DNA of 64,000 nucleotides from Chlorobaculum limnaeum (GTDB lineage: Bacteria; Bacteroidota; Chlorobiia; Chlorobiales; Chlorobiaceae), in the NCBI RefSeq assembly GCF_001747405.1, contig NZ_CP017305.1, forward strand, positions 1-64,000. The letters are read 5' to 3'. This document shows positions 1-64,000 of the stretch, piece after piece (position 1 is the stretch's first letter; every line of letters starts with the position of its first letter). The notes under the pieces are model-generated. The model searched no databases. It was not told the origin of the DNA and saw only the letters and a list, made by a program, of their open reading frames with translations. A program made the position numbers and the translations under genes.

Positions 1-1125
1 ATGAAATTCAATACGACCATCAAGCGACTTCAAGAGGCTGCCAACAAGGTCATTCTCGCAGTTCCGGCAAAATCACTCGATGCCCGGTTCGACAATATCA
101 ACCTGACCCTCGAGAACGGAATGCTCACCATGTTCGCGACTGACGGTGAACTGTCGATCACCGCAAAGTGCGACGTGGCTTCGGTCGACAAGGGCAACAT
201 CGCCATCCGGGCCAGAACCTTACAGGATTTTCTACGCAGCATGTACGAAACCGACGTCACCTTCGATATCGAACGCCAGTCGATCGGTGAACTCGGCACC
301 ATCCATATCGCCACCGACAAGGGCCGCTACCGGATTCCCTGCACTTTTGGCTCCAAGCCGGAAAGCCAGGAACGGAATTTCGATCTCTCCATCGAGCTTC
401 AGCCGAACGAGTTGCAGGACATGATCCACAAAACGCTCTTCGCGTGTAGCGTCGATGGCATGCGGCCGGCGATGATGGGCGTTCTGTTCGAGTTCAGTGA
501 ACAGCACATTACCGCCGTATCGACTGACGGTCATCGCCTGGTTCGATGCAGAAAAAATGCAGAAATCGCTGTGGCAGATAAACAGAAGATCGTCGTTCCC
601 GCACGAGTGCTCTCCATCATTCAGCGGATGTTGACGAACGAAAACGTGAAAATGTCGATCGACTCGGAGCGCCGGAACGTCAGGTTCAGAACAGACAACA
701 TGGAGCTCGAATCGGCGCTGATCGTCGAACCCTATCCCAATTACGAGGCCGTCATTCCGGTTGAAAACGAAAAGAAACTGGTCACGGACCGGGGGCAGTT
801 GCACGATTCGGTCAAGAGGGTCGGCAGATTTTCAAGCATCGGCGACCTGAAGATCAGCGCGCAGGATGCGCAGATCAGGGTGATGGCCGAAAACGCCAGC
901 GAGGGAGAGTCCGCACAGGAGGAGCTGGCCTGTTCGTTCGCGGGAGAGGAGATCACCATCGGTTTCAACACGAAATTTGTCGAAGCGGCGCTTTCGCATA
1001 TCGACACCGACGAGGTTCTGATCGAGATGAACTCGCCGAAGACCGCCGTGCTGTTCAAACCGAATGGTGCCGAAAGGCAGGATGACCTCATGATTCTGGT
1101 CATGCCGGTCAGAATCAATAACTGA
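1..1125 (+). CDS. dnaN: DNA polymerase III sliding clamp (beta subunit)
   Basis: Encodes the ring-shaped processivity clamp that tethers the replicative polymerase to DNA in the cytoplasm. The 374-residue product has the usual length and the three-repeat clamp architecture (roughly residues 1-120, 125-245 and 250-374). It begins MKFNTTIKRLQEA and ends with the typical C-terminal LVMPVRINN, comparable to the MPMR(L) tail that lines the peptide-binding pocket in other clamps. The ATG is the first base of the window, so its promoter and any upstream dnaA lie outside. The stop is 11 bases before recF, and the dnaN-recF-DUF721 order is the classic origin-proximal arrangement. Nothing unusual is seen in it. 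Confidence 0.97.
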   Translation: MKFNTTIKRLQEAANKVILAVPAKSLDARFDNINLTLENGMLTMFATDGELSITAKCDVASVDKGNIAIRARTLQDFLRSMYETDVTFDIERQSIGELGTIHIATDKGRYRIPCTFGSKPESQERNFDLSIELQPNELQDMIHKTLFACSVDGMRPAMMGVLFEFSEQHITAVSTDGHRLVRCRKNAEIAVADKQKIVVPARVLSIIQRMLTNENVKMSIDSERRNVRFRTDNMELESALIVEPYPNYEAVIPVENEKKLVTDRGQLHDSVKRVGRFSSIGDLKISAQDAQIRVMAENASEGESAQEELACSFAGEEITIGFNTKFVEAALSHIDTDEVLIEMNSPKTAVLFKPNGAERQDDLMILVMPVRINN

Positions 1126-1136
1126 GTGGAAGCGAC

Positions 1137-2249
1137 TTGCGACTCAAAAGCATCAGCATTGAAAATTTCAGGAACCACAGGCATCTGGAATTCGAGCCGG
1201 GACAACGCATTACCAACATTTACGGTTGTAACGGCTCGGGCAAGACCACCATACTCGAGGCAATCCATTACTGCGCGCTGACCAGAGGATTCAGTGGAAA
1301 CAGCGAAAGAGATTGCCTTATGTTCGGGGAGGAGATGTTCGCCATACGATCATCGTTCGAAAGCGATCACGGCGGCGAAATAAAGGTTGTTGTAGTATTT
1401 ACGCCGCACAAGGAGAAGCGGATTCTGGTAAACGATCAGGAACTTCAGACCTTTTCGAGTCACATCGGTCTTATCCCTTGCGTGACCTTTACACCAAGGG
1501 AGCTGGTCATCATCACCGGCGGCCCTGCCGAAAGACGTCGTTTCATGGATACGGCAATTTGCCAGCACGACAGAAAGTATCTTTCCGACCTCATGCAGTA
1601 CCGGAGAGTACTTCAGCAACGGAATGCATTGCTTGCGTCGCACGACGATCCGGTAAAAATCGAAATTGCGCTTGAGGTGCTGACCGAACAGCTTGCCATT
1701 CATGCAGTGGAAATTGTCATGGCAAGAGAGCGATTTATCAGCAATTTCAGCGTGATGCTTGACGAAGTGTATCGATGGCACCCTGAAGGCGTGCAAAGTG
1801 AAATCGTCTACCAATCCTCGCTTCTACAAGCTGAAAAGCAGCTTTCGAAAGAGCGGATGCAAATGCTTTTCAGTGCACGGTATCGCGACATGAAAAAGCA
1901 GGAACTGCTGAGAAGGCAAACACTTGCAGGCCCGCACAGGGACGATCTGCAATTGTTTCTCAACGGCAGGGAGATACGGAAATATGCATCGCAGGGACAG
2001 CAGAGAGCGTTTCTCGTGGCTATGAAAATGACCATGCATGCCTATCTGCACGAACATTCCGAAGAGATGCCTGTAACGTTACTTGACGATCTGTTTAGCG
2101 AACTGGATGCAAAAGTATCATCTTTCATGCTCGAAACCCTCTCGTCCAAGGGGCAGGTCATCATCACATCGACAGACAAAAAGAATGGAAAAGATATAAC
2201 ATTTTTTTCTATAGATGAGTACAGGAAAACATCAGGACAAGTGAGATGA
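1137..2249 (+). CDS. recF: DNA replication and repair protein RecF
   Basis: SMC-like ABC ATPase that helps load RecA at single-strand gaps. The 370-residue product has a Walker A GCNGSGKTT near residue 30, an ABC signature-like SQGQQRAFLVAM near residue 285 and a Walker B VTLLDDLFSELD near residue 317, all in the order expected for RecF. The start is TTG at 1137, directly followed by codons for RLKSISIENFRNHR, the conserved RecF N-terminus; a GTGGAAG stretch upstream is a weak ribosome site. It overlaps the next gene by four bases (ATGA), so the two are translationally coupled. Confidence 0.95.
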   Translation: MRLKSISIENFRNHRHLEFEPGQRITNIYGCNGSGKTTILEAIHYCALTRGFSGNSERDCLMFGEEMFAIRSSFESDHGGEIKVVVVFTPHKEKRILVNDQELQTFSSHIGLIPCVTFTPRELVIITGGPAERRRFMDTAICQHDRKYLSDLMQYRRVLQQRNALLASHDDPVKIEIALEVLTEQLAIHAVEIVMARERFISNFSVMLDEVYRWHPEGVQSEIVYQSSLLQAEKQLSKERMQMLFSARYRDMKKQELLRRQTLAGPHRDDLQLFLNGREIRKYASQGQQRAFLVAMKMTMHAYLHEHSEEMPVTLLDDLFSELDAKVSSFMLETLSSKGQVIITSTDKKNGKDITFFSIDEYRKTSGQVR

Positions 2250-2539
2250 AAAAGAAAAAAACACCAAGAGTACTTGGATCACTCATGTCGGATGTGTGCC
2301 GGAAAATAGGAATGTCCGAGGCGTACGAAGAGTATAAAACGCTTCAGTTATGGGATAGTGTTGTTGGAGACGCCATCGCGAGAGTGACATCAGTCGAAAA
2401 GATGAAAGAGGGAGATTTATATGTTAAAGTGAGGAATCCATCATGGAGGATGGAGCTCAATTTCAGGAAGAGAGATATAGTGGTACGTCTGAACAAAGCG
2501 ATTGGTTATGATATGATCAGAACAATCATTTTCAGATAA
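2246..2539 (+). CDS. DUF721 / DciA-like protein
   Basis: Small 97-residue basic protein of the DUF721 family. DUF721 includes DciA, a predicted loader or partner of the DnaB replicative helicase in bacteria without DnaC. Visible family features are the LQLWDSVVGDAIA segment, then the ending of the type LYVKVRNPSWRMELNFRKRDIV and RTIIFR, matching the short KH-like DUF721 core. Its ATG overlaps the recF stop. Position immediately after dnaN-recF supports a replication role, but the helicase-loading function is inferred from the family, not seen here. Its stop codon lies inside a long hairpin. Confidence 0.8.
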   Translation: MKKKKTPRVLGSLMSDVCRKIGMSEAYEEYKTLQLWDSVVGDAIARVTSVEKMKEGDLYVKVRNPSWRMELNFRKRDIVVRLNKAIGYDMIRTIIFR

Positions 2540-2581
2540 ACCGGAAAGCTTTTTCCTGACTCGATCCGGTTTATCTGAAAA
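2529..2581. terminator. Long hairpin between convergent genes
   Basis: A perfect 17-base inverted repeat (arms 2529-2545 and 2565-2581, 19-base loop) covers the stop codon of the DUF721 gene and ends 29 bases before the convergent flavodiiron gene. No clear T-run follows on either strand, so it is a convergent-gene hairpin or bidirectional terminator rather than a textbook intrinsic terminator. Confidence 0.6.
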
Positions 2582-2610
2582 GAATAAGGTTTTAAAAAAC
2601 AATAACTTAG

Positions 2611-3834
2611 TTAAATGTTACAGGTGAGATTGTACATTTCAATCATCTTTTCCGCGAAAGATTTTCCAAAAACCCGACACTGTTCGAACTCGGGTTCGTG
2701 AGGCTGGAACTTGATCATCAGGTTCTTGTCGAATACTTTGAGTTTGAGATTTGCAAGATTGGTTTCGATGATTTTCACGCCTTCACCACTCCAACCGTAA
2801 GAACCGAATGCTGCGGAAAGTTTTCCACGATCACGCAATGGATTGAGCACTGCGAAGATGTTGTAAATCTGCTGGACGATATTCTGGTTGATGGTCGGTG
2901 AACCGATGATGATTCCCATAGAATGAGCGATCTTCTCTTCGAGTTTTTCAGAAGACATATTTTCTATATCGCAAACATCAACATTGAAATCGCAGGCAGA
3001 TTTTAAACCTTCAGCAATCTTTTGTGCCAGCACCGAGGTGTTTTCGTATGCAGAAACGTAAGCGATGAGAATGCTTTTTTCGTTTGGCATCGCGATGGCC
3101 GCCTGAGAATAACGTTGGGAAAGATCGACATACTTTTTCCAGTCAGATCTAAGAATCGGGCCATGGCCAGGGCAAATCGTATGAATGTCGAGCGGACGGA
3201 TCTTCTCGATTGCCTGAAGCATGTACTTGCTGAAAGGTCTCAGTATTGCGTCAAAATAGTATTTGAATGCGTCATCGAAATCACCGCAGAGGTCGTCATA
3301 CATCGCTTCGTTGCAGTAGTGGCAGCCGAAAGAGTCGCAGGTGAAGAGCACGCGATCTTCTTCCAGCCAGGAGTAGATCGTGTCAGGCCAGTGAAGATTG
3401 GGAGCGCCGATGAAGTGAATCGTCTTGTTGCCGAGATCGAGCTTGTCGCCGTTCTTGACGACGAGATGCTTGAAGTCGTGACCGGTCTGGTCGCGCAGGA
3501 ACTTGATGGCATTGCCGCTACCGACAACGATGGCGTTTGGCGCAACGGAGAGAAGGTTGTGCACGTTACCGGAGTGATCAGGCTCGGTGTGATCAACAAT
3601 GATGTATTCGATCTCTTCAGGATTGACCACCTGCTTCAACTTTTCGAGATAAGTTGGCCAGAATTTCAATTTGGTAGTTTCAACGACCGTTTTTTTCTCG
3701 GCATTGATGAAATAAGAATTGTACGTGGTGCCATACTTGGTTTCCATGACGATATCAAAGGTGATAAGACCCGGATCGAGCACGCCAATCCATGAGACAT
3801 CGTCAGTAATTGGCAGTATTTTAGTGTCTGACAT
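2611..3834 (-). CDS. Flavodiiron protein (A-type; oxygen/NO reductase)
   Basis: Cytoplasmic flavodiiron protein that reduces O2 to water, or NO to N2O, using electrons from rubredoxin or a similar donor; in a strict anaerobe it protects against oxygen. The 407-residue product has an N-terminal metallo-beta-lactamase-fold domain with the diiron ligand motif HTEPDHSGN near residue 82, further ligands in CDSFGCHY and CPGHGP, and a C-terminal flavodoxin domain starting near [16 protein letters not shown] (about residue 252). There is no fused rubredoxin, so this is the two-domain form and needs a separate donor. The gene stands alone with an AT-rich leader. Rubredoxin:oxygen oxidoreductase is the same family; substrate preference cannot be read from sequence. 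Confidence 0.93.
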
Positions 3835-3910
3835 AATATTTTAAGGTTTCGTTGTGAAATATATAATCATATAATTGTTGATAAGATTAAAAAGTTTAAA
3901 AATTCAGGAA

Positions 3911-6307
3911 TTAAAATGGGGTTTCATCCCGATAGATATCTTCTGTTTCAAGATGACGAATTTCACGTACAATCTCTATACCAACAGGTGAAAAGGCGAA
4001 AAGTGTATCAGCGGAAAAGATCGTGCTGAAATCCTGGGGCTTGAAAAAAGGAAGAAATTTTTGAGTGAATTCATCGAGACGTTTCAAATAGAAACCGGTG
4101 TTTTCATCAGGTTGTTCCTTTTTCCACTCTTCGGCAAGACGCCCTTTATCCACGAATGACGCAGGATTGCCGGATCCGGAGATGTAGTAGGTCATGCGAT
4201 CACCTTTTGATATCTCCAGACCCTGACGAAGAGCGATTTCGTAAGTGATTGATTTGGAACGCTTTCCGGATCGAACATCAGCGGCATACTGATCGAGCGG
4301 CGTTTTGATAGATTCGGTTCTCGAAAAATCGCTAATATCGAGACGATGGTTCAAGAGATTGTCACGGTAGCGGATGTACAGGTCATGGAGGCCCTGAATG
4401 TCATCACTGAGCAGGAGTATAAACCCTTCCCTGATGAAATCGCGTCCAAATTTTTCGCCGCTTCTGCTCACGAAGGCCGACCCCTTCAGTTTCAGTTTGT
4501 CTTGATAATCGAGTAGCACGTAGTTCTTTTTCATGTAGGAGATCATTTTCCTGAACCGTCCGTCGAATGCGATTCTGATGCCTGCCGGCATGGTCGATGA
4601 AACCTCCTCGACAAGACGTCGCTCGTCATCTTCAGAAACCACATGGGGCGGTGGTACAAGGAAGATACCATCGGTATCCACCTCAATGACCTGCGCGCCT
4701 CGTGATTCGAACTCCCTGATCATCGAACGGGCGATCTCCTGGCCTTTGGTGGTGACGCGGTCAGCCTCATCGAAATCGTTGAAAATGCCGCTGCTGAATC
4801 CAAGATAGCCATACATGGCGTTGATGATGATCTTGAACGACGATTGCATGGCATCGAAGTTGTAGGCAACCGATCGATTGCCAGCGGCGCTTTCCTCATG
4901 CGCACGTTTCTTGGCAGCGAAGCGCAAATCCCTGAGATCCTTGAGAATGGTCGGAAATGCCTTGAGCGTATCGGTTTTCGGGCAGACTCCGAACGAGAGC
5001 ATGATTGAGGGATAGAGCGATTCGACGTCGGCATAGACGATCGGGCCAAGAATGCCCTTGACGAAAACCTCGGTAAAGCCACCAGTATGCTGCTGGCCGA
5101 TCGATGGCCTCGGGATGGAGACTTTCCGGCGAAGGTATTCGCGAATCATGACCGATTCGATCTTGGCTGCCGGACCAAGCCTCGACGTGTTGGCATAGGT
5201 GTAGGGCACCATGCTCGTCATGCAGAAATTGGTGCCCGAGAGCAGGGCGGCGATTTCACGGGTTTCACGGACATCGTCGAGAGCGTAGGCCAGCAGGGTT
5301 TCGGGATTGTTGTCCCATGTGGATGCAATATCCTTGTAGCTGACGTAGGTTCTGTTCGGTGAGGCGAAGCCGAAAAATTTGGCCACGGCCTTCAGTCCGT
5401 AACTTGGAAGCACCCGTTTGGAGGTGTCGTAGTTCTGGACGAGAAAGTAGGTGTCGATGACGTGCCTTCCCGGAATGTCGAAAAAGTGGAAATCAGCGGT
5501 GCGTTCCGCGAAACGGATCGATGACGGATAGGAGCGCGGCATCTGACCATCGCGTCCTATGGCGAATCGCACGCCGTTCAGTTCGCAACGGCGCTGCAGA
5601 TAGGGCAAATCAAAGCCGAAAATGTTGTGTCCCTCGATCACATCGGGGTCTTTCTGGCGAATGATACAGACCAGCTCTTCGAGCAGCGCTTTTTCGCTTC
5701 TGCCTTTCGAATGAATGACATGCTCCCATGAGCGGTTGTCGCTGAGAGAGACGATGATGACCGGGTCCTCGCCAATTCCTTTTCTGTTACCATCATTTCT
5801 TTCTGGGCGGAAGTAGGTTTCGATATCGAGCTGCAAACGGTACAGGTCGTCGAAAAGCATCCCTTTGAAGAGCGTCTTGCCGGTCTGCATGAGAAACTGC
5901 GTGATGGCATCACCCCTGCTGTAGGTAAGGTGGCTGTTGAAGCCAGAGCCATTCAGCGACTCGCCGCCAGCGGAAGATTCCGGAATGCTGGAGTTGACAA
6001 AATCGAGCGCCGCACGATAATTTTTCCAGCTCCTGAAGATGGCCAGATAACGGTAGTAGTTCGAGCCTTCAAGCGGAATCAGCCAGAATTTTTCCTTGTC
6101 AAACGGCGTAAAGCCGTCAAGCAGCTCGTTGTCGGAAAGGAAGAAAAATGGAAAGAACGGCTCGTCACGCCGGGTAACGCCATCAGGGGTTCTTATAAAC
6201 AGGCGAATCTGCGTGTCATTGAGCTGATATGTACCGACAATGTTCTTTTCGGGGTCCTTGCCAAAAAGCAATTCATTACCGAGGGAAAAATCGACAAGGT
6301 TATTCAT
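3911..6307 (-). CDS. polB: Family-B DNA polymerase (Pol II type)
   Basis: Replication or repair polymerase with 3'-5' proofreading. Exonuclease motifs are visible as LDIETY (Exo I, about residue 165), [11 protein letters not shown] (Exo II) and YALDDVRET (Exo III). The polymerase motifs are [11 protein letters not shown] (motif A), [10 protein letters not shown] (motif B) and EVDTDGIF (motif C, carrying the catalytic DTD), followed by KKNYVLL. The length (about 798 residues) fits Pol II. I chose ATG 6307 ([14 protein letters not shown]); a TTG five codons upstream (6322) is possible but has no ribosome site. A parS-like site lies 27 bases upstream, between this gene and mnmG. Confidence 0.92.
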
Positions 6308-6333
6308 TGAGCCAGAAAGCAAGATTGAAAAAA

Positions 6334-6349
6334 TGTTTCACGTGAAACG
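6334..6349. promoter_or_regulatory. parS-like ParB-binding site (15/16)
   Basis: TGTTTCACGTGAAACG matches the established ParB/Spo0J parS palindrome TGTTTCACGTGAAACA at 15 of 16 positions; only the last base differs. It sits in the short spacer between polB and mnmG. A second, perfect copy lies 1.9 kb away. Confidence 0.85.
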
Positions 6350-6352
6350 GAG

Positions 6353-8221
6353 TCACCTGCCAAGCCTGATCATGAGGATAGAGACGTCGGACGGTGAGAT
6401 GCCAAGAATTCTTGAAGCCTGTCCGATGGTAGAAGGTCGATGCTTCAAGAGTTTTTCTTTTCCCTCACTGGATAGGGAGTTCAGCGAATCGTAATCGAAA
6501 CTGTCGGGAATATGCAAAGAGTCGAGACGGGCTATTCGGTCAGCTACGAGTTGCTCTCGTTTGATATAACCCTCATACTTGATTTCGATCTGCACCTGCT
6601 CGGCAACCCTTGGGTCGCTGCACGACTCTCCGATAATGGTACGCAATGAGGCGGAGTGATGCAGAATGTCCAGGAGCTCTATGCCTGGGCGCTTGATCAA
6701 ACTCAATGCGCTTATAGGGGTGTCGATCTCCTGTAAACCTTTGTTTTTGAGCAGAGCGTTGATCTCAGAAGGAGATACTCTGGTTCTCTTCAGCAGTTCG
6801 AGACAGCGCTGGATCTGTTTGGCAATCGATTCGGTTCGTGCGAGTTCACTGGATGAGACAAGACCGCAATCGTAACCAAACGTTCTCAAACGCAAATCGG
6901 CGTTGTCGTGCCGGAGGATGAGCCGATGTTCGGCCGAGGAGGTGAACATGCGATACGGCTCTCTCGTCTCTTTGGTGATGAGGTCATCGACGAGCACGCC
7001 GATGTAGGCCTGGTCTCGTCCGAGAATAAGGGAATCTTTTCCGAGAATCTTGCGAACCGCGTTGATCCCCGCCATGAGCCCTTGCGCAGCTGCCTCTTCG
7101 TAACCGGAGGTTCCGTTGATCTGACCGGCAAAAAAGAGGTTTGCGACGGGCCGGGTCTCCATCGTCGATCTGATCTGCCAGGGATGAAAGAAGTCATACT
7201 CGATGGCATAGCCGGGCCGGATCATTTTGACTTCTTCAAGGCCGGGAATGGAACGAAGACCGGAGATCTGGACATCTTCAGGCAGAGAGGTCGAAAATCC
7301 GTTGACATACATCTCGATGGTATCGACACCTTCAGGTTCGAGAAAAATATGGTGGCTGAGCTTGTCGGGAAACCTGTAGATTTTGTCCTCCACCGACGGG
7401 CAATAGCGCGGGCCAACCCCCTGAACCTTGCCGGTAAACAGCGGAGAGCGGTCGAAGCCGGTACGCAGGATGTCGTGGGTTTTTTCGGTGGTCTTGGTCA
7501 GATAGCAACTGACGAGGTTTCTCTGGGCCACGCTGTTCGATGAAAAGGAAAAGGGCACCGGATCAGCATCACCTGGTTGTTCGGTAACGATGTTGTAATC
7601 GACGCTACGCGAATCGATTCGCGGCGGCGTGCCAGTCTTGAGCCTGCCGAAAGAAAAGCCGAGCGAGACGAGCGATTCGGTCAATCCCTCGACAGGCGGC
7701 TCCGCTGTACTGCGACCTCCAGGGAAGTGATCCATGCCGACATGAATCAGACCATTCAGAAAGGTTCCGCAAGCGAGAATAGCCGCTTTTGCTTTGATCG
7801 CTCGACCGGATCGCACGGTGACGGCGCTGAACCTGCAAGATGAGGCTGATACACCGATAACCGTATCCTGTAGAATATCGATGTTTTTTTCATGCTCGAT
7901 CACCCGCCTCATGTAAAGGCTGTAGAGCGTCTTGTCGGCCTGGGCTCGAGGAGAGTGCATGGCCGCTCCCTTGCTGCGATTGAGCATGCGGAACTGGATT
8001 CCCGTGGCATCGATGGCTTTGCCCATTTCTCCTCCGAGCGCATCGATCTCGCGGGTCATCTGACCTTTTGCGACCCCGCCAATCGCAGGATTGCAGGACA
8101 TGCGAGCGACAGCCGACAAATCGGAGGTGACGAGAAGGCAATGCAACCCGCTTCGCGCGACGGCCAGCGCCGCTTCACAGCCAGCATGGCCAGCGCCGAC
8201 AACTATGACATCGTACATCAA
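6353..8221 (-). CDS. mnmG: tRNA uridine-5-carboxymethylaminomethyl modification enzyme
   Basis: FAD-dependent partner of MnmE that installs the cmnm5 group on U34 of several tRNAs. The 622-residue product has the N-terminal dinucleotide-binding motif [14 protein letters not shown], the GidA signature [12 protein letters not shown] near residue 200, and the second family signature [17 protein letters not shown] near residue 370, followed by the helical C-terminal domain that binds tRNA and MnmE. Length is typical. The gene is bracketed by two parS sites at 6334 and 8231, a common location of parS near the origin in bacteria with gidA close to parAB. No mnmE or parAB is present in the window. 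Confidence 0.96.
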
Positions 8222-8230
8222 AAAAGAGTT

Positions 8231-8246
8231 GTTTCACGTGAAACAT
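8231..8246. promoter_or_regulatory. Perfect parS ParB-binding site (16/16)
   Basis: TGTTTCACGTGAAACA is an exact copy of the consensus chromosome-partition site bound by ParB/Spo0J. It lies 10 bases upstream of the mnmG start codon, so ParB binding here would overlap the mnmG leader. Confidence 0.93.
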
Positions 8247-8866
8247 CGAAAAAAGGCAAATGAAAAACCTTGCAGATGAGCTTATCCCGAAAGAGGCGTG
8301 ACTGCGTTATTTGCAATGCACACAATGGTTTATCAGGTTTATATGTACAGCATCCGGAAAGACTGACTCAATCGATATCACGCAATCTGATTGCAGAAAA
8401 TTTGTGTTGTCTTTGGTTATTTTACGCTAACGTGCTTTTTTCAATGTCAGCGTCGCTTATCAATTTTCAGTTTTATCACTTAGAATAGAAGTCTTTGCTC
8501 CACGTTCCTTTTGTGACGCCGAGCCGGTTGACTAAAAACGCATAATAGTAAAATTGGTTAAAGAGGGCAAAGAGGCGCAACGGGCGACTCGAGGCGCTTT
8601 CTGAGTACCTCGAAATGCTATGACTTCGTGGCGAAAACTCGCTTGACCTTCGATACTCTTCGTTTCGATGACGGTCTGCTGTAGGCGATCATAATCGCAA
8701 GTCGGTGATGCGGGCGATAATCATACACTGTGATCGTCCTTTTTGTGTCTCAATTTGCAGGACGTGGGATCATCCTTCAGAATCTCTCCATCACCCGACG
8801 AGAGAGTCTGAGGCGGCCATCCGGGTTCAAGCCGCCTCTGCGTACTGACACGCTTTTTCGTGGAGT
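8247..8866. other. Gene-free stretch (about 620 bases)
   Basis: The left part (8280-8500) is AT-rich and the right part is mixed. Short reading frames occur (for example 8270-8488 plus), but none shows a domain, codon bias or ribosome site. A hairpin with arms GAGGCGGC (8810-8817) and GCCGCCTC (8831-8838) lies just downstream of the clpB stop and may end that transcript, although no T-run follows. Nothing else is recognised. Decayed coding sequence cannot be excluded. Confidence 0.5.
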
Positions 8867-10195
8867 TTAGACGCTGCCGCTCGCTTCGAGTTCGCGTTTG
8901 AGGGCTTCGCGCTCGATTTCGAGCCGACGAAGTTCACGGTTGATGCGGTCGAGTTCTTCCGGCTCGCTGTCGATCTCCAGCCGCAGGCGCGAGGAGGCTT
9001 CGTCGATCAGATCGATGGCCTTGTCTGGCAGGAAGCGGTCGGCGATATAGCGGTTCGACAGCTCGGCGGCGGCCACCAGCGCTGCGTCCTTGATGCGTAC
9101 GCCGTGGTGGATTTCGTACTTCTCCTTCAGGCCGCGCAGAATCGACACGGTGTCCTCCACGCTCGGCTGATCGACCACGACGGTCTGGAAGCGGCGTTCG
9201 AGGGCTGCATCCTTTTCGATGTGCTTGCGGTACTCGTCGAGCGTCGTGGCGCCGATGCAGCGCAGTTCGCCTCTGGCCAGCGCAGGCTTAAGGATGTTGG
9301 CCGCGTCCATCGATCCTTCGGCGGAACCGGCTCCAACGAGAAGATGCAACTCGTCGATGAAGAGAATCACCTCCCCTTCAGCGGCCTGCACCTCCTTGAC
9401 GAGTGCTTTCAGGCGCTCCTCGAACTCGCCCCGAAACTTGGTTCCGGCCACCAGGGCTGCGATGTCGAGCGCGGCTACCTGCTTCGACTTGAGGTTTTCC
9501 GGCACGTCGCCGCCAACGATCCTTTGCGCGATGCCTTCGACGATGGCGGTCTTGCCGACGCCCGGCTCGCCGATGAGTACCGGGTTGTTCTTGGTGCGAC
9601 GGCTGAGAATCTGGAGGACGCGGCGGATTTCGTCGTCGCGGCCAATCACCGGATCGAGCTTGCCCTTGCGCACCAGATCGTTGAGATTACGCGAATATTT
9701 CTTGAGCGACTGGTAGCTCTCCTCGGCGTTCTGGCTGGTGACGCGCTGCGATCCCCTGAACGAGGCAAGCACCTTGAGAATGGCGTTGCGGTCGATTCCT
9801 GCATCTTTGAGCAACTTCGAGACCTTGACGCCCGCCTCGCAGAGGGCGATGAACAGATGCTCGGAGCTGATGTATTCGTCCTTGAGCTGCTCGGCTTCCT
9901 TGAGCGCCGTGTCAAACACCTTGCCGAGGTCGCCAGAGATGTACTGCCCGGTCGCCGAAGCTCCGGTCACTTTCGGAATGCGGTCGATCTCGCGGTCGAT
10001 GACGCTGAGCAGCGTATCGACGGGCGCTTCGAGCTTCCGGGCTATCTGGCAGGCGATATTGTCATTGTCGCCAAGCATGACGCTCAGAAGGTGGTCTGGT
10101 TCGATCTGCTGGTTCTGCTTGCTGCTGGCCAGCATCGAGGCTGCCTGGAGGGCCTCCTGCGCCTTGACGGTAAATTTGTTCGGATCGAAATGCAT
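8867..10195 (-). CDS. clpB: ClpB disaggregase, N-terminal half only
   Basis: Hsp100 chaperone that, with DnaK, pulls polypeptides out of aggregates. This product is 442 residues rather than the usual roughly 860. It carries the N-domain (residues 1-145), the whole first AAA+ module with Walker [10 protein letters not shown] near residue 205 and Walker [12 protein letters not shown] near residue 275, and the [18 protein letters not shown] end of NBD1. It stops a few turns into the coiled-coil middle domain at [13 protein letters not shown]2 is absent and no NBD2 remnant is seen downstream. From memory, ClpB of Chlorobaculum tepidum is also encoded as two half-size genes, so this is probably one half of a genuinely split chaperone rather than a broken gene. 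No CIRCE element is seen upstream. Confidence 0.88.
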
Positions 10196-10289
10196 GGTTT
10201 ATTGTTTCTTGCTGTTTTCCGGTTCGTTTTGGACTGTGGCGAAAAATTCAAGAGTTATTTACGCCTTGCGTTATCACCACTATAACCAT

Positions 10290-10356
10290 CAAAAAAGCAA
10301 AAAAGTCACACAGTGAAATCCGGAATGTGCCGAACGCTACTCCGTGATTTCACTGT
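10290..10356 (-). terminator. Intrinsic terminator of the minus-strand VWA group
   Basis: An inverted repeat with arms ACAGTGAAATC (10310-10320) and GATTTCACTGT (10346-10356), extended inward by CGGA/TCCG. It is followed on the minus strand by a T-rich tract (GACTTTTTTGCTTTTTTG). This is a good rho-independent terminator for the small gene at 10386 and the VWA genes upstream of it. Confidence 0.75.
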
Positions 10357-10385
10357 ATCCACAAACTTGGAGAAGTCCGATTCGA

Positions 10386-10673
10386 TCAGTTGCGATCCAG
10401 GCTTTTCGGCAGGTTCTGCATGAAGGAACGAGAGAGCACTTTGATGATCTCGCCGCCGGTAACCAGAAGTTCAGCGCCCTTTTCGCGTATGTGAATCTGA
10501 GTGGCAACCTGATCCTTGAATAAATCGACGCTTGCCTGGTCGTAATTCTTTCCGCTCACGTACTCGTCGATGAGCGCTTCGGCCTGGCTGTAGGGCAGAT
10601 TGAATACCTTCACGCCAAGTTTGGCGCGTTCGATGGGATCGAGAAATCTCTGTCCCGATGCTTGCTGCTCCAT
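10386..10673 (-). CDS. Conserved hypothetical protein (95 aa)
   Basis: I do not recognise a family. The 95-residue product (MEQQASGQRFLDPIERAKLG...) is mixed-charge, appears mostly helical, and has no signal peptide, membrane segment, cysteine or known motif. It ends just before a clear intrinsic terminator and starts 126 bases after the upstream VWA gene on the same strand, so it may be the last gene of that transcript. Reading is supported by an uninterrupted frame, an ATG start and a protein-like composition. Function unknown. Confidence 0.6.
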   Translation of the reverse strand: MEQQASGQRFLDPIERAKLGVKVFNLPYSQAEALIDEYVSGKNYDQASVDLFKDQVATQIHIREKGAELLVTGGEIIKVLSRSFMQNLPKSLDRN

Positions 10674-10798
10674 ATCGCTGCGTTGTCTTCTGGTGAAATG
10701 AAAAGCGTGAAACGGCCTGAGCCTCTACAGCTCCGGTTTTACGGAATTTAACAATCTTCGGGCAAGATGCCAGCGCTCGCGTTATCCTCCGGAAAAGT

Positions 10799-11806
10799 TC
10801 AGATGTTTTGCCTTGCTGGTCGCCGGACATCAGTCATCATCGATCCCGACACGAAGAAGAGAAGCGCGACAAAGATCGTCTCTCCGTGCATCGGCACCCG
10901 CTGGCCCGGCGCCATGATCCAGCGGGCGGATGCTGCCTCGGCGGCAATATTCGCGGCGACCTGGTCGTTCACCGGCGCGTCTGGTCGGCTGTAGTAAAAC
11001 TTGCCGTCCACCGTCTTGATGAGACCAGCGAGCAGATCGGGCCGGAACGAGGTCAACACGACCCTGCCCCGGGCATCGCGCTTCGGGCCGCCCGGCATGG
11101 GTATCTGCACTGGCTGGACTCCGCCCACGCCGATCACATGGAGATACACCCCCCGCTTCTTCATCGTCGCGGCAATATCGCCAAGATCGTACCCGTGATC
11201 CTCTCCATCGCTGCAAAGTACCAGCACCGTTTCGTTGCCCGACGCCCGCTCGCCAGAATCGGCTAGCCGTAGCGCCGAGTCGAACGCGCGGCGGTAATCG
11301 GTGCCCTGCGTCGTGATCAGGTCGGGGGTCGCCATATCGAGCAGGATTTCGAAATCCTCGTCGTCGCTCGTCAGCGGGCACTGCACGACGGGCGTTCCCG
11401 CAAACAGCAGCAGCACCTTTCGCCCCTCGCCGAGGCTTCGACTGATCTGGAGCAGCTCCGACTTCGCGCGCGTCAGCCGGTCGGGTGCGGTATCCCTCGC
11501 AAGCATGGAGTTGGAGATGTCGAGCATGAAAACCACATCGATTCCCTTCTGGCGCACCGGTTTCTGGCCGCGGCAGAGTTGCGGGCCAGCCATGGACACG
11601 ATCATCAGCGCGGCGGAGAGGAGCAGCATAAAGCGGCGCAGCACGAGTTTCCTGAAGCTCATGGCGGGCAGGATTCCGGAACTTCCGTCGGTGGCGTCGA
11701 TCTTTTTCCAGAGCGAAATTTTTCGCCGGACTCCGTAGAACACCAGAGCCGAGAGTGGAACGAGCACCCATAAAAGGATGAGATAGCCGGGCCTTGCGAA
11801 GCACAT
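10799..11806 (-). CDS. BatB-like VWA-domain membrane protein
   Basis: Inner-membrane protein with a von Willebrand factor A domain facing the cytoplasm or periplasm, of the BatA/BatB type found in Bacteroidetes/Chlorobi. Two hydrophobic segments (about residues 6-25 and 55-75) precede the VWA domain, which begins VVFMLDISNSM and so has the MIDAS DxSxS motif. A further hydrophobic stretch lies near the C-terminus. I set the start at ATG 11806 (MCFARPGYLILLW), two bases after the stop of the upstream gene and preceded by AGGAT; an upstream in-frame start at 11887 would overlap the neighbour by 79 bases and adds no conserved sequence. The role is unclear; Bat proteins are linked to stress tolerance and work with a MoxR ATPase, which is not in the window. 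Confidence 0.8.
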   Translation of the reverse strand: MCFARPGYLILLWVLVPLSALVFYGVRRKISLWKKIDATDGSSGILPAMSFRKLVLRRFMLLLSAALMIVSMAGPQLCRGQKPVRQKGIDVVFMLDISNSMLARDTAPDRLTRAKSELLQISRSLGEGRKVLLLFAGTPVVQCPLTSDDEDFEILLDMATPDLITTQGTDYRRAFDSALRLADSGERASGNETVLVLCSDGEDHGYDLGDIAATMKKRGVYLHVIGVGGVQPVQIPMPGGPKRDARGRVVLTSFRPDLLAGLIKTVDGKFYYSRPDAPVNDQVAANIAAEAASARWIMAPGQRVPMHGETIFVALLFFVSGSMMTDVRRPARQNI

Positions 11807-11808
11807 AG

Positions 11809-12807
11809 TTATGGGATCCTGATGAAACGGGTTGCCGATAGCGCCTGTTCGGCAAACAGCAGGAGCACCGCCGACATGAGCAGCCACGGATAGAGTTCCA
11901 TGGTTCGGCCCGGCATCCTGCCTTTCAGGCGTGATTTTTCGAGACGGTCGATGTCGCGGAAGCTCTTCATCAAGCCGAAAAGGTCACCGGCGCTGAACAT
12001 GCGTCCGCCGCTGATGCGGGCAACCGCTTCGAGCTCGTTGCGCCCTTTGCGGCTGGAATCCGTGTTCTTGACATTCTCGAACGCACGGGCCTCTTTGCCC
12101 GCGAATACCGTGTAGATTCTGACGCCATGGTTGGCTGCGAGCCTCGCTGCCGTTTCCGGCGAAACCTCTCCGGCGTTGTTTTCTCCATCGGTGATCAGCA
12201 CGAGTGCTTTTTCCTTTGACGGAGCGGCCTTGAGGCGGTTGGTCGCCGTCAGGATTGCCGTGCCGATCGCCGTGCCCGGTTCGTCGAAAAAGCCCGGTTT
12301 GAGCGTTTCGGCCAGCCGTTCGAGCACGTCGTGATCGATGGTCAGCGGGCAGCGAGTAAAGCTTCCGCCGCTGAAGACCACCAGCCCGATGCGGTCGGCT
12401 GGCCGGTTGTCGATGAAGCGCATCGCTGCGTCTCGCGCCCCTTCGAAGCGGCTTTTGCCGCTGAAATCGGGCGTGTTCATCGACTCCGATACATCGAGGG
12501 CGATCATGATGTCGATTCCGACCGTGTCGCGCGAGGAGGGCGGGAACGGTGCCTTGGGTCCGGAGAGCGCCAGCACGATAAGGACAAGCACCAGCCAGTG
12601 CAGCCATTCAGGGAATTTCGAGAAGAGCGAAAGTGCGGCAAACCCGGCGCTTCGCAGCGCCGATACCGATGGAAACAGCACGCCCGGCCGGTTTTTCCGC
12701 CAGAACATGCGGTACGTGATCGACCCGGCGACCGCCAGCGGCAGCAAGAGCAGCCACCACGGATTGTCAAACCGAATGCCGGTAAGTATGGTGAGCAAAG
12801 CATTCAT
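11809..12807 (-). CDS. BatA-like VWA-domain membrane protein
   Basis: 332-residue companion of the downstream VWA gene. Hydrophobic segments occur near residues 15-32 and 60-80, followed by the VWA domain starting DIMIALDVSESMN with a MIDAS DxSxS (DVSES) and the later threonine and aspartate region VLITDGENNAGE. A C-terminal membrane segment (LYPWLLMSAVLLLFAEQAL) closes the protein, the typical BatA layout. It is the promoter-proximal gene of the pair. The usual neighbours (moxR, the DUF58 gene, batC/D) are missing from this locus. Confidence 0.8.
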   Translation of the reverse strand: MNALLTILTGIRFDNPWWLLLLPLAVAGSITYRMFWRKNRPGVLFPSVSALRSAGFAALSLFSKFPEWLHWLVLVLIVLALSGPKAPFPPSSRDTVGIDIMIALDVSESMNTPDFSGKSRFEGARDAAMRFIDNRPADRIGLVVFSGGSFTRCPLTIDHDVLERLAETLKPGFFDEPGTAIGTAILTATNRLKAAPSKEKALVLITDGENNAGEVSPETAARLAANHGVRIYTVFAGKEARAFENVKNTDSSRKGRNELEAVARISGGRMFSAGDLFGLMKSFRDIDRLEKSRLKGRMPGRTMELYPWLLMSAVLLLFAEQALSATRFIRIP

Positions 12808-13005
12808 CTAATGTGCCGTCTTTTTCCAGAAGATGCAAAATCCCCCGCACATCCCCCACTATGCCGCCAAACGCAGCGCATCTCAAACCCTAAGCGCAGG
12901 CGTTCATGAAGCCGTGGAGTTCAAATTGTATCATCGAATACAAGCAACTTTCCGCGAGTCAGCAGCCTTCCGGCAGGCACATCAGCATAAACTCGAATTC
13001 CTCGA

Positions 13006-13064
13006 AATCCAGATCGCTATCGAAATCGACGTGCCGATGGAGGATTTCGATAGCGATCTGGATT
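13006..13064. repeat. 22-bp perfect inverted repeat
   Basis: Arms 13006-13027 and 13043-13064 are perfect complements around a 15-base loop. It lies 10 bases downstream of the emrB stop and about 200 bases upstream of the BatA-like gene. No T-run follows, so it is either a strong structural transcript end or a dispersed palindromic repeat. Confidence 0.75.
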
Positions 13065-13074
13065 GTTGGAGGAT

Positions 13075-14679
13075 TCAATGCGCCGACGACACATCCGCTT
13101 TCCCCTTCTTGTCCACCCGGATGAAGAGCAGGAGCGGCAGGCAGACGGCGAATACTATAGCGATCAGTTTGAAGGCGTCCATGTAGGCCAAGTGGTAGCT
13201 CTGGGTCGTCACGGTGTATTCCATCGCTTTCATCGCCATCTGGTGCGCGTCGACCGGGGCAGCTCCTGCTGAGCCGAAGGCCTGTTCGAGGCCGCCGATT
13301 CTCGATACGGCAGCCGGGTTGTAGGGCGTGATATGGGTGAGTAGTTCGCTCCGGTGGGCGGCTACGCGCTGGGCGACGTAGGTGTTGGTGATGGCGATGC
13401 CGAACGAGCCGCCGAGCTGGCGCACCATGTTGTTCAGGCCGGTCGCCTGGCCGATGTCCCTGCCGTGCAGGCCGGTTACGGCGAGCATGGTCACGGGGAT
13501 GAAGATGAAGCCAAGCGCGAGGCCCCTGAGCATCAGAATCCAGAAAAAGTTCGTCGCGCCGGACTGCATGGTCTGCATACCGAGTTCCCAGCAGAACCAG
13601 AAGAAGGCGATCATGCCCACCGCCATCAGGGCTTTCGGTGAGGCACCTTTCTGCAGGGCGATGCCGAGCGGCATCGAAATGACGCCCGTGAGCATGGCGC
13701 TGGGAAAGAGCACGAGGCCGGTCAGGAGCGCCGTGAAACCGAGCAGGCGCTGCACGAAGACCGGAAAGACGAAGAGCGAACCGTACAGCCCGTAACCGAC
13801 GATGAAGGTCAGCACGGCGGCGATGGCCAGGTTCTTGCTCCGGCCCAGCACGGAGAGATCGACCGCCGGATGCTCCGTGTGCAGCTCGTGCCACACGAAA
13901 GCGACGAGCGAAACGACGGCGATGATCGTGAACCAGGTGATGTAGGGGGTCTCAAACCAGTCTTTCGACTCACCGCGTTCGAGAATGAACTGGAGCGAGC
14001 CGATGCCGACCGAGAGCAGGCCGATGCCTGCCCAGTCGATCTTTTCGACCGTATGCGTCACCCTCGGCTCTTTGACGTAGGTGAGCGCAGCCCACGCGGC
14101 GAGCAGGCCGACCGGAATGTTCACGAAAAAGCACCACTCCCAGGAGAAGTAGTCCACCAGCCAGCCGCCGAGCAGCGGGCCGATGGTCGGGCCGAGCACG
14201 AGGCCCATCGAAAAGATGCCGGTGGCCGCGCCGCGCTCTTCGGGCTTGAAGGTTTCGTACAGGATCGCCTGCGAGGTTGGCAGGAGCGCGCCGCCGCCGA
14301 TGCCCTGAATGAAGCGGAAGAGCACCAGCGTCCAGATGTTCGTGGCCATGCCGCAGAGCAGCGAGGCGGCGGTGAAGAGCAGGATCGAGCCGATGAAATA
14401 GTTTCGTCGCCCGAAAAGGTTGCCGAGAAATCCCGACAGCGGGATGACGATAACGTTAGCGATGGCGTAACTCGTCACCACCCACGAAACATCCTCGATG
14501 CTCGCGCCGAGGTTGCCGCTGATGTGGTTGATGGCGACATTGACGATGGTAGTGTCGATCAGTTCGAGCATCGCGGCCACAATGACCGTGATGGTGATGA
14601 TCCACTTCCTGATCCCGGTTTCGTAATGGTGCTCCGTTGCTTGAGCGCCCGGAACGGCTGTTGCGATAGTTTCAGACAT
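13075..14679 (-). CDS. emrB: EmrB/QacA-type multidrug MFS transporter (DHA2, 14 TM)
   Basis: Inner-membrane proton-driven drug exporter of the 14-helix DHA2 family. The 534-residue product shows the DHA2 motif LELIDTTIVNVAINHI in helix 1, WVVTSYAIANVIVIPLSG, motif A-like GNLFGRRNYF, and motif C region GLVLGPTIGPLLGGW. I set the start at ATG 14679, preceded by a CGGAG ribosome site; a TTG at 14706 is possible but less likely. It is the last gene of tolC-usp-emrA-emrB and supplies the inner-membrane pump of a tripartite efflux system. Substrate unknown. Confidence 0.93.
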   Translation of the reverse strand: MSETIATAVPGAQATEHHYETGIRKWIITITVIVAAMLELIDTTIVNVAINHISGNLGASIEDVSWVVTSYAIANVIVIPLSGFLGNLFGRRNYFIGSILLFTAASLLCGMATNIWTLVLFRFIQGIGGGALLPTSQAILYETFKPEERGAATGIFSMGLVLGPTIGPLLGGWLVDYFSWEWCFFVNIPVGLLAAWAALTYVKEPRVTHTVEKIDWAGIGLLSVGIGSLQFILERGESKDWFETPYITWFTIIAVVSLVAFVWHELHTEHPAVDLSVLGRSKNLAIAAVLTFIVGYGLYGSLFVFPVFVQRLLGFTALLTGLVLFPSAMLTGVISMPLGIALQKGASPKALMAVGMIAFFWFCWELGMQTMQSGATNFFWILMLRGLALGFIFIPVTMLAVTGLHGRDIGQATGLNNMVRQLGGSFGIAITNTYVAQRVAAHRSELLTHITPYNPAAVSRIGGLEQAFGSAGAAPVDAHQMAMKAMEYTVTTQSYHLAYMDAFKLIAIVFAVCLPLLLFIRVDKKGKADVSSAH

Positions 14680-14743
14680 TGATACTCCGGCGACAAAGCG
14701 TCGCAACTATGGTCAATAAAAGATGTTGCCGTGCTATCCTTGT

Positions 14744-14865
14744 CTGTCATTCTGAGCAACGCGAAGAATCCAGTGCTCTTGAACATCGCCATAATGCCCT
14801 ACTGAGCAATGACCTGCAAGGTTCGCTGGATTCTTCACCCGACTTCGTCGGCCTCAGAATGACAG
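14744..14865. repeat. Dispersed palindromic repeat (about 122 bp) between emrA and emrB
   Basis: Outer arms CTGTCATTCTGAG (14744-14756) and CTCAGAATGACAG (14853-14865) are perfect complements, and inner arms GAAGAATCCAG and CTGGATTCTTC also pair. The sequence resembles a MITE- or REP-like palindrome common in genomes of this and related groups. It splits the otherwise compact efflux operon. Confidence 0.75.
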
Positions 14866-14922
14866 GAAAAAATCAGATGCAGCTTGTGTGATTACCTTTT
14901 ACAGGTTTTTAAAACACCCCAA

Positions 14923-15915
14923 TCACTTCACCTTCACTTCGACGATGACGTTCATTCCGGCGGCGAGCGGCAGCTCGGGCTTTTTGTCGAAGACGATCTT
15001 GACCGGTACGCGCTGCGTCACCTTCACGAAGTTGCCGCTGGCGTTATCGGGCGGGAGCAGGGTGAACTGCGCACCCGTTCCGGCGGAGATTGAATCGACA
15101 TGGCCATCGATCTCCTTGCCGGGGAAGGCATCGACCCTGACGATCACCTTCTGGCCGGGGCGCATGTGTTCGAGCTGCGTCTCCTTGAAATTGGCCACGA
15201 CCCACAAGTCGCCGCTGCCGACGATGGCGATGAGCTGCTGGCCGGGAGCTACTTGCTGGCCGGGCTGGACACTCTTTTTTGAAATCTTGCCGTCAGCCGG
15301 AGCGGTAATGGTCGCCCATGAAAGCTGGAGTTCGGCGTTTTTCAGCTCGGCCTCGGCAAGTTTTGCCTGGGCGAGCGCGGCTTTGTAGTTGTCGCCCGCT
15401 GCGGCGTGCTGCGCGGACGAGGCGGTCGCGCCAGCCGTGGCGGCGTCGAGCTCCGCGCGAGAAATCACATCCTGCTGCTGGAGGTTCCGGCTGCGGCGAA
15501 GATCTGCGCCGAGCTTTCTCTGCGTAGCGCCTGCTGCCACGATCTCCGCCTGAGCTGCCGATACTGCGGCCCGCGCTCTCAGGAGCTGCGCCTCGGCCAT
15601 GTCGCGCCGGATCTGGTAGTCCGAAGTATCGATGCGGACGAGTATGTCGCCCTTTTTGACCGTCTGGTTGTCTTCGGCGAGCACCTCGACAACCTTGCCC
15701 GGCACGCGCGGAATGACCGGATAGATGTTGCCGGTGATCTGCGCATTGTCAGTCTCGACGTAACTGAAAGAGCGGATGAGCCTCATGCCGCCCCAGACAA
15801 CGCCGACGCCAAGCAGGACGCCGAATATCGCCATGCGTATCCACGAACGTTCCTTTTGAGGTTTGCCTGCTCCCTTGGGCTGTGATTCAGTGTTGGATTG
15901 CTGCGTTTCTGCCAT
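14923..15915 (-). CDS. emrA: HlyD/EmrA-family membrane fusion protein
   Basis: Periplasmic adaptor that joins the inner-membrane pump EmrB to the outer-membrane TolC channel. The 330-residue product has a cytoplasmic tail of about 25 residues, one transmembrane helix (about residues 26-48), a lipoyl/barrel-sandwich half-motif (VIPRVPGKVVEVLAEDNQTVKKGD), a long alpha-helical hairpin rich in Ala/Gln (about 105-200), the second half-motif (ITAPADGKISKKSVQPGQQV) and a beta-barrel end. It lies between usp and emrB on the same strand, separated from emrB by a palindromic repeat. Confidence 0.93.
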   Translation of the reverse strand: MAETQQSNTESQPKGAGKPQKERSWIRMAIFGVLLGVGVVWGGMRLIRSFSYVETDNAQITGNIYPVIPRVPGKVVEVLAEDNQTVKKGDILVRIDTSDYQIRRDMAEAQLLRARAAVSAAQAEIVAAGATQRKLGADLRRSRNLQQQDVISRAELDAATAGATASSAQHAAAGDNYKAALAQAKLAEAELKNAELQLSWATITAPADGKISKKSVQPGQQVAPGQQLIAIVGSGDLWVVANFKETQLEHMRPGQKVIVRVDAFPGKEIDGHVDSISAGTGAQFTLLPPDNASGNFVKVTQRVPVKIVFDKKPELPLAAGMNVIVEVKVK

Positions 15916-15938
15916 GGATGTAAATCTGTCGTTGGTGT

Positions 15939-16409
15939 TTACAGGATTGCTTCTTTCTGTTTCCGGTGAACCGCTTCCGCTTCATCGACGAGTTCCGGCG
16001 AGCGGAGCACCAGCACCGGGCACGGCGCGTGGCGCATGACCGATTCGGCAGTGCCGCCAACCAGCAGTCGTCGTAAATCGCTCGCGCCGTGCGAGCCGAG
16101 CACGATCATATCGGCGCCGGTTTTCGACGCATAGTCGATGATGGTCGCGGCGGGCGAGCCGTACTCCACGGCGAAGCGCACCCGGCAGCCGTAGGACGAG
16201 AGGAGGTCGGAATATCTTGAAAATTGGTGGAGGTGCTCCCTGAGCAGCGTACCCCGGTCGCCGGAACCGACGTTGCCGACATGCAGCACGATCAGCTCGG
16301 CATCGCCCGAACAGTGCTCGGCGGCATGAAACAGCGCCCTCTCGGACGAAGGCGAGAAATCAACCGGGCAGAGCATGATTCTCGATGGTTTTGCATGGGT
16401 TATCGTCAT
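15939..16409 (-). CDS. Universal stress protein (UspA family)
   Basis: Single-domain cytoplasmic Usp of about 156 residues. The ATP-binding loop is visible as GSHGASDLRRLLVGGTAESV, followed by CPVLVLR, the typical end of the Usp fold; the N-terminal strand is MLCPVDFSPSSERAL. I prefer ATG 16409, which has GGAG eight bases upstream; a GTG at 16418 is also in frame. It is embedded in an efflux operon between tolC and emrA, which suggests that the stress protein is co-induced with drug export. Confidence 0.9.
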   Translation of the reverse strand: MTITHAKPSRIMLCPVDFSPSSERALFHAAEHCSGDAELIVLHVGNVGSGDRGTLLREHLHQFSRYSDLLSSYGCRVRFAVEYGSPAATIIDYASKTGADMIVLGSHGASDLRRLLVGGTAESVMRHAPCPVLVLRSPELVDEAEAVHRKQKEAIL

Positions 16410-16423
16410 GATCGTCACTCCGT

Positions 16424-17755
16424 TTATCGCTCGATCAGATCGCCAGAGGCGCGTCTGACCGAATAAGCGTTCATTACATATTCATATCGCGACTGCAAGT
16501 GCGCCAGCTCCGCTTCGGCCAGAGCCGCTTCGGCGTCGAGCAGGTCGAGCGTGGTGGCCAGGCCGTTGTCGTAGCGGATTCGCGCGTGTTTGGCCGCGAG
16601 GTCAGCCTGCGAAACCTGAAGGCGGGTGGAGTCGATCTTCTCGCGGCTGTTTTGCAGGTCGTTGACCGATTGCTGCACCTCGGCGCGGGTCATCTGCTCG
16701 GCGTCGAGCCGCTGCTGCTCGGCGGAGCGCTTCATCGCGGCGGCCTCCCGGAGCGAGGCGCTTTTGCGGAATCCGTCGAAGATCGGCACCTGAAGCTCCA
16801 CGCCCGCCGCGACGTTGGTGCGCATTTTGTCGATGTCGGGCACATAACCGTTCTTCGTGCCCCACGAGGCGCTGCCCACGATTTTCGGCAGGAACTCCCT
16901 CGTGGCGAGCGATTTTTTGTGCGACGCCGCCTTGAGGTTCTCGCGGGCGAGCATCATTTCCGGGCGATGGTCGAGCGCCGAGGCGGCGAGCTTGTCCGCA
17001 TCCATGCTGGCCGGCGTGATGTCGAACGAGCCGCTCAGGTTCAGCGGGGCGTGCTCGTCGAGGCCGCAGAGACGGCGCAGCGTAATCTCCTGATTGCGGA
17101 GCCGGGTCTGGTAGTCGATCTTGCGGTTGCCTGCCGAGGCGAGCCGAACCTGGGTCGTCAAAAGGTCGAAGCGGGTGGCCGCCCCCTCAGCATAACGCTT
17201 CTGCATGTTGTCGAGATTGGTTCGCAGCGCCATGACCTCCTTCTCCTGAACCCTGACCGCCTCCCGCAAAAAGAGCACGGAGTAGAAGGTCTGGACGGTG
17301 GCCAGCGAAAGGTCGCGCAACGTGATGTCTTGCCGGATGGTCGCCGAGTTCCGTCCCGCCTTGGCGAGATTGACGGTGCTTGCGGTGCGTCCGAAATCGT
17401 AGATCATCATCTCGGCGGTGATGCGCGCGTCGTAGTTGTCGTTCGGCATGAACTTCATAGCCGCGCCGTCAAAAGAGATCTCGGAGACCGGATCGATGTA
17501 GTGGTAGCCCGCCTTGCCGGAGATTCGCGGGAACCAGGCGCTGCGGCTTTCGGTGACTCTGGCGTCGGCGGCCGTGACCTCCTCCGAGGCTTGCCGCGCT
17601 TTCGGATTGTGCTCGCGGGTCATACGCAGCGCCTCGTCGAGTGTCAGCGGCGCGGAGCCGGTTTCAGCCGCCAGCAGAGGCTCGTTCGCCGAAAACGAAA
17701 GGGCGACGAGAAGCAAGGCGGCGATGGTGTTTCTTTTCTTCATGGTTTGCTGCAT
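16424..17755 (-). CDS. TolC-type outer-membrane efflux protein
   Basis: Outer-membrane channel-tunnel subunit of a tripartite exporter. The 443-residue precursor has an N-terminal signal peptide (MKKRNTIAALLLVALSFSA...) and two long amphipathic Ala/Gln-rich helical repeats typical of the OEP family, with the repeat starts LTLDEALRMTREHNPKARQA and HRPEMMLARENLKAA. It is the first gene of the tolC-usp-emrA-emrB operon. A sigma-54-type promoter lies just upstream (17779-17794) and a sigma-54 activator gene is divergent. ATG 17755 is the assumed start; an ATG four codons in (17743) is possible. Confidence 0.93.
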   Translation of the reverse strand: MQQTMKKRNTIAALLLVALSFSANEPLLAAETGSAPLTLDEALRMTREHNPKARQASEEVTAADARVTESRSAWFPRISGKAGYHYIDPVSEISFDGAAMKFMPNDNYDARITAEMMIYDFGRTASTVNLAKAGRNSATIRQDITLRDLSLATVQTFYSVLFLREAVRVQEKEVMALRTNLDNMQKRYAEGAATRFDLLTTQVRLASAGNRKIDYQTRLRNQEITLRRLCGLDEHAPLNLSGSFDITPASMDADKLAASALDHRPEMMLARENLKAASHKKSLATREFLPKIVGSASWGTKNGYVPDIDKMRTNVAAGVELQVPIFDGFRKSASLREAAAMKRSAEQQRLDAEQMTRAEVQQSVNDLQNSREKIDSTRLQVSQADLAAKHARIRYDNGLATTLDLLDAEAALAEAELAHLQSRYEYVMNAYSVRRASGDLIER

Positions 17756-17778
17756 TGTTGGATCGATAGCATATCACG

Positions 17779-17794
17779 AACAATTTCCATGCCA
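17779..17794 (-). promoter_or_regulatory. Candidate sigma-54 promoter of the efflux operon
   Basis: On the minus strand this reads TGGCATGGAAATTGTT. Against the sigma-54 consensus TGGCAC-N5-TTGCW it keeps the -24 GG and exact spacing, with C-to-T changes in the last base of the -24 box and in the -12 GC. Transcription would begin about 14 bases before the tolC start. The divergent gene encodes a sigma-54-dependent activator, which makes the match more credible. Confidence 0.6.
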
Positions 17795-17877
17795 CAATTT
17801 CGATATGAAGGCAACGTCTCGTAAGTTCCTTTATTGATACGACTTGTGTGCGGCGGCGCCCGTTTCGCCATTTTGAG

Positions 17878-17920
17878 ATATTCTGAAAATTTCGGAATAT
17901 TCCACTAACAGCGTTCCGAA
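17878..17920. promoter_or_regulatory. Candidate activator-binding dyad upstream of the efflux promoter
   Basis: ATATTCTGAAA and TTTCGGAATAT (17878-17900) form an imperfect dyad, and a further TTCCGAA half-site lies at 17914-17920. The cluster is about 85-125 bases upstream of the -24 element, a normal distance for an enhancer of a sigma-54 activator, and overlaps the leader of the activator gene itself. Confidence 0.4.
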
Positions 17921-17938
17921 AAAATCAGAAATCCGGCC

Positions 17939-20047
<2,109 letters not shown>

Positions 20048-20164
20048 GGGGGGATTTTGTTTACATTTCTCTTTGAGAGTCATGGATCGCCATGGCTGAC
20101 GTTGTTCCTGTTTCATTGGTTCTCCAGTTCTCTGCCAGATTCAATTTTTTAAACACGAAACATC

Positions 20165-20977
20165 ATGAACACCATTACCCGTCGATTGCTCGCTGTCGTG
20201 CTGGTACCGGGTCTGTTTCTTTCGGCATGTGGCAAGAAAGAGTCTGTTGCACCCGGTTCTGCCAGCGTCGAACAGTCTGCGCCTGCCATTGCCGGGCCGT
20301 TCACCGGCGTGCTCACCATGAAAACCACCATGCCGAATGCGGGTTCGAGCGACATGAAACTCTACATCGGCCCGAAAGGGATGCGCGCCGAAAGCAAGGC
20401 CAGCTTCGGCGACCAGAAAAAAGAGGTGTCGATGACCGTGCTGTCGCTCGCGGACAAGCCCGACACGATTTACATGATCAACGGTGATACCGGCGACTGC
20501 ATGGCGCTGGATGTATCGAAAGTCAAAGAGAAGGGCACCGCCGATCCCTACGAGAATGCGAAAATCGAGAATCTCGGCAAGGAACGGGTCAACGGTTTCG
20601 ACTGCAACCATGTCCGGATCTCCTGGCCCGACAGGGAGAGCGTTATCGATCTCTGGGTGAGCAAAGATTTGCTCGACTACTTCGCCTATGCCCGGTTGCA
20701 AGCCTCAAAGGATGACGAAAATCAGCGACTGGCTGAAAAACTCAGGGCGGCCGGTCTCGACGGCTTCCCGGTCAAAACGCAGCTCTCTCCGCAAGGCGTC
20801 GTGACCGAGCTGGTCAAAGCCGAGCGAATCATTCCGGATGCTTCCCTTTTCGAGGTTCCGGCCAACTGCGCCAAAATGGAGATTCCCGCTGTGCCCGATG
20901 CGCCTCAGAGTATGTCCAGAGAAAAGTTGAAAGAGATGCAGGACTGGGCCCGCAAGATGCAGCAGCAACAGGAGTGA
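20165..20977 (+). CDS. Lipoprotein, DUF4412-like
   Basis: 270-residue predicted lipoprotein. The signal peptide MNTITRRLLAVVLVPGLF ends in a lipobox LSAC, placing the lipidated cysteine at residue 20. The mature part has the pattern of DUF4412-type proteins: FTGVLTMKTTMPN, a MKLYIGPKGMRAES strand, YMINGDTGDCMALD and DLWVSKDLLDYF. These proteins have a LolA/LppX-like beta fold, but no function is established. The C-terminal 40 residues are helical and rich in Met and Gln. It is a single gene, with a hairpin and the mrp operon downstream. Confidence 0.75.
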   Translation: MNTITRRLLAVVLVPGLFLSACGKKESVAPGSASVEQSAPAIAGPFTGVLTMKTTMPNAGSSDMKLYIGPKGMRAESKASFGDQKKEVSMTVLSLADKPDTIYMINGDTGDCMALDVSKVKEKGTADPYENAKIENLGKERVNGFDCNHVRISWPDRESVIDLWVSKDLLDYFAYARLQASKDDENQRLAEKLRAAGLDGFPVKTQLSPQGVVTELVKAERIIPDASLFEVPANCAKMEIPAVPDAPQSMSREKLKEMQDWARKMQQQQE

Positions 20978-21059
20978 CGGGCGGGGGGAACCTCTTGCGC
21001 TCGCCCGGGGTTCCTCAAACCAGAACGCAAACCAGATGCGTTACTCGTATTGTAAAAGC

Positions 21060-21083
21060 CGAAGGCCTGTAACAGGGCCTTCG
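21060..21083 (+). promoter_or_regulatory. Hairpin just upstream of the mrpA ribosome site
   Basis: CGAAGGCC (21060-21067) and GGCCTTCG (21076-21083) are perfect complements with an eight-base loop, ending ten bases before the AAGGAG at 21093-21098 that serves the mrpA TTG start. It may be the terminator of the lipoprotein transcript or a leader hairpin affecting mrp expression. No T-run is present. Confidence 0.5.
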
Positions 21084-21105
21084 ACAGTTTATAAGGAGTC
21101 AGCCT

Positions 21106-23415
21106 TTGCTTGCCCTGCTTGTCGCCAGCTTTGCCGTATCGGCAATCTCGCCATATATTTATCGGCTCCTGAAGGCTCGCTTCGTCTGGTTCGGCGCGGC
21201 CTTTCCGCTGACGCTGCTGGCCGCCTTCGTGCTCCGCTATCCGCAGGTGGCGTCCGGCGTTCCGGTGCGCGAGCGCTGGAGCTGGGCGCCCTCTCTCGGC
21301 CTCGACCTAAGTTTCATGCTCGACGGCCTCAGCCTGACCTTCGCGCTGCTGGTGACGCTTATCGGCGCGGCGGTGTTCCTGTACGCCTCGGTCTATCTGC
21401 GGCACTACGAGGAGGCTGATCGCTTTTTCGGCTTCATCGGCATGTTCATGACCTCAATGCTTGGCGTGGTGCTGGCCGACAACATGCTGCTGCTGTTCCT
21501 GTTCTGGGAGCTGACCAGCATCAGCTCGTTCCTGTTGATCGGCTTCAACCACCACGAGGCTTCGTCGCGGAGTTCGGCGCTCAAGGCGCTGCTCGTGACC
21601 GGCGCGGGCGGGCTGGCGCTGCTGGCCGGAATGCTGCTGCTGGGGAGCGTGACCGGAAGTTTCGAGATTTCATCGTTCTACGCGATGAACGAGCTGATTA
21701 CCTCGCACCCGCACTATCCGGCCATCGTCGCCTTGATTCTCGTCGGCGCGTTCACCAAATCGGCGCAGTTTCCGTTCCACTTCTGGCTGCCCGACGCCAT
21801 GGCCGCGCCCTCGCCGGTGAGCGCCTACCTGCACTCGGCCACGATGGTCAAGGCGGGGATTTATCTCATCGCGCGCTTCAACCACGAAATCGGCGGCACC
21901 GCGCTCTGGCAGGATTCGATTCTCTTCACAGGCGCGACGACAATGATCCTTGCTGGACTGCTCTCCTACCGCCAGAGCGACCTCAAGCGATTGCTCGCCT
22001 ATTCGACCCTGAGCGTGCTCGGCACACTCGTGATGCTGCTCGGCATTGGCTCGAAGCTGGCGATCAAGGCCTTTTTCATCTACCTCATCGCCCACTCGCT
22101 CTACAAGGCCACGCTCTTTCTGGTGGCCGGAACGCTCGATCATGAGGCAGGAACCCGCGATGTCGGCAAGCTGGGTGGGCTGTTCAGGGCGATGCCGGTG
22201 ACGGCGGTGACAGCGGTGCTCGCTTCGTTCTCGATGATGGGGGTGATTCCCCTGATCGGCTTTATCGGCAAGGAGACGCTCTACAAGGCGGTGCTCGAAG
22301 TGCACCCGTGGGGCCGCGTGCTGATCGTGCTCGCGGTGGCGGCGAGTGCGTTTCTCGTGGTGGTGACGCTGCTGGTCGGGTTCCGCCCGTTTCTCGGCAA
22401 GCCCCGGCCTGAACTGGCCGAAGCGCACGAAGCGCCGCTGGCGATGCTTGCCGGGCCGTTCATCCTTGCGCTTTCGGGGCTGTTGCTCGGCCTGTTTCCG
22501 GACTTTTTCGTCGGTCATCTGCTCGAAGCCTCCTCGGTCAGCATCCTTTCGGAGCGGCTCGGTATCGAGATCGAGCTATGGCACGGCTTCAACCTCGTGC
22601 TGCTCCTGAGCTTCGTCACGCTGCTGGCGGGTGTCGCGCTGTACTTTTTCAGGCCGCTCGTGCTGCCCCGCATCGAGCAGCTCCATTTTCCGGCGCTCCT
22701 CAAACCCTCGGTCTGGTACGAAGAGGCGCTGGCCGGAATGCTGCGCTTTGCCGCCGGGCTCACCTCGTTTCTGCAAAACGGCTATCTGCGTCGCTACCTT
22801 GCGGTCATCATCCTTTCGGCGCTGGTTCCGGCTTCGCTGATGCTTTTCAGGTCGTGGCGCGCGGGCGGCTTTGCCGTCACGCTGCCCGCCGATGTTTCGG
22901 TGACGGCCTATGAGGCCGCGCTGGCGCTGATTATCGCGCTGGCGACCGCGATGCTGCTGAAGAGTGATTCGCGCCTGAAGGCGATCGTGTCGATGGGGGT
23001 GCTCGGCTTTGGGGTCGGCATCATCTACATCATCTACGGCGCGCCCGACGTGGCGCTGACTACCTTCGCCATCGAGACGCTCAACGTCATCCTGTTCGTG
23101 CTGGTGCTCGCCCGGCTGCCGAAGTTCACCTCTCGCTCGCGCCCCTCCGGGCGGCTTCGCGACGGCCTCATCGCCGCTTCGGCGGGGATTTTCATGACCC
23201 TGACCGTGCTCCAGGTCACCTCGGTCGGTCGCGCCTCCGGACTCAAGGAGTTTTTTGGTCGCGAGAGCCTTCCCGGCGGGCATGGCCGCAACGTGGTTAA
23301 TGTCATTCTCGTCGATTTCAGGGCGCTCGACACGCTTGGCGAAATTACGGTGCTGGCGATTGCGGCCCTCGGCGTGTTCGCCCTGCTCAAGCTCAGAACC
23401 GGAAAAACGGAGTGA
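21106..23415 (+). CDS. mrpA: Mrp cation/proton antiporter subunit A
   Basis: Largest subunit of the Mrp-type Na+(K+)/H+ antiporter, homologous to NuoL of complex I. The 769-residue product has about 20 membrane helices, the [15 protein letters not shown] segment with the key glutamate, [33 protein letters not shown] with conserved Lys and His residues, and [13 protein letters not shown]-terminal region with [19 protein letters not shown] corresponds to the MbhD/DUF4040 domain fused in Group 1 MrpA. Start is TTG 21106 with an AAGGAG site. It is the first of seven consecutive mrp genes. Confidence 0.95.
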
Positions 23416-23416
23416 T

Positions 23417-23833
23417 ATGAACTCACTGATTCTTTCAACATCCTCCCGCTACCTGCTGGTGCTGTTGCAGCTCTTTTCGGTGTTTCTGCTCTTGCGCGGG
23501 CACAACGAGCCGGGCGGCGGCTTCGCGGGCGGGCTGGTGGCGGCGGCGGCCTACGCGCTCTACTTCATTGCCAACGGCGTTGAGGAGGCGCGGCGCGTGT
23601 TCCGCTTCGAGCCGCTCACGGTGGTGGTAGCGGGGCTTGGCGTGGCGCTTGCGAGTGCGCTGCCGTCGATTCTTGGCGGCATGGAGTTCATGCGGGGGGT
23701 GTGGGTCAACACCGGCATTCCGGTGATCGGCAAGGTCGGCACGCCGCTGCTTTTCGACTTCGGGGTCTATCTGCTGGTGCTGGGCATCACGCTGAAAATC
23801 CTCTTTTCGCTGGCCGGGGAGGACGAAGCATGA
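23417..23833 (+). CDS. mrpB: Mrp antiporter subunit B
   Basis: 138-residue membrane protein of the MnhB/MrpB family. It shows the family hallmark [19 protein letters not shown] near residue 22 and [14 protein letters not shown] at the end, with four membrane helices. The ATG at 23417 is one base after the mrpA stop; a longer in-frame extension exists upstream but overlaps mrpA and has no conserved content. Its stop overlaps the mrpC start. Confidence 0.94.
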
Positions 23834-24200
23834 CGCTCTTGCTCGCGCTCATCACCGGCCTGTTTTACGCCGCCGGTATTTACCTGATCCTGCGCCGGAG
23901 CCTGGTCAAGGTGATCTTTGGCCTCATGTTCCTCGGCCACGCGGCCAACATGCTGATTTTCAGCACCGGGCGCTTGACCAAGGGCGCTCCGGCCTTCGTG
24001 CCCAAGGGCGCGCAGGCGCTCGTCGAGCCATTCGCCGACCCGCTGCCGCAGGCGCTCATCCTGACGGCCATCGTCATCGGCTTCGGCCTTCAGGCCTTCG
24101 CCATCGTGCTTTTCAGGCGGAGCTTCGAGGAGCTTGGCACGGATGACATTGACGCCATGCGCTCGACCGACCGCATTGAGCAGGTTGGGGGAGGCGACGC

Positions 24201-24204
<4 letters not shown>
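23830..24204 (+). CDS. mrpC: Mrp antiporter subunit C
   Basis: 124-residue NuoK-like subunit. Three helices are evident, with the family segment [19 protein letters not shown] and [20 protein letters not shown], the latter matching the conserved DPLPQALVLTAIVI block of MrpC. Its start overlaps the mrpB stop by four bases (ATGA) and its own stop overlaps mrpD the same way, so it is translationally coupled on both sides. Confidence 0.94.
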
Positions 24205-25705
<1,501 letters not shown>

Positions 25706-25709
<4 letters not shown>

Positions 25710-26179
25710 ACCGGTTCCTCTTCAACATCCTGCTCGCTCTCGCCTGGATGCTGCTCACCGGCGAGAGCAGCGCGCCGAGCTTCATCTCCGGCATGGTGGT
25801 TGGCTACCTGATCCTCTGGATGTCGCGCCCGGCGTTTGGCAGGGACACCTATTTCTCGAAGATTCCGCAGGTTACGGGTTTCGTGCTCTACTTCCTCAAG
25901 GAGCTGATTCTGGCCAATCTGCGGGTGGCGTTCGATATTCTGACGCCGAAAAACTACCTGGAGCCAGGCATCGTGGAGGTGCCGCTCGACGTGGAGAGCG
26001 ACCTGGAAATCACGCTTTTCGCCAACCTCGTTACCCTGACGCCGGGCACGTTGAGCCTCGACGTCTCGAAAGACCGGAAAACCCTTTTTGTACACGTGAT
26101 GTATCTCGAAGACGAGGAGCAGTTCCGGCGCGAGCTGAAAGATGGCTTGGAAAAACGACTGATCGGGGTGATGCGATGA
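25706..26179 (+). CDS. mrpE: Mrp antiporter subunit E
   Basis: 157-residue MnhE/MrpE family protein. Two N-terminal helices are followed by a soluble part containing VPLDVESDLEITLFANLVTLTPGTLSLD, the family signature, and ending in a short charged tail. It is part of the coupled mrp operon. Its precise role in the complex is not established, although it contributes to assembly in Bacillus. Confidence 0.93.
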
Positions 26180-26448
26180 GCTTTATCGAACTGTCGGCCA
26201 CGATCGCCCTGTCGATCATCGGCCTCTCCATTCTGCTGATCTTCGCCCGGCTGCTCATCGGCCCGGAGATCGAGGATCGCATCGTGGCGCTCGACCTGCT
26301 TTCGGCCAACGCCATCGCCTTCATTGCGGTCTATTCGATTTTGAACGCGCAGACCGCGTTTCTCGACGTCGGCATCATTCTGGCGCTGCTCGCCTTTCTC
26401 GGCACGGTAGCGTTCGCGTATTACCTGGAACGAAGGAGGAGATTATGA
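26176..26448 (+). CDS. mrpF: Mrp antiporter subunit F
   Basis: 90-residue membrane protein with three helices and the MrpF motif RLLIGPEIEDRIVALDLLS, whose aspartate and glutamate are conserved in the family. ATG 26176 overlaps the mrpE stop; its stop region overlaps the mrpG start. Confidence 0.93.
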   Translation: MSFIELSATIALSIIGLSILLIFARLLIGPEIEDRIVALDLLSANAIAFIAVYSILNAQTAFLDVGIILALLAFLGTVAFAYYLERRRRL

Positions 26449-26768
26449 CCGAACTATTCAGCGGCGTATTCATTCTCGCGGGCACGATTTTCATTCTGCT
26501 CTCCGCGCTCGGCATCATCCGGATGCCCGACCTCTACACCCGCATGTCCGCCACCACCAAGGCCTCCACCCTCGGCATCGGCCTGGTGCTCACCGGCACG
26601 GTGCTCTTCTGGCAGGACGCCGCCATCACCTTCCGCGCCATCGCCATCATCATCTTCCTCTTTTTGACCGCCCCGGTCGCGGCCCACATCATCGGCCGCG
26701 AAGCGTGGAGCCGAGGCGTGACGCTGTGGAAGCGGGAGGGGGATGGAAAGGGCAAGAAGGATGGATGA
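26445..26768 (+). CDS. mrpG: Mrp antiporter subunit G
   Basis: 107-residue last subunit of the complex, with three helices and the family segment ALGIIRMPDLYTRMSATTKAS, followed by LFLTAPVAAHIIGREA. The charged lysine/glycine tail (REGDGKGKKDG) is not conserved. It completes a full A-B-C-D-E-F-G set, so the window encodes an entire Mrp complex for sodium or pH homeostasis. A hairpin follows within ten bases. Confidence 0.94.
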   Translation: MTELFSGVFILAGTIFILLSALGIIRMPDLYTRMSATTKASTLGIGLVLTGTVLFWQDAAITFRAIAIIIFLFLTAPVAAHIIGREAWSRGVTLWKREGDGKGKKDG

Positions 26769-26775
26769 TTTGCAG

Positions 26776-26794
26776 GGGCGCATGCCGTGCGCCC
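26776..26794. repeat. Hairpin downstream of mrpG
   Basis: GGGCGCA (26776-26782) pairs with TGCGCCC (26788-26794). It lies between the convergent mrpG and TIR-NACHT genes and probably ends one or both transcripts. The flanking TGCAGGGGCG is shared with a hairpin at 41761-41785, suggesting a dispersed repeat family. Confidence 0.5.
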
Positions 26795-26858
26795 GTCTTC
26801 CTCGATGCATCAAAACCGGCGCTGTCTTCGCAGTAGCAGCCCTCGCGGCTGCCTGCGG

Positions 26859-29800
26859 TTACGCCTCCGCCGGATCGTCGAGCAGCTCGATTGGCAGGCG
26901 GCGGCATCCGTCGGAGATGCCGATCCAGCGCCAGGCGTTTGGCGACGCCGAGAGCAGCTTCAGCTCCGTTTCACTCCACGCCGCAGTTTCATTGTCCGGC
27001 AGATTGGCCATCGTCAAGATGCAGTCGCCGGAGTTGGCATCCCAGAGCTTGAGCGTGTTGTCGTCAGACCCGGAAATGATGCGCGATCCGTCCGGGCTGA
27101 AAGCTGCGGCCATGACCCCGTCTGAATGGCCGGAGAGGGTCATGAGGCAGTTGCCGGAGGCGACATCCCAGAGCTTGAGGGTGTTGTCGTCAGACCCGGA
27201 AATGATGCGCGATCCGTCCGGGCTGAATGCGGCGGCATTGACCCCGTCTGAATGGCCGGAGAGGGTCATGAGGCAGTTGCCGGAGGCGACATCCCAGAGC
27301 TTGAGGGTGTTGTCAAGAGAGCCGGAAATGATGCGCGATCCGTCCGGGCTGAATGCGGCGGCATTGACCCCGTCTGAATGTCCGGAGAGGGTCATGAGGC
27401 AGTTGCCGGAGTCGGCATCCCAGAGCTTGAGGGTGTTGTCAAAAGAGCCGGAAATGATGCGCGATCCGTCCGGGCTGAAAGCTGCGGCAGAGACCCCGTC
27501 TGAATGGCCGGAGAGGGTCAAGAGGCAGTTGCCGGATGCGGCATCCCAGAGCTTGAGGGTGTTGTCAAGAGAGCCGGAAATGATGCGCGATCCGTCCGGG
27601 CTGAACGCGGCGCCGTTGACCTCGTTTGCATGGCCGGAGAGGGTCATGAGGCAGTTGCCGGAGGCGACATCCCAGAGCTTGAGGGTTTTGTCGTCAGACC
27701 CGGAAATGATGCGCGATCCGTCCGGGCTGAAAGCAGCGGCCAAGACCCCGTCTGAATGGCCGGAGAGAGTCATGAGGCAGTTGCCGGATTCGGCATCCCA
27801 GAGCTTGAGCGTGTTGTCAAAAGGCCCGACGGAAATGATGCGCGATCCGTCCGGGCTGAAAGCTGCGGCAGAGACCCCGTCTGAATGGCCGGAGAGGGTC
27901 AAGAGGCAGTTGCCGGATGCGGCATCCCAGAGCTTGAGGGTGTTGTCAAGAGAGCCGGAAATGATGCGCGATCCGTCCGGGCTGAACGCGGCGCCGTTGA
28001 CCTCGTTTGCATGGCCGGAGAGGGTCAAGAGGCAGTTGCCGGAGGCGGCATCCCAGAGCTTGAGAGTTTTGTCGGAAGAGCCGGAAATGATGCGTGATCC
28101 GTCCGGGCTGAAAGCAGCGGCCAAGACCCCGTATGAATGGCCGTCGTAGATCGAACATTGTCCTTTGACAGGTGGTGCTGAACTGACAATGCCTTCGCAG
28201 CGAGCGGCAACATATTCGCATTCATCAGGAAACTCCGCCATATCCGTCGCCTTGCACCCGACAAACGACGCAAGCCTCAGTTCAGCCGAAGCCCAGCGGC
28301 TTTTCCTCAAATCACAGTTCCTCCAGATTCCGGCCACTGCGTCGGCTTGCGAGTAATCGGCTCCGGCGGTGTTGCAGGCGAGAAACTCTGCGTTGACGAG
28401 GTTTGCGCGGCGGAACGAAGCTGCGGTGAGCACGGTCTTTCGGAAGCTCGTTCCGCGCAGGTTCGCTTCGTCGAAATGCGCGCCCGAAAGGTTCAGGTTG
28501 CCGATCACCCATCCGGCAAGCTCGGCCTGTTCGAGATGCACCGTTCGCGGCGCGGGGGTGCGCATGCCGCGTTCGTGCAGCTTCAGCCAGAGGGCGAAGG
28601 CGAGCTCCGAAACCTTCTTACGGTAAGCGGCTTCGAGGATCGCGGCGAGCCGTTCGACAACCGGGCTGCTTTTGCGCGCATCGGCAGCGAGCATGTCGGC
28701 CACGAAATCGAGCGTCTCTTTTGACGGTATCTTCATCTCAAGCTTCTGCGGCTCGAACTGCCTTGCCGACAAGGCATCGACGATGAATCCGGCCAGGAAA
28801 TACTCCTGCAATGAGGTGTGGGCGAAGGAAAAGCTCTCCGCCTCTTCGCGGATGATGAAGGTGGCCGTGCGCAGGTCTTTCTTGAGCGTTTCGCGGGGCT
28901 TTTCTCCCCGATAGGCTTCACTGATCGCCGGGTGGGCTGCAAGCCACAGGTCGAGCCAGTCGTCGAGTTCGTCCGTCTCCAAACCCTCGCCGCCGCGCCG
29001 GTGGGTTTCGGCGGCCAGCGATTTCATGAGCCGCTTCTTGTGCGGGGTGCTGAACTCGTGCTTGCCCTCGTCTCTCGCCAGCCAGTTGTCCACTGTGGTG
29101 TCGTAGAGCGTGGCCGTGTTGACCTGCGCGTTTTCGGCGGCGAGCCGTTCGATGTCCGGAATGAACTCCGTGACGAGGTTGAGGGTGTAGGGGCGTGACG
29201 CCAGGTCGCTGAGGTTGTGCACCTTCCCGAACAGCTCGATGATGCTCTCGATCTTGTCGCCATCGCAGCCGAGCCGCTTTTCCAGATACTCCCTGATCTG
29301 CCCGGCGTCAAACGGCAGGAGCGTACAGGAGCGGTACTCCTCGCGAGTGCGCCCTTCGCGATCCCTGCCGAGAAAAAGCGAACTCTGCTCGATGGTATCG
29401 CGGAAGTAGTGGGTGCGGCAACTGATGAGGATTTTGCCCTGCGGCGGCGCGTTCTCCTTGTCGCTCCGCTGCTCCCGGATGCTCCAGAGTTCGGCGATGA
29501 ACCGGTTGGTCTCCTCCGGCGTGAAGTGCACCGTCTTTTCATCGAGACCGTCGAAAATAATCAGCGCCCGGCTCGAGCGCACGAGGCGGATAATATCCTC
29601 CGGCGTCACGATGCTTTTGTCGAGTGGGTCTCTGGTGAACTCGATGGCGTCGCGCAAAACGTCGGCAAGGCGCGGCACTTTCTTTTCCGAGCCGACACGG
29701 GTCGAAACCCGCCGCAGATCGATATAGACGCACAGCGGCACCGATTCGGGCGACTCGTCATGCTTCGCGTTGATCTGTCGCGCCAGCATCCGGCAGGTAA

Positions 29801-30674
29801 AGGTCTTGCCCGTCCCGAAATCGCCAAGCAGCGCAAAGAACGGCACATCGGTTTCAAGCGCCCAGTTCAGGATGTAGGGCCGCGCCAGCACGGTATCCGC
29901 CGCCGACTCGCTTTTCGATTGATGCGAGATAACGCCGGGATTGGCGCGCCCTTCGATGAACCGCTCGCACTCGTACAGCGGGCCCTTGTATTTCAGATGC
30001 CCTTCGGTGAGCTTCCGTGCGCCGTCGGCGAAGCAGGCAGCGTATTCGACATCGGCATCTGCTTCGTCAGTTTTTATGCTTTCTTCACGATGCTTTTGTA
30101 TCCGCTGTTCAATTTCATCCGCCAGCTTGTTGACAAAGTTTTGCAGGTTTGGGCCGCTAACGCCTGAAAAGGGTTTTTCATCAAGGAAAAAAATCTGGAG
30201 GTGCTCAAGTCCATGCAGCTCCTGATTTTTGAGATCAATAGGCTTGAGGGCTACAGGAAAGCTCTTGTCCTGAAGTACAGGAATCTCGTGTTCCTGTATG
30301 TAGGTACTTGCCAGAAAGTGGCTCGATACAAGCAGGATGCCATAGTCGCATCGGGATAGCCAATCCTGCAATTCATCATGCCACCGGTCGCCGCAAAGCA
30401 GACCTTTATCATCGTGCAGGACAAACTGATAACGTTTCGATGATCCAAGTCTGGCTTTTAACTCTTCGGCGAATCTTTTCTTGACGCTGTTATCATAGTG
30501 CGCATACGACAGGAAAATTTCGATGCGCGGCTTGATCTTCGCCTTGATTTCCACCGCTTCCGATGACATATAGTCCGCCATTTCGGCTAAAGCGGGTTTC
30601 ATCGCTTGTTCGACATTGCTGGCATCCTGCGACAGTTCGGCGGATGCGTGCTCTTGGCGCTGGTGTTCGGGCAT
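26859..30674 (-). CDS. TIR-NACHT-pentapeptide-WD40 STAND protein (NLR-like)
   Basis: Very large (1271 residues) predicted cytoplasmic signal-transducing NTPase. Domains in order: TIR (about 46-190) beginning IEIFLSYAHYDNSVK and containing SSHFLASTYIQEHEIP, whose glutamate is the likely NADase residue; NACHT NTPase (about 270-560) with Walker A LGDFGTGKTF and Walker B LIIFDGLDE; a helical region; pentapeptide repeats (about 718-795, NLSGAHFDEANLRGTSF); and nine WD40 blades (about 845-1222). The layout, with effector at the N-terminus and sensor repeats at the C-terminus, is that of prokaryotic NLR-like immune or self-killing proteins. The trigger and antiphage activity are inferred. I chose ATG 30674; an upstream in-frame ATG at 30737 adds 21 residues that do not look conserved. 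It is transcribed towards the mrp operon and has no obvious partner genes. Confidence 0.88.
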   Translation of the reverse strand: MPEHQRQEHASAELSQDASNVEQAMKPALAEMADYMSSEAVEIKAKIKPRIEIFLSYAHYDNSVKKRFAEELKARLGSSKRYQFVLHDDKGLLCGDRWHDELQDWLSRCDYGILLVSSHFLASTYIQEHEIPVLQDKSFPVALKPIDLKNQELHGLEHLQIFFLDEKPFSGVSGPNLQNFVNKLADEIEQRIQKHREESIKTDEADADVEYAACFADGARKLTEGHLKYKGPLYECERFIEGRANPGVISHQSKSESAADTVLARPYILNWALETDVPFFALLGDFGTGKTFTCRMLARQINAKHDESPESVPLCVYIDLRRVSTRVGSEKKVPRLADVLRDAIEFTRDPLDKSIVTPEDIIRLVRSSRALIIFDGLDEKTVHFTPEETNRFIAELWSIREQRSDKENAPPQGKILISCRTHYFRDTIEQSSLFLGRDREGRTREEYRSCTLLPFDAGQIREYLEKRLGCDGDKIESIIELFGKVHNLSDLASRPYTLNLVTEFIPDIERLAAENAQVNTATLYDTTVDNWLARDEGKHEFSTPHKKRLMKSLAAETHRRGGEGLETDELDDWLDLWLAAHPAISEAYRGEKPRETLKKDLRTATFIIREEAESFSFAHTSLQEYFLAGFIVDALSARQFEPQKLEMKIPSKETLDFVADMLAADARKSSPVVERLAAILEAAYRKKVSELAFALWLKLHERGMRTPAPRTVHLEQAELAGWVIGNLNLSGAHFDEANLRGTSFRKTVLTAASFRRANLVNAEFLACNTAGADYSQADAVAGIWRNCDLRKSRWASAELRLASFVGCKATDMAEFPDECEYVAARCEGIVSSAPPVKGQCSIYDGHSYGVLAAAFSPDGSRIISGSSDKTLKLWDAASGNCLLTLSGHANEVNGAAFSPDGSRIISGSLDNTLKLWDAASGNCLLTLSGHSDGVSAAAFSPDGSRIISVGPFDNTLKLWDAESGNCLMTLSGHSDGVLAAAFSPDGSRIISGSDDKTLKLWDVASGNCLMTLSGHANEVNGAAFSPDGSRIISGSLDNTLKLWDAASGNCLLTLSGHSDGVSAAAFSPDGSRIISGSFDNTLKLWDADSGNCLMTLSGHSDGVNAAAFSPDGSRIISGSLDNTLKLWDVASGNCLMTLSGHSDGVNAAAFSPDGSRIISGSDDNTLKLWDVASGNCLMTLSGHSDGVMAAAFSPDGSRIISGSDDNTLKLWDANSGDCILTMANLPDNETAAWSETELKLLSASPNAWRWIGISDGCRRLPIELLDDPAEA
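27009..28142 (-). repeat. Nine near-identical tandem WD40-encoding repeats (126 bp)
   Basis: Nine consecutive units of 42 codons (one of 43), each with the core AAAFSPDGSRIIS and TLKLWD. Units differ mainly at a few blade-surface positions after GH (SYGV, ANEV, SDGV) and after IIS. The stretch 27481-27643 is repeated identically at 27862-28024, an offset of 381 bases, so a three-blade block was duplicated recently. The extra codon (VGPF instead of GSF) marks the third blade. Confidence 0.93.
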
Positions 30675-30873
30675 GATTGTCTGGTCAGATCTATTGGGGA
30701 AATGGCGTAAAACGAATATAGAGAAATGGCAAGGCATCCGGCAATCGGGGTGGTTTACCGGATGTTCAGTTAGTGGAAAGTGTGAGGCGTTTCTCTCAGG
30801 AAACAGGTGAGTCCAAATGCTTCTTACTTAACTCGAACGCCACCCGCCTTGCCTCGTATCCGGCGCGAAGCTT

Positions 30874-32112
30874 TTAGCCGCACACCTCGCGGATGGCGCG
30901 GGCGACGATGGGTATGCCGCGCTCGATCTCTTCGGGAGTGTTGTTGCAGTAGGAGAGGCGCATGGTGTTGTTGCGCTGTCCCGATGGATCGGGGTCGAAG
31001 GTGCTGCCGGTGACGAAGACCGCGCCGCCTTCGATGGCGCGTTTGAGAATTTCGGTAGCATCGCCTCCTTCCGGCAGGGTGAGCCAGATGTAGAATCCGC
31101 CTTTCGGTTCGTTCCAGTGGACGTACGTCGGCAGGTGCTGGCGAAGCGCTTCGACCATGCAGGCCGCGCGGCGCTTGTACTCCTCGCGCACAATCGCGAT
31201 GTAGCCGTCGATCCTGCCGGAGCGGATGAAGGCGTCGGCGATCACCTGCGAAAAGCTCGGCGAGCAGGCGTCGGCGGATTGCTTGATCAGCTCGCACTTT
31301 TCGTAAATCGCGGGCGGGGCGAGCAGCCAGCCGAGGCGCAGGCCGGGGCCGAGAATTTTGGAGAAGGAACCCATGTAGCAGATGTCGATGCCTTCGGGGT
31401 CGAGCGCCTTGATCGGCGTCAGCCGCTCGCGATCCTCCTCGCTGAACCAGAGGTCGCCGTAAGCGTCGTCCTCGATGAGCGGGATGTCGCGCCCCTGCAA
31501 CGCCTCGACCAGCTCCCGCTTGCGCTCTGAGGTGTAGAGCATCCCTGCCGGGTTGTGGAAGTACGGCGTGATGTAGAGGAACTTCGCCGGATCGGGCCGC
31601 GCGGCCTCCTTTCGCAGCATGGCGATGTCGAGGCCCTCCTCGTCAACCGGAATCGAGACGATCTCAGCCCCGGCGGAGCGGAAGGCCGCGATGGCTCCGA
31701 TGAAGCAGGGGTACTCGGTGAGCACCCGGTCGCAGGGATCGACGAAGGCCTTGGCCAGGATGCTCAGCCCCTGCTGCGAGCCGGTGGTGATCATGAGCCG
31801 GTTGCTTTTGAGCGGCAGCCCCTTCTTTTCGAGGAAGCCGCCAAGCGATTCGAGCAGCGACGGCAGGCCGGGCGTCGGGCCGTACTGGAAGGCAGCCTGT
31901 TTGGTCTTTGTGTCGAGTCCACGGAACAGCTCCTCGATCTCATCGACAGGAAACAGTTCGTTGCCCGGCATTCCTCCGGCAAACGAGATAATGTCGGGGC
32001 GCGAGGCCAGGCTCATCAGCTCCCTGATGGCCGAAGAACGAAGCGCTGAAACCGAAGCAGAAAATCGTGGCATTGGTTCTTGTTTAGTCTGGACTACAGA
32101 TTGTTGAATCAT
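30874..32112 (-). CDS. PLP-dependent aminotransferase (class I/II, LysN/KAT-like)
   Basis: 412-residue cytoplasmic aminotransferase of fold type I. The N-terminal part ISFAGGMPGNELFP is typical of the 2-aminoadipate / aromatic aminotransferase group close to MocR-type C-terminal domains. The PLP lysine is in GSFSKILGPGLRLGWL (about residue 248), with the aspartate in EDDAYGDLW and the C-terminal arginine in NTMRLSYCNN. There is no DNA-binding domain. It is the last gene of a cluster with an ACT regulator, a CoA ligase and IorAB, which suggests transamination of aromatic or branched amino acids to the 2-oxo acids that IorAB oxidises; the exact substrate is not proven. Confidence 0.87.
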   Translation of the reverse strand: MIQQSVVQTKQEPMPRFSASVSALRSSAIRELMSLASRPDIISFAGGMPGNELFPVDEIEELFRGLDTKTKQAAFQYGPTPGLPSLLESLGGFLEKKGLPLKSNRLMITTGSQQGLSILAKAFVDPCDRVLTEYPCFIGAIAAFRSAGAEIVSIPVDEEGLDIAMLRKEAARPDPAKFLYITPYFHNPAGMLYTSERKRELVEALQGRDIPLIEDDAYGDLWFSEEDRERLTPIKALDPEGIDICYMGSFSKILGPGLRLGWLLAPPAIYEKCELIKQSADACSPSFSQVIADAFIRSGRIDGYIAIVREEYKRRAACMVEALRQHLPTYVHWNEPKGGFYIWLTLPEGGDATEILKRAIEGGAVFVTGSTFDPDPSGQRNNTMRLSYCNNTPEEIERGIPIVARAIREVCG

Positions 32113-32179
32113 CCGGGATTTGATCTTTTGTCTTCAGGATGGCTTTAGCCGTCCGGACATTCAAACCTCGTGCATTCAC

Positions 32180-32278
32180 ATTGCCCCGTCCCGAAAGCTT
32201 TCGGGACGGGGCAATTGTTGAGAGTTTTAATCGCCTGAGAATCAATGATCCTCCGTAACCCCCGGCTGAAGCCGGGGG
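32180..32278. repeat. Two strong palindromes between aminotransferase and ACT genes
   Basis: A 36-base perfect palindrome (32180-32215, centre AAAGCTTT, arms rich in C/G) and a second hairpin with arms CCCCCGGC (32259-32266) and GCCGGGGG (32271-32278). The sequences look like REP-type dispersed elements. They could also separate the aminotransferase transcript from the paaK-ACT group. Confidence 0.75.
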
Positions 32279-32361
32279 CAACTGAAGAAAGGGACTTGAG
32301 ATGACTCTCAGCCAATCCCCGGTTCCCATCCTCTTCCTTTTTCGTCCTTCAAGTCCTTTCC

Positions 32362-32790
32362 TCAAATCTGGTACACATCGCCCGCCTGCAACAGCTCCAT
32401 CTCGTGGAGTTGCAGCACCTCGATGGCTTTCTTCGGCGCGTCGGTGCGGATGACTGCCGTGGCGCGGTCGTCGCCGCTGGCGAAGGCGTACATGTATTCG
32501 ATGGAGATGCCGTTGTCGGTCAGAATCTGCAAGGCGTGATGCAAGGCGCCCGGCTTGTTGCGCATGACGATGCCTATGACGTCGGTAATCTTGACCGCAA
32601 AGCCGTGCTCTTTCAGCACCTTTTCGGCCAGTTCGGGCTTGCCGGTGATGACGCGCAGGATGCCGAAATCGGTCGTGTCGGCGATGCTGAAGGCCGAGAT
32701 GTTGATGTCGTTGTCCGCCAGAATTCCCGTCAGTTCGGTGAGCCGCCCGGCGCGGTTTTCGAGAAACACCGAGAGTTGCCTGATGATCAT
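32362..32790 (-). CDS. Tandem ACT-domain protein
   Basis: 142-residue cytoplasmic protein made of two ACT domains (about residues 1-66 and 70-142). The first begins MIIRQLSVFLENRAGRL and contains ISAFSIADTTDFGILRV; the second begins VIGIVMRNKPGALHHALQIL. ACT domains bind amino acids, so it is probably an allosteric sensor. Such genes are often placed beside phenylacetate-CoA ligase and indolepyruvate oxidoreductase, as here. A GGGGGA ribosome site precedes ATG 32790. Confidence 0.86.
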   Translation of the reverse strand: MIIRQLSVFLENRAGRLTELTGILADNDINISAFSIADTTDFGILRVITGKPELAEKVLKEHGFAVKITDVIGIVMRNKPGALHHALQILTDNGISIEYMYAFASGDDRATAVIRTDAPKKAIEVLQLHEMELLQAGDVYQI

Positions 32791-32801
32791 GGAGTCCCCC
32801 T

Positions 32802-34103
32802 TTATTTGAGTTTCCGTTTGTCAACCACCCGCTGCGCCTTGCCCATGCTGCGCTCTATCGTGCCCGGCTCGACCAGCCGCACGCTGGCGTGCAGGCCGAG
32901 GAGGCTGGTCAGGTTGCCGCTGATGCGCTTGCGAAGGCCTTCGAGCTCCTTGACCTCGTCGGAGAAGAACTGCTCTTCGACCTCCACCTGGATTTCAAGC
33001 GTGTCGAGGTTGTTTTCGCGATCCACCACGAGCAGGTAGTGCGGCCTGGTTTCGCTCATTTCGAGCAGCACCGATTCGACCTGCGACGGGAAGACGTTCA
33101 CGCCGCGGATGATGAGCATGTCGTCCGAGCGTCCGACGCACTTTTCCATCCTGACGAGCGTCCGTCCGCAGTCGCACTTATCGATGTGCAAGCGGGTCAG
33201 GTCGCGGGTGCGGTAGCGCATGAGCGGCATCGCCTCCTTGGTGACCGTGGTGAAGACCAGCTCGCCGAGCGTGCCGTACGGCAGCACCTCGCAGGTTTCG
33301 GGATCGATGATCTCCGGGATGAAGTGATCCTCGAAGATGTGCATTCCACGCTGGCAGGCGCACTCCATCGAGACGCCGGGGCCGATCACCTCGGAGAGGC
33401 CGTAGATGTCGTACGCCTTCAGGCCGAGCAGTTGCTGGATCTGCGTGCGCATCTCCTCCGTCCACGGCTCCGCGCCGAAGATGCCCGCCTTGAGCTTGAT
33501 CTTCGAGCGGTCGAGCTTCTCCTCCGCTATCGCCTCGCCGAGATAGGCGGCGTATGACGGGGTGCAGGCGATGGCCGTCGAGCCGAAATCCTCCAGAAGC
33601 TGGAGCTGCTTTTTGGTGTTGCCGCCGGAGATCGGGATGACCGACGCGCCGATCTTCTCCGCGCCGTAGTGCACGCCGAGGCCGCCGGTGAAGAGGCCGT
33701 AGCCGTAAGCCACCTGGATGATGTCGTTGCGCGTGATGCCCGCCATGGTGAGCGAGCGGGCCACCACTTCCGACCACATCAGAATGTCGTTGTGCGTGTA
33801 GCCGACCACGGTCGATTTGCCGGTGGTGCCGCTGGAGGCGTGCAGGCGCACCACGTCATGCTGCGGCACGGCGAAGAGGCCGAACGGGTAGTTGTCGCGC
33901 AAATCCTGCTTGGTGGTGAAGGGCAGCTTCTTCAGGTCTTCGAGCGAGCGGATGTCGCCCGGTTCGATGCCCATCTCCTGAAGCTTTGCGCGGTAAAACG
34001 GCACGTTGAAGTAGATGCGTTCCACCATGTCCCGCAGGCGCTCGCCCTGCAATTCGGTGAGCCGCTGGCGATCCATGCACTCGTGATGCTCGTTCCAGAT
34101 CAT
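32802..34103 (-). CDS. paaK: Phenylacetate-CoA ligase family (PaaK-like)
   Basis: 433-residue AMP-forming acyl-CoA ligase. The adenylation signature [17 protein letters not shown] lies near residue 90, the second motif [15 protein letters not shown] near residue 238, and the C-terminal hinge region RTRDLTRLH and [17 protein letters not shown] near 320-350; the C-terminal catalytic lysine is expected in [15 protein letters not shown]. In the IorAB context it may activate aryl acids or work in reverse to save ATP from aryl-CoA. Its start overlaps the IorAB stop by four bases, so the two are coupled. Confidence 0.9.
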
Positions 34104-36310
34104 GAGGTGGTTTGGTTAGCGTTGGATAAAGTGAGTCCCTTTCGGAACGCCCGAATGTTGATCTCGACGATCTCCGCCCCCTTCGCGCCGAAGAGCGCTT
34201 CGATGCCCGCTTCGAGGCGTTCCGGCTCGATGCCGGTGAATGGAGCCGCCGCGCCAAGCATCACCATGTTCGATGCCCTCGCGCTTCCGGCCTCGCGGGC
34301 GAGCTGTTCGGTGTGCACGAGCAGCGGCTGGACGGCGTGCTTCAGCGCTTTGATGATTCGAGCCACCGGCGGATAGCCCGCCACGTTCACGAAGGGATCG
34401 GTCGAAGTGACCACGTGACCCTCCGGCGCGAGCCACGGCAGGTAGCGCAGCGATTCGAGCGGTTCGACCGAGAGGATGAGGTCAGCCGTGCCGAGCGCGA
34501 TCAGGTCGGCGAACAGCTCGCGATCGGAGATGCGCAGATGCGACTGCACCGCGCCGCCGCGCTGGCTCATGCCGTGCACCTCGGCCTGCCGAACGCGCAG
34601 ACCGGCGTCGAGCGCCGCCCAGTCGATGACTGCCGCGATGCTGAGAATGCCCTGTCCGCCGACTCCGGCGAGAATGATATTCTTCTCCATGGCGGTTATT
34701 CCCCCCCCCTTTGCCGCCGCGCGGCGCTTCTTCCTGGCGGCAGTCTCGATGCACTCCCGCCGGGCGATCACCACCGACACGCCGTCGTAAGCGATCTCCT
34801 CGCGCAGGACGGCGATGTTCAGGTCGAGATGCTGCTTCAGCGGCGTGATGACACGCAGGTGCGCCTCCCCGACGCCGAGGCCGAGGCAGATGCGCTCCAG
34901 CTTCGAGCCGGAGGCCGAGGAGCACTGTCCGCCGGTCATGGCGGTGGTGTCGTTGTCGGCGATGATGACCGTCACCGGCGAGTGGTCGTTTACCGCGTCG
35001 AGCAGCCCGGTCATGCCGGAGTGGGCGAAGGTCGAGTCGCCGATGACGCAGACCGCCGGACGAAGCCCGGCATCGGCGGCGCCTTTGGCCATCGTGATCG
35101 AAGCGCCCATATCCACGCAGGTGTGGATGGCGTCGAAGGGCGACAGCGCGCCGAGGGTGTAGCAGCCGATGTCTGAAAAAATGTGGTGCTCCGCCTGCTC
35201 GCCCATGACGAGGCTGAGCGCCTCGAAGAGGTCGCGGTGGCCGCAGGCCCGGCACAGCTCCGGCGGGCGGTTGATGACGATCTCCGGCACGGCGGCGGTT
35301 TCGGGCGGTGTCACGCCAAGCGCCGAGGCTACGAGGTCGGTCGTCAGCTCGCCCGTCCGCGGCAGCGCGCCATCCATGCGCCCCCGGATTTTCGGTGAGC
35401 CGAAGTAGCCCCGGAACAGCTCCTCGTATACCGGATACCCCTCCTCGACGACGAGCACGGTTTCGCAAGCGGCGAACAGCTCGTCGATCATCTCTCGCGG
35501 CGGCGGATACTGCCCCACCTTGAGCACGCGGCAGCCGATGCCGTGCATCCGCCGCGCCTCCATGACGTAGTTGTAGCCGATGCCGAACGCCACGACGCCG
35601 AGCGGCCCCGAGCCTTCGACCGCGCGGTTCAGGAACGACGAGGCGGAGTGCGCTTCGAGCTGCGGCTGGAGGTCGAGCAGGTGCTGGTACTGCCGCCGTG
35701 CGTTGTGCGGCATCAGCACGAAGCGCTCCGGCGCATACTCGGCGTGGAGCGGATTCTGCGCCACCGCCTCGCGCCGCTCGATGCCCGCCCGCGAGTGCGA
35801 AAGGCTGGTCGTCATGCGCACGATCACCGGCAGCTTCACCGACTCGGAGAGCGCGAAAGCGTCGCGCATAGCGTCATACAGCTCCTGCTGCGAGGCCGGC
35901 TCGAGCACCGGCGTCATCGCGAAGCGCCCGTAGACGCGGCTGTCCTGCTCGTTCTGCGACGAGTGCATCGACGGGTCGTCGGCCACGGCGAGCACGAGGC
36001 CGCCGTTCACGCCGGTGATCGCCGAATTGATGAAGGCGTCCGCCGCCACGTTCAGCCCGACATGCTTCATGCACACGAGGCTGCGCTTTCCGGCGTACGA
36101 CATGCCAAGCGCCGCCTCGTAGGCGGTCTTCTCGTTGGACGACCACGACGAGCGGATGCCGAGCGAGCGAGCCTCGCGCGAGCGCTGGATGTATTCGGTG
36201 ATTTCGGTAGATGGGGTGCCGGGATAGGCATAAACGCCGGACAGCCCGGCATCGATCGCGCCCTGCGCGACAGCCTCGGCGCCAAGAAGAAGGAAACGAC
36301 TGCTATTCAT
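34100..36310 (-). CDS. Indolepyruvate:ferredoxin oxidoreductase, alpha-beta fusion (IorAB)
   Basis: Oxidises aryl 2-oxo acids to aryl-CoA, reducing ferredoxin, or runs in reverse. The first 535 or so residues are IorA: a pyrimidine-binding part ([18 protein letters not shown]) and a TPP-binding part (ICDIGCY-like [16 protein letters not shown], with [20 protein letters not shown] and [12 protein letters not shown]). IorB follows in frame from [17 protein letters not shown]. The fusion is made across a run of nine G (minus strand); one G fewer would end IorA at a TAA and free IorB to start at ATG 34690. The ferredoxin domain usual at the end of IorA is absent. I chose ATG 36310; TTG 36322 is also in frame. 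It heads a paaK-ACT group. Confidence 0.86.
34701..34709 (-). other. G9 homopolymer at the iorA/iorB junction
   Basis: Nine C on the plus strand (nine G in the mRNA) lie just before the ATG of the IorB part. In the given sequence the frame is open through it (K-G-G-G-I-T-A-M). Losing one G gives K-G-G-E-stop, eight bases before the ATG, which is a normal gene boundary. This makes it a candidate slippage site or a sequencing indel. Confidence 0.85.
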
Positions 36311-36487
36311 CTGCTGGTTCAAACATGATCAATTGACAAAGATCAGAAAAATTTAAAACAAAGCGAGCCAGAAAAAACGATGGAGGGTTTTTGGTCGCCA
36401 ACGAGTGGGCGATGGTGGTGGAATCACCGTGTTTTGAGTATGTTACCGTTATTACGGCACATCTCCTGAAATTCATCAGCCAACGGT

Positions 36488-39400
36488 ATGCCTGACCAAC
36501 CCCATCGCATCAGAATTCTCATCGCCTCGCCCTCCGATGTAAAGGATGAGCGGAAAGCGGCCATCGAGGTGATCCGAAGCTGGAATGCAGTGAACAACGC
36601 AGTCTTGCTCGAAGCGGTTGACTGGGAAACTTATGCCGCGCCTGAGAGTGGCGGAGAAGCACAGGAGAAAATCGACGAACAGATTGTCGATAAGTGTGAT
36701 TGTGCGGTGGGCATCTTCTGGACGCGAATTGGTACGCCAACGAAAGTTGCTTCCGGTGGAGCAGTCGAGGAGTTGCAACGGCTGGAAGGGCTGGGGCGCA
36801 AGACGATGGTCTATTTCTCTAATGCGGATGTGCCTCGAACCAGAATGGATTACGAGCAGCTCCAGCAGGTCGATGAATACAGAAAAAAGAGGGAAAAAGA
36901 GTCGCTTTGCTGGAGTTACGATACGGTTTCCAGTTTCGAGAAAGAGTTTTTTCGTCATCTGGGCATTCAGATTCCCCGCTGGTTTCCAGAGCTGTTTTCT
37001 TCCAAAGCATTTTCGGAAAAGGACATACCCACACCGATGTTCTGCGACCTCGCCCGGCGCTACCGCGCTACGCTGACCGAGGAGCTTGGGAAGCTCAAAA
37101 TGCTCGGCTCGCCGGACATCGATAGTGTACAGGTGCGGCTCGATGATACGTTTGTGCCGTTGCGTATTTCGCATACGTGGAAAACCGATGAGCGTTACCA
37201 TCGGCGGAAGCGGGAGGCGGCGATGCAGGAGGAGATGCGCCCGCATTCGCCGGATGAGCTGATGCGGCGGGTGTTTCCGGAGTATCGGCTGCTTTTGGTG
37301 ATCGGCGATCCGGGGTCGGGCAAGACGACGCTGATGAAGTATTATGCGTTGTGCTGCTTGCAGGGTCAGCAGGCGCGGCTGTTCGGCGATGACGCGGGTT
37401 CGGTGCGGGTCTTTTTTCTGCCGTTGCGGGAGCTGAAGCGCGATGATGCCGGGCAGTTTCTGCCTTTGCCGGAGCAGCTTTCGGTGTGGTCGCAGGCTCG
37501 CTCGAATGCCATCGATCCGGCGGTGTTCGACGGGTGGCTGCGCAATGCGGATGGCGCAAGGTCTCTCATGCTCTTCGACGGGCTGGACGAAATCAGCGAT
37601 CTCGAACGGCGCAAGGCGGCCTACTCGTGGATCGACCGCCAGCACAACGGGTTCAGCGAAACGTACTTCGTCGTCACCTCCCGCATGACTGGCTATCGCA
37701 AAACCGAGGGGGTTGAGCTGGAGGCAGACCACATCCGGGCCGATGTGATGGATTTTACGCCGGAGCAGCAGGCGGAGTTCCTCTCGAAGTGGTTCAGGGC
37801 GGCCTATTGCCGCGAGCTGTGCCCGTCCGGGACGAATCCGGAGGAGTGGCTCGAACGGAAGAAAAAGGAAGCTGAAGAGCGCACGAAGACCATCGTCGAG
37901 TATCTCGCCAAAGAGGAAAACCGGGGGTTGCGCGAGCTGGCTGCCATTCCGATGATGGTGCAGATCATGGCGATTCTGTGGAAAGAACGGGAGTATCTGC
38001 CGGGCAACCGGACGAAGCTCTACCGCGCCGCGCTCGACTACCTGCTGGAGTTTCGCGATGAGCGCCGCCTGATTCCGCCGCTGTTGCCTGCCGACAAGGC
38101 ACGCCTCGTGCTCTCGCCGGTGGCGCTCTGGATGCAGCAGGAGCTTGAGGCTGACGAAGCCGAACGCTCCGCCATGCACGCCGAGATGGAGAAGGTGCTC
38201 GGCACGCTCGACCATCCTCCCTCTGGCGAGGCTTTCTGCAAAAACCTGATCGATCGGGCGGGGCTGCTCGTCGAGCTGGGCGAGGAGCGCAAGGAGTACC
38301 TGTTCCGTCACAAGACTTTCCGCGAGTACCTCGCCGGAAGCCAGCTCACCGAAACAATCAAGCGCAACTCGGGGCTGATCGCGCCGCTGGTGGAGCACTT
38401 CGGCGAAGACTGGTGGAGCGAACCACTCACCTTTTTCATGGCCCAGGCCGATGCCGGAATGTTCGATAGCTTCATGGAAGCGCTGTTCGATTCGGAAGTC
38501 AGCGCCGAATTCTCCGTGAAACAGCAGACGCAGTTGCAGACGATGATCACCGAAGCTCCGCAGAAAACAACCAAAGCCTTGTGCCGGAAGCTGCTTCAGC
38601 CGGAGACATCGGCTAATCGTCAGCGGTATATCCTCGATTGTCTGAAGATGCTGGGGAAAGCAGATGCATTAGACGCTGTGAGTGCCTTCCAGTTGCAAGG
38701 GCGTGCTCATGACAGCGATATCGAACGCAAGGCTGAGGAGGTTGACAGTGTTTTAACTGATCAAATCATGGTCATGTTTGGGAAAGTGCTTCTCAAAGTC
38801 AGACCGGCAGGGGCCTCGAACATTATCTTCACTAATTACTTCGAGCACAAAGCCCAGTACATCCTGATTCCTGGCGGGAAATACATCTATTCACAGACAG
38901 AAAAAGAGGTTTCGATACCTGATCTTTATTTCGCGAAATACCCGGTGACGAACCGGCAGTATCGATCGTTTATCGATTTTCTGGCCGGAAAGCCGTCGGA
39001 GGCCGTGAATCGTCTTACCCTGAAAGCATACACCGATGCTCTGCATGAGCTGGCCAGCTCGGCAGACGACGCAGTGAAAGGTTTCAACAAATACCTGAAA
39101 GAAGAGCGCGACCTTGTCAATCGTTTCAGGTCAACTTATGACGACGACAGAAAATTCAATAAGGACGAGCAGCCGGTGGTAGGCGTAAGCTGTTTCGACG
39201 CAAGGGCTTACTGCCTGTGGCTGTCGATGCTCTCCGGCAGTGAGTACCGCTTGCCGACGGAAGAGGAGTGGGAGTGGGCTGCCGGAGGCAGGCGCGAAGA
39301 GCCGGGCAAGGTATTGTCTGTGAAAAAGTATCCTTGGAGCGACAAGCCTGAACCGACACCGAAGCACGCCAACTTTAATGGGAACGAAGGGGCTACCACC

Positions 39401-39649
39401 CCGGTCGGGCGCTATCCTGATGGAGCGACCCTGGAGGGGCTGTACGATATGGCAGGTAACGTCTGGGCGTGGACAGGGAGTCGGTACTCAGAAGATACAT
39501 CCGCCGTTTCTTTGCGCGGCGGGTCGTGGAGCAGCATTCCGGAGGATCTGCGTTGTTCGGCCCGGCACTACTACTATCCGGACAACCACTACTTCAACGA
39601 CTTCATTGGTTTTCGAGTTGTTCGCCCTAGTCCAAAAATGAATATCTGA
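36488..39649 (+). CDS. DUF4062-like/NACHT/FGE-fold STAND protein with DGR-like variable tail
   Basis: 1053-residue predicted cytoplasmic protein. Residues 1-110 begin IRILIASPSDVKDERKAA and look like the DUF4062 / TIR-like N-terminal domain of STAND proteins. A NACHT NTPase follows with Walker A IGDPGSGKTTLMKYY (about residue 272) and Walker B LMLFDGLDEIS (about 361). Residues 795-1050 are a formylglycine-generating-enzyme-type C-type-lectin fold: LYFAKYPVTNRQYRSFI, YRLPTEEEWEWAAGG, LYDMAGNVWAWTGS and RGGSW...GFRVVR. The last segment carries aromatic and polar residues at the positions randomised in DGR target proteins. It is divergent from iorAB. The lectin domain probably recognises a ligand and the NACHT domain relays it; both are inferred. 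Confidence 0.87.
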   Translation: MPDQPHRIRILIASPSDVKDERKAAIEVIRSWNAVNNAVLLEAVDWETYAAPESGGEAQEKIDEQIVDKCDCAVGIFWTRIGTPTKVASGGAVEELQRLEGLGRKTMVYFSNADVPRTRMDYEQLQQVDEYRKKREKESLCWSYDTVSSFEKEFFRHLGIQIPRWFPELFSSKAFSEKDIPTPMFCDLARRYRATLTEELGKLKMLGSPDIDSVQVRLDDTFVPLRISHTWKTDERYHRRKREAAMQEEMRPHSPDELMRRVFPEYRLLLVIGDPGSGKTTLMKYYALCCLQGQQARLFGDDAGSVRVFFLPLRELKRDDAGQFLPLPEQLSVWSQARSNAIDPAVFDGWLRNADGARSLMLFDGLDEISDLERRKAAYSWIDRQHNGFSETYFVVTSRMTGYRKTEGVELEADHIRADVMDFTPEQQAEFLSKWFRAAYCRELCPSGTNPEEWLERKKKEAEERTKTIVEYLAKEENRGLRELAAIPMMVQIMAILWKEREYLPGNRTKLYRAALDYLLEFRDERRLIPPLLPADKARLVLSPVALWMQQELEADEAERSAMHAEMEKVLGTLDHPPSGEAFCKNLIDRAGLLVELGEERKEYLFRHKTFREYLAGSQLTETIKRNSGLIAPLVEHFGEDWWSEPLTFFMAQADAGMFDSFMEALFDSEVSAEFSVKQQTQLQTMITEAPQKTTKALCRKLLQPETSANRQRYILDCLKMLGKADALDAVSAFQLQGRAHDSDIERKAEEVDSVLTDQIMVMFGKVLLKVRPAGASNIIFTNYFEHKAQYILIPGGKYIYSQTEKEVSIPDLYFAKYPVTNRQYRSFIDFLAGKPSEAVNRLTLKAYTDALHELASSADDAVKGFNKYLKEERDLVNRFRSTYDDDRKFNKDEQPVVGVSCFDARAYCLWLSMLSGSEYRLPTEEEWEWAAGGRREEPGKVLSVKKYPWSDKPEPTPKHANFNGNEGATTPVGRYPDGATLEGLYDMAGNVWAWTGSRYSEDTSAVSLRGGSWSSIPEDLRCSARHYYYPDNHYFNDFIGFRVVRPSPKMNI
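39512..39625 (+). other. Candidate DGR variable region (VR)
   Basis: Encodes LRGGSW to FRVVR, the region altered in FGE-type DGR targets. Between the fixed RGGSW, RCSAR and PDN blocks, almost every variable codon is one that AAC or AAT can reach by changing only A: AGC AGC ATT (39530-39538), CAC TAC TAC TAT (39566-39577), CAC TAC (39587-39592) and GAC (39599-39601). The third base stays C or T. This is the signature of adenine-specific mutagenesis by a DGR. The matching template repeat is not in the window. Confidence 0.7.
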
Positions 39650-39682
39650 TACTCTGGTTTCTGATAATTTGAAAGGAGGTGG

Positions 39683-39712
39683 GGGCGATTCCGGGCGCTT
39701 CGCGAGTCGCCC
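39683..39712. repeat. GC-rich hairpin downstream of the VR
   Basis: GGGCGA (39683-39688) pairs with TCGCCC (39707-39712). It starts 34 bases after the stop of the variable-tail gene and is followed by further GC-rich repeats to about 39770. It may be the gene terminator. DGR targets often have a hairpin soon after the VR that aids retrohoming, so it could also serve that role. Confidence 0.5.
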
Positions 39713-39808
39713 GTACGGGGACGCGGGATGAGGGCGGGCACGCAGGTTTGCCCCTACGGGGAGTGTGACAAGGGAAACGCACGGGGGACCGGCAAGTTGG
39801 GCTGACGT

Positions 39809-39863
39809 TTGATTTCTCGTGAGTGATGTGGTATTCTTACCGGTAATACGTAATACCGGAGGG
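39809..39863 (+). promoter_or_regulatory. Promoter, operator and ribosome site of vapB
   Basis: TTGATT (39809-39814), a 17-base spacer and TATTCT (39832-39837) form a sigma-70-type promoter. The near-palindrome GGTAATACGTAATACC (39842-39857) lies over the predicted transcription start, and GGAGGG (39858-39863) is the ribosome site. The palindrome is the natural binding site for autorepression by the antitoxin dimer encoded just downstream. Confidence 0.65.
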
Positions 39864-39867
39864 TAAA

Positions 39868-40092
39868 ATGAAAGTGACAACCAAAGGGCAGGTGACGATT
39901 CCTGTTGACATAAGGAAAAATTTGGGGATAGAGCCGGATACCGAAGTGGATTTTGTGCAGGAGGGGGATCGCGTCATTCTGGTAAAGCGGAAAAATGCCG
40001 CGCCCGCGAGCCGCACGTTTAAAAAGCTGCGAGGGGTTGCGACGGTCAGGATGACGACAGACGAAATCATGGCGCTGACCAGAGAGTCATGA
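39868..40092 (+). CDS. AbrB/VapB-type antitoxin
   Basis: 74-residue DNA-binding antitoxin. The SpoVT/AbrB-like N-terminus is clear in MKVTTKGQVTIPVDIRKNLG (the swapped-hairpin fold), followed by EPDTEVDFVQEGDRVILVKR. The C-terminal part would wrap the cognate toxin. It overlaps the toxin start by four bases (ATGA) and is likely autoregulated through the palindrome in its promoter. The toxin gene is damaged, so this is probably an orphan antitoxin now. Confidence 0.85.
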   Translation: MKVTTKGQVTIPVDIRKNLGIEPDTEVDFVQEGDRVILVKRKNAAPASRTFKKLRGVATVRMTTDEIMALTRES

Positions 40093-40440
40093 ACGGACTA
40101 CTGGTCGGAGTCCGCTCTTTCTGACTATGCTGTCCGCACCACCTTATTCATCAATCCAGTCATCTATTCCGAAATTTCCATTGGCTTTGAAAAGATCGAG
40201 GAGCTGGAGGCAGCGCTGGCGAAAAGCGGATTGCAGATGCTGGACATTCCGAAGGAGGCCCTTTTTCTTGCTGGCAAAGCGTTTCTCAACTACCGAAAGC
40301 ACAAAGGCGAAAAGCGCTCCCCGTTGCCTGACTTTTTTATCGGAGCACATGCCGCCGTCTCTGGTCTCGAATTGATCACACGAGATAAAAACAGGTATCA
40401 AACTTACTTTCCGACATTCAGAATCATTGCTCCTGAATAA
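40089..40440 (+). pseudogene. VapC-type PIN toxin, N-terminus deleted (pseudogene)
   Basis: The ATG at 40089 reads MNGLLV, the usual start of a VapC (next would be DTN), but then runs GVRSF and stops at 40122. The body of the toxin continues in the +1 frame as DYWSESALSDY... to the stop at 40438-40440, including LPDFFIGAHAAV and LELITRD with the later PIN acidic residues. The segment holding the first catalytic aspartate is missing. One sequence, CTACTGGTCG (40098-40107), encodes both LLV in the first frame and YWS in the second, as expected from a deletion between two copies of that decamer. A 69-residue start at 40231 would lack most of the fold. Confidence 0.75.
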
Positions 40441-40451
40441 CGAAAGGCCGT

Positions 40452-41654
40452 TCATCCCACCCCCGCCCTCTCCTTCTTCCTGAACTCGATCGCCAGCCAC
40501 TTCTCCTCGTACCCGGCGTGGGCGACTTTCATTCCGGCAAGGAAGGTTGGCAGCACGACGCCTTTCTGGTAGTTGCCGATGCGGACGGTCAGCGAGTCGC
40601 CGACCTGCACGACGTTGGCTTCCATTCGGTTGTCGAAGACGAAGGGGAGGCGCAGCTTCATCTCGTAATGGCCGTCGCCGATTTTGGTGATTTCCGTGTG
40701 CTCTTCGTGGTAAAAGATGTCGAGCGGATTGCGGTCGCCGTACACCGTTTCGCCGACGAGCTTGAGCATGTCGAGGCCGAGCACCTCCGCGCGGAAAAGC
40801 GGCACTTTGGTGATCGGAATCGGCGCGAAGGAGGATTCGATCTCTGCGATGTATTTTTTCTGAATCTCCTTCCACCCTTTGAAATACTGGCCGTCAACAT
40901 CGTCCATGTAAACGCGGTTGATGACGATCTGGTCAACCGTGATGCCGTAGAGGTTGAGGTAGGTGAGCGCGCGCATCGACTCCTTGACCACCATTTTCTC
41001 CGGGTTCATAACGAGCCGCACGCTGGTTTTCGAGTCGTCCGAGAGGAGTTCGATGATCCCCTCGACCGACGAAAAGAGGTGATCGACCTGATCGTACACC
41101 TCGGTGTCGGGCACGAAATCGTGCAGGCGGCCGATGCGTTTGGAGAGCGGGCGGATGACCGGCTTGACGACATATTTTTCCATGTTGCGCATCAGCTTGA
41201 GCATCCAGCCAAAGGTCTCGGGAATGGAGAGCAGGCGCAGGGTTTCGCCGGTCGGGGCGCAATCGACCACCAGAAGGTCGTACTCGTTCGACTCGTTGTA
41301 GCGCTTGATGTAGGAGAGCGAGAAGAGCTCCTCCATGCCCGGCAGGACGCCCATCTCCTCGACGTAAATTCCCTCGATGCCCTGCACCTCCATCAGGTGG
41401 GCGAAGTGTTCGCGCACCACCTCCCAGTTGAGCGAGAGGTCGCCGTACACGCTCACCTCCTGGCCCCAGAGGTTTTCGGCCACCTTCACCGGCGACGGGC
41501 CGAGTTCGATGTCGAACGAGTCGCCGAGGCTGTGGGCCGGATCGGTGGAGATGATGAGGGTTTTGTAGCCGAGGGCGGCTGCCCGGACGGCGGTGGCCGC
41601 TGCGATGGAGGTCTTGCCGACGCCGCCCTTGCCGGTAAACACGATGTTTCTCAT
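40452..41654 (-). CDS. ArsA/Get3-type ATPase with C-terminal HSP20-like domain
   Basis: 400-residue cytoplasmic ATPase of the ArsA/Get3 (SIMIBI) class. It starts [20 protein letters not shown] with the deviant Walker A P-loop, has [13 protein letters not shown] (switch I) and [14 protein letters not shown] (switch II). Residues 315-395 form the HSP20-like tail, [23 protein letters not shown], found in several phototroph ArsA proteins. An AGAGGAAG site precedes the ATG. Arsenite export is unlikely, since no arsB or arsR is near and the CxxxC of arsenite-sensing Get3/ArsA is not seen. A membrane-protein targeting or chlorosome-related role is possible but unproved. Confidence 0.86.
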
Positions 41655-42226
41655 GACGCTTCCTCTGGAGGATTGTTTTTTTCGCCACTGAACTGACGTA
41701 ATGAAGAAAACCGAATCACCGGGCTGAAAATTTCAGATTTGCGGAAAGGCGCCAGGCGCTGCAGGGGCGGCTCTTGTGGTCGCCCTTACGTGGAAAATGT
41801 GTGGCGGAAAGTCCCGACAGGTTAGGCGTTTGCGCGGTGGTTGGCTCTTCTGCCAGGCGCTTCTCCCGGCACTTTTGAGGAGAGTTTGCCGTTTATGCAA
41901 ACATTACGAGCGATTCCGTTTTGAGGCGTGACTCTTTTTTATGGTAAAAATGAGCAGGCGCTTGATTAATTATGAGCATATGGTTATAGTTGAGACGCAT
42001 GACTCGCGGCAGCCATTTCAGCCTTTTTGTTTCTGCAATCCGGCAGCCAGTGCCGGAATTTTCAGTGATTTTGATCGTGTCATGATCGCGCGCATGCCTT
42101 CACGTATTTATCAGCGTATTCCTTCAGGCGCAATTGCTGTGGAATGCCCGCCGTAGTCTTTTTTCGACGCGGAGAGGGTTGCTTGTGATGTATATTTGGT
42201 TTAACAATTGAAAATTCTGACGCTCT
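41655..42226. other. Gene-free stretch between arsA and sqr (572 bases)
   Basis: No convincing coding frame; a 71-codon frame at 41941-42156 has no domain and atypical composition. A hairpin GGGCGGC (41765-41771) / GTCGCCC (41779-41785) preceded by GCAGGG is similar to the one after mrpG and looks like a dispersed repeat. The sqr and arsA promoters should lie here, but I could not place them confidently. Confidence 0.5.
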
Positions 42227-43684
42227 ATGGCAAAAGTCGTCGTTTTGGGAGCTGGTGTTTCGGGACATACCTGCGCTTCGTTTCTCAAGAAAAAGCTTGG
42301 AAAGCAGCACGAGGTGGTGGTTGTTTCGCCGAACAGTTATTACCAGTGGATTCCGTCGAACATCTGGGTCGGCGTAGGCCAGATGACCATCGACGATGTG
42401 CGCTTCAAGCTCAAAAAGGTCTATGACCGCTGGGGCATCGATTTCAAGCAGGCAAAAGCGCTGTCGATCCATCCGGAGGGTGACGCCTCCACAAGCAGGG
42501 GTTACGTCACCATCGAATACACCGACGAGGAGTACGCCGGTTACACCGAGACGGTCGATTACGACTACCTGGTCAACGCCACCGGCCCGAAGCTGAACTT
42601 CGAGGCCACCGAAGGACTCGGCCCCGACAAGAACAGTATGTCGGTCTGTACGTACAGCCATGCGGCCCACGCATGGGAGGAGTTGCAGAAAAGTATCGAG
42701 AAGATGAAGAGCGGTCAGAAGCAGCGCTTTCTCATTGGCACCGGCCATGCGATGGCCACCTGCCAGGGCGCGGCCTTCGAGTACATTCTGAATATCGCTC
42801 ACGAAATCGCCTCGCTCGGGCTCAGCCACATGGCGGAGATTACCTGGATTTCAAACGAGTACGAGCTGGGCGATTTCGGCATGGGCGGCGCGTTCATCAA
42901 GCGCGGCGGTTACATCACTCCGACGAAGATTTTCACCGAATCGTTGCTTGCCGAATACGGCATCAAGTGGATTCGCCGCGCGGGCGTTTACAGGGTGGAG
43001 CCGGGCGTGGCGCATTATGAAACGCTGGATGGCGAAATGCTGACGCAGGAGTTTGATTTCTCGATGCTCATTCCTTCGTTCTCCGGCGTCGGCCTCACCG
43101 CTTTCGACAAAAACGGCAACGACATCACCGACAAGATGTTCCTGCCGAACAAGTTCATGAAGGTCGATGCCGATTACAAGGCAAAATCCTTCGACGAGTG
43201 GAGCGCCGACGACTGGCCGACCATTTACCAGACGCCGATGTACGGCAACATTTACGCCGCGGGCATCGCCTTCGCGCCGCCGCACCCGATCTCCAAGCCC
43301 ATGACGAGCGCCAATGGCCGGCAGATTTTCCCGACGCCGCCGCGCACCGGTATGCCGTCGGGCGTTATCGGCAAGATCGTTGCGCTGAACATCTCCGAGC
43401 AGATCAAGGGCGGCCACAAGGAGCACCACCACCGGGCCTCGATGGCCCGAATGGGCGCAGCCTGCATCGTGTCGGGCGGCTTCGGCTCGTTCGACGGACT
43501 CGGCGCGTCGATGACGGTGTTCCCCATCGTGCCCGACTGGGAGAAGTATCCGGAGTGGGGCCGCGACATGACTTACTCGGTCGGCGAAGCCGGTCTGGCC
43601 GGTCACTGGCTGAAGTTCATTCTGCACTACCTGTTCTTCCACAAGGCGAAGGGCTATCCGTTCTGGTGGCTCATTCCGGAGTGA
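42227..43684 (+). CDS. Sulfide:quinone oxidoreductase family flavoprotein
   Basis: 485-residue membrane-associated FAD protein that probably oxidises sulfide and reduces quinone, feeding the photosynthetic chain. The N-terminal MAKVVVLGAGVSGHTCASFL is the FAD-binding fold. Two likely redox cysteines are in SVCTYSHA (about residue 145) and ATCQGAAFEY (about 183). The third cysteine of typical SQRs, in a VGCPKTG-like block, is not seen; the region reads TPPRTGMPSGV. The C-terminus (LKFILHYLFFHKAKGYPFWWLIPE) is amphipathic and suits membrane attachment. It resembles the larger, divergent SQR subgroup of green sulfur bacteria; the exact type is not certain. A small gene follows in the same direction. 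Confidence 0.86.
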   Translation: MAKVVVLGAGVSGHTCASFLKKKLGKQHEVVVVSPNSYYQWIPSNIWVGVGQMTIDDVRFKLKKVYDRWGIDFKQAKALSIHPEGDASTSRGYVTIEYTDEEYAGYTETVDYDYLVNATGPKLNFEATEGLGPDKNSMSVCTYSHAAHAWEELQKSIEKMKSGQKQRFLIGTGHAMATCQGAAFEYILNIAHEIASLGLSHMAEITWISNEYELGDFGMGGAFIKRGGYITPTKIFTESLLAEYGIKWIRRAGVYRVEPGVAHYETLDGEMLTQEFDFSMLIPSFSGVGLTAFDKNGNDITDKMFLPNKFMKVDADYKAKSFDEWSADDWPTIYQTPMYGNIYAAGIAFAPPHPISKPMTSANGRQIFPTPPRTGMPSGVIGKIVALNISEQIKGGHKEHHHRASMARMGAACIVSGGFGSFDGLGASMTVFPIVPDWEKYPEWGRDMTYSVGEAGLAGHWLKFILHYLFFHKAKGYPFWWLIPE

Positions 43685-43844
43685 GTTTCGAGCTGTGTCT
43701 GGAATCTGTCCCCGGTTTGAACGCCAGGGCAATTTGAATGCAAGAGGTTTGAATGTCCGCTGGGTTGAAACCCTGCTGAATGTACGATCGGGTTTCTGCG
43801 AAATCACAAAAGTTCCATTTGAACAATCATCAAACTCGTGAATC

Positions 43845-44003
43845 ATGGGCAACTATAAATTCAAGGCATACTACGACGAAGCCTATCCGCCGGTGCCGGA
43901 CAAGGCGACGCTTTTTTGGCGCAAGTTCGTGCCGTGGCAGCTGTTCAGGTTCCTCGTCCTGAACTTCAAGATGATTCGCATCGTCGCAGGCGGCCACTCC
44001 TGA
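43845..44003 (+). CDS. Small protein downstream of SQR (52 aa)
   Basis: An ATG at 43845 opens a 52-codon frame, MGNYKFKAYYDEAYPP..., ending at a TGA at 44001, with an aromatic- and lysine-rich N-terminus and an amphipathic helix around LFRFLVLNFKMIRI. It starts 160 bases after sqr, has no clear ribosome site, and is followed 30 bases later by a strong terminator, so it looks like the last gene of the sqr transcript. Too short for many automated calls. I do not recognise a family; a small membrane-anchored companion of SQR is only a guess. Confidence 0.6.
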   Translation: MGNYKFKAYYDEAYPPVPDKATLFWRKFVPWQLFRFLVLNFKMIRIVAGGHS

Positions 44004-44032
44004 TCGCCGCCGCGCATTTTCGGGAATCGCCC

Positions 44033-44079
44033 AAAGCCCCGGACGCTACGCCTTCACTGGTGAGCCTCCGGGGCTTTTT
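44033..44079 (+). terminator. Intrinsic terminator of the sqr transcript
   Basis: AAAGCCCCGGA (44033-44043) and TCCGGGGCTTT (44067-44077) are perfect complements, and the stem ends in a run of five T (44075-44079) with GTTC after. This is a textbook rho-independent terminator for the plus strand and also sits at the end of the convergent hydrolase gene. Confidence 0.9.
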
Positions 44080-44108
44080 CGTTCAGAACAAAACTGGGCT
44101 AACTTGAC

Positions 44109-45119
44109 TTACTTCCCCTTCAGCATCGTTTTTTCCAGCCAGCCGAAGGTTGTCGTAATCGCCCTGCGCGAGGCGTTGGCAGTCGCTTGCTGATTGTTGC
44201 CTTGCCAGTCGTGGCTGACGCCGTCTACGAGCACGAGCTTTGAGCTGATGCCTGCGGCTTTCAGTCGCTTGTCGAGTTCGCTGGATTGCGAGGCGGGGAC
44301 TGTGGTGTCATCGGCGCCGTGGATGAGCAGCGTCGGCGGATTGCCGACGCCGACGTAACCGATCGGGCTTGCTTTGGCGAACACGCCGGGTGGGCAGCCT
44401 TCGCGCGTGCAGCCGAAAAAACGCAGCGGGCCGCTGGGGTCGATGGCGCTGCCGGGCGCGGTGGCATGCTCGAACATGCTGCTCAATTCATAAGGGCCGT
44501 ACCAGCCGACGAAGGCCTGCACCCGGTCGGACTCAGCGGCGTTTTGCATGCCTGGTGGATCGAAGTCCATATCTTCGCCCGTAAAAGCGGTCATGGCGGC
44601 AAGGTGCGCTCCTGCGGACGCGCCCCAGACGGCGACGCGATCCGGATCGATGTCGTACAGTGCGGCGTTGGCGCGAAGGTAGCGAATGGCGGCCTTGACG
44701 TCCTGTAATGCTGCCGGAAATGGCGCTTCGCCGCTCAGCCGGTAGTCAACCGAGGCGACCACGAAGCCGCGCCGTGCCAGCGATGCAAGCACAGCGGGGA
44801 AGTCGGTGAAGTGTCCTGACGTGCGTTTGGTGCCGGTCGTCCAGCTTCCCCCGTGGATATAGATGACGAGAGGACATTTCTCGCCATTATCGGGGCGGTA
44901 GAGGTCGAGCAGCAACGGCCGGTAGCCGGGCAGGGTCGAGTAAGCGATGTCGAGGGTGATGGTCACCTTGTCGTACTTGATGATTGCTGGCGGAAGCTGG
45001 TCGGTTATGACGTCGCTCTCCGAGACTTCGATGAGCGGTTCGGACGAACGGGCAAGAGCCGAGCGCATGGTCGGAATGCCGAGCATGAAGGCAAGGGCAA
45101 TTATGCCAAAAAAATTCAT
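44109..45119 (-). CDS. Secreted alpha/beta-hydrolase (esterase/lipase)
   Basis: 336-residue predicted exported hydrolase. An N-terminal signal peptide (MNFFGIIALAFMLGIPTMRSALA) precedes the BD-FAE/acetyl-esterase-type fold: oxyanion motif YIHGGSW near residue 88, nucleophile elbow GASAGAHLA near 166, acid region LIHGADDTTVPASQS near 268 and the histidine in GVSHDWQG near 303. It resembles secreted carboxylesterases; the substrate is unknown. Single gene, convergent with the sqr terminator. Confidence 0.86.
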   Translation of the reverse strand: MNFFGIIALAFMLGIPTMRSALARSSEPLIEVSESDVITDQLPPAIIKYDKVTITLDIAYSTLPGYRPLLLDLYRPDNGEKCPLVIYIHGGSWTTGTKRTSGHFTDFPAVLASLARRGFVVASVDYRLSGEAPFPAALQDVKAAIRYLRANAALYDIDPDRVAVWGASAGAHLAAMTAFTGEDMDFDPPGMQNAAESDRVQAFVGWYGPYELSSMFEHATAPGSAIDPSGPLRFFGCTREGCPPGVFAKASPIGYVGVGNPPTLLIHGADDTTVPASQSSELDKRLKAAGISSKLVLVDGVSHDWQGNNQQATANASRRAITTTFGWLEKTMLKGK

Positions 45120-45140
45120 AACTATATAAATATTATAGAG

Positions 45141-45659
45141 TTACAAATGCCGCACCACCTCGTCGAGCGGCTTGCGGATTTTCGGGCGGGTCTGGGCGTC
45201 GGCGGAGGCGTAGCCGAGCGGGGTGATGGCGAAAACCTCTTCGGCGTGGCCGAGGCCGAGCGCTTCGCGCAGCTTTGCCGGATCGAAGGCGGAAATCCAG
45301 CAGGTGGCCAGGCCCTCGGCGTGCGCGGCGAGAATCAGGTGATCCATCGCGATGGCGAGGTCGGTTTCGAGCGAGTTCCAGCCGTCTGAGGGGCGAACCC
45401 ATGCTTCGGCCCGGTTGCCGGTGACGACGAGGATGTGGGGCGCTTCGTGGAACCAGTCGCGCTCGTAGCAGGGCCGGACTTTTGCCAGCATCCCTGGCGA
45501 GCTGACGAGCAGGAACTTCCACGGCTGGAGGTTCTTTGCCGACGGTGCGAGCCGCCCGGCATCGAGCACCCGTTTGAGAATCTCCGGCGCGACCGGACGG
45601 CTGGCGTCGTAGCCACGGACGCTTTTGCGGGTTTCGACAAGGTTGTGCAATGTTGTCAT
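45141..45659 (-). CDS. Nitroreductase-family FMN protein
   Basis: 172-residue FMN-dependent oxidoreductase of the NfsA/NfsB-like superfamily. The N-terminus VETRKSVRGYDASRPV carries the FMN-binding arginines, and GRLAPSAKNLQPWKFLLVS is the family's second signature; ATCWISAFDPAKL corresponds to the C-terminal cofactor contact. Substrate cannot be predicted; members reduce nitroaromatics, quinones or flavins. Its ATG overlaps the stop of the upstream channel gene by four bases. Confidence 0.88.
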   Translation of the reverse strand: MTTLHNLVETRKSVRGYDASRPVAPEILKRVLDAGRLAPSAKNLQPWKFLLVSSPGMLAKVRPCYERDWFHEAPHILVVTGNRAEAWVRPSDGWNSLETDLAIAMDHLILAAHAEGLATCWISAFDPAKLREALGLGHAEEVFAITPLGYASADAQTRPKIRKPLDEVVRHL

Positions 45660-46693
45660 TTCTTCTCCTCTCCCAGGGCAAGCTGACTGAGCATTTCGAG
45701 ATCGCCGCCCTGGCCGATGACGATGATTGTGCCGTTTTTCTGGATGATCTCCGCCGGGCGTGGCGTGGTGTGCAGTTCGCCGCCCGGAAGCTTGTAGCCG
45801 ACCACGTTGATGCGGTGGTTGTTGTAGAGATCGACCTCCTGGAAGGATTTGCCGACGAGCGGCGACTTTTCGCTCACCAGATACTGGGCGATCCTGAGAT
45901 TGAGATTGCCCGCGTCGCTCAGCTCGTCGAGGTACTCTTCGAGTTCGGGGTCAGTCAGAAGATTGGCCATGCGCTTGCCCGCCGAGCGGTAGAGCATCAC
46001 CACCTTTTCCGCGCCCGCCCTGCGGAGCTTGCTCTCCGACTCGTCGCAGTCCGCCCTGGCGACGATGTACAGACTCGGCTTGAGATTGCGGGCGGTCAGC
46101 ACGATGAAGACGTTCTCGGCGTCGTTGCCCGCGGCGGCGATCAGCCCCTTGGCGCGGTGCAGTCCGGCGTCCGACAGCACGCTCTCGTCGGCGGCGTTGC
46201 CCTTGATGGCAAGGAACCCCTCGTCACGGGCGCGGAGCACGTTGTCGATCATGTTGTCGATGACGACGAAGGGAATCGCCTTGACTCGGAGCTCTTCGGC
46301 GACGCTTCCCCCGAGACGGCCGTAACCGCAGATGATGAAATGGTCGTTCAGTTTCCGAAGCATGCGTTCATTCTTTTGTTGTTCCCAGTGCGACCGCCAT
46401 TCGCCAGAGAGGAGGAAGACTGCGACGTTGGTCAGGGTGAAGAAAAAGAGTCCGGTGCCGCTGACAATGAGCGCCATCGTGAAGATCTTGCCAGGGTCCG
46501 ACAGCGGATGGACTTCGTGAAAACCGACCGTCGCCACCGTGATGATCGTCATGTAGAGCGCGTCGAGCGGGGTCATATGCTCGATGGACATATACCCGAA
46601 GGTGCCGGAAAGTATCAGGAGCGCGACACTGACAAAGAAGACCCAGAACCGGCGCAGGGTGGAGAACTGTTGCGACTCTTTAGTCAATGGCAA
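45656..46693 (-). CDS. Potassium channel with RCK/TrkA domains
   Basis: 345-residue inner-membrane two-helix potassium channel with cytoplasmic gating domains. Helix 1 lies near residues 14-34, the pore loop near 48-62, and helix 2 near 70-95. The selectivity filter reads TVATVGFHEV, so TVGF with HE replaces the usual TVGYGD. A RCK-N Rossmann domain follows (HFIICGYGRLGGSVAEEL), then a RCK-C domain near 255-335. The start is TTG 46693, with no strong ribosome site, so it may be longer. It is coupled to the nitroreductase gene. Confidence 0.85.
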   Translation of the reverse strand: MPLTKESQQFSTLRRFWVFFVSVALLILSGTFGYMSIEHMTPLDALYMTIITVATVGFHEVHPLSDPGKIFTMALIVSGTGLFFFTLTNVAVFLLSGEWRSHWEQQKNERMLRKLNDHFIICGYGRLGGSVAEELRVKAIPFVVIDNMIDNVLRARDEGFLAIKGNAADESVLSDAGLHRAKGLIAAAGNDAENVFIVLTARNLKPSLYIVARADCDESESKLRRAGAEKVVMLYRSAGKRMANLLTDPELEEYLDELSDAGNLNLRIAQYLVSEKSPLVGKSFQEVDLYNNHRINVVGYKLPGGELHTTPRPAEIIQKNGTIIVIGQGGDLEMLSQLALGEEKK

Positions 46694-46722
46694 TGGTCGT
46701 CATGGCGGTTAACGGAGCGATC

Positions 46723-47337
46723 TCAGAGCCTGCGGATCTTGCCGAAGTCTTTCGAGATTTTCTGGAACATATGGTTGGTCGCCGTCTGCATGATGAGCGA
46801 CATGCCGGTACTGACCATGGTGCGAACGACCTTCTCCGGCACGATGCGAAAGGCCGGATAGAGCAGAAACGCCACATTGACCCGGAGGTCGAAATCGACC
46901 CGCGTCCGCTCTTTCTGCATTGGTACGATCAGCATCTCCGCCGCTACCTTGCCTTCGAAGAGGTACTTTTCCGGCATGGCGAATGTCTTGTCTTGAGACA
47001 AGGGGTGCCAGGTGATTTTCCGGCCCACCGTGAACTGGCGGATCATTTCGTCGCTCATCTCCTCGGGGTCGATCGACGAGGACTCCTCCGGAATATCGAC
47101 GAGGATTTCGCTCTCCTGCTGAATGTTGAAGATCACGTCGAACGGGTTGTTTTGCGGATCGGTCACCCTGAAGTGCCAGCGGTATGCTTCATCCCGGTCG
47201 AGCGCCTCGATTTTGTGGCAGAAGGGGTTGAAGGCGAGAATTCTCGGTTGGTCGGACAGATAGTCAACCGTATCGTCGAAGTTTCGGTAAAATACCCATT
47301 GGCCTTTGCTTTTGCCTGTGGCGGTCATTTCCAGCAT
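46723..47337 (-). CDS. DUF1997/SRPBCC-like protein
   Basis: 204-residue soluble protein that I place, with moderate confidence, in the DUF1997 group of SRPBCC/START-fold proteins known mostly from cyanobacteria, chloroplasts and green bacteria. Suggestive segments are NPFCHKIEALDRDEAYRWHF, the RVDFDLRVNVAFLLYPAFRI strand and the C-terminal helix RTMVSTGMSLIMQTATNHMF. There are no membrane segments or catalytic motifs. A GGAG lies eight bases before ATG 47337. Function unknown; a pigment- or lipid-binding role is only speculation. Confidence 0.6.
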   Translation of the reverse strand: MLEMTATGKSKGQWVFYRNFDDTVDYLSDQPRILAFNPFCHKIEALDRDEAYRWHFRVTDPQNNPFDVIFNIQQESEILVDIPEESSSIDPEEMSDEMIRQFTVGRKITWHPLSQDKTFAMPEKYLFEGKVAAEMLIVPMQKERTRVDFDLRVNVAFLLYPAFRIVPEKVVRTMVSTGMSLIMQTATNHMFQKISKDFGKIRRL

Positions 47338-47492
47338 ATCGTTGTCTCCAGCTCATGCGTGAACGTTGCGCCGCGTGAGCGATCTCATATCCTTTGGTTA
47401 GAAAAATGGTCAGATGACCGTCGCGAAACCTGAAAATATAGCGACTCTCCGGCAAAATGTCGCACATCGTCCGGGCTTCGCCGACGTAGGAC

Positions 47493-48566
47493 TCAGGCGG
47501 TTTCGGCCTGCAACCGTTCGGCCTGGTCGTGCATCCGCAACGCTTCGATGAGCGGGTCGAGCTCGCCCTGCATGAATTGCGGCAGGGCGTGGCTGGTGAA
47601 GCCGATGCGGTGGTCGGTCACGCGCGACTGCGGAAAGTTGTAGGTTCTGATCTTGGCGCTCCGGTCGCCGGTGGTCACCATCGAGCGGCGCAGGTCGGCA
47701 CGGCTCTGCTGCTGCTCGGCGATCTGGATGTCGTAGAGCTTCGAGCGCAGCATCTTCATGGCCCGCTCGCGGTTCTGGAGCTGCGAACGCTCCTCCTGGC
47801 AGGCGACGACGATGCCTGACGGTACGTGCGTGATGCGCACGGCGGTCTCCACCTTGTTGACGTTCTGGCCACCCTTGCCGCCGCTGCGGAAGGTGTCCAT
47901 CAGGAGGTCATCCTTGCGGATTTCGACGTCAACCTCCTCCGCTTCGGGCAGGACGGCCACGCTCGCCGCCGAGGTGTGGATGCGCCCCTGCGTTTCGGTT
48001 TCCGGCACGCGCTGCACGCGGTGCACGCCGCTCTCGAACTTGAGGATGCCGTAAACGTCGTGGCCGCTCACTTCGAGCACCGCCTCCTTGAGGCTGCCGG
48101 GTACGGAGCCTTCGCTCACGTCGAGTGTCTGGCAGCTCCATCCCTGCCGCTCGGCATAGCGCTGGTACATGCGCATGAGATCGGCGGCGAACAGCCCGGC
48201 CTCGTCGCCGCCGGTGCCGGCGCGGATTTCGATGATGGCGTTGCGCGAGTCGGCCTCGTCCTTCGGCAGCAGCAGGATTTTGAGCTGCTGCTCAAGCTCC
48301 GGCAGGCGCTCCTGAAGTGCGGCGGCCTCCTCCTCGACAAGCGCGCGCATCTCCGGATCCTGCTCGCTCTTCTGCATGAGGAGCGCCTCTTCGAGCTGCT
48401 TTCTCGTGCGGCTCCAGTCGTCGTAGGTCCTCACGATCTCCCGGAGGGCGCTGTACTCCTTGTTCAGCTTTCTGAAGCGCGCCTGGTCGGAGACCACCTC
48501 CGGATCAGAGAGCTGCTGCTCGATGGTCTGGAATTTGTCCTTGATGGACTGAAGCTTGTCAAACAT
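47493..48566 (-). CDS. prfA: Peptide chain release factor 1
   Basis: Recognises UAA and UAG stops and triggers peptide release on the ribosome. The 357-residue product has RF1's PxT-type recognition element in [14 protein letters not shown] (PET) and the hydrolysis motif GGQ in [21 protein letters not shown]. The domain order (N-terminal helices, then codon recognition, then GGQ, then a basic tail) is typical. It is followed 21 bases downstream... towards the minus strand's upstream side lies rseP, which ends just before the prfA start. Confidence 0.95.
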
Positions 48567-48587
48567 GAGGGACGGGCGAAACCGGAA

Positions 48588-49949
48588 TCAGGGGTTCAGG
48601 AGATCGTTGACCATGAAATAGGCGAAGAGTGCCAGCAGGACCATCATGCCGACTTGCTGGATGCGCATCTTGATCTCGAACGGGATCTCTCTGCCGATGA
48701 TGCCTTCGATCGCGTTGAGCACGAACTGCCCGCCGTCGAGCGCCGGAATGGGCAGGATGTTGATGACGGCGAGCGAAATCGACAGTACGGCCACGAAGTA
48801 CATGAAGCTGATCGGCCCCTGCCCGGCGCTCTGGTTTGCGATGCGGGCGATCTTGATTGGGCCGCCGACGGACTTGCGGAAGTCCTCCTGGCCGCTGAAG
48901 ATTTTACCGAAGCCCTGCACGGTGAGCACGGTGGTTTTCCAGGTCTGCCCGATGCCGCTGGCGATGGCCTGCGGCGCCGATAGGCTGACCCGCTTGCTGT
49001 CGATGGTCTGCTTGAGCGAGATGCCGATTTTTCCGGACTGGTTTGGCATCACGTCGGTGATGAAGGTCTGCCCCTTTTCGCGGATAAGAGCGGCGGTCAG
49101 CGGCTCGTCCGGCGTACTTTTCAGATGCACCCAGGCGATGGAAAGCTTTTTGCCCGCGTTTCTGGAGATGATCGAGACCACTTCGTTCCAGTCGCTGACA
49201 GGAACGCCGTCAATGGCGGTAATGAGCGAGCCCGGCAGGAAACCCGCCTTGGCTGCGGGTTCGCCCGCCAGCACCTGGTCGATGACCGGCGGCATGGCCG
49301 GAGAGATGCCAAGCGACTGGTTGTCATCGATCCTCGACAGAATGTCTTTCGGGGCCTGAAGCATCAACTCCTGGCCGTTGCGCTCGATGGTGAATTGCAG
49401 CTCTCCCGACGCGAAATGTTCGGGATCGAGCGCCTCCTCCCAGTATTGCAGTTTCTGACCGTTGATGGCTACCAGCCGGTCACCGCTCTTCATACCCATC
49501 GAGGCGAAGACCGAGTTGGGGGTGACGTAGGCCGGAGTGGTGATGGCGGTGCGTGATTCACCGAATATGCCGGTGATGCCGATGAAGATGGCGGCCGCGA
49601 GCACCATGTTCATGGCGACGCCTCCAGCCAGCACGACGAGGCGCTGCCACGCAGGTTTGGCCCGGAACTCCCAGGGCTGGGCCTTCTTGCCGACGTAACT
49701 GGTGTCCATGCTTTCGTCGATCATGCCGGCGATCTTGACGTAGCCGCCAATCGGAAACGCGCCGATGCCGTACTCGGTCTCTCCTATTTTTTTCTGCCAG
49801 AGCTTGATGCCCCAGAAATCGAAGCCGATGAAGAACCGGTCAACCCGCATGCCGAACATCCTCGCCGTGATGAAGTGGCCGAATTCGTGGGCCGTGACGA
49901 GGATGAAAATGGCGATGATGAAGTAAAAAATCGTGCTCAGAAGTTCCAT
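48588..49949 (-). CDS. rseP: Site-2 membrane metalloprotease RseP
   Basis: Intramembrane zinc protease that cleaves transmembrane segments, for example of anti-sigma factors. The 453-residue product has the HExxH zinc motif in [14 protein letters not shown] near residue 20, the second motif [14 protein letters not shown] near residue 400 with the zinc-ligating aspartate, about four helices, and PDZ domains in the periplasm (a clear one near residues 200-270, [20 protein letters not shown]). It is located between dxr (upstream) and prfA (downstream) on the same strand, a common linkage of dxr with rseP. Confidence 0.94.
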
Positions 49950-50002
49950 GTCAAATGCGGGTCAATCGGTTGTATAGTCGTTCTTGTCTTTGGTCTCGCT
50001 TT

Positions 50003-51151
50003 TTAGCCGATAAGCTGGCTGGCGGTCTGGCGCGCCCACTTGTCGGCCTGGATGTACTCCTCAAGCTCGACCGGCGTCCACGCTTCGTGCGCCCGCATGG
50101 TTTTGTCAACCGTTCCGGCGATGTCAGTGAAGCCGATCTTCCTGTCGAGGAATGCGGCGACGGCGATTTCGTTGGCGGCGTTCAGCACCGCCGGGTAGGT
50201 CTGGCCAGCCTTGAGCGCGTCGAAGGCAAGGCGCAGTGCCGGGAAGCGCTCCATGTCAGGCTCCTCGAAGGTGAGCGTCGCCACCTTGGTGAGGTCGAGC
50301 TTGCCGATGCCGGTTTCGCAGCGCTCCGGCCAGGCCAGCGCGTAGGCGATTGGGGCGCGCATGTCTGGCACGCCGAGTTGGGCGATGACGCAACCGTCGA
50401 GGTACTCCACCATCGAGTGGATGATGCTCTGGGGATGCACCACCACGCCGATCTTTTCTGCGGGCATGTCGAAGAGCCAGTGCGCCTCGATCACTTCGAG
50501 TCCCTTGTTCATCAGGGTCGCCGAGTCGATGGTGATCTTCGCGCCCATCGACCACTGCGGATGCTTCAGCGCCTGCTCAGGCTTGACGTTCTTCAGCTCT
50601 TCTGCTGAGGTCTTGCGGAACGGGCCGCCCGATGCGGTCAGAATGATGCGTTCGATATCCTCCTTGCGGTGGCCGGTGAGCGACTGGAAGATCGCCGAGT
50701 GCTCGCTGTCCACGGGCAGGAGCGTGACATTGTGCTTTTTGACGAGGTCAGAGACGAGCTGACCGGCGACGACGAGGGTCTCCTTGTTAGCCAGAGCGAT
50801 GTCTTTGCCCGCCTTGATGGCGCTGACGGTCGGAACCAGTCCTGCCGCGCCTACGATGGCCGAGACTACCATGTCGGCTTCATCGACGGCGGCCACCTGG
50901 GCGGCTCCGTCGATGCCGCAGAGAATTTCGGGTTTGTTATCGCCGAGCATTCCTTTCAGGCGCTCGCGCGAAGCCTCGTCACGCACCGAAACCACGGAGG
51001 GTTTGAATTCATCGATCTGCTGGAGGAGCATTTCGACATCGTGTCCTTCGGCAAGAGCCGCAATCGAAAACCTGTCGGGATGACGCCGGACGACGTCGAG
51101 CGTGCTGAGTCCAATGGAACCGGTACTGCCGAGAATGGATAAGGATTTCAT
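50003..51151 (-). CDS. dxr: 1-deoxy-D-xylulose 5-phosphate reductoisomerase
   Basis: Second enzyme of the MEP isoprenoid pathway, needed here for quinone, carotenoid and bacteriochlorophyll side chains. The 382-residue product begins [20 protein letters not shown], the NADPH-binding Rossmann motif. Metal and substrate residues are in [15 protein letters not shown], and [14 protein letters not shown] and [13 protein letters not shown] follow. I set the start at ATG 51151; a frame extending to 51211 adds 20 residues that are not conserved. With rseP downstream it forms a dxr-rseP pair. Confidence 0.96.
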
Positions 51152-51329
51152 GGTTAAGACATTGGCGTGAAGAGGGATAAAATGCGTCACTGAAACGTAT
51201 GGCTTCGACAACAGCCGAGAATGTCACACTTAGCAGAGATGCCCTGAATTCGACGGCCTGAATTTATGCTTTTTCGGCACGCTGTACAAACAACGCCTCC
51301 CGGCTCGCGGGGTAAATAGCCGATTCTGT

Positions 51330-51357
51330 TTGTTATCTGTTGAAAATGTGTTATACT
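51330..51357 (+). promoter_or_regulatory. Promoter of tRNA-Val
   Basis: TTGTTA (51330-51335) and TATACT (51352-51357), 16 bases apart, form a sigma-70-type promoter whose predicted start lies about ten bases before the mature tRNA. It is the only good candidate upstream of this single tRNA gene. Confidence 0.55.
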
Positions 51358-51373
51358 GCCAACCCTTTTCGAC

Positions 51374-51447
51374 GGGTCTCTAGCTCAGCTGGTTAGAGCG
51401 ACTGGTTTACACCCAGTAGGTCGGGGGTTCGAATCCCTCGGGACCCA
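51374..51447 (+). tRNA. tRNA-Val (anticodon TAC)
   Basis: Cloverleaf from 51374 to 51447. Acceptor arms GGGTCTC and GGGACCC pair with one G-T wobble. The D-arm is CTCAGCTGGTTAGAG, the anticodon arm ACTGG/CCAGT encloses TTTACAC (anticodon TAC, read as valine), and the T-arm has TTCGAAT. The discriminator is A and the CCA end is not encoded. It is a lone tRNA between divergent coding blocks. Confidence 0.95.
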
Positions 51448-51478
51448 CTCTTCTCCCTCTCTCTTTTCCAAAACCGCC

Positions 51479-51765
51479 TCAGGTCAGAATCCGAAAACTC
51501 GTGTCGTCGTCGTCATCGATAGCCATTTCCCTGACCTTGATCGAGGTGACGCTTGAACGGGCCGGGCCGATTCTGCACTGCCGTACCAGCTCATCCACCA
51601 GTCCGGGGTTTCCCTGCGCTTCGATTTCGACCGTGCCGTCCGGCAGGTTCCGCGTCCAGCCCGAAAGGCTGCGGGCGGAGGCTTCGCGCTGGACGAACAT
51701 GCGAAAACCCACGCCCTGCACCAGGCCGCTGACGATGATATGAACCCGCTTTTCCGTTAGCGCGC

Positions 51766-51769
<4 letters not shown>
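51479..51769 (-). CDS. acyP: Acylphosphatase
   Basis: 96-residue cytoplasmic enzyme that hydrolyses acyl phosphates. The phosphate loop VSGLVQGVGFRMFVQREA contains the catalytic arginine (about residue 23), and the catalytic asparagine is in GWTRNLPDGTVEIEAQG. The ending is longer and acidic (DDDDDTSFRILT). The start codon is TTG 51769, overlapping the ftsH stop by four bases (TTGA), so it is co-translated with ftsH. Confidence 0.92.
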
Positions 51770-53883
<2,114 letters not shown>

Positions 53884-54190
53884 CGAGTGCACTCATGATT
53901 AAAAAAATTCATCGGCAAAACTGCCGATCTTCTGGTTCGGAATTTACGCTAACGTTTAAGTTTGCCGGGAGTTCCAGGGGCCAGAATTTGAAAATAATAC
54001 ACCGTATCATTCCAATTAGCAAGATACATAACTCTGTTGGATTAATATATTGTTTTGACTAATAGTTTCCCGCACGACGGTCACGGCCCGTTCAGCGCGG
54101 CCCGAACGATGTTCGCCGATCCGGGGGTAACCGTTATATTCATTGACAATGTGTGATCTGATCCGATAATTTTTCGTGTTTTAGTCATCT

Positions 54191-55015
54191 ATGAGTTCAG
54201 CAAGAAACAAGGCGAACAGCAGGATCGCCTCGCTCAGGTCGATGCTCTGCGTCGGTCTCGACAGTGATCTGTCGAAAATGCCCGCGCTTTTCCGCTCGAT
54301 GGAGCGGCCGGTGCTCGAATTCAACCGGGCGGTCATTCGGGCGACCGCCGCTCATGCCGTTGCCTACAAGGTCAACACCGCATTCTACGAATCGCGGGGA
54401 CTTGCCGGAATGCGCGATCTCGACGAGACGCTTCAGGCGTTGCCGCCGGAGTGCCTGAGCATCGCGGACGCCAAGCGGGCCGACATCGGCAACACCAGTC
54501 GGCACTACGCGAAGGCCTTTTTCGAGGCATGGTCTTTCGACGCCATCACGGTGGCTCCCTACATGGGGTTCGATTCGCTTGACCCGTTCTTCGAGTATGA
54601 CGACAAACTTGTCTTTGTCTTGTGCCTCACCTCGAATCCCGGCTCCGCAGATTTCGAAGAGCGCATCCTCGACGATGGCCGTCCCCTTTACCGCGCCGTG
54701 CTCGACAAGGTCCGGAGCTGGCAGCGCAACGGGAATGCCGGAATCGTCGTCGGCGCAACCAAGGCGGGATTGCTGCAAGAGCTTCGGCAGGAAGCGCCGG
54801 AGCTGTTTTTCCTGATTCCCGGCGTCGGCGCGCAGGGCGGATCGATGCAGGATGCGGTCAAGGAGGGCGCCGATCCTGATCGGCGTGGCGCGGTGGTCAA
54901 TGTCAGCCGGGCGCTCATTTTTCCGGAGGGCGATTTCCGGAGCGTCGAAGAGTTCGAGGCAGCTGTTGGCCGTGAAGCGATTAAACTTCACAATGATATA
55001 AAAGAGGTACTGTAA
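54191..55015 (+). CDS. pyrF: Orotidine 5'-phosphate decarboxylase (type 2)
   Basis: Catalyses the last step of UMP biosynthesis. The 274-residue product has the catalytic motif in LSIADAKRADIGNTSRHYA (Asp-x-Lys-x-x-x-Asp), an N-terminal LCVGLDSDLSKMP, a late phosphate-gripper region FLIPGVGAQGGSMQDAV and VNVSRALIF. The length and pattern match the longer type 2 (class III) PyrF used by many bacteria. It is divergent from ftsH with about 300 bases between them. Confidence 0.94.
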   Translation: MSSARNKANSRIASLRSMLCVGLDSDLSKMPALFRSMERPVLEFNRAVIRATAAHAVAYKVNTAFYESRGLAGMRDLDETLQALPPECLSIADAKRADIGNTSRHYAKAFFEAWSFDAITVAPYMGFDSLDPFFEYDDKLVFVLCLTSNPGSADFEERILDDGRPLYRAVLDKVRSWQRNGNAGIVVGATKAGLLQELRQEAPELFFLIPGVGAQGGSMQDAVKEGADPDRRGAVVNVSRALIFPEGDFRSVEEFEAAVGREAIKLHNDIKEVL

Positions 55016-55130
55016 ATTTGTTCGCATATAGTATATTCGGGCAGTATAATACTGTGCGGCCTTTCCGCTCCTTTTGCAAGGGGCTCGAAGCGCTGGCTAA
55101 AGAGAACAATGCTACCAAAGGAGTTCGAAT

Positions 55131-56975
55131 ATGTGCGGCATCATTGGTTACATAGGCAGGCGTGACGCGGCTCCGCTGCTCCTGAACGGCTTGAAGCGAC
55201 TCGAGTACCGTGGTTATGACTCGGCTGGCATGGCGGTCATGAACGGTTCGATGCAGATGCTCAAGAAGAAGGGCAGCGTCAGCAATCTCGAAGAGCTGCT
55301 GAACGTGTCGGGCACGGTCATGCTCGGCGCGACAGTCGGTATCGCTCACACCCGCTGGGCGACCCACGGCGATCCGAGCGACCGGAACGCCCACCCTCAC
55401 ATGAATGTCTCCGGCGACATCGCCCTGATCCACAACGGCATCATCGAGAATTACTCGTCGCTCAAGCAGGAGCTGATCGCCGAAGGCTATGCATTTGAAA
55501 GCGACACCGACTCCGAGGTACTCGTTCATCTGATCGACCGGATATGGAAAAACGACCCGGCGCTCGGTCTGGAAGGCGCGGTGCGTCAGGCGCTCCGGCA
55601 TGTAGATGGCGCTTACGGCATCTGCGTCGTCTCCTCGCGCGAGCCGGACAAGATCGTGGTGGCCCGAAAGGGAAGCCCGCTCGTGATCGGCCTCGGCGAG
55701 GGCGAGTTTTTCATCGCTTCCGACGCCGCCCCGATTGTCGAGCACACTAACAAGGTGGTCTATCTGTCGGACGGAGAGATGGCTGTCGTTACCCGGGACA
55801 GCTATACGGTCAAGACGATTGAAAATGTCGAGCAGCAAAAAAGGGTGACGGAGCTCGATTTCAGCCTCGAAAAGATCGAGAAGGGCGGATTCGAGCACTT
55901 CATGCTCAAGGAGATTTTCGAACAGCCCGAGGTGATGCGTGACGTCATGCGAGGCCGTGTGCGCGTCGAGGAGGGGCTGGTGCATCTCGGTGGCATCCAC
56001 GACTACCTCGACCGCCTGAAGCAGGCCAAGCGGATTGTGATCTGCGCTTGTGGCACGAGCTGGCACGCCGGGCTGATCGGCGAATACCTGATCGAGGAGT
56101 TCGCTCGCATTCCGGTGGAGGTCGATTATGCATCGGAGTTCAGGTACCGCAACCCCATCGTCTCTTCTGACGACGTGGTGATTGTCATTTCCCAGTCGGG
56201 CGAAACCGCCGACACCCTGGCCGCGCTCAGGCTCGCCAGGGAGAAGGGCGCGATGGTGATGGGTATCTGCAACGTGGTCGGCTCGACCATCGCCCGCGAG
56301 ACGCTGTGTGGCATGTACACCCACGCGGGGCCCGAAGTGGGCGTGGCTTCGACCAAGGCGTTCACCGCCCAGGTGATCGTGCTCTTCATGCTGGCGATCG
56401 CCATGAGCAAGGGACGCACCATCTCGCACGAGGAGATTCGTCTCAACCTGCGGGAACTCGCAGAGGTGCCCGACAAGGTTGCCCGGATTCTGGAGCAGAA
56501 TGACGCCATCAAGGAGATGGCCGTCAAGCTCAAGGATGCCCGTAACGCACTTTACCTCGGCAGGGGCTACAACTTCCCGGTAGCGCTCGAAGGCGCGCTG
56601 AAGCTCAAGGAGATTTCGTACATCCACGCCGAGGGGTACCCGGCCGCGGAGATGAAGCACGGCCCGATCGCCCTGATCGACGAGGATATGCCGGTGATCG
56701 TGATCGCCACCCGCGACAATACCTACGCCAAGATTCTGAGCAACATCGAGGAGGTGCGCAGTCGCAAAGGCCGCGTGATCGCCATCGCCAGCGAAGGCGA
56801 CCGCGAGATTGAGCGGCTGACGAAGGATGTGATCTACATCCCGCAAGCCTCCGCGGCGGTGCTGCCGCTTCTGACGGTCATTCCCCTGCAACTTCTCTCC
56901 TATCACGTGGCTACGTTACGTGGCTGCAACGTGGATCGTCCGCGCAACCTCGCCAAATCGGTGACGGTCGAGTAG
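55131..56975 (+). CDS. glmS: Glutamine-fructose-6-phosphate aminotransferase (isomerising)
   Basis: Makes glucosamine 6-phosphate for peptidoglycan and lipopolysaccharide. The 614-residue product has the N-terminal nucleophile cysteine in MCGIIGYIGRRDAA, the class II amidotransferase domain with LEYRGYDSAGMAV and THTRWATHGDPSDRNAHPH-like motifs, and two SIS domains (around residues 285-420 and 460-600) including ACGTSWHAGLIGEYL and SQSGETADTLAAL. The C-terminus RPRNLAKSVTVE is the conserved closing segment. An AAAGGAG ribosome site lies at 55117-55123. No glmS ribozyme was seen in the short leader. Confidence 0.96.
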   Translation: MCGIIGYIGRRDAAPLLLNGLKRLEYRGYDSAGMAVMNGSMQMLKKKGSVSNLEELLNVSGTVMLGATVGIAHTRWATHGDPSDRNAHPHMNVSGDIALIHNGIIENYSSLKQELIAEGYAFESDTDSEVLVHLIDRIWKNDPALGLEGAVRQALRHVDGAYGICVVSSREPDKIVVARKGSPLVIGLGEGEFFIASDAAPIVEHTNKVVYLSDGEMAVVTRDSYTVKTIENVEQQKRVTELDFSLEKIEKGGFEHFMLKEIFEQPEVMRDVMRGRVRVEEGLVHLGGIHDYLDRLKQAKRIVICACGTSWHAGLIGEYLIEEFARIPVEVDYASEFRYRNPIVSSDDVVIVISQSGETADTLAALRLAREKGAMVMGICNVVGSTIARETLCGMYTHAGPEVGVASTKAFTAQVIVLFMLAIAMSKGRTISHEEIRLNLRELAEVPDKVARILEQNDAIKEMAVKLKDARNALYLGRGYNFPVALEGALKLKEISYIHAEGYPAAEMKHGPIALIDEDMPVIVIATRDNTYAKILSNIEEVRSRKGRVIAIASEGDREIERLTKDVIYIPQASAAVLPLLTVIPLQLLSYHVATLRGCNVDRPRNLAKSVTVE

Positions 56976-56992
56976 ACCGATACCTCCCGTTT

Positions 56993-57040
56993 CATCGGAA
57001 CTCCCTCGACCGCGCTAGGCAAGCGGAAGGAGTTCCGATG
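56993..57040. repeat. Inverted repeat after glmS
   Basis: CATCGGAACTCC (56993-57004) and GGAGTTCCGATG (57029-57040) are perfect complements with a 24-base loop. It begins 17 bases after the glmS stop. No T-run follows, so it probably stabilises or ends the glmS transcript without being a canonical terminator. Confidence 0.65.
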
Positions 57041-57200
57041 ACCCGCGGTCGTATTCCCTTCGAAAAGAATATCACTCCAATTGTTTTAGCGCTTTGCCCC
57101 GGTTTCCGGCGATTGAAACGGATGGGAATTATTTCTTTGTTTCATCCGGTTATCTGTCGAACAGTTGTTTGTCAGATAGATCCATTCAAAACGCAGACTC

Positions 57201-58142
57201 ATGGAAGGCCATATCGTCATCACGGGAGCCACCGGAGTGATCGGCAGCGAAGTAGCGCGCCGCCTCATCAAATCTGGCCGGAAGGTCGTTCTTTTCGCGC
57301 GCTCTCCGCAATCGGCCCAGGCGAAGGTGCCTGGAGCGGCGGGTTATGTACGCTGGGATTCGGATATGGCGGAGGGCGAATGGCGGGCTTCGGTCGATGG
57401 CGCATATGGCGTTGTTCACCTCGCAGGCAGACCGTTGCTCGAAACCCGCTGGACCGAGGAGCACAAAGTCGCCTGCTACGACTCCCGAATCAACGGCACC
57501 AGAGCGATCGTCTCCGCGATGGCGGCGGCGGCAGTCAAGCCAAAGGTGTTCGTCTCCTCGTCGGCGATCGGCTACTACGGCTCGTTCGAGCGGTGCGATG
57601 AGACCGCTCCCTTGACGGAAACGGCATCTCCCGGCAAAGATTTCCTCGCAAAAATCTGTTACGACTGGGAAAAGGAGGCTCAGCCGGCCGAAAAACCCGG
57701 TACGAGGGTTGTGCTGCTCAGGACGGGAATCGTGCTTTCCACCAGGGGCGGCATGTTGCAGAAGCTGATGACCCCCTTCAGTTACTTTATCGGCGGGCCG
57801 GTGGGTTCCGGCGATCAGTGCCTGTCATGGATTCATATTGATGACGAGGTGTCGATCATTCTCGAAGCGCTCGACAATCCGGCCTGGAGCGGGCCGGTCA
57901 ACGCGGTCTCTCCCGATCCGGCCAGTATGAAAGAATTTGCCGACATGCTTGGTTCAGTGATGCATCGCCCCGCGCTGCTTCCGGTGCCCAAGTTCGCGGT
58001 TCAAATACTCATGGGCGAAGGGGCCGACTATGCCGTAAAGGGGCAAAAGGTAATACCCGGGTTTCTCAAAGAGCATGACTTTCATTTCGCCTGGCCGCTT
58101 CTGCACGAAGCGCTTGCCGATCTTGTCTCCAGAGGAATTTGA
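57201..58142 (+). CDS. TIGR01777-type NAD(P)-dependent epimerase (SDR)
   Basis: 313-residue extended short-chain dehydrogenase of the YfcH/TIGR01777 group. The nucleotide-binding motif is VITGATGVIGSEVARRL, with VHLAGRPLLETRW and the YYGSF active-site region (FVSSSAIGYYG). The later segment LSWIHIDDEVSII is a family signature. The enzyme's substrate is not known. It begins about 225 bases after glmS and reads in the same direction. Confidence 0.9.
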   Translation: MEGHIVITGATGVIGSEVARRLIKSGRKVVLFARSPQSAQAKVPGAAGYVRWDSDMAEGEWRASVDGAYGVVHLAGRPLLETRWTEEHKVACYDSRINGTRAIVSAMAAAAVKPKVFVSSSAIGYYGSFERCDETAPLTETASPGKDFLAKICYDWEKEAQPAEKPGTRVVLLRTGIVLSTRGGMLQKLMTPFSYFIGGPVGSGDQCLSWIHIDDEVSIILEALDNPAWSGPVNAVSPDPASMKEFADMLGSVMHRPALLPVPKFAVQILMGEGADYAVKGQKVIPGFLKEHDFHFAWPLLHEALADLVSRGI

Positions 58143-58201
58143 GCTGGCGCTTTCGTTGCGCATGATGCCGCCGTGTTCGTTGACCCGGGGCGGCGCCAAA
58201 G

Positions 58202-58241
58202 AAAAAAAGCGGGTCAGGCCATTTTATGTAAGCCTGCCCGC
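58202..58241 (-). terminator. Intrinsic terminator of the RRM gene
   Basis: GCGGGTCAGGC (58209-58219) pairs with GCCTGCCCGC (58232-58241) with a single bulge. On the minus strand the stem is followed by a run of seven T (58202-58208 read as A on plus). It closes the RRM gene and probably also the SDR transcript. Confidence 0.8.
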
Positions 58242-58276
58242 CTGAGAAAATCGTTTGTCTGAAGCTGTTGCCTCGC

Positions 58277-58549
58277 TCAGTAGTGCTCCCTTCTGGGTGG
58301 GCGCTGTTCGCGGGGTCTTGCTTCGTTGACCTTTATGGTGCGGCCTTTGAAGTCTTTGTCATTCATTGCTTCGATAGCTTCACGAGCTTCAGCATCGTTC
58401 GGCATATCGACAAATCCAAAACCTTTGGAGCGGCCTGAAAATTTGTCAGAGATAATGTTGGCGCTTTGCACCTGCCCGAACTCAGAGAATTTGTCGCGCA
58501 GGTCTCCATCGGTAACGCTGTACGGCAGATTGCCAATGTAAATGTTCAT
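58277..58549 (-). CDS. RRM-domain RNA-binding protein
   Basis: 90-residue single-RRM protein of the cyanobacterial Rbp type. RNP2 is IYIGNLPY at the N-terminus and RNP1 is KGFGFVDMP; the tail is rich in Arg and Pro (EARPREQRPPRREH). I set the start at ATG 58549; an upstream frame extension to 58636 lacks conserved sequence. Such proteins may bind mRNA or act in cold shock. Single gene with its own terminator. Confidence 0.9.
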   Translation of the reverse strand: MNIYIGNLPYSVTDGDLRDKFSEFGQVQSANIISDKFSGRSKGFGFVDMPNDAEAREAIEAMNDKDFKGRTIKVNEARPREQRPPRREHY

Positions 58550-58960
58550 TGTGGGACGGTAGAAACATGTGCTTCGATAGAAAAGAGACGCCACGGGATA
58601 ACCAAAGCACCTGTTCCCCCGCAAGCGATCAGCCAACCACTGGCTAAATAAGCTTTAATTTAACTTAACAGACAATTTTTTTCAAAAAGAAAAGCGCTGC
58701 TACGGAGAGTTTTTACTCTATAAACTCGCTATCAATCTGTTCTTTTTGGTTTTCTTCTCTCCTTGTCCCGCTATTGTTTTCTTCAGTCTGATCGCCATCC
58801 GTTTTGTCCAGGAATACTTCAACTATGTCGTTATCCACGGATGTTTCTACCTGATCGTAAGAAAATAGCTTAATAATTTGTCAGAGCTTAAATAATTAAT
58901 TATTATAAGCCGTCATTCATAAAATATTTAGGCTATAAAAATCAATTAATTAAAAGGGTT
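58550..58960. other. AT-rich spacer upstream of amtB (411 bases)
   Basis: No strong gene. A minus-strand frame (58713-58838, GTG start, 41 codons, very acidic with many Glu, Asp and Gln) has coding-like composition, but no ribosome site or recognised family. The last 120 bases are extremely AT-rich and should carry the amtB promoter. I found no sigma-54-type element matching the -24/-12 consensus. Confidence 0.45.
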
Positions 58961-60292
58961 ATGGCAAAAAAAATCAGTACGTCGCTGTTGCTGTTTTTCA
59001 CAGCGATGATGGCCCACAGTACCGCGTGGGCGGCCGAACCGGTTGTGACCGATACCGGCACGACCTCATGGATGCTCACTTCCACGGCGCTCGTTTTGTT
59101 GATGGTTCCCGGTCTCGCCATGTTTTATGGTGGCCTGGTGCGAACCAAAAATGTTCTTGGCACCATGATGCACAGCTTTGGCGCCATGGTTGTGATCGGC
59201 GTCTTGTGGCCGCTGGTCGGATATGCGCTCAGCTTTGGTCCCGGTATTCTGGGCGGCTTTATCGGGTGGGAACCGAAGTATTTCATGTTGCAGGGTATCG
59301 ACGATTCGATCATGTCTTCCCAGATTCCCGAGTATGTGTTTGCGATGTTTCAGGGCAAGTTTGCCATAATCACTCCCGCTCTGATTGCCGGAGCGTTTGC
59401 CGAACGGGTTGATTTCAAAGGTTATCTCGCCTTTATCGCTTTGTGGTGTGTTTTTGTTTACAGCCCGATCTGCCACTGGGTCTGGGCTGCCGACGGTTTT
59501 CTGTTCAATCTCGGCGCTATGGGCGCGATCGATTTTGCCGGTGGAACGGTCGTTCACATCTCTTCTGGCGTGACCGGTCTTGTCGCGGCGCTTTTCCTTG
59601 GTGCTCGCAGAGGATACCCCAAAAATGTGATGTCGCCGAACAATCTGGTCATGACTCTCATGGGCGCTGGTCTTCTCTGGGTGGGTTGGTTTGGTTTCAA
59701 TGCAGGCAGCGCTATTGCCAGCAACCTGGCCACAGCTCGCGCACTGACCGTGACCCAGATCGCCGCCGCATCGGGCGCGTTCACCTGGCTTGTCGTCGAA
59801 CTTCTGCACCATGGCAAAGCAAGCAGCCTTGGCGTGGCGTCGGGCATTCTGGCCGGTCTGGTGGCCATCACGCCTGCCGCCGGCGTCGTGCCTCCAGCCG
59901 GAGCCTTCGCGCTTGGCGCCATTGCCGCTGTGATTTGCTATCTTGGTCTGCTGCTGAAAGGCAAGCTCGGTTACGATGACAGCCTCGATGCTTTTGGCGT
60001 GCACGGTATCGGTGGTATTGTCGGCGCTCTTTGCCTGACCTTCTTCATCCGTCCGTCGTGGATGGCCGATGCTGCCGCCAAGGTCGGTGGTACCTGGACT
60101 GTCTGGCAGCAGCTCGGCGTGCAGGCTACCGCTGTTGGTATCACGGTTGTCTATGCGGCAGTTGTTTCGCTCGTCATCCTGTTCATCGTCGAGAAAACCA
60201 TCGGACTGCGCGTCAAGGAGAACGACGAAATGTCCGGTCTCGATCACAGCATGCACGGCGAGCAGGGATATGGCCTTATCAACCCTAACTAA
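58961..60292 (+). CDS. amtB: Ammonium transporter
   Basis: Inner-membrane ammonia channel. The 443-residue precursor has a cleavable-looking signal peptide (MAKKISTSLLLFFTAMMAHSTAWAA) and 11 helices. Family features are VPGLAMFYGGLVRTKNVLGT, a conserved FSPICHW-like YSPICHWVW with one of the twin histidines, and AFGVHGIGGIVGAL with the other. The cytoplasmic C-tail (KTIGLRVKENDEMSGLDHS) is the GlnK-docking end. The PII gene follows nine bases later, the usual amtB-glnK pairing. Confidence 0.96.
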   Translation: MAKKISTSLLLFFTAMMAHSTAWAAEPVVTDTGTTSWMLTSTALVLLMVPGLAMFYGGLVRTKNVLGTMMHSFGAMVVIGVLWPLVGYALSFGPGILGGFIGWEPKYFMLQGIDDSIMSSQIPEYVFAMFQGKFAIITPALIAGAFAERVDFKGYLAFIALWCVFVYSPICHWVWAADGFLFNLGAMGAIDFAGGTVVHISSGVTGLVAALFLGARRGYPKNVMSPNNLVMTLMGAGLLWVGWFGFNAGSAIASNLATARALTVTQIAAASGAFTWLVVELLHHGKASSLGVASGILAGLVAITPAAGVVPPAGAFALGAIAAVICYLGLLLKGKLGYDDSLDAFGVHGIGGIVGALCLTFFIRPSWMADAAAKVGGTWTVWQQLGVQATAVGITVVYAAVVSLVILFIVEKTIGLRVKENDEMSGLDHSMHGEQGYGLINPN

Positions 60293-60301
60293 TTACGAAG
60301 A

Positions 60302-60643
60302 ATGAAACTGATAACCGCCATCATACAGCCCGACCGGCTCGATCATGTTCGTGAAGCGCTGATCCAGGCTGATATTACGAGAATTACGGTCAGCAGGGTC
60401 ACCGGCCATGGACGTCAGGAGGATATCGAATACTACCGCGGCCAGAAAATCGCGCCGAACCTGCTTCCGAAAGTCCGTCTCGACATTGCGGTCAACGACC
60501 AGTTCGTCAACGTGACCGTCGATACTATCGTTGCGGCGGCAAGGCACGAAAGCGGCGAGATCGGCGACGGCAAGATTTTCATCACTCCGCTGGAGGAGTG
60601 CGTGAGGATCAGGACCAACGAGCGAGGGGGCAGCGCTATCTGA
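60302..60643 (+). CDS. PII nitrogen regulator (GlnB/GlnK type), altered T-loop
   Basis: 113-residue trimeric signal protein, paired with amtB, which senses ATP/ADP and 2-oxoglutarate and controls the ammonia channel. The start MKLITAIIQPDRLDHV and the C-terminal IFITPLEECVRIRTNERG are typical of PII. The T-loop reads GHGRQEDIEYYRGQKIAP, so the position equivalent to the uridylylated Tyr51 of E. coli is Ile, although YYRG retains tyrosines nearby. The usual uridylylation therefore seems impossible. A GlnB-like paralogue elsewhere may serve other functions. Confidence 0.92.
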   Translation: MKLITAIIQPDRLDHVREALIQADITRITVSRVTGHGRQEDIEYYRGQKIAPNLLPKVRLDIAVNDQFVNVTVDTIVAAARHESGEIGDGKIFITPLEECVRIRTNERGGSAI

Positions 60644-60685
60644 TACCGGCTCTTCTGTCCATTTGTTTTTCAGCTCAACCACAAG

Positions 60686-60720
60686 AAAAGCCGCAGGGAT
60701 TCTCTCCGCTGCGGCTTTTT
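60686..60720 (+). terminator. Intrinsic terminator of amtB-glnB
   Basis: AAAAGCCGCAG (60686-60696) and CTGCGGCTTTT (60709-60719) are perfect complements with a 12-base loop, ending in a T-run. It terminates the amtB-PII transcript and lies between convergent genes. Confidence 0.92.
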
Positions 60721-60768
60721 CTTTTTTTATTCCATTTCGCTTCGATTTTTTCCATTCCTGCCGGGTCG

Positions 60769-61311
60769 CTACTTCATCTGCCTCCAGTCGGGCGTTGTCG
60801 AATCGAGCAGGCGCACGGCATCCGGATCGCCGAGCCGGGCGGCCTGGATGAGATCTTCGAGCGAGCCGGTGCTGTCGCCGGTCTTGAACCGGGCGATGCC
60901 GCGATGGAAAAACGAGGCGGCCATTTTCCTGTCGATGCTGATGGCCCGGGTAAAGTCGGGGATCGCCTCGGCGTAGCGGCCGCTCATGTTTTTGACGACG
61001 CCCCGGTTAAAGTAGCCCACGGCCTGAAAATAGGGCTCGCCGAGGTCGATGACTGCGGTGTAATCGGAGATCGCCCTCTGGAACTGGCGAAGCCTCTGCC
61101 ACGCTGCGGCTCGCATCTGGTAGGCCATGACGTAACGGTTATCGCTTTGTATGGCCATCGAATACAGCCGGACAGCCTCGTTGAGATTTCCTGTGCGGTG
61201 CATTGAAAGCGCCTCGTTGTAGTAGCTTTCGGATGACTTTGCCGCGCATGGAACTCCAGGCAGGATCATCGACACGGAGGCAAGCACGAGCAAGGTCGAA
61301 AGACGCTTCAT
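60769..61311 (-). CDS. Exported TPR protein
   Basis: 180-residue protein with a signal peptide (MKRLSTLLVLASVSMILPGVPCAA) and about four tetratricopeptide repeats over residues 30-170, for example EAVRLYSMAIQSDNRYVMAY and FQRAISDYTAVIDLGEPYF, and EAIPDFTRAISIDRKMAASF. TPRs are protein-protein interaction helices. A partner is not evident. Single gene, convergent with glnB. Confidence 0.85.
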   Translation of the reverse strand: MKRLSTLLVLASVSMILPGVPCAAKSSESYYNEALSMHRTGNLNEAVRLYSMAIQSDNRYVMAYQMRAAAWQRLRQFQRAISDYTAVIDLGEPYFQAVGYFNRGVVKNMSGRYAEAIPDFTRAISIDRKMAASFFHRGIARFKTGDSTGSLEDLIQAARLGDPDAVRLLDSTTPDWRQMK

Positions 61312-61518
61312 GAGGTTTTGGATCGGGTGAAATTGGATTCGTGCGGTTTTTGCAGCGAACAGGAGGCTTCTCTGTAAAAATACCGATCAGGGCTCAAAAA
61401 ATTCAATAGAAAGTCAGTACCTTGAACAGTAGACTACTGACGGCGGTTTGGTTTTGCCGCTTTTCCGCTGGTGCTGCCTGAATGCCGCCGCGCTCAATCC
61501 GAAATCAACAGGGCTTGC

Positions 61519-62247
61519 ATGTTCCGCATCAGTCTTGAAGAGTTCGAAGGCCCCCTCGACCTTCTGCTGTTTTTCATCAAGCGCGACGAGCTTGATATTT
61601 ACAACATTCCGGTCTCGAAAATCACCGGCGATTTTATCGCCTACATTCACGCTATGCGGAGGCTCAATCTCGAAGTGGCCGCCGAGTTTATCTACATGGC
61701 GTCGATGCTCATGAGCATCAAGGCGCGGATGCTGCTTCCCCGCGCGGAACCAGAGGCTGGCGATGCTGATGAGTTCGACCCGCGAACCGAGCTGGTGCAG
61801 CGCCTGCTCGAATACAAACGGATCAAAGAGGGGGCGTCCGAACTGGAGCTGATGGCGCTCGACCGGGAGCGGATGTTTCCGCGCGGTTATTTCGAGGAGC
61901 TGGCGCCTGCGGTGATCGACGAGCTGGACGAGCCGGTCAATCGCCCGACGCTCTACCACCTCATGCTGGCCTGGCAGTCGGTGCTCGACAACATGCCGAA
62001 GGAGCGCACGCAGAACGTGACCGACGCTCCGGTGACGGTCGAGGAGCAGAGCGCCCTCATCATGGCGCGTCTCGGCGAGCGGGTGCAGGTGTCGTTCACC
62101 TCGCTTTTCAGTGAACTTCGCGAAGCGATCGTGATTGTCGTGACCTTTCTGGCCGTGCTCGAACTGTGCCGCAACCGCAAAATCTCCGTCATCGTCAAGG
62201 AGGGCGTCAACGATTTCTGGATTTCGCAGACAGCACTTGCCGATTAA
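61519..62247 (+). CDS. scpA: Segregation and condensation protein A
   Basis: Kleisin subunit of the SMC-ScpAB condensin that compacts the chromosome. The product of 242 residues begins MFRISLEEFEGPLDLLLFFI, the ScpA signature, and has the helical segment VAAEFIYMASMLMSIKARMLLP. The winged-helix end, TFLAVLELCRNRKISVI, binds the SMC head. I set the start at ATG 61519 because the conserved sequence begins there; a longer frame from 61471 adds 16 non-conserved residues. scpB and smc are not in the window. Confidence 0.93.
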   Translation: MFRISLEEFEGPLDLLLFFIKRDELDIYNIPVSKITGDFIAYIHAMRRLNLEVAAEFIYMASMLMSIKARMLLPRAEPEAGDADEFDPRTELVQRLLEYKRIKEGASELELMALDRERMFPRGYFEELAPAVIDELDEPVNRPTLYHLMLAWQSVLDNMPKERTQNVTDAPVTVEEQSALIMARLGERVQVSFTSLFSELREAIVIVVTFLAVLELCRNRKISVIVKEGVNDFWISQTALAD

Positions 62248-62267
62248 CCTTATAACTCCATAAGCCC

Positions 62268-63551
62268 ATGCCTGAAATCGCGCCGTTCAAGGGGATTATT
62301 TACGGCCCCGATCTCGCCGGGGACGCTGCCCGGCTGATCTGCCCGCCGTACGACGCCATTCCGCCCGCCATGCAGCAGGAGCTGTACGAGAGCTCCGATT
62401 TCAACGCTGTCCGGCTGGAGCTGCCCGCCGAGCCGGATCCCTACGCCGCCTCCTCGACACGGCTTCGCGAGTGGCTGGCGTCGGGCGTTTTGGTGCAGGA
62501 CGGCGAACCCGCTCTCTATCCCTGCTTCCAGAGCTTTGAGGACGAGCAGGGCGTGACGCACACGCGAAAGGGGCTTTTCGTCGCGCTCCGGCTCTACGAC
62601 TTCGCCGAAGAGCAGGTGCTGCCCCACGAGCGCACGCTCTCGGGGCCGAAGGCTGACCGGCTGAAGATGTTCCGCGAAACCGGTGCGAACATCAGCAGTA
62701 TTTTCGGCCTCTATGCCGATCCCTCCCGCCAGGTTGACGAGGCGATCAGCGAGTTCGCCGCGCAGCACGAGCCGCTCATCGACGCCACCTTTCAGGGTGT
62801 GCGCAACCGCCTGTGGCGCGTGACCGACCCCGCCCTCGTCGCCGCCGCGCAGTCGGTGCTGGCCGGGCTGAAGGTCTACATCGCCGACGGTCACCATCGT
62901 TACGAAACCGGACTGGCGTACCGGAACGAACGGGCAGCGGCGAACCCCGCTCACACGGGGCGTGAGCCGTATAATTATATCATGACTTATCTGGCCAACA
63001 TTTACGACGAGGGCCTGCTGATTCTGCCAATACACCGTCTCGTGCACGGCATCGAGCTGTTCGAGCCGGAGAGCTTCATCAAGCGTCTCGACCGCTGGTT
63101 CACCGTGTGGGCGCTACCGGGCCGGAGTGCGCTTGAAGAATTTCTGGAGACGGGCGGCTCGGCAATGGTGTTCGGAATCGTGCTGCCCGATCTGGTGCTC
63201 GGCATCTCGCTCGATCCGAAGCCTTCAGAGGCGCTGTCGTCGCCCGTGCCGGAGGCGTTGCAGAGCCTCGACGTGGTGGTGCTGCATGATCTCGTGCTCG
63301 GCCAGATACTTGGCATCTCCGCCGAGGCAATGGCGAGCCAGAGCAATCTTGTCTACGTGAGCAAAATGGGCGATGTGTTCGACGCCGTGGCTTCCGGCAA
63401 GGCGCAGGTTGGCATGGTGCTCAGGCCGGTGAGGGTCGAACAGGTGATCTCGGTCTCCGTTTCGGGCGAAGCGATGCCGCAGAAATCCACCTGGTTCTAC
63501 CCGAAGGTGATGACCGGCATGGTTTTTCACTCTCTGGAGAAGGAGGCATGA
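62268..63551 (+). CDS. DUF1015 family protein
   Basis: 427-residue cytoplasmic protein of the DUF1015 family, whose biochemical function is not established (sometimes called HTH-free SpoOJ-like). Family hallmarks are [10 protein letters not shown] near residue 27, [12 protein letters not shown]-like [18 protein letters not shown] near residue 206 and [18 protein letters not shown]. It sits 20 bases after scpA and overlaps tsaE by four bases, so all three are probably one transcript. Confidence 0.88.
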
Positions 63552-63976
63552 GGGGAGAGTTGCTGTCGGGTTCTGCGGACGAAACCCGCGAGTACGCGCG
63601 GCGCTTCGCCGCCGGATTGCAGCCCGGCGACGTGGTCTGCCTCACCGGCAATCTCGGCGCGGGCAAGACCGAGTTCATGCGCGGCATCACCGAGGCGTTC
63701 GGCTGTGAGGAGCAGCTCTCCAGCCCCACCTTTTCGCTGATGAATATTTATGAAGGTTCGATGCGAGGGCGTCCGGTCGAGCTGCACCACTTCGATCTCT
63801 ACCGGATCGAATCGGAAAAGGAGCTTGATTCCGCCGGGTTCGACGACTATCTTTCGGGGCCATATCTCTCGGTGGTGGAGTGGGGCGAGCGCTTCGCCTC
63901 GCTGGAGCGGCGCTATACACGCCGCGTGCACCTCTTCATCGCCGGGGAGAGTCAGCGGAAAATTGTCATAACCTGA
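63548..63976 (+). CDS. tsaE: tRNA threonylcarbamoyladenosine biosynthesis ATPase TsaE
   Basis: Small ATPase that drives the TsaBD complex making t6A37 in tRNAs reading ANN codons. The 142-residue product has the P-loop [15 protein letters not shown] near residue 38, the [11 protein letters not shown] switch and HHFDLYRI, a family signature, and EWGERF near the end. It overlaps the DUF1015 stop by four bases, and a gene starting with MKILA follows within ten bases. Confidence 0.93.
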
Positions 63977-63985
63977 AGCGGCTTC

Positions 63986-64000
63986 ATGAAGATACTTGCC
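63986..64000 (+). CDS. Start of next gene, probably tsaB (partial)
   Basis: The window ends after ATGAAGATACTTGCC, which encodes MKILA, ten bases after tsaE. TsaB proteins commonly start MKILAIDTS and often follow tsaE. Only five codons are visible, so the identity is an inference from position. Confidence 0.4.

Follow-up and report, generated by a model that had tools for sequence, protein, structure and literature searches.

Probable orphaned targets of a diversity-generating retroelement among the NACHT sensors of Chlorobaculum limnaeum

The tail of a NACHT sensor gene in Chlorobaculum limnaeum (positions 39512-39640) is, judging from its sequence, probably the true variable region (VR) of a diversity-generating retroelement (DGR) target that is now orphaned and fixed, the machinery having been lost while three sensors were kept. 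The VRs of at least two of these three sensors look as if they were written by a DGR, and the sensors themselves look frozen. Positions refer to the window, the initial 64 kb of a 2,797,276-base single-contig genome with a completeness of 99.98%.

The gene, here copy A (36488..39649, + strand), encodes a 1053-aa protein that had been predicted to combine DUF4062-like, NACHT and FGE domains, and Pfam matches agree with this architecture, the DUF4062 score lying slightly under the cut-off. The DUF4062-like N-terminal domain (36512..36742, +) has a Rossmann/TIR-like alpha–beta model that is not discriminating, as a fold search matched many alpha–beta folds, TIR included. The NACHT (STAND) NTPase domain (37286..37801, +; E=2e-13) contains the P-loop GDPGSGKT. 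It is followed by an FGE-sulfatase/C-type-lectin-fold domain (38861..39625, +; E=2e-41), and in a profile comparison it also resembles a DGR variable protein of known structure from Treponema denticola (2y3c; E=5e-14). The AlphaFold model of this domain, with a mean pLDDT of 48.6, was too poor for placing the VR on a structure.

The VR core of copy A (39530..39607, +) has slot codons at 39530-39538, 39542-39547, 39566-39577 and 39584-39604. The motifs RGGSW, RCSAR, PDN and GFRVVR are all present, and the codons between them are of the NNY type (AGC AGC ATT; GAT; CAC TAC TAC TAT; AAC CAC TAC TTC AAC GAC TTC). The original prediction that every intervening codon is reachable from AAC or AAT by adenine changes stands for these codons, with one qualification at 39542, where GAG ends in a purine and the template codon of relatives is GAA or GAC, not AAY. 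Otherwise the tail follows the template repeat (TR) layout of relatives codon by codon, with NNY at AAY slots. At the conservative AAY slots, which were taken from the TRs of relatives and not chosen from copy A itself, the third base is C or T in 7/7 cases in A and 7/7 in C, against 48% of codons over the whole of gene A; across genomes, 286/302 such slots end in C or T in the group that has an RT and 105/112 in the group without one. Between PDN and GFR (39584-39607), copy A is two NNY codons longer than the TRs of relatives, which could reflect slippage in an AAC-rich template.

Complete DGRs accompany homologues of this protein in relatives. We surveyed 86 genomes of the same bacterial family, 55 of which have homologues, and in eight genomes examined more closely (G027, G034, G065, G054, G062, G064, G083 and G084) a TR and an RT of ~345 aa adjoin them, in the order target, ~110-aa Avd-like ORF, TR, RT. 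TR/VR pairs were found by script, and mismatches were scored at template adenines. The share of mismatches at TR adenines in the cleanest pairs was 23/23 and 17/17 (G027), 16/16 and 14/14 (G034), 20/20 (G065), and 12/12 and 19/19 (G054), and in the pairs of G062, G064, G083 and G084 mostly 12-16 mismatches fall on adenines, a few pairs also having a single change elsewhere. Scoring over the full TR, without choice of the best segment, gave 0-2 non-adenine mismatches in most pairs and 4 in the worst. The full-length homologues of G084 and G062 that adjoin a TR and RT are ~53% identical to the window protein. A single TR can fit remote targets, one ~75 kb away in G034 and another on a different contig in G064. 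The proposed DGR origin of the tail thus gains support from these TR/VR pairs, together with the adenine-restricted divergence between orthologues described below.

Three full-length paralogues, 43-53% identical, occur in the genome: A in the window, B (G000:C1:408,375-411,476) and C (G000:C1:992,719-995,832). In comparisons of A with its orthologues in G014, G007 and G042, codon positions 1/2 were changed in 13, 15 and 14 of 16 template-adenine slots, whereas among the 19 constant codons the counts were 0, 2 and 2 (p from 4e-7 to 5e-6). The variation thus sits at adenine slots and is not scattered across constant codons and third bases; upstream of the VR the pattern is ordinary, with third bases the most diverged. 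In G014 the orthologue appears as a pair of overlapping ORFs, probably owing to a frameshift or an assembly error. Within the 24-codon VR, the 15 changes that separate copy C from a 92%-identical G008 copy are all nonsynonymous (0 synonymous), against dN 0.045 and dS 0.149 upstream of it, which argues for recent retrohoming in this lineage. With another G008 copy, only 49% identical upstream, C has the same third base throughout the VR. Overwriting from a common template would explain this pattern, as ordinary drift would not; the main alternative is recombination confined to the tail. A and C pass the test for adenine-restricted variation and B does not: 9 of its 19 constant codons are changed, its tail has no clear pattern, and it may have left the system long ago or never have been a good target. 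Outside the VR, all three copies have a dN/dS of 0.16-0.30, and the proteins A, B and C are therefore constrained now or were until recently.

It is possible, although unlikely, that the VRs were imported ready-made from DGR-bearing relatives by homologous recombination or gene transfer, so that this lineage never needed the machinery. The constant VR codons of C equal those of the G008 copies, although identity over the remainder of the gene is just 49-92%, a state that tail-confined recombination could also produce, and both mobile DGRs and remote targets have been described (PMC3521204). Set against this, copy A is syntenic with G007 and G014, where the same ArsA and PIN genes lie alongside, and its set of slots differs in every orthologue; diversification in place is the simpler account, if not a strong exclusion of import. 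Downstream, C tracks G008 as far as the start of avd and no further. In A, the end of the gene and the spacer that leads from VR to avd (39641..39676, +) are likewise shared with copy C and orthologues (82-89%), and beyond about 39676 the similarity to the DGR loci ends.

The machinery itself is missing. It had been noted that the window holds neither an RT nor a template repeat; we found none there, and no DGR RT or TR in the rest of the genome. Pfam RVT_1 identifies two RTs genome-wide, a CRISPR RT–Cas1 fusion (L010 6243-8480) and an AbiP2-type defence RT (L009 6508-8022), and a DGR RT query of the single contig matched the RT–Cas1 alone, with no RT of the DGR clade. Searches for a TR by DNA, by an adenine-tolerant pattern (one letter of which was wrong, with 3 mismatches allowed), with the TR of a relative and with an inferred TR found none in the window or elsewhere in the genome; the relative's TR matched VR-C and VR-A, with no other significant match. 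The inferred TR was derived from VR-C, which makes its 18/18 fit to VR-C circular, but its fits to three G008 copies (18/18, 20/21 and 21/22) are not. Across 21 genus genomes the inferred TR matched no near-identical template, those present in G004 and G017 being of a different type. The avd genes of relatives had no match at the loci of A, B and C, and an avd'-alkD fusion of G008, searched across the genus, matched in this genome through its alkD part alone. Close to copy B lies a four-helix TIGR02436 protein (L007 7168-7770) that was weighed as a candidate Avd and set aside; it fits the four-helix-suffix family, and the avd genes of relatives do not match there. Within the genus, homologues of the window protein occur in 9 genomes and a DGR RT in just two (G004 and G017), an absence that is firm for single-contig genomes only, as several of the RT-lacking genomes are drafts.

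The original prediction left a choice between a DGR serving in trans and a fossil, and of the two the fossil, or orphaned, state fits better; supply in trans would need an element that is absent from the assembly, such as a plasmid or prophage whose DGR still diversifies A and C. We consider this quite unlikely. Prosthecochloris aestuarii, a member of the same family, has a conjugative plasmid that bears a DGR with Avd and FGE targets, a TR in relatives can serve a target 75 kb off or on a separate contig, and VR-C is very fresh. However, the single-contig genome has no matching TR or DGR RT, 0/21 genus genomes carry a matching TR, and the repeat in the FGE tails of the P. aestuarii plasmid is of another type. 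The earlier statement that the sensor 'is diversified' at present is accordingly unsupported for this genome. As a counterpoint to orphaning, the slots of the nearest orthologues of A have diverged, though these draft genomes also have no visible DGR, and diversification therefore either lasted until fairly recently or came from outside. Ordinary variability of the FGE domain, with no DGR involved, is very improbable: the fold is common to many non-DGR enzymes and this genome lacks a DGR, but the restriction to adenine slots, the validated DGR homologues and a non-DGR FGE paralogue with nearly fixed slot residues in three relatives all stand against it, and the slot test contradicts it.

Under the orphaned-target reading, a DGR RT in an ancestor or close relative would have copied the TR with adenine mutation, and the mutated copy would have overwritten the VRs of several NACHT–FGE sensor genes, some of them remote, as seen by sequence in relatives. 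RT and TR would later have been lost from this genome, with sensors A, B and C retained under purifying selection. From the order of the domains, the lectin fold may bind a ligand through the fixed VR face, the NACHT domain may oligomerize and the DUF4062 domain may act as the effector; most likely the A, B and C proteins still work as STAND/NLR-like receptors, with a putative role in defence. The only sources of new variants would now be ordinary mutation, recombination and the renewed acquisition of a DGR. A further reading, less likely than not, is that retroelement-made, NLR-like variants outlive the lost mutator and persist under purifying selection as a fixed set, adaptive-style diversity passing into innate receptors as the mutator comes and goes within one genus.

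Parts of this picture are already known. Targets of RT clade 5D DGRs include STAND/NACHT proteins with a C-type lectin, and Chlorobi are among the hosts discussed (Dore et al. 2024, PMC10907252); like copy A, these targets join a NACHT NTPase to a C-terminal, DGR-diversified lectin domain, and there are often several, some remote. In the present genome the machinery is absent, and the protein begins with a DUF4062-like domain. Two or four VRs per DGR have been described in Chlorobium phaeobacteroides and Pelodictyon phaeoclathratiforme, with remote VRs discussed (Schillinger et al. 2012, PMC3521204); these too are green sulfur bacteria, but RT and TR are present there. The closest parallel for targets that remain after RT and TR have gone comes from Treponema denticola isolates without core components, in which orphan DGR targets were read as remnants (PMC4891356), whereas the orphans of the present case are NACHT sensors under purifying selection, and they occur in more than one species of the genus. 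The same tripartite layout of effector, STAND NTPase and sensor is known from antiviral STAND (Avs) and bacterial NACHT defence proteins (PMC10907252); here the sensor is an FGE/lectin domain, and the effector is putative, as is a role in defence. In the part of the literature that was searched, no description of NACHT sensors orphaned in this way came up for the green sulfur group, and we regard them as an unusual, testable state: a complete small genome has DGR-written, NLR-like sensors and no mutator, while its relatives still possess one. Comparison between them opens questions about the usefulness of frozen DGR-made receptors, their ligands and the frequency with which the mutator disappears and returns.

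A second type of DGR occurs in the same family (L074, L078 and L122), with a CRSA...GFRLVF tail, its own TR and an RT ~38% identical to that of the first type. The plasmid pPAES01 of P. aestuarii DSM 271 has genes for a DGR RT and Avd, together with two genes of the FGE family (L210 7039-11574). In several genomes, extra targets are followed by incomplete copies of avd (L104 9484-9828 and 13155-13505; L107 4062-4271; L076 11547-11738; L121 5457-5633). Most of these copies end abruptly near codon 57-70, a hint of a shared route for the duplication of satellite targets. The avd halves of G008 and G012 were considered as scars of a deleted local DGR and set aside, given that truncated avd also trails extra targets in the DGR-positive G083 and G041; they may be mere marks of duplicated satellite targets. 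Downstream of copy A (39868-40440), the AbrB/MazE-like antitoxin gene (39868-40092) is intact, and the PIN-type toxin gene after it is out of frame; relative to its intact orthologues in G014 and G007, it lacks ~55 bp near the start.
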